A program made the translations under genes and the position numbers. The notes beneath the pieces were generated by a model that saw nothing but the letters and a program-made list of their open reading frames with translations, was not told the origin of the DNA and did no database searches. DNA of 38,324 bases from Microcaldota archaeon (GTDB lineage: Archaea > Micrarchaeota > Micrarchaeia > Micrarchaeales > Micrarchaeaceae): positions 1-38,324 of the forward strand of contig JAGWHI010000008.1 of the NCBI GenBank assembly GCA_028866905.1. The letters run 5' to 3'. This document shows positions 1-38,324 of this stretch, piece by piece. Positions within the stretch are counted from its first letter, which is position 1, and every line of letters starts with the position of its first letter.

Positions 1-1503
1 CTGATAGTGGTCGCCAGGTATCTCGGCCCTGCGAACTACGGGCTGTACACGCGTGCGCTCGCGGCAGTGGGTATATTCGGCTCCATAGGGAACCTGGGGG
101 TCTCGACAGCGCTCAACAAGTTCATAGCGGAGTACAAGGCGAAGGGCGACAGCAAGAAGCTCTCGCGGCTCGTTTCGAACAGCTTCCTCATGCTGTTCGT
201 ATCCGGGGTTGTGCTGACCGCGGTCGTGTACCTGCTCAGCGGCATAATAACGCCGTACGTGCTGCACACCCAGCAGTATACCTACATAATACAGATCGCC
301 TCCATGGTGATACTGACTTCGGTAATCTACTCGAGCACCAACTACGCGCTCATAGGGTTCAGGGACGGGAGGCGCGTGGCGATATCCCTGACGTTCGAGG
401 CGCTGGTCCAGGCGATCGTGAGCATCGGGTTCGCGATATACGGGCTGGGCGCCCTGGCCCCGATAGTCGGAATAATAATCGGCCAGGCGGTCGCCTCTAG
501 CGCTGCGCTGGCGTTCATATTCAGGGACAGCAGCCCAGGCCTGAAGTTCGCCCCATCGGTCGCGGAGATAAAACGCCTGATCAGGTTCTCAATGCCGATA
601 TGGCTGTCAAACCTGTCGAACTCGCTGGTCACCAACCTCTCGCAGATAGCGCTTGGAATAATAATAACCGGCGTATCTGGCGCGCTCGCCGCAAACGTGG
701 TGCTGGGTAACTTCGGCATCGCCACCAAGGTGGGGACCATTATCGCGCTCATAACGACCAACGCCACCACTGCAGCCTCGGTCGAGTCCGTTCTGGTGTC
801 CATGTTCGCCGGCGCGATGTCCAGCAAGGAGGGCAAGAAGAACGCGAACAGGCTGTATAGCTACTCCATGTACTACGCCTTCCTGCTCACATCCCCGATA
901 ATACTGTTCATAGTGGCGCTAGCGCAGCCCATATCCTTCCTGGCGTTCAGCGGGCACTACCTCAAGGCGCCGCTATACATATCGCTCATGGGCATCGGCA
1001 TGCTGATAAGCCTGCTCACGAACCAGACGAAGACCATATTCATAGGCAGCAACAACGTCGACACGATACTCAAGTACGACCTCTTAGTGGCTGTAATACA
1101 GGCCGCTGTTGCGCTGCCCCTCCTATACAATCTCCAGGGGTCAGGGCTCATAATACTGCTCTTCGTCATAGCCCCGATAATCTCCGGGTTCCTCTACCTG
1201 CGCAGGGCGATATCCGAATACAAGATAGCGTTCGACTTCGGGAAACTCTGCAGGATAATACTCGCTAACATCGTGGCGATAGCCCTGATACTCCCGCTCA
1301 TACTGCTGCTCGATGGGCAGTACGCGGTCCTCCTCGTGGCCGCAGCGATAGAGCTGGTAGTGGTATACCCGATACTCATAGCGGTGCTCAGGGCGGTTGA
1401 GATGCGCGACATATCGATACTGAAGCGGCTGTTCGAGAACGTGCCTGCTTTCGGCGGCATAGTCAGCGCGCTGCTCGACTACTCCTCCAGGTTCATCAGG
1501 TAG
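1..1503 (+). CDS. Polysaccharide/oligosaccharide flippase, 5' truncated by window edge
   Basis: The reading frame is open from base 1 and reads ARYLGPANYGLY, the usual beginning of Wzx/RfbX-type lipid-linked oligosaccharide flippases (MATE/MOP superfamily), so perhaps 20-30 N-terminal residues lie outside the window. The first possible start inside it is a GTG at base 7. About 500 residues are visible, almost all in alternating hydrophobic segments, consistent with 12-14 membrane helices. By family it would move lipid-linked glycans across the membrane for surface glycosylation or polysaccharide synthesis; the substrate cannot be read from the sequence. It converges on carS with no gap: the two stop codons are adjacent. 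Family call is good, substrate unknown. Confidence 0.85.
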   Translation: MIVVARYLGPANYGLYTRALAAVGIFGSIGNLGVSTALNKFIAEYKAKGDSKKLSRLVSNSFLMLFVSGVVLTAVVYLLSGIITPYVLHTQQYTYIIQIASMVILTSVIYSSTNYALIGFRDGRRVAISLTFEALVQAIVSIGFAIYGLGALAPIVGIIIGQAVASSAALAFIFRDSSPGLKFAPSVAEIKRLIRFSMPIWLSNLSNSLVTNLSQIALGIIITGVSGALAANVVLGNFGIATKVGTIIALITTNATTAASVESVLVSMFAGAMSSKEGKKNANRLYSYSMYYAFLLTSPIILFIVALAQPISFLAFSGHYLKAPLYISLMGIGMLISLLTNQTKTIFIGSNNVDTILKYDLLVAVIQAAVALPLLYNLQGSGLIILLFVIAPIISGFLYLRRAISEYKIAFDFGKLCRIILANIVAIALILPLILLLDGQYAVLLVAAAIELVVVYPILIAVLRAVEMRDISILKRLFENVPAFGGIVSALLDYSSRFIR

Positions 1504-2004
1504 CTACCACGGCACCGACTTGAGACTCAGCCTGTGCGCGCCTATGTTTGTCAGCACATGGAGCACGCCAGTCAGTACCAGTATGAACACCAGGCCGTAG
1601 AGCTGCGGGAAATTTCCCAGAGGGTATGCGAAAAGAAGCGCTAGCACAACGAAGCCGTACTGGTCGAGCACAGGTATGCCGTGCCCGGACTTGAACCCTG
1701 CGCGCCTCTTGATGAAGCTGCCCAGGAGGTCCCCGGCTATCGCGCCAACTACCATCGCAACAGAGACCGTGACCATGTAGCTGAAGAACGGGTATTCTAT
1801 AGCGCCTACCGCTATGCCTGCGATTGCACCGGCAACCGCGCCCCTTATCGTCTTGTTGTCTCCGAATATCCTCTTCCCATAGAGCTTCCTGCCCATGTCT
1901 ATGGGCATTCCGCCCCCGAATATGACCGGCGCGCCGTTGCAGGCGTAAGCCGGGAAGATGTATATCAGCGGATAGATGATCCAAGAGTAGAAATCGAAGG
2001 CCAT
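1504..2004 (-). CDS. carS: CDP-archaeol synthase (CarS)
   Basis: The 166-residue integral membrane protein matches the CarS (DUF46) family, which transfers CMP from CTP to unsaturated archaetidic acid to make CDP-archaeol, the precursor of archaeal polar lipids. Visible hallmarks are NGAPVIFGGG, then MGRKLYGKRIFGDNKTIRG near residues 23-60, and GDLLGSFIKRR followed by GxxxPxLDQYGF in the second half. Four to five hydrophobic segments surround these loops. Length is normal for the family. It starts 4 nt after the alaS stop, so it is probably cotranscribed with alaS and the nuclease gene upstream. The ATG at 2004 is the only sensible start because it gives the full N-terminal helix. Confidence 0.95.
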   Translation of the reverse strand: MAFDFYSWIIYPLIYIFPAYACNGAPVIFGGGMPIDMGRKLYGKRIFGDNKTIRGAVAGAIAGIAVGAIEYPFFSYMVTVSVAMVVGAIAGDLLGSFIKRRAGFKSGHGIPVLDQYGFVVLALLFAYPLGNFPQLYGLVFILVLTGVLHVLTNIGAHRLSLKSVPW

Positions 2005-2008
2005 GGGA

Positions 2009-4684
2009 TCATTGCCTGGAGATCTTGCCCTCCGCTATCTGCTTGGACCCGCCCCCGAGGAAGCTGGAGCCCTGCACGGCCTTGGCTGCATTCGCCTTGG
2101 CGTATTCGACGGCGGAGTGCGGGCTTTCCTTGCCGGACACGCAGACTATCTCGTCCCTGCTGTTGAACAGCATAACAATCGATTTTGGATCCGATACCGT
2201 CACCTTTGTGGCGATATCCCTGAGTATCTTCCTGTCGTGGTCGACGCGCTTCACTATCTCGTGCCTGCCCGAAGCGCCTATCTCCCTCGCTATGTACTCG
2301 CTTATCTCCTGGGCCAACCTCTTTATCTCCTCCCTGTGGGAGCTCAGCTCCTTCAGCTGCTGCTCCACCCCGGCGCTTATGTTGGACTGGTCGGTCGCGG
2401 TTATCTCCGAAATGCGCCTTATCTGCTTCTCCATTGCGGATACGAAATCGAGCGCAGCCTGGCCCGCAACGAACTCTATCCTGTTTATCCCGTCGTGTAT
2501 CCTGAACGACGATATTATCTTCACCATCCCTATGCTCGACTCCCTTCCCTTGAGGTGGAGCCCGCCGCAAGCCTCTGCGTCGATGGTCTTGCCGTCGAGG
2601 CCGCTTATCTTGACGATGCGCAGCGCCTTTGCCGGAACTCCGTGCCCCTGGTATATGGAGAAGCCGTACTTAGTCTCGGCCTCGCTCCTCGGAAGCTCGT
2701 CCACATCGACCTTTATCCCGTTCGCTATGAAAGAGTTAGCCGTACGCTCGATCTCCGCTACCTGCTCCTGCGAGAGCTTCTCGTAATGCGCGATGTCGAT
2801 GTGCGCCTTGTTCGGGGATTTCTTCGCGCCCTCCTGCCATGCGTGCGGGCCGAGCACCTTCCTCGACGCCGCGCTTATGAGGTGCGTGGCAGTGTGGTGC
2901 ACCATGAGGCGCTGCCTCCTCTCCTTGTCGACAGAGCATTTCACGTTGGAGCCGACGGTGAACTTGTGGTCCTTCTCCAGAACGTGTACTATCACCCCGC
3001 CTATGCCCTTGACATGGACGACCTTTACGCCTCCGATCGTTCCTGTGTCGGCCTCCTGGCCCCCGCTCTCCGCGTAGAACGGGGTCTTGTCGAGTATCAC
3101 CATGTTTCCCTTTGACCTAAGCACCTTGGAGACGGACGCCGTTGCAAGGTCGTAGTACAGCGGCACGGTCTTCTTCAGCCCGGACACATCGATGTCGATT
3201 CCCTTGGTGGGATCCTTGTGCTTCTCGATGAAGTCCCCCTTTATTATGCTGGTGTACCCGTCTTTCGGCAGCTCCAGAGCTGCGCCCTTCTGCCTCGCCA
3301 TTGCGCTTATGAAGTCCGGCGTTATACCGTTGCTCTCGTAGAGCGTGCGCATGCGATCCGCGTTTATCGTCTCCTTCCTCTCTATTATGGACTCCACTAT
3401 TCGGCGCGCGGCCCTCTTGGTGTTGTCGTACCTCTCCTTCTCCACCTTGAGTATCTCGCCAATCTCGCCGATGTTCTTTGCAAGGCCGGGATAAAGGTGC
3501 GACACCTCCCTTGCCTGCATCTCCATTATCTTCAGCATGTCTATGTTGAGGCTGTACTGCTCCATGAAGTCGAACGCCCTCCTCAGTATTATCCTGAGGT
3601 TGTACCCCCCGCCGACGTTGCTCGGGAGCGCGCCATCGCTGACAGCGAAGAGCAGGCTCCTGCAGTGGTCCGAGATCGCATACGCGGCCTGCATCGGCTT
3701 TATGGTGTTGTAGTAATCGTTCTCGCCTATCCCCGACTTGCTTATCAGCATGCGCTCCGCCTCAGCGCTGTTGCCCTCCGAGAAGTCCACCTCCCCGGAA
3801 ACAGAGGCGACCATGTCGTAGAGCTTCCTGTCCGGGACTATCCCCGATTGGCGGTATATGTATTCCAGCTGCTTGCCGAATATCGCGTCGTAGGCGGTCT
3901 GCGCGCCGCTCTTGAACCACACAAGCCTCTCGAATCCCCAGCCTACGTCGACGACCTTTCCGTCCAGTTCGAACACCCTGCCGTCCGATGAGCCGAATTC
4001 TGTGAACACGTTGTTGACAAGCTCGACCCCGTTTGCGAACCCCTCGAGGCAGGGCCCGAACTCCGAGAAGTCGCCCATCGCCCAGACGTCCTCTATGTAC
4101 GTCAGGTCGTCCTTCTTCACGCCGACAGCGCCCGTAAGGAACTTGTAATCGAGCTCTATGGTGCGGTCGCGCCAGTATCCCTCCTTGGGGTAGTTGAACG
4201 CGTGCTGGCCCGCCATCATGAACGATGTCATGTGCCTGCCGGTTATGCCCACGTTGGGTATGTCGTTGAACCTCATGCATATCTGCGGCACAACCAGCGG
4301 ATTGGCCCCGTACTCGAAGCTTATCGCCCCGTTCTCAAGCCTCTGGAAATCCTGTATGCTCGCTATGGTGAAATAGAGGTCCTGCCGCCACCTGCTCACC
4401 ACCGGGTACTTGTCGATTACGGCGTGCCCGTTCTTCTTGAAGAAAGATGCGAACTTGCTCCACATCTCCTCGTAGCCCACGTGTGACGGGTGCTCCTTTA
4501 TGAACGAGTAGGGTTCGTGCTCGGGGTCCCCGCAGAGCGTCCTGTTGCTGTCAGCTGCCCAGAAATATTTCCTGCACTTCGGGCACTGCCTCCTCTCGAA
4601 CCCCTGCTGCTCGAACAGCTCCGTAGAGTAGTGCCTCTTGTAGTCCTTGGAGAACTCCTCACGCAGCTGGTTCTTGCTCAACAT
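2009..4684 (-). CDS. alaS: Alanyl-tRNA synthetase
   Basis: This 891-residue class II synthetase charges tRNA-Ala and hydrolyses mischarged Ser/Gly-tRNA. The archaeal-type N-terminal extension with RRQCPKCRKYFWAADSNRT and CGDP is followed by the aminoacylation core. The editing domain shows HHTATHLI and, further on, CGGLHL, the zinc-binding HxxxH and CxxxH elements. The C-terminal DHHA1 domain ends with the glycine-rich SSFLGGGSKQIAEGK. All expected domains are present at normal archaeal length (about 900). The start ATG lies 3 nt after the stop of the nuclease gene, with carS following 4 nt after its own stop, so the three genes look like one transcript. Confidence 0.97.
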   Translation of the reverse strand: MLSKNQLREEFSKDYKRHYSTELFEQQGFERRQCPKCRKYFWAADSNRTLCGDPEHEPYSFIKEHPSHVGYEEMWSKFASFFKKNGHAVIDKYPVVSRWRQDLYFTIASIQDFQRLENGAISFEYGANPLVVPQICMRFNDIPNVGITGRHMTSFMMAGQHAFNYPKEGYWRDRTIELDYKFLTGAVGVKKDDLTYIEDVWAMGDFSEFGPCLEGFANGVELVNNVFTEFGSSDGRVFELDGKVVDVGWGFERLVWFKSGAQTAYDAIFGKQLEYIYRQSGIVPDRKLYDMVASVSGEVDFSEGNSAEAERMLISKSGIGENDYYNTIKPMQAAYAISDHCRSLLFAVSDGALPSNVGGGYNLRIILRRAFDFMEQYSLNIDMLKIMEMQAREVSHLYPGLAKNIGEIGEILKVEKERYDNTKRAARRIVESIIERKETINADRMRTLYESNGITPDFISAMARQKGAALELPKDGYTSIIKGDFIEKHKDPTKGIDIDVSGLKKTVPLYYDLATASVSKVLRSKGNMVILDKTPFYAESGGQEADTGTIGGVKVVHVKGIGGVIVHVLEKDHKFTVGSNVKCSVDKERRQRLMVHHTATHLISAASRKVLGPHAWQEGAKKSPNKAHIDIAHYEKLSQEQVAEIERTANSFIANGIKVDVDELPRSEAETKYGFSIYQGHGVPAKALRIVKISGLDGKTIDAEACGGLHLKGRESSIGMVKIISSFRIHDGINRIEFVAGQAALDFVSAMEKQIRRISEITATDQSNISAGVEQQLKELSSHREEIKRLAQEISEYIAREIGASGRHEIVKRVDHDRKILRDIATKVTVSDPKSIVMLFNSRDEIVCVSGKESPHSAVEYAKANAAKAVQGSSFLGGGSKQIAEGKISRQ

Positions 4685-4687
4685 CTG

Positions 4688-5554
4688 TCATCCCTTCGGA
4701 GGCCACCAGACCTTGCATTGGTTCCCGTAGAAGTCGCACGACCTGCACTTGTAGACCTCGTTCTCCGGCACGGGTAGGGCCTGCCGCTCCCCGTTCCAGT
4801 ACTTCAGTGCGAACCTGGTTATCTGGTCAATCTCATTCTTGTCGTAGTTCAGGCTATAAACCTTTAGCTCCTCCCTGGTCCCCCTGTTCTTGTACCTTAC
4901 CTCAAGGTTGTTTGCAATCCTCAGGCCCTTCGCGCTGTCGAAGAATCCCCTCGCCGCTGCATCGACGCTAATCTGGTTGTCAGGGACGCCCATCGACCTC
5001 GCCTGTTCCGCGAACTCCGCGCCCAGCTGCATCGTCGCGGTGTTGTAGCTCCTGGAAAAGTTCTGGTAGCCGTACGACCCGGAAACTATGTCGTCGAGCA
5101 TCCTCTTGTATAGCATTAGCTGCACCTTGTGCGTCAGGGGCATTTCCCATGGCACCTTCTCTGGGTTCACGAACTTGTCATCGGAAATCATCACGCTGCC
5201 GTCAACGGACTGGAGCTGGTCCACCTTGCCGGTGAGCCTGAAGCCGTTTATCGAGCCGTACAGCTTTATCTCGCGCACCCTCGCCCCGCCGGACAGCGAA
5301 TCGATCTTTAGCTTGGCTGTGTAGAACTCGGTGAACATCCTCTCCGCCCACGTTGCGGGCCTCAGCGGGACCTTTATCTCCACCTCGGCCTCCAGCTGGC
5401 TGTGCGCCTCTCGGCCCGTCTTAACGCTTTCCGTCACTGTCACCTTCGCCTTGAAGAGGTGCTTCAACTCCATCTGCTTCTCGCACCATCCGACCTGCGA
5501 GGCTATGTCGTAGACCGGTATGGATTGCATATGCAGCTTCTCAAGTACGTTCAT
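4688..5554 (-). CDS. Cas4/Exonuclease V-like PD-(D/E)XK nuclease with four-Cys Fe-S signature
   Basis: The 288-residue protein has the layout of RecB-like Cas4/ExoV nucleases. A lone Cys sits near the N-terminus (residue 24, VGWCEKQ), followed by GREAH (motif I region), GKVDQLQSVDGSVMISDDK (acidic and lysine residues of the active site) and HKVQLMLYKRML (the QxxxY motif IV). Three cysteines close the protein (270, 273, 280, in YKCRSCDFYGNQC). In the family the four cysteines hold a 4Fe-4S cluster. The likely role is DNA end processing in repair or replication. There is no CRISPR array or other cas gene here, so a Cas4 role in adaptation is not supported. It is first in an operon with alaS and carS, and its ATG lies 4 nt downstream of a candidate C/D box sRNA. 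Confidence 0.75.
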   Translation of the reverse strand: MNVLEKLHMQSIPVYDIASQVGWCEKQMELKHLFKAKVTVTESVKTGREAHSQLEAEVEIKVPLRPATWAERMFTEFYTAKLKIDSLSGGARVREIKLYGSINGFRLTGKVDQLQSVDGSVMISDDKFVNPEKVPWEMPLTHKVQLMLYKRMLDDIVSGSYGYQNFSRSYNTATMQLGAEFAEQARSMGVPDNQISVDAAARGFFDSAKGLRIANNLEVRYKNRGTREELKVYSLNYDKNEIDQITRFALKYWNGERQALPVPENEVYKCRSCDFYGNQCKVWWPPKG

Positions 5555-5615
5555 CGAATCAGCAAGGTTTTTGTCTTCATAGCGCGAGCTCAGTGATTAC
5601 CTCAATCATCACGAT
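5555..5615 (-). ncRNA. Candidate C/D box guide sRNA
   Basis: Read on the minus strand, the interval has all four boxes in order. C box GTGATGA is at 5612-5606, a 12-nt guide follows, then D' box CTGA at 5593-5590, a 9-nt spacer, C' box ATGAAGA at 5580-5574 (one mismatch to the consensus), an 11-nt guide, and D box CTGA at 5562-5559. These distances are those of archaeal C/D sRNAs that direct 2'-O-methylation with fibrillarin, Nop5 and L7Ae. A TATA-like element at 5634-5640 lies about 25 nt before the C box, so transcription would begin at the RNA's expected 5' end. The targets of the guides (ttgaggtaatca and caaaaaccttg) were not identified. The D box ends 4 nt before the nuclease start codon. 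Confidence 0.65.
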
Positions 5616-5631
5616 ACCCTCTAGGATTATA

Positions 5632-5642
5632 GTTATAAATAG
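5632..5642 (-). promoter_or_regulatory. TATA box for the sRNA / nuclease-alaS-carS transcript
   Basis: The AT-rich element atttataac on the minus strand is centred about 25 nt upstream of the C box of the sRNA candidate. It is the only TATA-like sequence ahead of the nuclease gene, so the sRNA and the operon may share this promoter. Confidence 0.55.
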
Positions 5643-5662
5643 CTGGTGCTGGGGTTGCTGGC

Positions 5663-6436
5663 CTACCGCTTGCCGCGCGACCTGTAGGCCAAATATACGG
5701 TGTTTCCGGCCAAGAGCGAAACAAGCAGCGGATACGGAACCCTGAAAAGCGCCAGCGCGAAGCACAGGGCCGCAACCGAAATCCCGTATGCGGCCTGCGC
5801 GTATCTGCCGTTGGGGGAGGTCTTCGGCTCTATCAGCATGACGAATGCGAAATAGTAGTTGATGCCAAACAGCGCGGCCGCTATGCCGCCTGCAGACACG
5901 ATGCTGGTCCCGCCGAGTGCCAAAGCAAGGGCAAGGCTTGCCAGAACGAACGCCATGCCGGTTGTGAGGCGCTTTGCCTCGTATGCGAGTATCACGAGGA
6001 TCGGCGTAAGGGTCACGGCCAAGCCGTAAAAGTTGTAGTTGCTTGCTATCCACCATTCATCGCCAAGCCCGAAGAGCGGCAGTGCGACGATAAGCCCGAT
6101 CGTGGCGGGATTGAAAATATTGGAGCTCTTGTACTGTATGAAGAATTTGGATGCTACTGCTATCGCTGCCGCAACCACCACCAACGCTAGCGGCGCGTTT
6201 ATCGGTGCCACAGAGCCGATTATCAGCCCAGTGATGAGGCCAGAGAACGGTATCTTGAACTTGTGCCTGCGGTGGATGTTCCTTATCAGGATTTCAATCG
6301 TTCCTGCAGAAGCGACTGCGACCACGAGGGAAATCGGCAGCGCATGCAGCGTGTAGCCGGACACTATGGCAAGGGCGGAAAGCAGAGCTATGGCCCATAT
6401 GTACATCGGGCTGACAGGATTGTCCATGATCCTCAT
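5663..6436 (-). CDS. RnfD/NqrB-family membrane protein, stand-alone
   Basis: The protein is about 257 residues and highly hydrophobic, with roughly eight to ten membrane helices. It carries the family landmarks FSGLITGLIIG, SNIFNPATIGL and, near the end, MLIEPKTSP, which correspond to conserved loops of the NQR2/RnfD/RnfE family. In Rnf and Nqr complexes this subunit carries a covalent FMN on Thr and helps couple electron flow to ion pumping. Here no S/T-G-A-T flavinylation motif is visible, and no rnfABCEG or nqr genes are in the window. The function may therefore differ from classical Rnf. The start is uncertain: a TTG at 6442, an ATG at 6436 and an ATG at 6427 are all possible. It follows the exported-protein gene by about 15 nt, so the two are likely cotranscribed. 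Confidence 0.7.
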   Translation of the reverse strand: MRIMDNPVSPMYIWAIALLSALAIVSGYTLHALPISLVVAVASAGTIEILIRNIHRRHKFKIPFSGLITGLIIGSVAPINAPLALVVVAAAIAVASKFFIQYKSSNIFNPATIGLIVALPLFGLGDEWWIASNYNFYGLAVTLTPILVILAYEAKRLTTGMAFVLASLALALALGGTSIVSAGGIAAALFGINYYFAFVMLIEPKTSPNGRYAQAAYGISVAALCFALALFRVPYPLLVSLLAGNTVYLAYRSRGKR

Positions 6437-6451
6437 ATCCAACGGCCCGCA

Positions 6452-6934
6452 TCACTGTGAAATATAGCCGTTCTGGTCGACTACGATAAACCCGTCGTCC
6501 CCAAGCGAGGAGTCGTAATTGAAGGCGTCATCGCTGAAAGTGGTCTCTACTATGTAGAGCTTGTGGCCCGGCCCCAGGACAAGCGTCTGGTTCTGGCTCG
6601 TGCCGGTCAGCGTAAGCCTTATCTTTGCAGAACTGTTCTGGAGCTGGGTGGCGTTCATGCTGAAGCCAGCCAGGGCGGATTGCGCCTGTTGCGAAAGCGG
6701 GCCTGGGTATATCTGGTAGGAGTACGCCGCATACTGCGTGCTGGCCAATAGCGTCTTCGACGAGCTAACGGGCTGGCCGGACGCCTGTGCTCCCTGTTGC
6801 TTTGCGCCGTTGGCCGTTGCATTAATCGGCTGCAAAGATGCACCCTGATGCCCGCCGATGGCTAGGGCTGCGAACGACAAAACAAGCACGAGCGCCACAA
6901 TCCCGATTATTGCCTTCCTTTCCATGTAAGTCAT
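6452..6934 (-). CDS. Small exported or membrane-anchored protein of unknown function
   Basis: The 160-residue protein begins MTYMERKAIIGIVALVLVL, a short basic segment and one hydrophobic helix typical of a signal peptide or N-terminal anchor. A Gln/Ala/Ser-rich linker and a mostly polar, probably beta-rich domain ending in DDGFIVVDQNGYISQ follow. There is no lipobox Cys. The frame is open further upstream, but that part runs through the tRNA-Leu gene and cannot be coding. The ATG at 6934 lies about 24 nt from the TATA element at 6952-6960 (gcatataaac on the minus strand), so it fits a leaderless mRNA. An ATG at 6925 is an alternative. No family recognised. It is probably cotranscribed with the RnfD-like gene. 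Confidence 0.7.
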   Translation of the reverse strand: MTYMERKAIIGIVALVLVLSFAALAIGGHQGASLQPINATANGAKQQGAQASGQPVSSSKTLLASTQYAAYSYQIYPGPLSQQAQSALAGFSMNATQLQNSSAKIRLTLTGTSQNQTLVLGPGHKLYIVETTFSDDAFNYDSSLGDDGFIVVDQNGYISQ

Positions 6935-6990
6935 AGTGTATCTCTCGGGAGCGTTTATATGCATTCCCAAGCTTTTCGCATCTCCTTGGA

Positions 6991-7077
6991 TGCAGGGGGA
7001 GAGATTTGAACTCTCGCACCCGCTAAAGGGAACGGGTCCTAAGCCCGTCGCATTTGGCCGAGCTCTGCCACCCCTGC
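6991..7077 (-). tRNA. tRNA-Leu (UAG)
   Basis: The minus strand folds as a class II tRNA. The acceptor stem is GCAGGGG/CCCCTGC with discriminator A, the anticodon stem-loop is ACGGG-CTTAGGA-CCCGT with anticodon UAG, the variable arm is long, and the T arm is GAGAG-TTCAAAT-CTCTC. Anticodon and long variable arm both indicate leucine. There is no intron and CCA is not encoded. A TATA-like element (aatatatag on the minus strand, about 7101-7109) lies about 25 nt before the 5' end. Confidence 0.97.
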
Positions 7078-7100
7078 ACGGAGTAGAATGCCCCAACTAA

Positions 7101-7130
7101 CTATATATTCCTATTCGTGGATTATAAATC
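7101..7130. promoter_or_regulatory. Divergent TATA boxes for tRNA-Leu (minus) and amino acid permease (plus)
   Basis: Two TATA-like elements lie back to back. One (ctatatatt, about 7101-7110) is about 25 nt from the tRNA-Leu 5' end. The other (attataaat, about 7122-7130) points to the permease ATG at 7146. Confidence 0.6.
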
Positions 7131-7145
7131 GCACCAGGTGCAAGG

Positions 7146-8465
7146 ATGGGCGAAGAAACAAAGGTGAGCAAGTACGCCGCAACAGCGGTGGGGCTCGGCG
7201 CGATAATTGGTGCCGGCATATTCGTGCTGAGCGGCACCGCAATAGCCCTAGCCGGTCCCGAGGCGCTGATCGCATTCATACTTGTAGGCATAGTGGCCAT
7301 GATAGTGGCGTTCGAGCTCGGCGAGCTAGGCTCGATAATGCCCGGGTCCAAAGGCTCTTCCTACTCGTTCGTCTACAAGGCGTTCGGCAGCGAGATAGGG
7401 TTCGTAACGGGCATACTGCTCTACTTCAGCCTTTCGACAAGCATATCCGTAATATCCCTGGGCTTCGGCGCATACATGGCGGGCCTATTGGGGCTCACCA
7501 CGCAGATGTCCCACATCCTGATAGCGATAGGGCTGATATTCGTACTCGCGATAGTCAACCTCCTGGGCATCAGGAAGGCGGCTAACGCCGACATGGTCCT
7601 GGTGATAATAAAGATAGGTGTCCTGCTCGCTTTCATAGGGTTCAGCATGCTCCTGCTGTTCGGCGGGCGGACCTCGTCCTCCAACTTTGCCCTGAATCCG
7701 TCGACAAGCGGGATAGCCCCGATATTTGCGGCGAGCATCGCGATATTCTTCGCGTACTCGGGGTTCCAGGCGATATCAAGCTTCACCTCCAGGATAAGGG
7801 GAGGCAGCAAGGCAGCCGCGCGCGCGATATTGTATTCCGTAGTAATCAGCATGGTACTCTACGTGCTCGTGACGTTCTCGCTGATGATAATGGCGCCCGC
7901 TTCGTCGTTCAAGATATCGGGCGACCCGCTTTCCACTGCGCTGCAGTACGCGCACGCACCCCAGTGGCTCAACCTACTCGTTGTGTTCGGGGCGCTAGTT
8001 GCCACGACGTCCGCAAGCCTCGCCATGATGCTCGGCGCATCGAGGCTGCTCTACCAGCTCAGCGCTGACCATCTCCTTCCCGGCTACCTAAGGAGATTCA
8101 ACAGGAAGTCAGACGTTGCGGTCAACGGGGTAATAATATCCGCGGTGATCGGTGCAGTCATGCTCTTCTCTGGGAACATATACACGATAGCCGCGATAAG
8201 CAACTTCGGGCTGCTGTTCTCCTACCTGATGTCTGGCCTCGCCGTGATGCACTTCAGGCGCAAGGGCGTTATGTCTGAGGTGAGGATGCCGCTGTACCCT
8301 TACCTGACCATAGTCGCCACGATAATGCTCATAGCCTTCATATACGGCATGCCGCAGATAGCGATAACCGTCGGCATATCTATGGCGCTGGGCCTGTTCG
8401 TCTTCTACTACATGATGCGCGAGGCGAAGGACAAGAAGGTAATAAGGATAAAGCTATTCAGGTGA
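7146..8465 (+). CDS. APC-family amino acid permease
   Basis: The 439-residue protein has about 12 membrane helices and the APC superfamily N-terminus: AVGLGAIIGAGIFVLSGTAIALAGPEAL near residues 10-40, the unwound first helix that binds the amino or carboxyl group of the substrate. FFAYSGFQAISSFTSRIRGG in the middle is the conserved helix-6 region. These carriers take up or exchange amino acids with H+ or another amino acid; specificity cannot be deduced. The ATG at 7146 follows a TATA box by about 16-20 nt, with aggtgc between. The YchF-like gene starts 4 nt after its stop, so the two are probably cotranscribed. Confidence 0.9.
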   Translation: MGEETKVSKYAATAVGLGAIIGAGIFVLSGTAIALAGPEALIAFILVGIVAMIVAFELGELGSIMPGSKGSSYSFVYKAFGSEIGFVTGILLYFSLSTSISVISLGFGAYMAGLLGLTTQMSHILIAIGLIFVLAIVNLLGIRKAANADMVLVIIKIGVLLAFIGFSMLLLFGGRTSSSNFALNPSTSGIAPIFAASIAIFFAYSGFQAISSFTSRIRGGSKAAARAILYSVVISMVLYVLVTFSLMIMAPASSFKISGDPLSTALQYAHAPQWLNLLVVFGALVATTSASLAMMLGASRLLYQLSADHLLPGYLRRFNRKSDVAVNGVIISAVIGAVMLFSGNIYTIAAISNFGLLFSYLMSGLAVMHFRRKGVMSEVRMPLYPYLTIVATIMLIAFIYGMPQIAITVGISMALGLFVFYYMMREAKDKKVIRIKLFR

Positions 8466-8469
8466 TTTC

Positions 8470-9636
8470 ATGATGGTCGGAATAGTCGGAGGCCCGAACA
8501 AGGGGAAGAGCACGCTCTTCTCCGCGCTTACGATGATAGACGTTCCGATTGCCGACTATCCTTTCACCACGATAAATCCAAACATGGGCGTAGGATACGT
8601 CACGACAAAATGCGCCGAGGTTTCCCTCGGGGTGAAGTGCAACGCACGCAACTCCAGATGCGCCAACGGCGTCAGGATGGTCCCGATAAACCTCGTCGAC
8701 GTCGCAGGGCTGGTGGAGGGCGCGCACGAGGGCAAGGGGATGGGCAACCAATTCCTCAACGACCTGGCTTCTGCTGATGCTCTGATGGTGGTCGTCGATG
8801 CCAGCGGCAAGACCGACCCAAACGGAAACCCGTGCGGCTCGTGCAACCCCGCAGACGATTACAGGATAGTCATGGACGAGATAGCGAGCTGGGTCGCATC
8901 GATAATAACGAGGAACTCCGACAAGATAAGGCGGTCCAAGGATGCAGCCGAAGCGGTCGCATCCGCTCTCTCTTTCCTGCACGCCACGAAATCCGATGTC
9001 GAATCGTGCATAACCAAGGAAGGCCTGCCGTTTTCCCCGCAGTCGTGGGACGCCACCCAGGCGAAAAGGTTCGCGGCGAGCGTATTCGGCCTGCTAAAGC
9101 CGATAATGATAGTCGCCAACAAGGTCGATGCGGCGAAGCCGGGCTGGCGCGATTCTTTAGCGCCTGCAGCTGGAGGTCGCCCGGTTGTCGGATGCTCGGC
9201 AGCGATAGAGCTCGCCCTCCGTAAGGCGGCAAAGAAAGGACTAATAGAATACGCCACAGGCGAAAGGTCCTTCAAGGTGGCGAAGCCCGCAACGCAGGAG
9301 GAGGAGAAGGCGCTGGCGTACATGGCGGGCGCGATAAAATCCGACGGCACAAACGTGCAGGAGGCGCTGAACTCCGCTGTCTTCAGGCTGCTCGAAATGA
9401 TCGTCGTGTATCCTGTGGAGGACGAGAGCAAGTTCACGGACCACCAGGGAAACGTGCTGCCCGACGCGATACTTATAAGGCGCGGCTCCACTGCGCTGGA
9501 CCTAGCTGCGAAGATACACACGGACATAGCCAAGGGCATGCTCTACGCTGTGGACGCAAGGACCAAGATGAGGCTCGCCAAGGACTACGTGCTCAAGGAC
9601 AACGACGTGATACGCATAGTCACCGCCGTCAGGTGA
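8470..9636 (+). CDS. ychF: YchF/OLA1-like translation-associated GTPase/ATPase
   Basis: The 388-residue protein is an Obg/HflX-superfamily P-loop nucleotidase of the archaeal YchF type. It has Walker A GGPNKGKST at residues 7-15, switch II DVAGLVEGAHEGKGMG near residue 77, the specificity motif NKVD near 217, and a C-terminal TGS domain ending VLKDNDVIRIVTAVR. Members associate with ribosomes; bacterial and eukaryotic relatives hydrolyse ATP and respond to stress. The Walker A has Lys where many members have Val (PNVGKS). The ATG at 8470 has ggtgatt just upstream, overlapping the permease stop; the adjacent ATG at 8473 is equivalent. It ends directly against the convergent membrane-protein gene. 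Confidence 0.92.
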   Translation: MMVGIVGGPNKGKSTLFSALTMIDVPIADYPFTTINPNMGVGYVTTKCAEVSLGVKCNARNSRCANGVRMVPINLVDVAGLVEGAHEGKGMGNQFLNDLASADALMVVVDASGKTDPNGNPCGSCNPADDYRIVMDEIASWVASIITRNSDKIRRSKDAAEAVASALSFLHATKSDVESCITKEGLPFSPQSWDATQAKRFAASVFGLLKPIMIVANKVDAAKPGWRDSLAPAAGGRPVVGCSAAIELALRKAAKKGLIEYATGERSFKVAKPATQEEEKALAYMAGAIKSDGTNVQEALNSAVFRLLEMIVVYPVEDESKFTDHQGNVLPDAILIRRGSTALDLAAKIHTDIAKGMLYAVDARTKMRLAKDYVLKDNDVIRIVTAVR

Positions 9637-10179
9637 CTAGCGCCTCCTCCTGAACACCGACAGCGTAGCGAACAGCGGTATCAGCACTATCACTATCGCT
9701 ACCGGCACGCCGATGAGGTTGAGCGGGAGCACGTCCTGCTTCCCGAAGGTCTGGCCTATCGGCGAAGCCGGGCTTACAGTCTCGATTATTATGTAGAGTA
9801 TGAAGATGGTTATCGCGTAGATTATCGCGGTGTACACCGCGTTAACGAGGCTTACCTGCGCCACGTTCTTCATGCTTATGCTCTTGAACGACGCTACTAT
9901 CTCGCCGATCCATATCGCCATTATTATCGGGAGCACTATGATGCCCGGCATGTAGAGTATGTAGTTGACTATCGACTGGAGCGCCGATGCCGCGCCCTGT
10001 CCGATGCCTGAGAGCATCGGCCCCACAACTAGCTCCAGGATCGTCGCGGCTGCGAGTATGACCACCCATAGGATTATCGGGCCGAAGATGCTCGGCTCCT
10101 CCGCATCCTCCTGGGCCTTCTTCATGCGCCGCTCCTGCTCCATGTCGAGGACCTCCTCCTCGATCGTCTTGCCTGCCAA
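9637..10179 (-). CDS. Four-helix membrane protein of unknown function
   Basis: The 180-residue protein starts with a charged, acidic and probably helical segment (about residues 1-28). Four hydrophobic segments follow at roughly 30-52, 70-95, 110-135 and 155-175, and it closes with the basic FRRRR. No family was recognised. The start is ambiguous. A TTG at 10179 gives the length stated. An ATG at 10143 (168 residues) sits 7 nt downstream of a perfect Shine-Dalgarno GGAGGT, which in the longer form encodes the Glu-rich stretch. It lies downstream of the small basic ORF and hsp20 on the same strand, with no obvious promoter of its own, and converges on ychF. Confidence 0.7.
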   Translation of the reverse strand: MAGKTIEEEVLDMEQERRMKKAQEDAEEPSIFGPIILWVVILAAATILELVVGPMLSGIGQGAASALQSIVNYILYMPGIIVLPIIMAIWIGEIVASFKSISMKNVAQVSLVNAVYTAIIYAITIFILYIIIETVSPASPIGQTFGKQDVLPLNLIGVPVAIVIVLIPLFATLSVFRRRR

Positions 10180-10181
10180 GG

Positions 10182-10292
10182 CTATCTGCCTCTCCTGAGC
10201 TTGCGCGAGTGCTTCCTCTTTATCCTGCTGGCCTTGCTTGCCCTGTTGCCCTTCCCGATGTTCTTCCTCTTCTTAGCTACTGACCTCTGCAT
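10182..10292 (-). CDS. 36-residue extremely basic small protein
   Basis: Between hsp20 and the membrane-protein gene, the minus strand has an ATG ORF of 36 codons ending in TAG. It begins MQRSVAKKRKNIGKG and ends HSRKLRRGR. Seventeen of 36 residues are Lys or Arg, with one His and no acidic residue. Codon choice (AAG, AGG, GCA, AGC) resembles neighbouring genes. It starts 10 nt after the hsp20 stop and ends 2 nt before the TTG start of the next gene, as expected in an operon. Size and charge recall the tiny ribosomal proteins (L41e, L34 type), but no specific match was recognised. It could be a ribosomal or RNA-binding peptide; a chance ORF is possible. Confidence 0.5.
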   Translation of the reverse strand: MQRSVAKKRKNIGKGNRASKASRIKRKHSRKLRRGR

Positions 10293-10302
10293 GTTTACCA
10301 CA

Positions 10303-10689
10303 TTAAGCGATTTGTATCATCCTTGGCCCCTCCGCCTTTTCGGATTTCGGGAGGAGCACCTCGAGCACGCCGTTGTTGAACTTCGCTGCGGCGTTCCTGA
10401 AGCTCACGTTTGTCGGGAGCATTATCAGCCTGCTCATGTTCTTCCTGCTCCCCTTCGCGTCCACCTCCAGCTGAGCGCCCCTGCCGACCAGCTTTATGCT
10501 GAGCTTAGTGGCCCCCTGGGGCATCTCCGCCATGACGCTCACGTAATCCTTAGACTCCATGACCTCTATAAGCGGATCCTTCTCCAGCGGAGACGAGACT
10601 ATCATTGTCCTGCTGTCCTGGTACCTGTTCGCCGGAGAACCGTAGTCCCCCATGTCCCTCTGAAGGCCCGCTTTTTTCTCGTCCGCCAT
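10303..10689 (-). CDS. hsp20: Small heat shock protein, Hsp20/alpha-crystallin family
   Basis: The 128-residue protein holds an alpha-crystallin domain at about residues 35-120. Its last strand region reads KFNNGVLEVLLPKSE, the usual GVLxVxLPK signature. The extreme C-terminus MIQIA contains IQI, an IxI motif that in this family docks into a neighbouring subunit and drives oligomer assembly. It is an ATP-independent holdase. The N-terminal arm is short and polar. A TATA element (atatttataag on the minus strand, about 10722-10732) lies 33-43 nt upstream of the ATG, so the gene has its own promoter. The small basic ORF and a membrane-protein gene follow in the same direction. Confidence 0.93.
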   Translation of the reverse strand: MADEKKAGLQRDMGDYGSPANRYQDSRTMIVSSPLEKDPLIEVMESKDYVSVMAEMPQGATKLSIKLVGRGAQLEVDAKGSRKNMSRLIMLPTNVSFRNAAAKFNNGVLEVLLPKSEKAEGPRMIQIA

Positions 10690-10752
10690 AGTCCCACGCC
10701 TTGTTTAGATGCTATCCGCACTTATAAATATATTTTGTGCCGATGGCCGGGG

Positions 10753-11781
10753 TCAGAGCCTTCGCTGCTTCGTCTCCGCGCTCTTGCCAGCAAGCAGGTG
10801 GGAATACTTCTCTATGCGCTCCCTGAGGAAGTCGTGCCTGTCGCACATGAACTCGATTATGCTCGCCGTGTCAGGCACCCTGGCCTCGAGAGCCTTGGGG
10901 TCCACGTCCCCCACCTCCGGGTTAAGGAAAAGCTCCTCGACCTCGTGGACGTCGAGCTCGAACTCCTTGCCGTACTTCTCCTTCACATGGGACACCACCT
11001 GGTCCAGGTCCCTGCACTCCTTCACGATCTTTAGCGCGGTCTTCGGCCCTACGCCGTCGATGCCCTCGTTGAAGTCCGTGCCGAGCAGTATGCCTATCCA
11101 TATCAGCTGCTTCCTGCTTATCCCGAGCGACGCCAGCGTGTCCTGCAGGCTCATTATCTCGGGCTCTATGTTTATGTAGACGTTCTTCCTCGGGAGCTTC
11201 CTCCGCCCGCTGAGCGTCAGGTTCCTTATCACGTCCGGCGCGCCGAACAGCATAGTGTCGTAATCCTGGCTGCCGACAGCGAATGCCAGCCCCTTCATCG
11301 CCATGTAGCTCGCCTGCGCCTCCCCCTCGCTGGGGGCGTTGATGACTGGTATGCCCATAAGCCTGACAAGATCCTTCCCGCTTTCCACTATGTCCTTGGT
11401 GAGCCGAGTCGCGCCCTGCGCCCTCATCCTGGCCTCCTCGAGACGTCCCTCCTCCTTCGCCTTCATCCACGCCTCGCGCGCCTCCTCCCTCCTCCGCATC
11501 CTGGCCTGAATCGTCTTCTGCTTGAGCACCGACGGCAGCCCGTCGAACACATACACCGGGTGTATACCCTTCTGCACCAGCTCTATGGTCCTGTAGAAAA
11601 TGCCTGACAAATGGCTGGTGACGTTCCCCTGCGAGTCCATGAGCGGGGTGCCGTCAGCCTGCCTTATTATCGAGAGGAACTGGTAGAGCACGTTGTACGC
11701 GTCTATCGCTATGACGCGGCCCTGGAGCTCGCCGAACTCTATCTTCCGCTTCGAAACCAGCTTGCTGAGGTCTACGGCCAT
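10753..11781 (-). CDS. fen: Flap endonuclease 1
   Basis: The 342-residue structure-specific nuclease removes 5' flaps in Okazaki fragment maturation and repair. The N domain shows GRVIAIDAYNVLYQFL and VYVFDGLPS. The I domain shows PSEGEAQASYMA and VGSQDYDTMLFGAP, with the metal-binding acids. The helix-hairpin-helix reads GTDFNEGIDGVGPKTALK. Length is normal, but the C-terminus ends in SAETKQRRL and has no clear PCNA-binding QxxLxxFF box, which archaeal FEN-1 proteins usually carry. It lies 7 nt downstream of the MBF1 gene, so wHTH-mbf1-fen looks like an operon. Confidence 0.96.
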   Translation of the reverse strand: MAVDLSKLVSKRKIEFGELQGRVIAIDAYNVLYQFLSIIRQADGTPLMDSQGNVTSHLSGIFYRTIELVQKGIHPVYVFDGLPSVLKQKTIQARMRRREEAREAWMKAKEEGRLEEARMRAQGATRLTKDIVESGKDLVRLMGIPVINAPSEGEAQASYMAMKGLAFAVGSQDYDTMLFGAPDVIRNLTLSGRRKLPRKNVYINIEPEIMSLQDTLASLGISRKQLIWIGILLGTDFNEGIDGVGPKTALKIVKECRDLDQVVSHVKEKYGKEFELDVHEVEELFLNPEVGDVDPKALEARVPDTASIIEFMCDRHDFLRERIEKYSHLLAGKSAETKQRRL

Positions 11782-11788
11782 GCGAGCA

Positions 11789-12181
11789 CTATTCCGTCAG
11801 CTTTATCTTGAGCGCCTTCTCCAGCTTCTTGGTCAGGGTTATCGTGGGCAGCGTCTGCTCCTCCTCCACCCTGGAAAGGAAGTGCTCCTTCTCGTTTATC
11901 ATCTCGGCCAGCACCTTGAGGGGCAGCTGCATGCGCTCCCGCGCATCCTTTATCGCCTTCCCGTATCCCATTATTATCTGCGCCTCCTCGTCTGAGCTTA
12001 CCCTCGGCGCAGAGGTGCTCGCCCTCTTGGGCGACGCCTTGGCCCTGTCAGCCGCGAGCTCCTTCCTGACCACCTTGTTGCCCTTGGCGCAGTTGACGCA
12101 CGCGCGCATCTCCGTGCCCTCTATGCTTATCACATAGATGTCCTCGGTCTTCCTGCCGCAAAGTTCGCATTCCTCCACCAT
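11789..12181 (-). CDS. Multiprotein bridging factor 1 (archaeal MBF1)
   Basis: The 130-residue protein begins with a zinc ribbon (CELCGRK at residues 5-11 and CVNC near residue 28) and, after a basic Ser/Ala-rich linker, ends in an XRE-type helix-turn-helix (about residues 70-128). This is the standard archaeal MBF1 arrangement. Eukaryotic MBF1 links activators to TBP; archaeal MBF1 associates with the ribosomal small subunit and its exact role is debated. The start at 12181 has ggtgat 2-7 nt upstream. It sits 9 nt after the wHTH gene and 7 nt before fen. A TBP-like protein is encoded further along at 34350-34703. Confidence 0.9.
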   Translation of the reverse strand: MVEECELCGRKTEDIYVISIEGTEMRACVNCAKGNKVVRKELAADRAKASPKRASTSAPRVSSDEEAQIIMGYGKAIKDARERMQLPLKVLAEMINEKEHFLSRVEEEQTLPTITLTKKLEKALKIKLTE

Positions 12182-12190
12182 ATCACCAGC

Positions 12191-12514
12191 TCAAGCGTTG
12201 ATCTGCTGCTCCTGCGCAGGCGCCTGCGGCTGCTCCTTCGCCTCCATCATCGAGTAGATGTTGGCGAGCATGTCCGCTATCTGCGTGCCCTTGCCGGTCA
12301 GGCGCACAACCTTTATGTTCCCGTGCCTCTCCACTGTCGTTATGCCGCGCGCCTCGCACTCGGCTATGAAGTTGTAGGTGTGCACGTACGTGGTGCCAGC
12401 CGCCTTGGCGAGCGTGGCTATGTACCACTCCTGCGTGCCCCCGCTCCTCAGCGAGAGCAGTATGCGCGTCTGCTTGTCCTTGAAGAGTATTACGCTCTTC
12501 TTCTCCTCAGCCAT
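12191..12514 (-). CDS. Winged-helix DNA-binding protein
   Basis: The 107-residue protein has a winged helix-turn-helix at about residues 15-85. YIATLAKAAGTTYVHTYNFIAECEARGITTVERHGNIKVVRLTGKG reads as helix-turn-helix followed by a beta-hairpin wing, similar to MarR/ArsR-like archaeal regulators. The tail is Gln/Ala-rich (EQPQAPAQEQQ). No ligand-binding or sensor domain is visible, and its target is unknown. It is first in the operon with mbf1 and fen. A TATA box (atttataaatt on the minus strand, about 12538-12548) lies about 30 nt upstream of the ATG. Confidence 0.75.
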   Translation of the reverse strand: MAEEKKSVILFKDKQTRILLSLRSGGTQEWYIATLAKAAGTTYVHTYNFIAECEARGITTVERHGNIKVVRLTGKGTQIADMLANIYSMMEAKEQPQAPAQEQQINA

Positions 12515-12554
12515 GTCCTTCAGTTAAGTATAAACGTTAATTTATAAATGCCTT

Positions 12555-13031
12555 CTACTTGAGCCGAACGTCATGGTAGGTCAGGTTCCTGTTGCCGCTG
12601 TCGAAGTGGAACTCGCACTCGAAGCGCCTGCCGTTCAGCATTAGATCCACCCAGTAGATGTCGTCCTCCCACATCCGGTCGTACGGTATCTCGTCGAGGC
12701 CGAACCATCGCACCTCCCCCTCCTCGTTGCCTACAGGATTCCCAGAGAAGTCCCTTGTGGAGAACACGTGCATCACCAGGTTTATCTCTTCTGAACCGTC
12801 GACAGCGAACCTGATTACGCCATGGTCGAAGAGGTTCGTTACCCGCAGGCCAGTCTCCTCGAAAACCTCCCTGACCGCACCCTGCTCCGGCGTCTCACCC
12901 GGCTCTATCTTCCCGCCGGCGCCGTTCCACTTGCCCTTGCTGATGCCGCGCACGTTCTTCTTGAGCAGCATGCGCCCGGCCTTCTCGTCTATTATGTAGC
13001 AAACCGCAGCGTCAGGGTACAAGAAAATCAA
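12555..13031 (-). CDS. Nudix hydrolase (MutT/MTH1-like)
   Basis: The 158-residue protein contains a complete Nudix box, GGKIEPGETPEQGAVREVFEETGLRV (quoted in parts here: GGKIEPGETP, then REVFEETGL), at about residues 40-65. This provides the Mg-binding glutamates for cleavage of nucleoside diphosphate-linked substrates. The preceding KGKWNGAGG and the DDIYWVDLMLNGRRF near the end resemble the 8-oxo-dGTP/2-hydroxy-dATP diphosphatase (MTH1) group. The substrate remains inferred. An in-frame stop lies 9 nt upstream, so initiation is at the TTG at 13031. A T-rich TATA-like element about 20-27 nt upstream fits a leaderless mRNA. Confidence 0.85.
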   Translation of the reverse strand: MIFLYPDAAVCYIIDEKAGRMLLKKNVRGISKGKWNGAGGKIEPGETPEQGAVREVFEETGLRVTNLFDHGVIRFAVDGSEEINLVMHVFSTRDFSGNPVGNEEGEVRWFGLDEIPYDRMWEDDIYWVDLMLNGRRFECEFHFDSGNRNLTYHDVRLK

Positions 13032-13066
13032 AGAGGATTAGGAAATGAAAGGATAAAAACCAGCTG

Positions 13067-13783
13067 TTAGAATTCAACGTTGAAGGTCTGTTCCTTCACG
13101 ATCTTCTTAACGAAGTCCAGCAGCTCCGGCCAGTTCGTGATTGTTATGGTCGTCATGTGCAGCTTGTACTGCTCATACGGCGACAGCAGCGGGTTCTCGT
13201 AGGTGTCCAGGCCTGTCTTTTCCGCCTTCACATTGAAGTGTATGTTCAGCCTGCCCGGCTTCTCCTTGACGTTTATGGCCTTGTCATCGATAAGCGTATC
13301 GGCATGCTTGTACTTGTCCGCATCGAGCGCTGTAACGAAGTCCTCCCTCTCTATCGGAAGCCCGAATTTCTTGAATATCGCAAGGAACTTCGGTATGTCC
13401 TCGTCCGTCGCCTGCGTGACTATCTTTACCTTCATCCCAAGCTCCTTCAATTCGCCCAGTATCCTAGGTAGGTTTTCGTCGGTTAGCTTTATCTTGTCCG
13501 GCTCCTCGAGGACCTTGTTCATCGCCTCCACGGCTATTGGGTTCTTTGTCGTTATCTCCTCGGGCTTAGGGTCCCTTCCCATCTTCTCCTTCATTATGGC
13601 AACCACGCCAGGCATCGTGTCTATCAGCGTTCCGTTCACATCTATTCCTATGGTGATTAAGTTCTCCAGCTGGAAGCCCTTCCTGATCTCGAAAGTCATC
13701 ACCGTGTAGTTGACCTTGTTTACGCCGTGGACGTCCCTGATCTTATGCACGTCGTTAATAAGCGGTTTTGTCATGGTTGCCAT
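13067..13783 (-). CDS. HAD-superfamily protein with altered nucleophile motif
   Basis: The 238-residue protein has a HAD-like core. Motif I is ITIGIDVNGTLID, with Asp48 as candidate nucleophile and Asn50 where the family normally has the catalytic acid/base Asp. Motif II Thr lies in KIVTQAT (residues 120-126) and motif IV acids are in DTLIDDK (Asp165, Asp166). A cap-like helical insert spans roughly 60-105. About 40 residues precede motif I. It resembles the 5'(3')-nucleotidase-like branch but cannot be assigned to it. Loss of the second Asp usually abolishes or changes phosphatase activity, so it may be a binding protein or have a different reaction. The ATG at 13783 follows a TATA element (atatataaata, about 13812-13822); an ATG at 13774 is an alternative. 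Confidence 0.65.
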   Translation of the reverse strand: MATMTKPLINDVHKIRDVHGVNKVNYTVMTFEIRKGFQLENLITIGIDVNGTLIDTMPGVVAIMKEKMGRDPKPEEITTKNPIAVEAMNKVLEEPDKIKLTDENLPRILGELKELGMKVKIVTQATDEDIPKFLAIFKKFGLPIEREDFVTALDADKYKHADTLIDDKAINVKEKPGRLNIHFNVKAEKTGLDTYENPLLSPYEQYKLHMTTITITNWPELLDFVKKIVKEQTFNVEF

Positions 13784-13962
13784 ACTATCTAATTATTTAG
13801 CGGCTTATGAAATATTTATATATTCCCAAGGGTTCAGCCGCCCAAATTCAAAAAATTGGATTTGCTTAAGATATTTACGTATTTTATCCGGTTTGACGAT
13901 TGTTCAACCTCTGCTCACCTATAAATATTTCCGGAACGGCAATGATATCAAGAGGGTAGAGG

Positions 13963-14811
13963 ATGTTCAATAGGAAACATGTAGCGCTCAGCGAGGCGCA
14001 GAGGAAGCTGTCGGAGCTCGACGCGGTATTGGTCGGCGGCAGGAAGGTGCAGGCCGATCTTGCCGGCATTACCAAGAATCCGGACGCTTACCTTCCGCCA
14101 TCCCCGGACCTCGATATCCTGCTGTCCCCGAAGAACTTCAAGAAGCTTGAGGACTACCTGGGCGAGACGCCGATACGCCAGCAGCTCTTCGACAGGCAGA
14201 GGATACACTATTCGACAAGGGGCGCTGAGCAGGAGATAAGGCTCTCGCCGTTCCCGATATACAAGTTCAGCGTCTTCCCGAACACCGACTTCTTCGTGGA
14301 GATGGTTGGCCCAATCCCAGTAACGGCAGACACCTACGAGGGAGGCAGGACGACCTTCAGGCTCGACGGCAGCGAGATCAAGACGGCAAAGATGGACTTC
14401 ATAATGGCCACATTCCTCAACCCGCCGGCGTTCACGCCGGAGAGGCTGAAGCGCGCGATGGTGCTGCTCATAAACGAGGCGAACCAGATAGGCCTCGAGG
14501 CTTTCAGGAAGGAGCTCATACCCAAGGGTATGTCCAAGCTTGCCCTCGGCCAGCACGAGGTGGAGAGCATAGTCTCGCTGCTCCGTGACAACAAGATAAA
14601 CGGCTACACGCAGGACATACTCCACATACTCAGGAGGGACGAGTACACCAAGTACCAGGAGGTAATCACGAAGAAGATACCCAACATAATGAGGAACGAG
14701 AGGAAGAAGATACTGAACATAGCCAGGCACATGGGCATAGGCGGTATGCCGGAGAACGACATGGCGTACGGCACGGTAGTGGAAGCCTTCGCCAAGTATC
14801 CAAGGTGCTAA
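13963..14811 (+). CDS. Nucleotidyltransferase-like protein
   Basis: The 282-residue protein has the start of a Pol-beta-type nucleotidyltransferase fold. VLVGG at residues 22-26 ends with the Gly-Gly, and SPDLDILLS (Asp49 and Asp51) gives the metal-binding pair. A third acidic residue may be in FFVEMVGP near residue 110. The spacing between GG and DLD is longer than usual. The second half is helical and basic (about 150-280), rich in Arg/Lys with TKKIPNIMRNERKK. No substrate can be assigned, and the family call is moderate. The ATG at 13963 follows gagggtagagg, and a TATA box (ctataaatatt, about 13918-13928) lies about 40 nt upstream. Confidence 0.55.
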   Translation: MFNRKHVALSEAQRKLSELDAVLVGGRKVQADLAGITKNPDAYLPPSPDLDILLSPKNFKKLEDYLGETPIRQQLFDRQRIHYSTRGAEQEIRLSPFPIYKFSVFPNTDFFVEMVGPIPVTADTYEGGRTTFRLDGSEIKTAKMDFIMATFLNPPAFTPERLKRAMVLLINEANQIGLEAFRKELIPKGMSKLALGQHEVESIVSLLRDNKINGYTQDILHILRRDEYTKYQEVITKKIPNIMRNERKKILNIARHMGIGGMPENDMAYGTVVEAFAKYPRC

Positions 14812-14940
14812 ATTTACCATTTCTGCAGCCCAGGGCCGAAGAACCCTTTTAAGCCTGTCTCCCTTCCTTTACTCTCGGAAACAAAAGAAGGGTATTAATT
14901 AGTTTCTATCTAATAATAGACTGAACGACCAGGTGAAGAC

Positions 14941-15192
14941 ATGGTAAAGTTTATCATAGCGAAGATGTTGGAGGGGCTGAAGGTAGTGACGAATGACGGA
15001 TACGACTTAGGGCGCTTCGTCGATCTGGAGATAAGCGAGGTTACCGGCAAGATAAACCACGTGCTGGTCGAGCCGAATCTGGACAGCTCGCTGGCTAACA
15101 AGATGAAGGTCGAGGGCGGACTGATAAAGGTTCCTTATAACGCTATAACCGCGGTCAACGACTACATGATAGTCGACAGGAAGGGCCTCTAG
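14941..15192 (+). CDS. PRC-barrel domain protein
   Basis: The 83-residue protein is a single PRC-barrel domain. KFIIAKMLEGLKVVTNDGYDLGRFVDLEI is the usual first half, where the DG..LG turn introduces a strand, and the end reads KVPYNAITAVNDYMIVDRKGL. Stand-alone archaeal PRC-barrel proteins include the CdpB cell-division adaptors that bind SepF in haloarchaea, and others of unknown role. No FtsZ or SepF gene is in the window, so a division role is only a possibility. The ATG at 14941 has aggtga 6 nt upstream. A hairpin-plus-T terminator begins at its stop codon. Confidence 0.85.
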   Translation: MVKFIIAKMLEGLKVVTNDGYDLGRFVDLEISEVTGKINHVLVEPNLDSSLANKMKVEGGLIKVPYNAITAVNDYMIVDRKGL

Positions 15193-15228
15193 GCGCGCAT
15201 TCTTTGCGCCTTTTTGCCTTTTTCTTTT
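15191..15228 (+). terminator. Hairpin and T-rich terminator after the PRC-barrel gene
   Basis: AGGCGC at 15191-15196 pairs with GCGCCT at 15206-15211 and is followed by three T-rich tracts up to about 15228. It overlaps the stop codon of the PRC-barrel gene and lies just ahead of the RNase HII gene. Confidence 0.7.
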
Positions 15229-15253
15229 AATCTTTATCTTCGGTGTTCGTATC

Positions 15254-15991
15254 ATAGTTTCAGGGGGGGATGAGGCAGGCAGGGGCTCCATGCTGGGCCC
15301 CCTAGTTGTTTCGCTCGTCAGCGTGAGCAAGGGGATGGTGAGGAAGCTGTCGGACATAGGCGTCAGGGACTCCAAGATGCTGACCAGCAGGGCGCGCGAG
15401 GCTCTCTACGACCAGATACGCGAGATAGCCAGCGACATACAGGTTAGCAAGATCACGCCCCAGGAGATAAACGATGCTATGCGGAAGGGGGTTTCGCTCA
15501 ACGAGCTGGAGGCGATGCACTTCGCTAAGATGCTAGACAAGATCGACGGCCATGTGGATGTCCTATACCTTGATTCCCCGGACGTCATACCTGAGAAGTT
15601 CGGGCTCAGGGTGAAGCTGTCATCTGCAAGGCCGGTCCGGGTCGACGGAATAAAGGCGGAGCGGAAGTCCGGTGTAAAGCCCACCAAGATAGTATCGGAG
15701 CACAAGGCCGACTCGAAGTACCCGGTAGTGTCTGCCGCGAGCATAATAGCCAAGGTGACGCGCGACGCCGAGATAAGGAGGCTCGCCGAAGAGACGGGCA
15801 TCAAGATAGGCTCCGGCTACACCTCGGACTACGTGACGATCGAGGCGATACGCGAGCACAGGACAGACCCGAAGCTGAAGCCCCACATAAGGGAGTACTG
15901 GAAGACCATGCAGGAGATAAGGCAGTCCAGGCTGTTCGACTACCTGCAGGTGCCGAAGGGCAAGGGCGCCAAACGGGCTACGCAAGCTTAA
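15254..15991 (+). CDS. rnhB: Ribonuclease HII, with no ATG/GTG/TTG start before its catalytic motif
   Basis: The protein removes RNA from RNA-DNA hybrids and single ribonucleotides in DNA. The frame reads IVSGGDEAGRG at 15254-15286, the catalytic Asp-Glu motif that begins every RNase HII, followed by LGPLVVS. Later come DVLYLDSPD and the hallmark ADSKYPVVSAASIIAKVTRD. Upstream the frame is open back to a TAG at 15170-15172, but no ATG, GTG, TTG or CTG occurs before DEAGRG. The first ATG (15290) would delete the catalytic residues. Initiation is therefore probably at a rare codon such as ATA (15254) or ATC (15251), close to where a leaderless transcript from the TATA-like tttatc at 15233-15238 would begin. 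The coordinate start is this inference. Confidence 0.85.
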   Translation: MVSGGDEAGRGSMLGPLVVSLVSVSKGMVRKLSDIGVRDSKMLTSRAREALYDQIREIASDIQVSKITPQEINDAMRKGVSLNELEAMHFAKMLDKIDGHVDVLYLDSPDVIPEKFGLRVKLSSARPVRVDGIKAERKSGVKPTKIVSEHKADSKYPVVSAASIIAKVTRDAEIRRLAEETGIKIGSGYTSDYVTIEAIREHRTDPKLKPHIREYWKTMQEIRQSRLFDYLQVPKGKGAKRATQA

Positions 15992-15999
15992 TATAACTC
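15988..15999 (+). promoter_or_regulatory. TATA box of tRNA-Arg
   Basis: The element taatataact is centred about 26 nt before the first base of tRNA-Arg, the standard archaeal distance. It overlaps the last codons of the RNase HII gene. Confidence 0.65.
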
Positions 16000-16019
16000 G
16001 CAGCGCATAATGCTCTTGC

Positions 16020-16126
16020 GGGTCTGTGGCGTAACTTGGACAGCGCGCCTGGCTTCGGACCAGGCGGTTGCGGGTTCAAAGTAGATTTGGGCACCAGCCC
16101 TGTCTATGGAAATCCCGCCAGACCCG
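16020..16126 (+). tRNA. tRNA-Arg (UCG) with intron in the T loop
   Basis: After removal of 32 nt the sequence gives a 75-nt tRNA. The acceptor stem is GGGTCTG/CAGACCC with discriminator G, the D stem is GCGT/GCGC, and the anticodon arm is CCTGG-CTTCGGA-CCAGG with anticodon UCG. The T arm is GCGGG-TTCAAAT-CCCGC. The intron interrupts the T loop between positions 59 and 60 rather than the usual 37/38. CCA is not encoded. A TATA box lies 26 nt upstream. Such positions need a broad-specificity splicing endonuclease, as known in Crenarchaeota and in ARMAN-type archaea. Confidence 0.93.
16081..16112 (+). other. tRNA intron (32 nt), non-canonical T-loop position
   Basis: The interval is inserted between T-loop bases TTCAAA and T. 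Inside it GGGC (16089-16092) pairs with GCCC (16097-16100) around loop ACCA, and TAGA (16082-16085) pairs with TCTA (16103-16106), giving a relaxed bulge-helix-bulge-like fold at the exon junctions. Because exon and intron both end in AAA, the boundaries may shift by up to 3 nt, to 16078-16109. Confidence 0.85.
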
Positions 16127-16238
16127 TATTTGTATTCGGCCGCATAAAAAGCTATTAATACCTTGCCATAAGATATAAATTAAATCAAAGGACTACTGCT
16201 TCAAGTCGTTCTTTCGTTGCACCCTAAAGGATGGTATA

Positions 16239-16652
16239 ATGTCAAATGTTTACGATGTGAAATCCTCGGAGCTGGTGAAGCTGGCCGCGCAGAGGCTGAA
16301 GGACAAGATCCAGAAGCCTGAGTACATGAACTACGTCAAGTCGGGCCCGAGCAAGGAGCGCCCGCCGCAGGACCCGGACTTCTGGTTCGTCAGGAGCGCG
16401 TCGATACTGCGCCAGGTCTATGTCAACGGCCCGATCGGCGTGTCGAAGCTGCGCACAAGGTACGGCAGCAGGAAGGAGCACGTGGTCCACAGGAGGCACC
16501 ACATGCGCGCCGGAGGCAGCATAATAAGGGACGCGATGCAGCAGCTCGAGAAGATCAAGTTTGTCAAGAACACTAAGGCGGGCAGAGTGATTACGCCGGA
16601 AGGGAAATCCTTCCTGGACAAGATCAGCAGCGAGCTCGCCAAGGCGCAATGA
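16239..16652 (+). CDS. rps19e: 30S ribosomal protein S19e
   Basis: The 137-residue protein matches S19e, a small-subunit protein of Archaea and Eukarya. Near the start it has YDVKSSELVKLAAQRLKDKI, followed by DPDFWFVRSASILRQVYVNGPIGVSKLRTRYG, which forms the winged-helix-like core, and ITPEGKSFLDKIS near the end. It opens the conserved archaeal cluster rps19e-pdcd5-rpl39e-rpl31e-eif6-rplX-pfdA-ftsY, and the next gene starts one base after its stop (TGA-G-ATG). An AT-rich promoter (agatataaatta, about 16170-16181) lies upstream. Confidence 0.97.
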   Translation: MSNVYDVKSSELVKLAAQRLKDKIQKPEYMNYVKSGPSKERPPQDPDFWFVRSASILRQVYVNGPIGVSKLRTRYGSRKEHVVHRRHHMRAGGSIIRDAMQQLEKIKFVKNTKAGRVITPEGKSFLDKISSELAKAQ

Positions 16653-16653
16653 G

Positions 16654-16965
16654 ATGTCGGAATACGAAGACGGAGAAAGGTCCCAGGCAAGGCTGAGGAA
16701 GAGGCTCCAGGAGCAGCTACTCAAGGCCCGCATGGAGGCGCAGCGCAACGCCATGGTGCGCCAGCTCATGGATGCGCAGGCGTACGACAGGCTGTCCAAC
16801 ATCAGGATAGCGAACCCGGATCTGTACACCCAGGTCGTCAACCTGATACTCTCGCTCGCCAACGCCAACAGGCTGCCTGGCAAGCTGAAGGAGGCAGACC
16901 TCGTGTCGCTGCTCCACAGGCTGACGGCGAAGGAGGAACCGAAGCTGGAATACAAGAGGAAATGA
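16654..16965 (+). CDS. PDCD5/TFAR19-family DNA-binding protein
   Basis: The 103-residue protein is the archaeal homologue of eukaryotic PDCD5. It has a basic helical N-terminus with ARLRKRLQEQLLKARMEAQRN, then the compact core with LMDAQAYDRLSNIRIANPDLYTQVVNLILSLA and LLHRLTAKEEPKLEYKRK. Archaeal members bind DNA in vitro and are almost always encoded next to S19e and L39e, as here, which supports a ribosome- or nucleic-acid-linked role. Length is typical. The ATG follows the S19e stop by one base. Confidence 0.93.
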   Translation: MSEYEDGERSQARLRKRLQEQLLKARMEAQRNAMVRQLMDAQAYDRLSNIRIANPDLYTQVVNLILSLANANRLPGKLKEADLVSLLHRLTAKEEPKLEYKRK

Positions 16966-16967
16966 AC

Positions 16968-17129
16968 ATGACTAAGAAATCCGCTGAGAAGAAAAAGATG
17001 CTCGGAAGCAGGCTCAAGAGGAGCAGGCGCATGCCGGTGCTGGCAGTGCTGCGCACCCACAGGAGGCTGCAGATGAACAGGTTCAGGCGCGACTGGCGCC
17101 ACAACAAGCTCGACCTGAAGGTTGATTGA
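16968..17129 (+). CDS. rpl39e: 50S ribosomal protein L39e
   Basis: This small gene encodes 53 residues. The protein begins MTKKSAEKKKMLGSRLKRSRR, has MPVLAVLRTHRR where the family has the RVPxWVxxKTxR core, and ends RRDWRHNKLDLKVD, matching the RRHWRRxKL C-terminus of L39e. L39e lines the peptide exit tunnel. It lies 2 nt after the PDCD5 stop and one base before the L31e start, the usual position in archaea. The N-terminus is a few residues longer than the common 51-residue form. Confidence 0.92.
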   Translation: MTKKSAEKKKMLGSRLKRSRRMPVLAVLRTHRRLQMNRFRRDWRHNKLDLKVD

Positions 17130-17130
17130 G

Positions 17131-17484
17131 ATGGCAGAGAGACTACTGACGATAAACATAAGGAAGTACCTGGTCACGCAGCCTAGGAACAAGCGCGCGA
17201 ACAAGGCGGTCAAGTACGTGCGCGACAGGGTGGCCCACTACACCAAGACGATGCCCGACAACGTGAAGCTATCCAAGGAGCTCAACAGCGAGATATTCAA
17301 GAGGTACTCGAAGAGCATGAACCCGGTAAAGATGAGCGTCTCGATCACTAACGACATCGCCAGCGTGACACTATTCGCGCAGAAGACCGCACCGCAGCAG
17401 GCAGCAGCCCCTGCGAAGAAGGAGGAGAAGCAGAAGCCTGTGCAGAAGGAGCAGGCGGCCCAGAAGCCCAAGGAAAAGAAATAA
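17131..17484 (+). CDS. rpl31e: 50S ribosomal protein L31e
   Basis: The 117-residue protein has the L31e core in about residues 1-88 (LLTINIRKYL, RNKRANKAVKYVRDRVAHYTK, then VKLSKELNSEIFKRYSKSM). A low-complexity tail of Ala, Lys, Gln and Glu (about residues 90-117) follows; it is longer than usual for the family and reminiscent of disordered basic tails. The ATG at 17131 lies one base after the rpl39e stop. A TTG at 17122 would overlap rpl39e and adds nothing conserved. It belongs to the ribosomal operon. Confidence 0.95.
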   Translation: MAERLLTINIRKYLVTQPRNKRANKAVKYVRDRVAHYTKTMPDNVKLSKELNSEIFKRYSKSMNPVKMSVSITNDIASVTLFAQKTAPQQAAAPAKKEEKQKPVQKEQAAQKPKEKK

Positions 17485-17514
17485 AGCCATCCTATTCCTA
17501 TAACGTTGGGGAGC

Positions 17515-18189
17515 ATGCCGGTCATCAAGTATCAGATAAAGGGCAGCGACTACGTGGGTATCTTCGCTTCATCGTCGGACAGGCACGTGTTCCTCGGCGG
17601 GTCGCTTACGCACGGTAGCAAGAAGCTCCTTGCGGAAACGCTGGGCGCGGAGCCGGTGGACGTATCAGTAGCGAGCTCCGACCTCGTCGGGCTTTTCACA
17701 AGGTCCAACTCGAACGGCATACTCATATCCAACCTGATAACCGACTACGAGATCGAGGCGCTGAGGTCGAAGGGGCTGGGGATAAACATAGGCGTGCTGG
17801 AGAGCGACATAAACGCGGTGGGCAACAACATTCTGGCCAACGACAAAATCGCGATGATAAATCCGGAGTACGACCAGAGGGCGGAGCGCCAGATAGCCGA
17901 CGTGCTTGGCGTTGAGGTAATCAGGGCATCGGTCGGCGGATTTAAAACTATTGGCGCCAATAATATACTGACAAACAAGGGGCTCGCGATAAACAACAGG
18001 AGCACCGAGCAGGAGAAGCAGATGGCCGACAGGGCAACGGGCTTCGACTCGATAAGGACCACAGCGAACACCGGCGGCCTGAGCATCGGCCTCTCGTCGA
18101 TAGCCAACTCGAGGGCCGCAATCGTCGGGGACGGCACCACCGGATACGAGCTGAACAGGATAATGAGCGCGCTTGAGATAAACGATTAG
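17515..18189 (+). CDS. eif6: Translation initiation factor aIF6
   Basis: The 224-residue protein is aIF6, the five-fold pseudosymmetric factor that binds the large subunit and prevents premature joining of subunits. Repeated motifs such as GSDYVGIFASSSDRHVFL, SNSNGILI, GINIGVLESDINAVGNNILANDK and, near the end, AIVGDGTTGYELNRI are visible. Length is standard. The ATG at 17515 is preferred over a TTG at 17506 because it gives the usual short N-terminus, with a G-rich tggggag just before it. It sits between L31e and LX, the conserved archaeal order. Confidence 0.95.
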   Translation: MPVIKYQIKGSDYVGIFASSSDRHVFLGGSLTHGSKKLLAETLGAEPVDVSVASSDLVGLFTRSNSNGILISNLITDYEIEALRSKGLGINIGVLESDINAVGNNILANDKIAMINPEYDQRAERQIADVLGVEVIRASVGGFKTIGANNILTNKGLAINNRSTEQEKQMADRATGFDSIRTTANTGGLSIGLSSIANSRAAIVGDGTTGYELNRIMSALEIND

Positions 18190-18196
18190 TGGTATT

Positions 18197-18367
18197 ATGA
18201 AATTCGTAGTTACGGGAACCATAGCGAAGGGGGAGAGCAGGAACTTCAAGATAGAGGTCGATGCAAAGAGCGAGAAGCACGCCAGGGAGCTCGCTCTGGT
18301 AAAGATAGGCGGCGTCCAGAGCGTCAGGAAGAGCTCGATTCGCATAACCGAGGTAAAGAAGAAGTGA
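18197..18367 (+). CDS. rplX: 50S ribosomal protein LX (L18Ae)
   Basis: This 56-residue protein begins MKFVVTGTIAKGESRNFKIEV and continues AKSEKHARELALVKIGG, then SSIRITEVKKK. It has the pattern of archaeal LX/L20a: a first beta strand, a loop, then strand, helix and final strand. It is a little shorter than many members (60-80 residues). Position between aIF6 and prefoldin alpha is the diagnostic archaeal neighbourhood. It starts 7 nt after the eif6 stop, and pfdA follows 4 nt after its own stop. Confidence 0.88.
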   Translation: MKFVVTGTIAKGESRNFKIEVDAKSEKHARELALVKIGGVQSVRKSSIRITEVKKK

Positions 18368-18371
18368 GCTA

Positions 18372-18800
18372 TTGGCAGACCAGAAACCCGAGGCCAAGGA
18401 TGCGGCTGAGCAGCTAGCCGGGCTGAGGTACCTGCAGCAGCTCTACGCCAACCAGTACAACGCCGTCACGCAGCTCATAAACGACAACCTGCAGGCCATA
18501 GCGGAGATAAACGGCGCGCAGAAGAGCCTGGAAAATTCCGGCGTCATATCGGGCAAGAAGTCGCTGATATCCGCCGGCGCTGAGGTATACTTCGACGCCA
18601 CAGTATCAAAGGTGGATAATGTTGTTGTAGGGATAGGCGGGGGATACCTTGCAGAGAAGCCGGTGGACGACGCGAAGCAGTACCTCAACAGGAAGGCGGA
18701 GCGCCAGACCGCGCTGATCAACAAGCTCTCCAAGGACAGGAAGGACCTTGAGAACGCGATGCTGGAGGTCGCGCAGAAGATAGAGGCGCTGACGCGCTAG
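18372..18800 (+). CDS. pfdA: Prefoldin alpha subunit
   Basis: The 142-residue protein has two long helices (about residues 10-55 and 100-140) flanking a beta-hairpin core, SAGAEVYFDATVSKVDNVVVGIGGGYLAEKP, which is characteristic of prefoldin alpha. In the A2B4 hexamer the coiled coils hold unfolded proteins for the thermosome. It starts with TTG at 18372, 4 nt after the LX stop; no ATG occurs before the first helix. It lies between LX and ftsY as in many archaea. Confidence 0.92.
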   Translation: MADQKPEAKDAAEQLAGLRYLQQLYANQYNAVTQLINDNLQAIAEINGAQKSLENSGVISGKKSLISAGAEVYFDATVSKVDNVVVGIGGGYLAEKPVDDAKQYLNRKAERQTALINKLSKDRKDLENAMLEVAQKIEALTR

Positions 18801-18811
18801 GCAGTGTTGCG

Positions 18812-19996
18812 ATGTTCGACGGTTTGAAGAAGAGGCTCTCAAACGTTGTCAAGAGCTTCATAAGGATAGAGGAGGAGAAGGTAGAACAGCCTACGGAGCA
18901 GAAACCGGAGGAATCCAAGCAACCCGAAGTACACGAGGAGCCAGAGGCCGTCATAACAAAGCCGATCGGTCGCGAAGAGAAACCAAAAGTTCCAGAACAC
19001 GAAATTCCCCGCCACGAGGCAAGGCCTGTCCCGCAGCCGCAGTCCGAAAAGGCGGAGAGGCAGGAACAGAGGAAGGAGGAGAAGCAGGACATAAAGCTCT
19101 CGTTCACGACCAAGATAAAGGGCGCCATATTCAGCAAGATAAGGCTTAACGATTCCGAGATTGACAGCTTCCTGGAGAACCTGAAGGTCTCGATGCTGGA
19201 GTCCGATGTTTCGTATGAGACCACGGAGATATTCCTTGACGACATGAGGAGGAACCTCAAGTCCGCCGAACTGAACTCGCGCAACATATCCAGCGAGATC
19301 ACCGGCCAGGTCAGGAAGTCGCTCTTCCAGATAATGGAGACCGAAAAGAAGCCAGTGGATATGATACCATTCGTGCAGGAGCGCGCGCATTCGGCCAAGC
19401 CGGTCAGGATACTTTTCTTGGGTCCCAATGGCGCGGGCAAGACAACTACCATAGCAAAGATAGCCCACGCGCTGAAGGACAGGAAGATGAGCGTCGTGCT
19501 GTCGGCGAGCGACACCTTCCGCGCCGCAGCCATAGAGCAGATGGAGTACCACGCGCACAGGCTTGGCGTCCCGGTCATAAAGAGCGGCTACGGCTCAGAC
19601 CCTGCGAGCGTCGCGTTCGACGCGATCGCATACGCGAAGGCCAGGGCCGCTGATGTTGTGCTCATAGACAGCGCAGGAAGGCAGGAGACGAACAAGAACC
19701 TCATCAGCGAGATGCAGAAGATGCACAGGGTGACCCAGCCAGACCTTACCGTATTCGTTTGCGAGAGCATATCCGGTAACGCGCTGTCAGGCCAGATAAG
19801 GGAGTTCGCAAAGCACATCCGCATAGACGGAATCATACTTACGAAACTGGATTGCGACGCGAAGGGAGGTAATGTGATATCGATAGCCAGGGCCACTGGA
19901 ATACCTGTCCTGATGTTCGGGACTGGCGAGGCTTACGATGCGCTTGTCCCTTACAGCGCCGAATTCATAGTGGATTCGATAATCCCCGCATCCTGA
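18812..19996 (+). CDS. ftsY: Signal recognition particle receptor FtsY
   Basis: The 394-residue protein has a charged N-terminal region rich in Glu, Lys and Pro (about residues 15-95), which is probably the membrane- or ribosome-proximal A domain. The helical N domain and SRP GTPase domain follow. Visible motifs are GPNGAGKTTT (G1), DTFRAAAIEQ (the SRP-specific insertion), DSAGRQ (G3), TKLD (G4) and GTGEAYDALVPY at the end. It docks SRP-bound ribosomes at the membrane. It is the last gene of the ribosomal/secretion cluster, starting 11 nt after pfdA. Confidence 0.97.
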   Translation: MFDGLKKRLSNVVKSFIRIEEEKVEQPTEQKPEESKQPEVHEEPEAVITKPIGREEKPKVPEHEIPRHEARPVPQPQSEKAERQEQRKEEKQDIKLSFTTKIKGAIFSKIRLNDSEIDSFLENLKVSMLESDVSYETTEIFLDDMRRNLKSAELNSRNISSEITGQVRKSLFQIMETEKKPVDMIPFVQERAHSAKPVRILFLGPNGAGKTTTIAKIAHALKDRKMSVVLSASDTFRAAAIEQMEYHAHRLGVPVIKSGYGSDPASVAFDAIAYAKARAADVVLIDSAGRQETNKNLISEMQKMHRVTQPDLTVFVCESISGNALSGQIREFAKHIRIDGIILTKLDCDAKGGNVISIARATGIPVLMFGTGEAYDALVPYSAEFIVDSIIPAS

Positions 19997-20041
19997 GCGC
20001 CCATCCCACTCTTTAAATATCTCCAGGGAAGAGCGAGTATA

Positions 20042-21367
20042 ATGGCAGAGTGCTTCGTCGGAAAGTCTACGCTTCACGGAACCATAGTTTGTCCGCCCAA
20101 CAAGTCGTACATGGAGCGTGAGGTCCTCATATCCCCGATGGTCAACGGCACTACGCGTATAACCAACGCAGTCTTCTCTGGGAAAACCGAGGCCGCGATA
20201 GGCGCGGCGCTGGCGCTCGGAGCGATGGTAAAACGCAGAACGCATGATTCGATAACCCTTGAGGGCACGGGCGGCATAGAACCAGTAAGTAACTTGATAG
20301 ATGCAGGTAACTCGGCAACGACCGCTAGGATATCAACGGCGATATCGGCACTCTCAAGGATGCCGATGGTCATAAGAGGCGACCAGAGCCTGAGCAAAAG
20401 GCCGATATCCGAGTTGGCCAAACCGTTGAACGAGTTGGGCGCAAGCGTGCATTCGACTAATGGTGGCCTGCCCGTGTACGTATCCGGGCCTATGATCGGG
20501 GGCAGAGCCGATTTGGACGCGACAGTGTCGAGCCAATTTGTATCCGCGCTGTTGATAGCCGGGGCCAATGCGGCAAGGGGCGTCCAGCTTAATCTTCTCG
20601 GGAAGCCGGTATCTAAGCCGTACATCGATGCGACAGTAGCCCTGCTCGGAATGCATGGGGTGAAGGCAATCCACCATTCTACGGGCAAAAGAATATGGCA
20701 GCACAGACATTATAACGATCTGGACAAGGTAAGGAAGGACATTTACATCGTCAAGCCCCAGGAGTACAAACCGCTGGATTTCATGGTCCCATCCGACGCC
20801 TCCAGCCTGGCTATACTGCTCTCGGCTGGAGTGCTGAACGGGGCTTATTTCAAGATCGGATTCTCAACAGGCAGCCTGCCCCAGGGCGATCTCGCGATAA
20901 TGCCGATCCTGAAGCGGATGGGCGCCGACGTGTCCATAGACGACGGCTTTATATCCGTCAGTGCCTCGAAGCTGTCAGGGTGCAGCATAGACCTGCGCAA
21001 CAACCCCGACCTGCTGCCGCCGCTGCAAGTGCTAGCCGCTGTGGCCGAAGGGCCGCTCGAATTCACGAACGTCGGCCAGGCGAGGTTCAAGGAGACCGAC
21101 AGGATATCAGTGCCTGCCAGGAACCTGAGGAAGCTGGGCTTCAGGGTGGAGGAGCGCCCAGACGGGATGACCATATCAAAGGACGGGCCCCTCCATGGCG
21201 CAGAGCTGGACCTGCAGGCCGACCACAGGACCACGATGTCATTCATGGGCCTTGCGATGAACGTGGGGGACTGCACGATTAAAGGCGCCGAGTGCGTTGC
21301 GATATCGTATCCAGGCTTCGTGGAGCAGATGCGCGGCGCTCACGCTGATATATCCATAAGGAAATGA
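20042..21367 (+). CDS. aroA: 3-phosphoshikimate 1-carboxyvinyltransferase (EPSP synthase)
   Basis: The 441-residue enzyme joins phosphoenolpyruvate and shikimate-3-phosphate in aromatic amino acid synthesis. Active-site motifs are present: PPNKSYMER (Lys21, Ser22, Arg26), RGDQSLSKRPISELAKPL, SSQFVSALL, PSDASSLA, RFKETDRI and DHRTTMSF. In the PEP/glyphosate loop the protein reads AGNSATTARIS. Ala92 stands where most enzymes have the Gly equivalent to E. coli Gly96, and Ile97 replaces the Pro101 equivalent. Ala at this place is the substitution seen in the glyphosate-tolerant CP4 enzyme. A TATA element (ctttaaatatc, about 20011-20021) lies about 26 nt before the ATG, so the mRNA is probably leaderless. 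No other shikimate genes are in the window. Confidence 0.95.
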   Translation: MAECFVGKSTLHGTIVCPPNKSYMEREVLISPMVNGTTRITNAVFSGKTEAAIGAALALGAMVKRRTHDSITLEGTGGIEPVSNLIDAGNSATTARISTAISALSRMPMVIRGDQSLSKRPISELAKPLNELGASVHSTNGGLPVYVSGPMIGGRADLDATVSSQFVSALLIAGANAARGVQLNLLGKPVSKPYIDATVALLGMHGVKAIHHSTGKRIWQHRHYNDLDKVRKDIYIVKPQEYKPLDFMVPSDASSLAILLSAGVLNGAYFKIGFSTGSLPQGDLAIMPILKRMGADVSIDDGFISVSASKLSGCSIDLRNNPDLLPPLQVLAAVAEGPLEFTNVGQARFKETDRISVPARNLRKLGFRVEERPDGMTISKDGPLHGAELDLQADHRTTMSFMGLAMNVGDCTIKGAECVAISYPGFVEQMRGAHADISIRK

Positions 21368-21409
21368 AAAGAAGAAGGAAAAGAAAAAGAAACAAAGGGT
21401 ATCAGGCGA

Positions 21410-22093
21410 TTAGCCCGCGTACCCGTTGTATACTCCCTGGGTGCAGACGTTCTGCAGGCAGCTGACCGTTATGCTCAGCATGTCGCTGCTCGCCATGGCC
21501 GCAGTGCTCGTCGTGTTCAGGTTGACGATCCTTATTGCGGATATGCCATGGAAGTCCTGGTGTATGTCACCCTGCGCAGCAACCGGGAACGTTCCTCCAG
21601 TCACCTGGCCGTTCGCGAAGTTGCCCGTCACGTTGCCGATTGCCACCGGTACGGTTACCCATGCCGGTGTGCCCTGCGAGAACTCCTGTGTCGCGTTTAT
21701 GTACTGTATCACGACATCGCCAGAGCGCACGCCGCTCGCGTCGATCCTGCCGTTGATCTCAACGTCGACTCCGCCGCCCAATCCAGCCACGTCAAAGAGA
21801 ACCCTTGACTGGCTCGCAGGGAGCGTGAATCCCGCCAGGTTTATGTCTGCAGCGCTCACAGTCCTTGTGACGTTGCTGACTCCGGCCTTCGTAGCAGTAA
21901 CCTTTGCGCTTAGAGAGCTTACGGCGTTCTGCAAAGCAGTAACGTTAGCCGCAAGGCCCGCCGTCGAAACGGTTGAGCCCGTGCTCTTTATTGCGCCAAT
22001 CTGGCTCGATAGTGCCCATGCTGATAATACTACCAGTATTATCAGGATTACTCCTATCGCGAGTAATGCCCCATTTCCTGATGAGGTTGCCAT
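21410..22093 (-). CDS. Membrane-anchored surface protein with coiled-coil stalk
   Basis: The 227-residue protein has one hydrophobic N-terminal helix (ALLAIGVILIILVVLSAWAL, about residues 9-28). A heptad-like Ala/Val/Ser-rich segment (about 45-80, with LAANVTALQNAVSSLSAKV) suggests a short coiled coil, and an extracellular beta-rich domain with several N-x-T/S sequons follows. Two cysteines near the end (SCLQNVC) may form a disulfide. No family recognised; it resembles archaeal pilin-like or stalk proteins only in architecture. The ATG at 22093 has aggtg 6-10 nt upstream and a TATA element at 22121-22136, so it has its own promoter beside the propeller/pilin pair. Confidence 0.65.
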   Translation of the reverse strand: MATSSGNGALLAIGVILIILVVLSAWALSSQIGAIKSTGSTVSTAGLAANVTALQNAVSSLSAKVTATKAGVSNVTRTVSAADINLAGFTLPASQSRVLFDVAGLGGGVDVEINGRIDASGVRSGDVVIQYINATQEFSQGTPAWVTVPVAIGNVTGNFANGQVTGGTFPVAAQGDIHQDFHGISAIRIVNLNTTSTAAMASSDMLSITVSCLQNVCTQGVYNGYAG

Positions 22094-22120
22094 TAAAACA
22101 CCTGGCTAGACTTGGCTGGC

Positions 22121-22136
22121 AAGCTTTAAAAAGCTT
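22121..22136 (-). promoter_or_regulatory. TATA element within an imperfect palindrome
   Basis: aagcttt and aaagctt flank two A residues, placing a TATA-like core about 30-40 nt before the start of the surface-protein gene at 22093. It could also be a binding site, but the symmetry may be incidental to an AT-rich core. Confidence 0.45.
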
Positions 22137-22145
22137 ATGCGCCCC

Positions 22146-23231
22146 CTAGCCTGTGCTCGGGCCGCCGCCGCCGAAGAGGCTGCCCCCGTAGCCTGGCACT
22201 GCGCAGTAGGCGTTCATGAATGCTATCGGGTAGCTCGTACCCTGCACCCATTCGCCTATTCCGCTGCTGGATATCGGGGCGTAGTAGACAGAGGTCGACT
22301 CATTGGAGTTTGCGGATCCTGCGCAGTAGATGTAGTTGCCGTTTATGAAGCATCCGTTGGACGCGATCGGTATCGGGTAGCCCGTTGTCTTGTGCCACGT
22401 TGTTATGCCCTGCTTGGTCAGCTGCGCGTAGTACGATTCGTTCTTGTTTGCTGTCGACCTGGTGCCAACGCAGTAGATGTATCCAGACTTAGAAACGGTG
22501 CAGCTGGTGTCTACAGGCTGTACCGGGTAGTCCGCCGTCCTGATCCAGACGCCTATTCCGCTGCTGGTAACGTTAGCGTAGTAGCTGTGTATGAACGGGA
22601 AGTTGCCGACGCCTATGCAGTATATCGTGCCGTTGTATATCGGGCAGCTTATGCTGTGGCCCATTTCAGGGTAGCCCGTAGTGGTCTGCCATGTCCCTAT
22701 TCCGCTGCCGCCTATGCTGGCGTATGCGGTATACGTCATGGCCCCTGATTCCGTGCCCACGCAGTACAGGAATCCGTTGTATGCGGCGCAACCGGAATGG
22801 TAGAACGACACGGGGTACGGCGTAGACGGCTTCCACTGGCCTATGCCTGAAGAAGATACGGGTGCGTAGTACGTCTGGTTGGTGTGTTCGCCGTTCCCGA
22901 AAGTGCCGACGCAGTATATGTTGCCCTGGTATATCGAGCAGCCTGCGTATGTGAGGCCGACTGGGTATGGCGTAGTGGACTGCCATGCGCCTACGCTGCC
23001 GTTGTCAAGCAGCGGTGCGTAGTAGCTCTGGTTCTCGCTCGTGGTTCCTGAAGTGCCTATGCAGTAGACGTAGTTGTTTATCTGGCTCTGGTTGACGTGG
23101 GTCGGCGGAGCCTTGGTCCCCCCGGACTTGGTCACGTAGAGCACAGCGCCCAGTATGGCTATCACTATTATAGTTACGAGTGCCATCTTGCCGATCGATC
23201 CGGATATCGCCTTCTTGTTGCTCACTGCCAC
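22146..23231 (-). CDS. Membrane-anchored six-repeat propeller-like protein with paired cysteines
   Basis: The 361-residue protein has an N-terminal membrane helix (MALVTIIVIAILGAVLYV, about residues 16-33) followed by six repeats of about 48-50 residues. Each begins with [IVL]YC[VIA]G and continues with SYYA, then SSGIGxW, TT/TxYP and a second Cys about 10 residues before the next repeat. It looks like a kelch-type six-bladed beta-propeller with two cysteines in each blade (12 in all) and many N-x-S/T sequons. It ends GGSLFGGGGPSTG. A role in surface binding or adhesion is inferred. The start is GTG at 23231, 2 nt after the pilin-like gene's stop, so both are cotranscribed. Confidence 0.75.
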   Translation of the reverse strand: MAVSNKKAISGSIGKMALVTIIVIAILGAVLYVTKSGGTKAPPTHVNQSQINNYVYCIGTSGTTSENQSYYAPLLDNGSVGAWQSTTPYPVGLTYAGCSIYQGNIYCVGTFGNGEHTNQTYYAPVSSSGIGQWKPSTPYPVSFYHSGCAAYNGFLYCVGTESGAMTYTAYASIGGSGIGTWQTTTGYPEMGHSISCPIYNGTIYCIGVGNFPFIHSYYANVTSSGIGVWIRTADYPVQPVDTSCTVSKSGYIYCVGTRSTANKNESYYAQLTKQGITTWHKTTGYPIPIASNGCFINGNYIYCAGSANSNESTSVYYAPISSSGIGEWVQGTSYPIAFMNAYCAVPGYGGSLFGGGGPSTG

Positions 23232-23233
23232 AC

Positions 23234-23872
23234 CTACAATATACTATTGAACATCCCTTTAATAGCTTGCTCGAATATCGCCGCCAGCCCCGTGGGGCCG
23301 CCCCCTCCCTGCACACTCTGCGATACCTTCTCCAGCATGACACACCTGTAGTTGCCCTGGCTCGTCTGGGTGCATACCGGCGCAGAGGCCTGCGTGAAAG
23401 CGACAAGCGCACCGCTGGTCGACACGCTGGTTATAACCTTCCCGAACTGCATGAGCAGGTCGGTGTTCGTGCCCACGTCATAGACTATCCAGAGGTATCC
23501 GACGAATATGTTGCCCACGTGCTCCTCCTCGAAGGTGCACTGGAAATCGAGGTTGACCAGCTCGCCCGACCTGACCAGTATGTTCTCGGGCGTAGTGTTT
23601 GTGAATCCGGTGTCGTTCTTGGTGCAGCTCAGAGCTGTTATCACTATGCTGTCCGAAACAATCTGGCCGAACTGGATCTTCAGGGTGCCGGACGCGTTCA
23701 TAACTGGGTTGTTGCAGATGAATCCGGGCTGCGTGGTGCAGAGAGGCCCTACGACCCTGCCGGGCGAGAATATCCCGAGCTGCAGGAGCACAATGACTAC
23801 TATGACGCATACCACTATGAGCCATCCCCACTGAATGAGGAGCGCCCCCTGCCCCTTAACCTTAGAACCCAT
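23234..23872 (-). CDS. Type IV pilin-like protein with class III (KGQ) signal
   Basis: The 212-residue protein starts MGSKVKGQGALLIQWGWLIV and continues through a long hydrophobic helix to about residue 35. KGQ before the hydrophobic segment is the form of class III signal peptides cleaved by archaeal prepilin/preflagellin peptidase, and GW in the helix is common in DPANN pilin-like proteins. Cleavage between Gly and Gln is inferred. The globular part has six cysteines and N-x-T sequons and carries GGGGPTG near the C-terminus, echoing the propeller protein next door. The ATG at 23872 is preferred over a TTG at 23875. A TATA element (about 23923-23932) lies upstream. Subunit of a pilus or a pseudopilin-like surface complex is likely. 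Confidence 0.7.
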   Translation of the reverse strand: MGSKVKGQGALLIQWGWLIVVCVIVVIVLLQLGIFSPGRVVGPLCTTQPGFICNNPVMNASGTLKIQFGQIVSDSIVITALSCTKNDTGFTNTTPENILVRSGELVNLDFQCTFEEEHVGNIFVGYLWIVYDVGTNTDLLMQFGKVITSVSTSGALVAFTQASAPVCTQTSQGNYRCVMLEKVSQSVQGGGGPTGLAAIFEQAIKGMFNSIL

Positions 23873-23952
23873 CAAGTCGCACTTTTCCCTGTCGGAAGTG
23901 ACTTTATTTCTAGGACAAGTTATTTAAAAGGTGTTATCCGCAGCGGGCCGAT

Positions 23953-24528
23953 TCAGCCGGCCGTGGCGACCTCCAGCTTCTTTATCTCCACCCTGCTCAG
24001 CTGGGATATGTGCCTGAGCTTCGAGTTCAGAAGCGCCTGGAGCTTGCCCTCCACCACCGCTGCTATGAGCGTGTCGAGGTCGTTGTCGGAGGCGAACGCC
24101 TTGATAAGGTCTGACATCTCCTTCCTGATCCCCACGAGCTTCGAGTGGTTGGCCCTTGCGCCGGTTATCGCTATGATCTTGACCACTATCGGAGTGCCGT
24201 CCTTGGTCGTCACAGGTATGACCGCGGATGAGACGCTCTTGTACCTCCTGACTATCGACCTTATGTAGCTGTATATGAGCTCCATCCTCACGAACCTTGT
24301 CTTCGCGGTAGTGCCGCTGACATCAGCCACGCGCAGGACAACGTTTGTGTTGGCGTGCTGCGGGTTCTTCGTGAGCGAATCAAGGCTGACTGTTATGTTC
24401 CTGTCCATCGCGGCCACGTCCTCATTCGCCGGCATCTCGCCTATCATGGCGTCGTTGAACGCCTTCGGCGCGTAAACCTGGAACCACTTCTTCATCTTCC
24501 ACTTGTCGACGGTTTTCTGCAAAGCCAT
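23953..24528 (-). CDS. rps3ae: 30S ribosomal protein S3Ae
   Basis: The 191-residue protein matches S3Ae (S1e). It begins MALQKTVDKWKMKKWFQVYAP, then PKAFNDAMIGEMPA, and later FVRMELIYSYIRSIVRRYKS and GIRKEMSDLI. The ATG at 24528 gives the usual start; a GTG at 24537 overlapping the S15 stop is less likely. It follows rps15 by 5 nt, forming an operon with it. Length is slightly short, without the acidic tail of larger homologues. Confidence 0.95.
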   Translation of the reverse strand: MALQKTVDKWKMKKWFQVYAPKAFNDAMIGEMPANEDVAAMDRNITVSLDSLTKNPQHANTNVVLRVADVSGTTAKTRFVRMELIYSYIRSIVRRYKSVSSAVIPVTTKDGTPIVVKIIAITGARANHSKLVGIRKEMSDLIKAFASDNDLDTLIAAVVEGKLQALLNSKLRHISQLSRVEIKKLEVATAG

Positions 24529-24533
24529 TAGTA

Positions 24534-24998
24534 TCACTTGCCCTTAATCAGCAGCTCGGCGCTCTTTATGTCGTACCTCCACGCGTTCGGGAGCCTGCCC
24601 CTGGATATGTAGTACTTCGTCAGCCTCCATATCTTCGCCTCGGTCCTGCCGAGCCTTATCCTGTTTGAAACGTCCTGCCTGTTCTTAGCCAGGTGCGAGT
24701 TGAGCCTCACAGCCTTCTTCATCAGGTCCAGCATGTCTGCTGGTATGTCGCCCTGGAGGCCGGCCTCCTTGAGCACCGCGCCCATACGCTTTCCGATCGT
24801 GATCTTCAGGTAGGGCACGCTGTGCTCCTTCTTAAGTATCTCGCCGATCATTGCCGGCGGAACTCCCTGCTTCGTGTACGATACTATGAGCTCCTCTATC
24901 TGCTTGGGGCTCGTCTCCGGCTTCGCTATCTCCTGCGCGCCGGCAACGGGCTTCCTGGACTTCGACCTCCCGTGCTTCTTTGAATGCATTCGTGCCAT
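24534..24998 (-). CDS. rps15: 30S ribosomal protein S15 (S13e-type)
   Basis: The 154-residue protein is archaeal S15. It has the archaeal/eukaryal N-terminal extension (MARMHSKKHGRSKSRKP), then SPKQIEELIVSYTKQGVPPAMIGEILKK with S13e character, and the S15 helices with LNSHLAKNRQDVSNRIRLGRTEAKIWRLTKYY. It binds 16S rRNA. The ATG at 24998 yields the conserved N-terminus; the upstream frame is not conserved. It is followed by rps3ae. Confidence 0.96.
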   Translation of the reverse strand: MARMHSKKHGRSKSRKPVAGAQEIAKPETSPKQIEELIVSYTKQGVPPAMIGEILKKEHSVPYLKITIGKRMGAVLKEAGLQGDIPADMLDLMKKAVRLNSHLAKNRQDVSNRIRLGRTEAKIWRLTKYYISRGRLPNAWRYDIKSAELLIKGK

Positions 24999-25046
24999 AA
25001 TACCTTGCTCTAAACGTTTGTTTTTCAAAAGCAGAAGGAATTGCCG

Positions 25047-27473
25047 TCACACATCGACGGTTACGGAATACTCCCTGTCTTTTGAGACGCTCACGGATCC
25101 GGACTTGCATATCTGGGATATCTCGTCCTTCGACGCGAGCACAGCAGTATAGTATTCTTCAGGAACCTTTATATTTATTGATGTTATCTCCTTGTTGAGC
25201 GATATCCTCTTCGCGGCCTTCGCCTTCCTCACGTCCGCTATTATGTCGTTGAGCACAGCCCCCACCTTGGTGTAGTCGAAGTCCATCACGGCGCTCCTGA
25301 ACACCACGCCGTTTATTATGTATCCTGATCCCGGCTCCCTCGGCCTGTGCGGCGGAAGCCCGCCCTCGAACAGGCTGACCTGGCTGTACTCCGCGTTTAT
25401 CTCCTCTGCAGTGTACGGCATCACCGGGGCGACCAGCCTCAGGCACGACAGGAGCACATGCCGCAGCGTGTACAGAGCTGCCGTAGCGCCAGCCTGGTCC
25501 TTCGCCTCTTTTGAGTATACCCTGTACTTGACGTTCTCTATGTAATAGTCGCAGAACTCGTGCCAGTAGAAGTTGATCAGCTTCGTCATCGCCTCATAAA
25601 GGTTCATGCGCTCGTACGCGTCCTCGACCTCCCCGACCACCGTGTTGAGCCTGTCCAGTATCCAGAGGTCGAAAGCGCCAAGGTCCTTGTGCGGGGCGTC
25701 GTGCGGTATGTCCTTGCCTGCTACGAGCCCCTTTACGAACTTGGACGAGTTGGTCAGCTTCACGATGAAGCTGTTGGCGAAGTTTATCTCCTCGTACGAG
25801 AACGGCTTGTCCTTGCCTATGCCTCCGCTGAGCGCGGCCCATAGCCTGATTGCGTCAACCGGGTACTTCGTCATCAGCTCCTCGGGCGACACGCCGTTGC
25901 CCGTGCTCTTGTGCATCTCCTTGCCAGTGGTGTCGAGTATCATCCCGTGGAGCAGCAGCTGCCTCCACGGCTTGTCGTCAGCCAGGGCCCAGCACCGCAG
26001 GATGGTGTAGAACGCCCATGTCCTGACTATGTCGAGCCCCTGTATGCGCATCGTAGCCGGGAACGCCCTCTTGAAAAGCTCCATGTCGTCCGGCCAGCCC
26101 GCAACAACCATCGGGGTTATCGAGGAGTCCACCCAGACGTCGCAGGTGTCGCGCTCCCCCACTATCTCGTGGGAGCCGCACTTCTCGCAGCTCTTCGCAG
26201 GCGCTTTGTCGACGGCCGGATCCACTGGCAGGTCCTCCTCGAACGGGGGAACCACGTGCCCGCACTTGGCGCAGTACCAGAACGGTATGGGCGTGCCGAA
26301 CACGCGCTTCCTGGAGATGTTCCAGTCCCACTCTATGAAGTCGCTCCAGTCTATCAGCCTCTGCCTTGCGAACTCCGGCGCCCACGATATGTCGTTGGCC
26401 AGCTCCTTTATCTTGCCGGCGAACTCCTTGCTCCTTATGAACCACTGTATGGACGACAGGAGCTCTATCTTTGTGCCGCACCTGTCGTGCACCTTTACGG
26501 TGTGCCTTGTCTGCTCGGATTTCTTCAGGTTGTCCTGGGCCTGAAGTTCAGCGATCACGGCCTTCCTGGCGTCCTTAACCGGCATGCCGGTGAACTTGCC
26601 CGCGTTCTTAAGCTTTCCGGACTCGTCTATCGCGTCGATTGTCTCGAGCTTGTGCTTGTACGCCATCGTCACGTCCGCCTTGTCGCCGAACGTGCAGACC
26701 ATCTCCGCACCTGTGCCGAACTCCTTCTCCACGGAATCATCGCCGATGACCGTCACCTTCCTGGAGAAGATCGGCGTTATCGCAGCCTTCCCTATCAACC
26801 CCCTGTACCTGTCGTCCTTGGGGTTGACCGCCAGCGCCACGCAGGCGTGGAGCATCTCCGGCCTTGTCGTCGCTATGGTCAGCGGCTTGCCGTCTACCAT
26901 GAAGTCAATGTAGTTGAGCGCAGTCTCGCTCTCCTTCTCGACGGTCTCCTCCCTTGCAATGGAGGTGCCGCAATAGCTGCACCATTCGACAGGGTGCCTG
27001 CCCCTGTAGAGCATGCCCTTGTCGTTCATTATTATGAGCGACAGCTGGACCCTTCGCATGTAGTCCTTTGTCATTGTCACGTACTCGCGCCCCGGGTCGA
27101 AGCTCGCGCCAAGGCCGAGCATCTGCCGCTTCATCAGGTCGAGCTTCTCGCGCGCGAACTCCTCGCACTTGCTGTAGAACTCCTGTCGCGGCAGCCCCTT
27201 TCCGTGGAGCTTCTCCACCGCCAGCTCTATCGGGAAGCCGTGCGTGTCCCACCCCTGCGGGTATAGGACGCTGAAGCCCTTGAAGCGCATGTACCTGGCA
27301 ATCGCGTCTATGTAGCACACCCAGAACGCCTGGCCTATGTGCATCTCCCCGCTGGTGAAGGGCGGCGGAGTGTCTATGACGAAGAGCTTGCGCTTGGTGT
27401 CCTTGCCGTCGAACAGGAAAAGCTTTTTCTCGTTCCAGAGGTTATTCCACTTCTCGTATAACTCTGGGGTCAT
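25047..27473 (-). CDS. valS: Valyl-tRNA synthetase
   Basis: The 808-residue class I synthetase starts near IDTPPPFTSGEMHIGQAF, where HIGQ replaces HIGH, followed by PQGWDTHGFPIELAVEK. The CP1 editing domain has LTIATTRPEM. NISRKRVFGTPIPFWYCAKCGH and CDVWVDSSITP are archaeal ValRS features. The KMSKS equivalent reads KEMHKS in TTGKEMHKSTGN. IleRS and LeuRS were considered; IDTPPPFTSG and RVFGTPIPFWYC favour valine. Zinc-knuckle cysteines (CAKCG and CEKCG) are present. The C-terminus carries the anticodon-binding helices. It has its own TATA element upstream. Confidence 0.93.
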   Translation of the reverse strand: MTPELYEKWNNLWNEKKLFLFDGKDTKRKLFVIDTPPPFTSGEMHIGQAFWVCYIDAIARYMRFKGFSVLYPQGWDTHGFPIELAVEKLHGKGLPRQEFYSKCEEFAREKLDLMKRQMLGLGASFDPGREYVTMTKDYMRRVQLSLIIMNDKGMLYRGRHPVEWCSYCGTSIAREETVEKESETALNYIDFMVDGKPLTIATTRPEMLHACVALAVNPKDDRYRGLIGKAAITPIFSRKVTVIGDDSVEKEFGTGAEMVCTFGDKADVTMAYKHKLETIDAIDESGKLKNAGKFTGMPVKDARKAVIAELQAQDNLKKSEQTRHTVKVHDRCGTKIELLSSIQWFIRSKEFAGKIKELANDISWAPEFARQRLIDWSDFIEWDWNISRKRVFGTPIPFWYCAKCGHVVPPFEEDLPVDPAVDKAPAKSCEKCGSHEIVGERDTCDVWVDSSITPMVVAGWPDDMELFKRAFPATMRIQGLDIVRTWAFYTILRCWALADDKPWRQLLLHGMILDTTGKEMHKSTGNGVSPEELMTKYPVDAIRLWAALSGGIGKDKPFSYEEINFANSFIVKLTNSSKFVKGLVAGKDIPHDAPHKDLGAFDLWILDRLNTVVGEVEDAYERMNLYEAMTKLINFYWHEFCDYYIENVKYRVYSKEAKDQAGATAALYTLRHVLLSCLRLVAPVMPYTAEEINAEYSQVSLFEGGLPPHRPREPGSGYIINGVVFRSAVMDFDYTKVGAVLNDIIADVRKAKAAKRISLNKEITSINIKVPEEYYTAVLASKDEISQICKSGSVSVSKDREYSVTVDV

Positions 27474-27538
27474 GCACGCACTGTGCTATGTTATATGATT
27501 AGAAAAGTAAATAAAAAATAAAAATCAAAGGAGCAGGC

Positions 27539-27802
27539 TCAGGAGACTATCTCTCCTATGGCGAACCTAGCCTTCACGTCCGTTATTCTTACCTTCAGCT
27601 GGTCGCCCTCCTTGGCTCCCTTTATGAAGATCACGAATCCGTCCTTCTTCGCTATTCCGTCGCCCTTAGACGCCACGGCCTCGACTCGGACTTCTACCTC
27701 GTCGCCGACCTTGACCGGCTTTGGAACACCGCTGAAGTCATTCCTTGGACCTCTTGGTCCCCTCCTTTCCTCATATCCTCCTTCTTCATTCATTTCGTCC
27801 AT
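27539..27802 (-). CDS. TRAM-domain RNA-binding protein
   Basis: The 87-residue protein has an acidic/Gly/Arg-rich N-terminus (about residues 1-25, with ERRGPRGPRND) and a TRAM domain, KPVKVGDEVEVRVEAVASKGDGIAKKDGFVIFIKGAKEGDQLKVRITDVK (given here only to mark its start and end: residues about 28-85). Stand-alone archaeal TRAM proteins bind RNA and act as chaperones. A TATA-like caTTTAAAAgg lies about 70 nt upstream, leaving a leader of about 50 nt. Confidence 0.9.
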   Translation of the reverse strand: MDEMNEEGGYEERRGPRGPRNDFSGVPKPVKVGDEVEVRVEAVASKGDGIAKKDGFVIFIKGAKEGDQLKVRITDVKARFAIGEIVS

Positions 27803-28027
27803 TCTATCTGTCTCTAATACGTAGAATTAGCTTTCGCCTTACTCCGTATTCAGTATAGAGGTAGGCAGAGCATCCTTTTAAATGTTTGTGTGCCGCCGTG
27901 CGTGGCTCTGCGCCGAAAAGTGGTCGGTTGTTTCAGATGTACGGCCCCGTCCCGATAATCATGAGCTAAAACTGGCATGATGGCAAATACGCCAGATTTT
28001 TTAATTTGCCAAGTTGTTGCAAGAAGG
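27803..28027. other. Intergenic region with two inverted repeats
   Basis: This 225-nt gap holds the promoter of the TRAM gene. GCAGAGC (27865-27871) and GCTCTGC (27905-27911) form an inverted repeat that surrounds the TATA-like core. A second inverted repeat, tggcaaat and atttgcca about 15 nt apart (about 27983-28013) and including a T run, lies downstream of the DMT genes and may act in their termination. No convincing gene was seen. Confidence 0.5.
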
Positions 28028-28366
28028 TCAGCTGAGCCCAATCAGCACTACGCCGGCAGTTATCACAATCACGCCGGCCCACCTGAGGAGCGGCACGTTC
28101 TCCATGAGCACGAAGTAGGAGAATATCACAGTGAAGATGTAGCTCAGCCCGCCTATGCCGTAGGTCCAGCTCAGGTGCGCCCTGCTCAGCACTACGAAGT
28201 ATATCCCCGTGGAAATGAAATACGCAGCTACGCCAGAGACTATCCAGATCAAAAGGTCGCCGGTGTTGAGCCCGTACTTGAAGAAGAGCTGCCCAACAGC
28301 GCCGAGCAGCGTGGAGACCACCAGGAGCAGGACGTATAACGATTTGCCCTGTATGCGTTTCGCCAT
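28028..28366 (-). CDS. DMT-superfamily small transporter, half-size (SMR/EamA-like), B
   Basis: The 112-residue protein has four membrane helices in the SMR/EamA half-size pattern: LLLVVSTLLGAVGQLFFKYGL in the first, FVVLSRAHLSWTYGIGGLSYIF in the middle and GVIVITAGVVLIGLS at the end. It begins one nucleotide after its partner's stop codon, and the two probably assemble as a heteromeric antiparallel transporter, like EbrAB or ArnEF-type pairs. Substrate unknown. Confidence 0.75.
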   Translation of the reverse strand: MAKRIQGKSLYVLLLVVSTLLGAVGQLFFKYGLNTGDLLIWIVSGVAAYFISTGIYFVVLSRAHLSWTYGIGGLSYIFTVIFSYFVLMENVPLLRWAGVIVITAGVVLIGLS

Positions 28367-28729
28367 CTAAGCACCGTAAGACATGGCTATCAGCACTATG
28401 CCGAGGAACACGACCAGAAGCCCCAGAGCCCTCTTGGCGTTTATCCTCTCCTTGAACCATACGGCCGATATTATCGCTATGAATATGAATGTGCTGGCGA
28501 ACGTCGGGTAGACTATGGACAGCGGGGCGTCGCCGAGCGCGACAAGATAGACGCCGAGCGCCACGAGGTAGAGGACCACGCCCAGCAGCAGCGGCGTCCG
28601 CCTCGCCGCCTTCACGAGGCCCCTCCAGCCTGACACCTTCTCCCTGAGGCTGTGCTTGTACACCAGCTGCGCGAGCGAGGCCACTACCGCAGCAACAAGT
28701 GTTAAAAATATGACCAGATATATCTGCAT
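28367..28729 (-). CDS. DMT-superfamily small transporter, half-size (SMR/EamA-like), A
   Basis: The 120-residue protein has four membrane helices. YLVALGDAPLSIVYPTFASTFIFIAIISAVWFKERINAKRALGLLVVFLGIVLI (about residues 60-115) is the classical EamA C-terminal half, with the conserved Pro and the E-R loop. It lies directly upstream of the second half-size gene with no gap. The N-terminal SLAQLVYKHSLREKVSGWRGL region resembles the first half of EamA carriers. Divergent from a small membrane-protein gene; a TATA element lies between them. Confidence 0.78.
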   Translation of the reverse strand: MQIYLVIFLTLVAAVVASLAQLVYKHSLREKVSGWRGLVKAARRTPLLLGVVLYLVALGVYLVALGDAPLSIVYPTFASTFIFIAIISAVWFKERINAKRALGLLVVFLGIVLIAMSYGA

Positions 28730-28744
28730 CTAATCGGTGCCCAA

Positions 28745-29005
28745 ATGACGAGGCTGGAGCTGGAGATAATCACATCCCTGGCTACGATAGTCTTTGCGAT
28801 ATTGGCAATCGGCTTATTTATAGCTTCTGGGGGCAGCGCAGCGTTCTATGCGGCAATGGTGATAGCGCTCGCCGTAGGCTTCTTCAACGCATGGCTGATA
28901 TCCAAGTCCGGCAAGAAAACTGCGGCGTCCACGGAGCAGTACAGGCCGAAGCCCACCGTTATAATAAGCCCGAAGAAAAGCGCCAGGCGCAGAAGGAAGC
29001 GGTAG
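28745..29005 (+). CDS. Small two-helix membrane protein
   Basis: The 86-residue protein has two hydrophobic segments (about residues 8-28 and 32-52) and a basic, Lys/Arg-rich cytoplasmic tail ending SARRRRKR. No family recognised. It is divergent from the DMT pair; agatatatctg about 25 nt before the ATG fits a leaderless mRNA. It ends directly against the stop of pyrD on the other strand. Confidence 0.65.
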   Translation: MTRLELEIITSLATIVFAILAIGLFIASGGSAAFYAAMVIALAVGFFNAWLISKSGKKTAASTEQYRPKPTVIISPKKSARRRRKR

Positions 29006-30184
29006 TCAGCGCCTTATCTGTTCGAGCCTATCGATCCCGTAGCTGTCCATGGCCCTTAGCAGCGCGGCCTTGGCATCCCTCACCACAGCGAAACCCTCGT
29101 ACATTATCGAAGTGAAGAGCTGAACGGTGTTGACCCTGTGCTCTATCATCAGCTCCGGAACGTTCTCGGGCCATATTCCTCCGGCCGCGTTGATTATGGG
29201 CTTCCTGTTGCCTATGTTGTCGTTGTAGTCCTTGAGGTTGCCTTTCAGTATCGGGTAGATCGGCTTGCCGCTCTTCCCCCCGACGCCCATGCTCAGCCTC
29301 TGGTCCTCCGTCCTAAGGGTGTTGATCGCGGTTATCCCGTCGCCCCCAAGCTCCATCCACCGGGCTGCGACCCTCAGGTTCCTCTCCCTCGTCTGCTCGT
29401 CTGTGTGGGGCGGCATCTTCAGGAAGAAAAGGCAGCCGTCCAGGCCGGGATTGTCTAGCACGCACCTGGCCATGTCGTCGAAAACGTCGCCGTTGAAGAA
29501 CACCGCGAGCCCCTTGGTGTTCGGCGAAGCGAAGTTCACCTCCACCATGCGTATGCTCGTGCCTACGAAATAAGAGAGCGTGCCGATAAGCGCAGTCAGC
29601 TGGTCGCGCTCCTGCGCATGTAGCGGATCATCGGTCGGCCTTACTGCTATGCTTGCGTTGAGCGGCACCCTGTAGCTGTACCGCTCCAGGTTTTGGAATG
29701 CGACCTCGGGTCCAGCGAAGGGAAATCCAAGGCAATTGTTGATCGCCCTCTCCTTCTCCATGCGGACCACGCGCGATCCGGTCTCTATCTTGTTTATTTC
29801 TACGTTCAACTGCCTGTTCCCCGCCCACTCCGAACCGCTGAACCCCACCGTTGTCTGCAGCACCTGCTTTGTCTTCGGGTTGCCCTCCCAACGATAGGGG
29901 AGCATGGTGCCTACAGTTATGTAATCCATAATGCTGCCCAGCCCGTTGAGCATCTCCCCATTCTTGTCGAAGCCAGCGGCAAGGCCTACTGGCCCGTCGA
30001 GCTTCACAGTACCGCCGAGATTTACCGATAGCCTGTCCTTGCCGTAATCGAAGTAGCCGGACATGAGCTTCGCTGGGTACTCGTTCCTGAGAAACCTCTT
30101 GGCCGATTCGTGAGCCTCCTCGGGATCCTTGGAGAAATAGTATGGCTTTACCACGTGCCTGTAGAAAGAGCTGCCGATACCCAT
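29006..30184 (-). CDS. pyrD: Dihydroorotate dehydrogenase (class 2-like)
   Basis: The 392-residue flavoprotein oxidises dihydroorotate to orotate in pyrimidine synthesis. Family features are GPVGLAAGFDKNGEMLNGL near residue 65, TVGTMLPYRWEGNPKT, VEVNFASPNTKGL with a Ser where class 2 enzymes have their catalytic base, and NAAGGIWPENVPELM near the end. The long N-terminal helical segment suits class 2, membrane-linked, quinone-dependent enzymes, but class assignment is by eye. It overlaps pyrC by one base (TAATG), so translation is coupled. Confidence 0.9.
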   Translation of the reverse strand: MGIGSSFYRHVVKPYYFSKDPEEAHESAKRFLRNEYPAKLMSGYFDYGKDRLSVNLGGTVKLDGPVGLAAGFDKNGEMLNGLGSIMDYITVGTMLPYRWEGNPKTKQVLQTTVGFSGSEWAGNRQLNVEINKIETGSRVVRMEKERAINNCLGFPFAGPEVAFQNLERYSYRVPLNASIAVRPTDDPLHAQERDQLTALIGTLSYFVGTSIRMVEVNFASPNTKGLAVFFNGDVFDDMARCVLDNPGLDGCLFFLKMPPHTDEQTRERNLRVAARWMELGGDGITAINTLRTEDQRLSMGVGGKSGKPIYPILKGNLKDYNDNIGNRKPIINAAGGIWPENVPELMIEHRVNTVQLFTSIMYEGFAVVRDAKAALLRAMDSYGIDRLEQIRR

Positions 30185-31221
30185 TACTCCTTCACCTTCG
30201 GGAATACGCTCTTTATGCTGTAGTAGGTCAGCTCCTCGATCCTCCGCAGCGCATACAGCCTCGCCTGTTCGACAGCTCCAGCTGCGGACACCAGTTGCGA
30301 CAGCCTGCGTTGCATCAAAGCCCTCTGCAGGTTGTATACGAACTCCGCGTAGATCTCCAGGCTCCTGATACCCGAGGCGTAGGGCGGATTAAGCTTCTCG
30401 TCCACAGTATGTGGCGCGTGGTCTGTCTCAATCCAATCTATCTTCCCGTCGAGAAGAAGGTTATAGAGCTTGCGCCTTGTCGCCTCCTTCCTGAGCGGTG
30501 GGTTGCACTTCTTCAGCAGGCCGCTATGGCCCTGCATGTCCTCAGCGCTCCATGCCGCGTGGTGCGGCGTTATGCCGCAGCTCATGCTCAGCCTGTCGCT
30601 GTATTTGTTCCTGAGCTCTATGCCCTGCGTGGTCGACACGTGCGGTATGTGCAGGTGCGCGTCAGACTCGAATTCCAGAATGAACCTGACCTGGTCCTTT
30701 ATCGATTCGACCTCAGCTGTCTCGGGCCTTGCATCGGCCCACGTTTGCGGCCTGTCGGGGTCCCAGAGCTCCATCCTGAAAAGGCTCTCCTTCTCGCAGT
30801 GCACGGCTATCGGCCCGGTATACCCGAGCTTGGCGAGCTCCTTATGGACATCGCGCTGCTCCTTCTCGCCCTTTATCGCAAGGTTCCCTGTCGAAGGCCC
30901 GGCGTACATCTTCAGGCCGATCACGGGGTAAGACGGGTCCTCGACTAGCCCAACCATCTCTGCGATCTGGTTGGGGTCGGCCGTCACGCCGGCCCAGATG
31001 TAGTAGCCGTTGGAGCATCCCTCAGACGCGGCGAGTTTCAGCCTGTCGTCTATGGCCTTCACTGTGGTAAGCGGAGGATTGGTGTTCGGCATATCGAAAA
31101 CGAAAGAGATTCCGTTCATCCGGGCCAGTTGCATCCCTGAGGATATGGTCGCCTTGTACGACTCCTTCCCGCCCCTGAGGTGTATGTGCGCATCTCCCTT
31201 CGGCACCCTCTGCAGCTCCAT
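30184..31221 (-). CDS. pyrC: Dihydroorotase
   Basis: The 345-residue amidohydrolase makes dihydroorotate from carbamoyl aspartate. Metal-binding motifs are GDAHIHLRGG at residues 9-18 (HxH), IGLKMYAG with the carbamylated Lys, AVHCEKE, HVSTTQG and ETDHAPHT. Asn-rich FDMPNTNPPLTT is the family's substrate-loop motif. The order pyrC-pyrD with overlap gives two successive steps of pyrimidine synthesis. Lengths are a little short, without the last segment of some bacterial enzymes. The promoter lies in the interval shared with topA. Confidence 0.92.
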   Translation of the reverse strand: MELQRVPKGDAHIHLRGGKESYKATISSGMQLARMNGISFVFDMPNTNPPLTTVKAIDDRLKLAASEGCSNGYYIWAGVTADPNQIAEMVGLVEDPSYPVIGLKMYAGPSTGNLAIKGEKEQRDVHKELAKLGYTGPIAVHCEKESLFRMELWDPDRPQTWADARPETAEVESIKDQVRFILEFESDAHLHIPHVSTTQGIELRNKYSDRLSMSCGITPHHAAWSAEDMQGHSGLLKKCNPPLRKEATRRKLYNLLLDGKIDWIETDHAPHTVDEKLNPPYASGIRSLEIYAEFVYNLQRALMQRRLSQLVSAAGAVEQARLYALRRIEELTYYSIKSVFPKVKE

Positions 31222-31337
31222 TACGGATATGGTGCAAATCAGAAATATTTATTAGTTTTTAGTGTCGTCGTATGAGAAAGAGCTATAAACCTATAACAAA
31301 AAGCGTCTATACCGCGTTTTCTCGTTTTGAGGTTTGC

Positions 31338-33560
31338 ATGAAGATCCTAGTAATAGCAGAGAAGCCAAGTGTCGGGGCAAGGATAGCAGCGGCCCTGGGC
31401 GAGGGACGCGAGCGGCGCGTCCAGTCCAAGAGCAGGGTGGGCTACTACGAGATACCCCGGAAGGATGGCACCATGTACGTGGTGTCCGCGGCCGGCCATC
31501 TGTATACGATAAAGCAGGCAGACAGCGCGCGAGGATACCCCGTGCTCAACGTCACATGGGCGCCGTCGTACGAGGTGGGTGACAAGTCAGCGCACACCAA
31601 GGACTACCTCGACGTGATAACCAAGCTCGCATCGGAGTGCCAGCTGTTCATAAACGCCTGCGACTTCGATACCGAGGGGACCGTCATAGGCACAAACATA
31701 ATCCGCTTTGCCGCAGGCGACCAGAACGGCGACAAATCGAAGCGAATGAAGTTCTCCACAACCACCGACCACGACCTGAAGGAGGCGTACTCCAAGCTAA
31801 TGCAGCTGGACCTTAACAATTACTACGCTGGAGAGGCGCGCCACATGCTGGACTGGCTGTGGGGCATAAACCTCAGCAGGGCGCTCACGCAGGCGGTGTC
31901 CGGTTACAGCATGAGGAACCCGCTCAGCATCGGACGCGTCCAGGGTCCTACGCTTGCGATACTCGCGAAGCGCGAGAAGGAGATCGCCGCGTTCGTGCCA
32001 AAGCCGTTCTGGCGCATCAAGGCCATGGTCAAGAATACTGAATTCCTCAACGCGAAGGGCGACATGTTCGATAAAGCCGCGGCGCAGGCGTCCTTCGACA
32101 ACCTGAAGCGCAACGCCAAGGGCACGATCGAGAGCGTAGAGACTACGACAAGGTCTGTGGCGCCGTATCCGCCGTTCGACCTGACATCGCTCCAGCTCGA
32201 GGCGAGCAGGGCCCTGCATTACGATCCATCGCGCACCCTTGCTATCGCGCAGTCGCTCTACGAGAAGGCGCTGATATCATACCCGCGAACTTCATCTCAG
32301 AAGCTGCCATCCACGCTGGGGCTCCCTTCCATATTGGCTGAGCTTGCGAAGGATCCCGAATACAGCGCAATCGCGAGGTCGCTTATCGCCGCGAAGAGGT
32401 TCAGGCCGGTCGAGGGGCCAAAGACGGACGAGGCCCACCCCGCAATCTTCCCGACTGGAGAGAGGCCTCGCGGCCTCACAGACGAGGAGGAGAAGCTGTA
32501 CGACCTGGTGACGAGGAGATTCCTGGCAGTGTTCGCTCCTAACGCGGAGGTTTCGAGGGTCGGCGTCACTGCGGTTTTCGGCGACGACAGGTACAAGGCG
32601 TCGGGCCAGCGCGTGACCAGCAACGGATGGCTGGACGTCTACGGCTACGCCAGGATCGAGGACAGGGAGATCCCCGAATTCAGGAATGGCGAGCAGGTCA
32701 CGGCGACGAAGCCCGCAATGGAGGAGCTCCAGACAACCCCGCCGAAGAGGTACGCCAAGGCCGGGCTCATAGCTGAGCTGGAGAAGCGCAACCTGGGCAC
32801 AAAGGCCACAAGGGCGTCTACGATAGACACGCTGTTCAGGAGGAACTACATAGAGGGCACGAGCATAATGGTCACGAAGTTCGGAATGAGCGTGTACGAC
32901 ACGCTCGACAAGAACTGCAACATGATAGTAGAAGACAACACCACAAAGCGCCTGGAGGTGGACATGGAGGAGATAGTGAGCGGCCTCAAGTCTGAGAGCG
33001 ACGTGGTGGAGGAGGGCAAGCAGATGCTGCTCGACGCGCTCAAGGCTTTCGACGAGCACAAGGAGCAGATATCCGCATCGCTGAGGGAGGCGCAGAAGGA
33101 GAGCTCGATAATAGGCAAGTGCCCGAAGGACGGGGGCGACCTGAGGATAATAAGGTCTAGGGCCGGCAAGTACTTCGTCGGCTGCTCCAACTACCCGAAG
33201 TGCACCCAGACGTACTCGCTGCCGCAGAACGCGAAGATAATAGCGACCGGCAACACCTGCGAGCACTGCCACACCCCGATAATCAAGGTGATAAGGGCGA
33301 GAATGCGCCCGTTCGAGATGGACCTCGACCCGAATTGCATAACGAAGAAGGACTGGAAGTCCGCTTCCGACCAGCAGGAGTCCAGGGTGGAGATAGCTGT
33401 GCCGAGCTCCACGCTCCCCAAAGGCGAGGGCGGGCTCTCGATAAAGGCGAAGATAAGCGCGGTGAAGGAAAAGATCACCAAGAGCAAGGCGAAGGCCGCC
33501 AAGCCTAAGGCTGCGGTGAAGAAGGCAAGGAAGAGGAAGGAGAAGCAGAATGATGAGTGA
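31338..33560 (+). CDS. topA: DNA topoisomerase I (archaeal type IA)
   Basis: The 740-residue enzyme relaxes negative supercoils. It begins MKILVIAEKPSVGARIAAAL, the TOPRIM start, and the TOPRIM DxDxE is in NACDFDTEGTVIG. The catalytic Tyr is in ALISYPRTSSQKLP. Zinc fingers follow near the end (GKCPKDGG...FVGCSNYPKC, with Asp where the second Cys is expected, and TCEHCHTP). The C-terminus is a Lys/Ala-rich tail of about 60 residues. The ATG at 31338 has gaggt 4-8 nt upstream; an in-frame ATG at 31272 adds 22 unconserved residues. trmI overlaps its end by 11 nt. Confidence 0.95.
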   Translation: MKILVIAEKPSVGARIAAALGEGRERRVQSKSRVGYYEIPRKDGTMYVVSAAGHLYTIKQADSARGYPVLNVTWAPSYEVGDKSAHTKDYLDVITKLASECQLFINACDFDTEGTVIGTNIIRFAAGDQNGDKSKRMKFSTTTDHDLKEAYSKLMQLDLNNYYAGEARHMLDWLWGINLSRALTQAVSGYSMRNPLSIGRVQGPTLAILAKREKEIAAFVPKPFWRIKAMVKNTEFLNAKGDMFDKAAAQASFDNLKRNAKGTIESVETTTRSVAPYPPFDLTSLQLEASRALHYDPSRTLAIAQSLYEKALISYPRTSSQKLPSTLGLPSILAELAKDPEYSAIARSLIAAKRFRPVEGPKTDEAHPAIFPTGERPRGLTDEEEKLYDLVTRRFLAVFAPNAEVSRVGVTAVFGDDRYKASGQRVTSNGWLDVYGYARIEDREIPEFRNGEQVTATKPAMEELQTTPPKRYAKAGLIAELEKRNLGTKATRASTIDTLFRRNYIEGTSIMVTKFGMSVYDTLDKNCNMIVEDNTTKRLEVDMEEIVSGLKSESDVVEEGKQMLLDALKAFDEHKEQISASLREAQKESSIIGKCPKDGGDLRIIRSRAGKYFVGCSNYPKCTQTYSLPQNAKIIATGNTCEHCHTPIIKVIRARMRPFEMDLDPNCITKKDWKSASDQQESRVEIAVPSSTLPKGEGGLSIKAKISAVKEKITKSKAKAAKPKAAVKKARKRKEKQNDE

Positions 33561-34125
33561 GATGTTCATACCAAAATCCTACAGGCGGCTGAAGCGCGGC
33601 CCGCAGGTGATACTCCCGAAGGACATCGGCATGGTGCTCACATACACTGGCGTAGACAGGAACAGCGTATGCGTGGATGCCGGCACTGGCAGCGGATGGC
33701 TGGCGGTGTCGCTCGCCAGGGTGTGCAAGGAGGTCTACAGCTACGACACGCGCGACGAGTTCACCAAAATAGCCGAGAAGAACAAGGCGAACGAGCGGCT
33801 GGACAACCTCACGCTGAAGAAGGGCGACGTCACTAAGTCGATAAAGGAGAAGGGCGTGGACCTCGTGACACTTGACATGCCGAACGCGGAGAAGGCGGTC
33901 AACAACGCGCACAAGGCGCTCAAGCCCGGCGGATACATCTTCGGATACCTCCCGCACATGGAGCAGGTCAGGAAGTTCACTGCGGCGCTGGAGAGGAAGA
34001 AGTTCGCCGACATAGTGGTGCTGGAATCGATAGTGCGCGACATGCTCGTAAGGGAGCAGGGGATGAGGCCCTCCACAAAGGGGGTTTGGCACACGGCGTA
34101 TCTCGTCTTCGCCCAGAAGGCGTAA
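33550..34125 (+). CDS. trmI: tRNA (adenine-N1)-methyltransferase TrmI-like, short form
   Basis: The 191-residue SAM-dependent methyltransferase has RGPQVILPKDIGMVLTYTGV, the substrate-side motif of the TrmI family, and motif I VDAGTGSGWLAVSLA at residues 42-56. LDMPNAEKAVNNAHKALKPGGYIFGYLP is the motif IV/V region. TrmI methylates A57/A58 in the T loop of tRNA. Typical archaeal TrmI is about 250 residues; this one lacks most of the N-terminal beta domain. It starts within the end of topA, and several ATGs (33550, 33553, 33562) are possible starts. A bidirectional terminator lies 20 nt downstream. Confidence 0.85.
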   Translation: MMSEMFIPKSYRRLKRGPQVILPKDIGMVLTYTGVDRNSVCVDAGTGSGWLAVSLARVCKEVYSYDTRDEFTKIAEKNKANERLDNLTLKKGDVTKSIKEKGVDLVTLDMPNAEKAVNNAHKALKPGGYIFGYLPHMEQVRKFTAALERKKFADIVVLESIVRDMLVREQGMRPSTKGVWHTAYLVFAQKA

Positions 34126-34145
34126 TCCGTTTCTGATTAAAAGCA

Positions 34146-34181
34146 AACAAAAGCGCGGAGCTCAAGCTCGCCTGTTTTGTT
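34146..34181. terminator. Bidirectional hairpin terminator
   Basis: AACAAAA (34146-34152) and TTTTGTT (34175-34181) are complementary and surround an inner GAGCT-CA-AGCTC hairpin. Read on the plus strand it ends trmI; read on the minus strand a T-rich tract follows and can end the RNA transcribed from 34283. Confidence 0.65.
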
Positions 34182-34283
34182 AAAGGAAGGATAAGCATAT
34201 GGTGAGGCGTATGCGGATGCATACGCCCCGGGTGGATGAGAATAGGGTTGTTACAGAATTAGTGTAACCACCGAAATTCGGTG
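34182..34283 (-). ncRNA. Candidate structured non-coding RNA
   Basis: On the minus strand a TATA element (gtatttataaact, about 34301-34313) is followed about 25 nt later by consecutive hairpins. The first is CACCGAATTTCGGTG at 34283-34269. The second is GGTTACAC pairing with GTAACAACC around 34269-34246, with wobble pairs. The third is a perfect 9-bp stem, GGCGTATGC-ATCC-GCATACGCC, at 34227-34206. The terminator hairpin ends the region. No ORF of useful length is present and it does not resemble tRNA, 5S, SRP or RNase P RNA. It lies downstream of the TBP-like gene on the same strand, so an mRNA 3' region is an alternative. Confidence 0.45.
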
Positions 34284-34300
34284 CTATTGTATTAAATGGA

Positions 34301-34313
34301 AGTTTATAAATAC
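34301..34313 (-). promoter_or_regulatory. TATA box of candidate structured RNA
   Basis: gtatttataaact on the minus strand is a near-consensus archaeal TATA box. It lies downstream of the TBP-like gene and about 25 nt before the first hairpin of the candidate RNA. On the plus strand it faces only the antisense of the TBP-like gene. Confidence 0.5.
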
Positions 34314-34349
34314 CTTTCGCTCCGGTTCGGGTAAATCGATGTATGGCGC

Positions 34350-34703
34350 TCAGATGGCCAGGTTGCCCACGGGCCTGCGCTTCGGCGGGTTGGCCCTGTA
34401 CTTCCTTATCAGCTCAACGGCCTGGTCGACAGCCCTCTTGACGTCGGCCCTGGTCCTCGTGCCCGTGCATATTATCTTGCCGTTCTTGAACAGCAGCAGC
34501 GCAGCCTTCGGGTCGTGCACCTTGAGTATCGCGCCAGGGAACTGCTCAGGCTCGTAGTCTATGTCGTGCGACATGTTTGCCAGGCCGTAGAGGTCCAGGT
34601 CTATCGCCAGGTCTGCGCTTGCGACTATGTTCTCTACCCTGTACGTAGGCTTTAGAACAACATGCTTGTGCGGCGGCGAAACCCTCGGAGAACCCTTTGC
34701 CAT
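34350..34703 (-). CDS. Single-repeat TATA-binding protein (half-length TBP)
   Basis: The 117-residue protein contains exactly one TBP repeat (about residues 20-105) instead of the two in normal archaeal TBP (about 180-190). Hallmarks are VENIVASADL with the DNA-contacting Asn25, YEPEQFPG with intercalating Phe55, and LLFKNGKIICTGTRT with Phe72. Together they give the full set of one repeat's DNA-contact residues. The N-terminus is Pro/His-rich and the C-terminus ends RANPPKRRPVGNLAI. It is a complete gene: a TATA box (about 34737-34746) lies upstream, aggtg precedes the ATG, and the stop is followed by another promoter, so truncation by sequencing is unlikely. It would need to dimerise to form the saddle. 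Whether a full-length TBP exists elsewhere is unknown. Confidence 0.85.
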   Translation of the reverse strand: MAKGSPRVSPPHKHVVLKPTYRVENIVASADLAIDLDLYGLANMSHDIDYEPEQFPGAILKVHDPKAALLLFKNGKIICTGTRTRADVKRAVDQAVELIRKYRANPPKRRPVGNLAI

Positions 34704-34736
34704 ATTTAAGCACCTTTTGGTATAATCTCCACTAGC

Positions 34737-34746
34737 CTATAAATAC
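34737..34746 (-). promoter_or_regulatory. TATA box of the TBP-like gene
   Basis: tatttatagg on the minus strand, with a transcript start expected about 34716, leaving a short leader containing aaaggtgc before the ATG. Confidence 0.55.
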
Positions 34747-34802
34747 ATTTCGCAACAATACTACTCATAAGTACTGCTAGTTTTCAGGACTTCAGTGATT
34801 GT

Positions 34803-35087
34803 ATGTCAATGAGATCGCACGGACTATTCGTCGGCAAGACAAGGCACCTCGCGAGGCACCACAAGCCATCGCGCCTTAGCGTCAGGCACGTGATAAAGAG
34901 CTTCAGCGTTGGCGACCGCGTCGCAATAATACCAAAGGGGAACCAGAAGAACATACCCCACCCGAGGTACAGGGGCCGCATAGGCAGGGTGGTGGAGAAG
35001 CGCGGCTCGGCGTACGTAGTCGAGGTAAAGATAATGAGCGCCAAGCGCACGCTTGTCGTCCCGTCGCTGCACCTCGACAAGGCGTAA
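34803..35087 (+). CDS. rpl21e: 50S ribosomal protein L21e
   Basis: The 94-residue protein matches L21e: VGKTRHLARHHKPSRLSVRHVIKSFSVGDRVAIIP, then PHPRYRGRIGRVVEKRGSAYVVEVK (only the key elements named: PHPRYRGRIG, KRGSAYVVEV) and a final HLDK. In many archaea L21e is followed by rpoF and a DUF655 protein; here those two are on the opposite strand, separated by an unknown gene. The ATG at 34803 or the next at 34809 may start it. Confidence 0.93.
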   Translation: MSMRSHGLFVGKTRHLARHHKPSRLSVRHVIKSFSVGDRVAIIPKGNQKNIPHPRYRGRIGRVVEKRGSAYVVEVKIMSAKRTLVVPSLHLDKA

Positions 35088-35118
35088 ACTGGCGCACGTT
35101 TAACAGTACCGCAGCGAT

Positions 35119-35859
35119 TTGTTGAGGCACTACAAGAACAGGATCCTGGACGGGCTGCTCGTCGCGGCAAAGACCACGGGCGACGAGGTGCAGAAGGACC
35201 CGATCTCTTTCAAGCGCAGCGTATCCTCCCTGACATCCGATGCGCTATCCGGCCTGCAATTCAGGCCAGAGGCCATCAACAGGTACCTGCAGCTGGTGTC
35301 CGGAAGGCCATCGCAGAAGCAGCAGGCGATAATAAGGGCGATGAACGCCTCCTTCGACGAGTTCGTCACTGCCGATGAGGTGAGCAGGTCCGTGGCGAAC
35401 AGGAGGCTGGATTCCGACGGCAGCACATACAGGCTACCGACGCTGGACGGCTGCATACCCACGTTCCTGATGCTCGGCATACTGCAGCACACGACCAACT
35501 CGGAGTACTACAGGAAAGGATCCCCCTACTACATGCAGAACATCTTCTTCGTGGACAAGCCGCGGCTCAGGAAATACTTCAGCGGCATAGACGGCTTCGC
35601 AGATGCGTACCACGCGATACAGCCGCGCACCATCATAAAGCACGATGGCAACGGGGGCAAGACAAGGGCCGCGATAAAGATACTGAAGGAGCAGCTCGGC
35701 GTTTCGCGCAAGAAGGAGCTTATGGAGAAGCTGCGCCAGGATCCAAGCCCGCTGGAAAACCTCTCAAGGATAGACTTCGCGCTAGCCAAGGTCAAGATAG
35801 CGCAGAACAGCATACCTAAGATAAAGGGCAGGATCAGGCGGATGGTGCAGGAGGACTAG
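35119..35859 (+). CDS. Hypothetical protein, 246 aa
   Basis: No family was recognised. The protein is soluble, mixed helical and basic (many Arg/Lys). The middle has LPTLDGCIPTFLMLGILQHTTNSEYYRKGSPYYMQN, and the C-terminal third is strongly basic and helical (KTRAAIKILKEQLGVSRKKELMEKL, ending PKIKGRIRRMVQED). Start is TTG at 35119 (or the adjacent TTG), with no ATG near. It sits between L21e and the convergent DUF655 gene, and their stop codons overlap in the palindrome CTAG. A nucleic-acid-linked role would fit the charge but is only a guess. Confidence 0.65.
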   Translation: MLRHYKNRILDGLLVAAKTTGDEVQKDPISFKRSVSSLTSDALSGLQFRPEAINRYLQLVSGRPSQKQQAIIRAMNASFDEFVTADEVSRSVANRRLDSDGSTYRLPTLDGCIPTFLMLGILQHTTNSEYYRKGSPYYMQNIFFVDKPRLRKYFSGIDGFADAYHAIQPRTIIKHDGNGGKTRAAIKILKEQLGVSRKKELMEKLRQDPSPLENLSRIDFALAKVKIAQNSIPKIKGRIRRMVQED

Positions 35860-36431
35860 TACCTCGGCCTCCTGGTGTAGGGCTTTGTGAACATGTAGAA
35901 CCTCTCGTTGCCCATGAGCTCCGATAGGATCCTCTCGCTTATAAGCTTAGCCGGGCTCTGCAGCAGCGGGACCCTTGCCGACAGGTCGGAAAAGTTCGCG
36001 AACGGCTTCTCGTTCCTCGCCTTGAGTATCGACTCCAGGTGCTTCTTACCTATCCCGGGCAGCAGCTCGAGCGAGTGCTCCCTTATGTTCAGCGGGCCGG
36101 CCTTGTTGAAGAACTCTATGAACTTGGCCTCGTTCTTGGCCACCATCTCGGAAACCACGTTGTTGAGCCCGTTCTTGGCCGTCTGCGTGAGCTCGTTGTA
36201 GGCTATGCGGGTCTTGATCAGCGATATCTTCTCGCGCTCCTCCTTGCCTATGTAGACGCGCTCCCCTATCGTAAGGGCGACGTTCGGCTTGGGGTTCGCC
36301 TCAAGCAGCGTGAACCACTCCTCGCCTATGAGCTGGGCTATGGGCTCCGCGCGGTTGGAGAACGACTTGCCAGTAGGCATGAAGTCCAGCACGAATGCGT
36401 ACTCCTCGCGTCTCTCCTCCCTTTGCTCCAT
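35856..36431 (-). CDS. DUF655 protein (helix-hairpin-helix)
   Basis: The 191-residue protein matches archaeal DUF655: EEYAFVLDFMPTGKS at the start, then VYIGKEEREKISLIKTRIAYNELTQTAKN, and a helix-hairpin-helix-like LELLPGIGKKHLESILKARNEKPFANFSDLSARV near the end. The function is unknown; the hairpin region suggests nucleic acid binding. It follows rpoF by 16 nt, the conserved order. The ATG at 36431 is chosen; a TTG at 36440 would add three residues. Confidence 0.9.
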   Translation of the reverse strand: MEQREERREEYAFVLDFMPTGKSFSNRAEPIAQLIGEEWFTLLEANPKPNVALTIGERVYIGKEEREKISLIKTRIAYNELTQTAKNGLNNVVSEMVAKNEAKFIEFFNKAGPLNIREHSLELLPGIGKKHLESILKARNEKPFANFSDLSARVPLLQSPAKLISERILSELMGNERFYMFTKPYTRRPRY

Positions 36432-36447
36432 TCCCAACAACCTTCAT

Positions 36448-36786
36448 TCAAGCACTTGCCTTGTCCTTCGTTATCGCCAGTATCTTTGCTATCTCATCGG
36501 GCGAGAAGCCCTTCTTCTCAGCCGCAAGTATCTGCTTGACCAGCGCCTCGGTCTTCGGCATGACGTCCACCAGGTTTATTATCGTCTGGTCCTTGAGTAT
36601 GCCTAGCTCCTCGAGAGCCTTCCTGGCCTTCTTCGCCTTGGCCTCCTCTATCGCGAACTTCTTGGCGTGCTCCTCGGCTATGCCCTGCTCGTAGGTCAGC
36701 TCCCCGTGCTTCTTCCTCTCATGGAGTATCTCCAGGACCTCCGGAAGCGAGCTCTGGCCCTTCTGTTCCCCTCCTTTTCCTATCAT
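36448..36786 (-). CDS. rpoF: DNA-directed RNA polymerase subunit F (Rpb4)
   Basis: The 112-residue protein begins MIGKGGEQKGQ and matches archaeal Rpo4/RpoF: LPEVLEILHERKKHGELTYEQGIAEEHAKKFA at residues 15-50, followed by helices ending IAKILAITKDKASA. With subunit E it forms the stalk that contacts nascent RNA and helps promoter opening. The ATG at 36786 fits the transcript start about 25 nt from the TATA element at 36814-36829; a GTG at 36810 would be too close. It forms an operon with DUF655. Confidence 0.92.
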   Translation of the reverse strand: MIGKGGEQKGQSSLPEVLEILHERKKHGELTYEQGIAEEHAKKFAIEEAKAKKARKALEELGILKDQTIINLVDVMPKTEALVKQILAAEKKGFSPDEIAKILAITKDKASA

Positions 36787-36813
36787 GATTACCACGCGCG
36801 GCTCCTGCACCGC

Positions 36814-36829
36814 TGTTTAAATATATTCT
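36814..36829. promoter_or_regulatory. Shared bidirectional AT-rich promoter of rpoF and moxR
   Basis: tgtttaaatatattct is TATA-like on both strands and lies about 28-40 nt from the rpoF ATG (minus) and about 30-40 nt from the moxR ATG (plus). A second element, ctatataaag (36839-36848), is only 10 nt before the moxR ATG and is too close to serve that start. Confidence 0.5.
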
Positions 36830-36857
36830 GTTGGTACGTCTATATAAAGGTTTTGAG

Positions 36858-37766
36858 ATGGACCCGGCGGAGTCGTTTAAGGCGGTCAAGGAGGAGCTGG
36901 CCAAGCACATAGCCGGCAAGCAGGACCTCCTGGAGCTCATATTCATATCGCTTGTAGCGAACGGCCACGCCATGCTGGAGGGAGTGCCTGGCGTGGCTAA
37001 GACCACCACCATAAAGACGCTGGCCGAGGCTGTGGACATCAACTTCGCAAGGATACAGGGCATGCCCGACCTTGACATACGCGACATAATAGGCAACACC
37101 TACGTGGACGAGAGGAACGAGATACAGCTGAAGAGGGGCCCGATCTTCACTAACCTGCTGCTCATAGACGAGCTGAACAGGGCTCCCCCGAAGACGACCA
37201 CAGCGCTCCTCGAGGCGCTGGAGGAGCGCCAGGTGACGATAGGCAACGAGACCATGCCGCTCGACAGGCCGTTCATAGCGTTCGCCACGCAGAACCCGCT
37301 CAACATAGAGGGCACCAACCCCTTGCCGAAGGTGCTCGCAGACAGGTTCCTGATGAGGATAGCGGTCAACTACCAGAGCATGGAGGACGAGGAGCTCATG
37401 CTGCGCATAAAGGAGAAGGGGGAGAAGCAGAAGGTCGAGAAGGTGCTCACTAAGGAGCAGGTGCTTCAGCTCCAGGAGATGGTCAGCGGGGTCACGATAT
37501 CCGACCAGGTCGTAGAGTACATAACCAGGGTGGTGAACGCCACAAGGACCGACATTCACATGGTGATGGGCGCAAGCCCTAGGGCCGAGATCAGCTTCAT
37601 GCAGGCTGGCAAGGCGAGGGCGCTGATACAGGGAAGGAAGGAGGTATCCATCGACGACGTGAAGTTCCTTGCAAGGCCGATACTAAGCCACAGGATAGTA
37701 GTCAGGGCTACAGGGGGCCTTGGCGTGAACGGCATCATCGACGGGATAATAGCCACAGTGAAGTAA
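36858..37766 (+). CDS. MoxR-family AAA+ ATPase
   Basis: The 302-residue ATPase shows Walker A GVPGVAKTTT, Walker B LLLIDELNRAPPKTTTALLEAL and sensor-1 FIAFATQNPLNIEGTNPLP, with LADRFLMRI (arginine-finger region) and a C-terminal lid with ASPRAEISFMQAGKARAL. MoxR proteins act as chaperones in metal-cofactor insertion or complex maturation, generally beside a DUF58/VWA gene; none is seen here before HicBA. The ATG at 36858 is preceded by aaggttttgag. A TTG at 36831 would overlap the promoter. Confidence 0.93.
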   Translation: MDPAESFKAVKEELAKHIAGKQDLLELIFISLVANGHAMLEGVPGVAKTTTIKTLAEAVDINFARIQGMPDLDIRDIIGNTYVDERNEIQLKRGPIFTNLLLIDELNRAPPKTTTALLEALEERQVTIGNETMPLDRPFIAFATQNPLNIEGTNPLPKVLADRFLMRIAVNYQSMEDEELMLRIKEKGEKQKVEKVLTKEQVLQLQEMVSGVTISDQVVEYITRVVNATRTDIHMVMGASPRAEISFMQAGKARALIQGRKEVSIDDVKFLARPILSHRIVVRATGGLGVNGIIDGIIATVK

Positions 37767-37815
37767 CGTTTTCTATCTCTAAAATCCGGGCTGCCCTAAA
37801 TAGCAAGGCTTTAAT

Positions 37816-37827
37816 ACGCTTAAGCGT
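37816..37827. promoter_or_regulatory. Perfect 12-bp palindrome, candidate HicB operator
   Basis: ACGCTTAAGCGT is a perfect palindrome between a TATA-like ctttaata (about 37809-37816) and the hicB ATG at 37839. If the mRNA is leaderless, the palindrome lies between promoter and transcript start, where binding by HicB would block initiation. HicB-type antitoxins commonly autoregulate; binding here is inference. Confidence 0.5.
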
Positions 37828-37838
37828 GTAATATAACC

Positions 37839-38108
37839 ATGGCGATTGAGGCTCTCTTTCCCGTTGTCCTTGCAAGGGAGGGCAAGTGGCATATAGCGAT
37901 ATGCCCGACATTGGACATTGCTACGCAGGGCAAGACGGAGAAGGAGGCAAGGAAGATGATTGTGGAGCTCATAAAGGAGTACATCGCAGACCCTGATACG
38001 CCTATGCCTAACCTCAAGAATATAACGTCAGTTTCCTTTACGAATGTCGCTGTGAAGTTGCCCAGGGGTGTTTCGCATAGGAAGGCTCAGGCCCTTGCTA
38101 CAGCGTGA
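37839..38108 (+). CDS. hicB: HicB-family antitoxin
   Basis: The 89-residue protein has the partial RNase H-like fold of HicB: LFPVVLAREGKWHIAICPTLDIATQGKTEKEARKMIVELIKEYI, in which the strand-turn-strand and the CPTLDIATQGKT pattern are typical. No clear DNA-binding helix-turn-helix follows (C-terminus KLPRGVSHRKAQALATA). It would bind and block HicA. Base composition is more AT-rich than the neighbours by eye. The hicA frame overlaps its end by about 40 nt. Confidence 0.8.
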   Translation: MAIEALFPVVLAREGKWHIAICPTLDIATQGKTEKEARKMIVELIKEYIADPDTPMPNLKNITSVSFTNVAVKLPRGVSHRKAQALATA

Positions 38109-38298
38109 GGTCATAAGGATACTCGAAGCGAACGGCTTCTCCCTAGCAAGATCCGCCAGCCACATGACTTTCAAGAAGACAACAAAAGATGGGCGAGTCC
38201 TGACCACATGGGTACCGCATCATAGGGAGGTTTCTGTTTTTGTCATAAGCTACATAATAAAGCAAACTGAGAAACCGAGGAAGGAGTTTGAAAGGTAA
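38068..38298 (+). CDS. hicA: HicA-family mRNA interferase toxin
   Basis: The 76-residue protein matches HicA (YcfA), a dsRBD-fold ribonuclease: RPLLQREVIRILEANGFSLARS, then SASHMTFKK with the catalytic His32 where family members have GSHxxY, and a final VPHHREVSVFVISYIIKQ. The GTG at 38068 gives the usual start just before the RPLxxREVI segment and overlaps hicB; a TTG at 38095 is an alternative. Overlap couples toxin and antitoxin translation. It ends 26 nt from the window edge. Confidence 0.8.
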   Translation: MFRIGRLRPLLQREVIRILEANGFSLARSASHMTFKKTTKDGRVLTTWVPHHREVSVFVISYIIKQTEKPRKEFER

Positions 38299-38324
38299 GC
38301 GCAGTTCCGCTAACTCCTCGACAG

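Follow-up and report, generated by a model that had tools for sequence, protein, structure and literature searches.

A TATA-binding protein (TBP) with only one lobe was confirmed in the DNA analysed here (hereafter the window, a stretch of 38,324 nucleotides from a Micrarchaeaceae genome), and this protein, TBP-A, is the cell's real TBP, its orthology being given by synteny. To our knowledge, transcription initiation in all archaea and eukaryotes has been held to involve a two-lobed TBP, and the idea that TBP arose from a homodimer has so far been a thought experiment. A large group of living organisms with only one-lobed TBPs makes the idea of an ancestral homodimer testable at the bench, and among them is Ca. 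Micrarchaeum A_DKE, for which a stable co-culture, a complete genome and RNA-seq exist. A symmetric TBP also raises the question of how the direction of transcription is set. Brindefalk et al. (2013) is reportedly the source for single-lobe archaeal TBP proteins. Such proteins, with one TBP lobe each like TBP-A, have been mentioned earlier (PMC7221094), which the first-pass annotation of the window had left out; the passage concerned says nothing of their being the sole TBP, of the genuine TBP locus or of a phylum-wide spread, and all three are addressed here. A survey of DPANN archaea lists TBP as conserved in a passage that is silent on lobe number (PMC8407392). In our literature search, no paper was found on a one-lobed TBP as sole TBP, on its locus or on its spread. 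What appears to be new is that one-lobed proteins are the only TBPs in a large part of a phylum.

The first-pass annotation had described a single complete TBP repeat in a gene with its own TATA box and ribosome-binding site and with a promoter after the stop. All these elements were located (Table 1), and Pfam returned for TBP-A one PF00352 match (E=2.4e-25; 88.6 bits, with the cut-off at 22.9), which covers positions 2-85 of the 85-position profile, and no other domain beyond this TBP repeat. With a single PF00352 match, TBP-A does not contain two lobes in one chain. A second repeat encoded by a frameshifted or adjoining sequence, named on the first pass as a danger to its reading, was ruled out, since none was found around TBP-A in any nearby frame. 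The gene recurs beside that for ribosomal protein L21e in dozens of genomes. For TBP-A and for a second one-lobed protein of the same genome, TBP-B, dN was 0.065-0.15 compared with a dS of 0.85 to saturation, and purifying selection acts on both. For TBP-A, dN was 0.08-0.15 and dS at least 0.85. Because of this recurrence beside L21e and a dN far below dS, TBP-A is no assembly fragment, as had been claimed. Furthermore, TTTATA was enriched in the window (19 observed against 7.4 expected).

Table 1. Positions of the TBP-A gene, its surrounding elements and an example of TBP-B (window positions unless a locus is named)
Feature	Position	Strand	Remarks
TBP-A coding sequence (one-lobed TBP)	34350..34703	(-)	117 aa; ATG start at the 34703 end
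Single complete TBP lobe of TBP-A	34398..34643	(-)	PF00352; residues 21-102
GGTG ribosome-binding site	34711..34714	(-)	7 nt before the TBP-A ATG; from sequence
TATA-like TTTATA	34738..34743	(-)	approximately 35 nt before the TBP-A start; in the spacer common to the divergent L21e gene
Palindromic TTTATAAA past the TBP-A stop	34303-34310		contains TTTATA 34305-34310 (-)
Ribosomal protein L21e, divergent neighbour	34803..35087	(+)	PF01157, E=1.3e-14
Hairpin-rich stretch 3' of the TBP-A stop	34150-34299	(-)	candidate small RNA or 3' element
Open reading frame downstream of L21e	35119-35859	(+)	246 aa
TBP-B example with ACG start	L002:1465-1824	(-)	

The AlphaFold2 model of TBP-A had a mean pLDDT of 91.5, and its best solved match by Foldseek was one lobe of the M. 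jannaschii TBP 2z8u (0.9 A rmsd over 78 columns). When 66 one-lobed TBPs (half-TBPs) were aligned, the DNA-contacting residues Asn25, Phe55 and Phe72, which the first-pass annotation had found intact, were invariant, and so was the stirrup Y-E-P-E-Q-F-P-G (residues 50-57). Strand S1 forms the contact between the lobes of ordinary TBP, and each lobe contributes one Asn at the dyad. The canonical archaeal TBPs (M. jannaschii 2Z8U, P. woesei 1AIS/1D3U and S. acidocaldarius 1MP9) share with TBP-A the lobe fold (approximately 41% identity to 2z8u), the intercalating Phe pair, the central Asn, the TFB-binding stirrup and the TFB partner. However, they have two lobes and a linker per chain, whereas TBP-A has one lobe and no linker and would need a dimer for the saddle. 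According to the relevant passage of PMC7221094, stirrup positions C.L3.2 and C.L3.4 contact Arg/Thr of TFB; by alignment to YEPE, E51 and E53 of TBP-A correspond to these two positions. The partner TFB is ordinary, and the genome's TFB (contig C26) has a Zn ribbon, two cyclin repeats and a PRT motif and scored 192 bits to the Pyrococcus TFB. The N-domain of RNase HIII (cited in PMC8131849 and PMC12917281) and the TBP-like domains of DNA glycosylases also have a single TBP fold, but they are parts of enzymes rather than basal transcription factors and are not close to TBP-A in sequence.

The L21e gene lies head-to-head with TBP at 106 of the 126 one-lobed loci that remain once TBP-B is set aside (12 loci with overlapping stop-to-stop frames included), at 29/29 Micrarchaeal two-lobed loci (a count that excludes L192 and L195, which are without L21e and have lobes of Iainarchaeal type) and at 17 of 30 Iainarchaeal loci. 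At the remaining 20 one-lobed loci, there was no L21e in the short flanking stretch examined. Judged by gene order, L21e is the conserved gene that marks the locus of the genuine TBP in Micrarchaeota and in part of Iainarchaeota. Since TBP-A occupies the same head-to-head locus, it is the orthologue of the genuine TBP and not a side gene.

TBP genes were detected with PF00352 throughout, so that a TBP unrecognisable to this profile would escape. The search for a second TBP gene suggested on the first pass was carried out on the whole window genome (885,590 bases in 31 contigs, approximately 90% complete); the PF00352 scan gave no two-lobed TBP and exactly two matches, both one-lobed and on separate contigs, TBP-A and TBP-B (contig C25). 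Exactly two matches, both one-lobed, were also obtained for the complete chromosome of A_DKE (NZ_CP060530.1). Since this genome, from a stable co-culture, is circular (989,838 bp; PMC8975820) and complete, incomplete assembly cannot account for the missing lobe. A single-contig genome of 771,545 bp (G015) had one TBP match only. In the sister family f2, exactly one match was present in 12 of the 16 genomes, one-lobed and A-type in the genes examined; therefore, a single gene must suffice there. The window's own family, Micrarchaeaceae (f1), had two matches in 27 of the 31 genomes with any match; where examined, A and B lay at different loci. The only full TBP in a family member, a two-lobed protein on an 8,383-bp contig (G009:C43, L003), was of a canonical-archaeal type unlike the others. 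It was not accepted as genuine, given the 8.4-kb contig and its sequence type, and is probably contamination from another archaeon. The half-TBP of the first-pass annotation is thus real, and a full TBP was detected neither in the genome nor in complete related ones; what that annotation missed is the second half-TBP paralogue, so that an A:B dimer is also possible.

In the lobe tree, TBP-B formed a distinct long-branched clade (support 100/99), placed among the half-TBPs rather than with the C lobes. Its S1 residues read I/V-Q-N and those of TBP-A read V-E/V-N, a pair that resembles the C and N lobes of ordinary TBP, respectively. A FAD-dependent reductase was present at 31 of the 35 TBP-B loci, and TBP-B was never in the slot beside L21e. 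In most Micrarchaeaceae copies, GGTG is followed after 5-6 nt by a conserved ACG, and in many cases an in-frame stop codon lies immediately before it. Moreover, 9 of the 35 genes in the TBP-B start listing, one entry of which (L013) is an A gene, were without any ATG, GTG or TTG in the stretch from the preceding stop to the lobe. TBP-B thus appears to start at the conserved ACG codon, which suggests a weak or self-regulated translation; the copies of the sister family and a few others have an ATG start.

A class-wide sample of 147 genomes, 136 of them with a TBP match, was compared, and lobe number was scored on open reading frames of representatives from each family. Only one-lobed genes were found in 15 families (f1, f2, f4-f7, f9, f11, f13, f15-f18, f21 and f24), the likely contaminant of G009 aside, and two-lobed genes in nine (f3, f8, f10, f12, f14, f19, f22, f23 and f26), with L101 (genome G130, family f12) as the sole one-lobed exception among the latter. 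The state that the first-pass annotation had treated as one odd gene is therefore common to most of the Micrarchaeota families sampled. The two-lobed TBPs of these nine families have the same L21e-linked locus and the same signature (YEPEQFPGAI...LLLFKNGK) as TBP-A; their lobes are 57-80% identical to each other, as against 42-55% for those of the canonical archaeal TBPs included. Iainarchaeota, the neighbouring phylum reached via a Diapherotrites MAG, were mostly two-lobed, and that MAG has a single 90-residue lobe. In four genomes of family f7 (G037, G045, G048 and G065), two or three TBP matches each were found, one-lobed where examined, and dimer mixing may be broader there. Many of the Iainarchaeota neighbours G154-G207 have, alongside a two-lobed TBP, an extra and very distant single TBP-fold protein of approximately 95-118 codons (E ~1e-5, profile 14-84). 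Viral contigs were rejected as a source of close relatives, their TBPs being almost all two-lobed and not close; one of them (L366:1986-2528) has two TBP lobes in one frame split by a stop codon, possibly two polypeptides.

In the lobe trees (81 columns, few canonical outgroups), one branch separated all canonical lobes, N and C together, from the entire set of Micrarchaeal and Iainarchaeal lobes (98/98; 99/97 in a second tree). Forcing all N lobes into one clade was rejected (64 log-likelihood units, AU p=0.003), and a single ancient lobe duplication is rejected with it. This result contrasts with the published picture, in which the TBP lobes of 34 species form two clades from one duplication (PMC4910066). 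In the full lobe tree, the Micrarchaeal N and C lobes grouped together among the half-TBPs (91/89), as re-duplication from a half would predict. We consider it reasonably probable that the one-lobed state is a secondary change: starting from two-lobed ancestors, several Micrarchaeal lineages would have lost lobes and/or recombination between near-identical repeats would have homogenised them. The mostly two-lobed sister phylum agrees with this reading. In addition, exact runs of up to 89 nt are common to both lobes in some two-lobed genes, and the one-lobed L101, which groups within the N lobes (99/89) and has a C-lobe-like end, looks like the product of a deletion between repeats. L100, a two-lobed TBP of f12, has an 89-nt stretch identical between its lobes, and it and L101 are likely traces of recombination between TBP lobes. 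Because of this identity and the deletion pattern of L101, the one-lobe and two-lobe states probably interconvert by recombination. Against a secondary change, an origin of the halves from a single Micrarchaeal lobe lowers the log-likelihood by 32-42 units and is disfavoured, although not rejected (AU p 0.09-0.125). That one lobe is primitive, with Micrarchaeota and Iainarchaeota never having had the ancient duplication, the two-lobed members having duplicated independently and living Micrarchaeota still transcribing with the homodimeric TBP that other archaea and eukaryotes had before the duplication, is in our estimation quite improbable. The comparison with both TBP halves recommended on the first pass thus rejected one universal duplication and did not separate a primitive lobe from loss followed by re-duplication or from homogenisation of lobes; TBP-A may be a relic of the ancestral TBP.

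As to how a one-lobed TBP may work, it is in our view probable that TBP-A, the real TBP, acts as a homodimer, with TBP-B perhaps in A:B dimers, and rebuilds the saddle on a near-palindromic TATA box. That the protein dimerises and binds TATA, and what TBP-B does, are inferred here; a dimer as the working mode, already raised on the first pass, is natural for a half-TBP and well supported as the main idea. Two TBP-A chains would pair edge to edge via strand S1, and their strands together would form the ten-strand saddle made by one chain in ordinary TBP. The dimer would sit in the minor groove of a near-palindromic, TTTATAAA-like TATA box, where the DNA kinks would come from four Phe, two per chain, and the ordinary TFB would be bound by the YEPE stirrup of one chain. 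Since a homodimer has no built-in direction, direction would have to come from TFB, set at the AA-rich BRE upstream. A lone lobe exposes its S1 edge, and a dimer would be the simplest way to keep the 8-bp TATA, the two kinks and the TFB stirrup. The single-gene genomes of f2 would use the homodimer and the window's family A:A or A:B; TBP-B, retained in that family, probably enters A:B dimers that serve as an alternative or have a regulatory function. Since most f2 genomes manage with one A-type gene, A:A is favoured in the window's family as well.

An obligate A:B heterodimer in Micrarchaeaceae, that is, a split TBP with its lobes on separate genes, A and B at different stirrup positions and asymmetry restored, would agree with the co-occurrence of A and B at separate loci in this family, with the distinctness and purifying selection of the TBP-B clade and with the likeness of the two S1 strands to N and C lobes. 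We nevertheless hold it to be rather unlikely, since most sister-family genomes manage with a single gene, A-type where examined, TBP-B branches among half-TBPs and not with C lobes, and its apparent ACG start suggests low expression. Even less probable is a half-TBP that binds half a TATA site as a monomer and relies on TFB for the rest of the affinity and for bending. Many archaeal TBPs do require TFB for stable binding (PMC7289017) and the lobe alone folds confidently in the AlphaFold2 model; however, the S1 strand and its Asn, which form the lobe-lobe seam in ordinary TBP, remain conserved, and the promoter boxes are full length and near-palindromic. Finally, the half-TBP could be a side factor, with an undetected full TBP or another protein reading the TATA boxes. 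The incompleteness of the window genome and the distant single TBP-fold proteins of the Iainarchaeota neighbours would leave room for it, but a full TBP is absent from complete and single-contig relatives, TBP-A occupies the TBP-L21e slot and the one full TBP of the family is probably contamination, which makes such a role extremely improbable.

The promoters of half-TBP genomes had AA-rich BRE-like bases together with TTTATAAA-like or TTTAWATA boxes; therefore, the standard promoter layout is kept. The relative asymmetry of the TATA box was 0.06-0.09 in one-lobed genomes, 0.15-0.20 in Iainarchaeota and 0.05 in one Micrarchaeal two-lobed genome, with overlapping bootstrap errors and with the comparison confounded by base composition. 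A homodimer would predict a more symmetric TATA box than two unlike lobes; the trend was in this direction but within error, and the Micrarchaeal two-lobed genome was equally symmetric.

Two further observations concern the surroundings of TBP-A. The open reading frame downstream of L21e was without a Pfam match and without a homologue in the other TBP loci compared. The stretch 3' of the TBP-A stop gave no Rfam match; it folds into several hairpins (z = -4.3, 0/200 shuffles as good) and has a TATA-like box of its own, and it is a candidate small RNA or 3' element.
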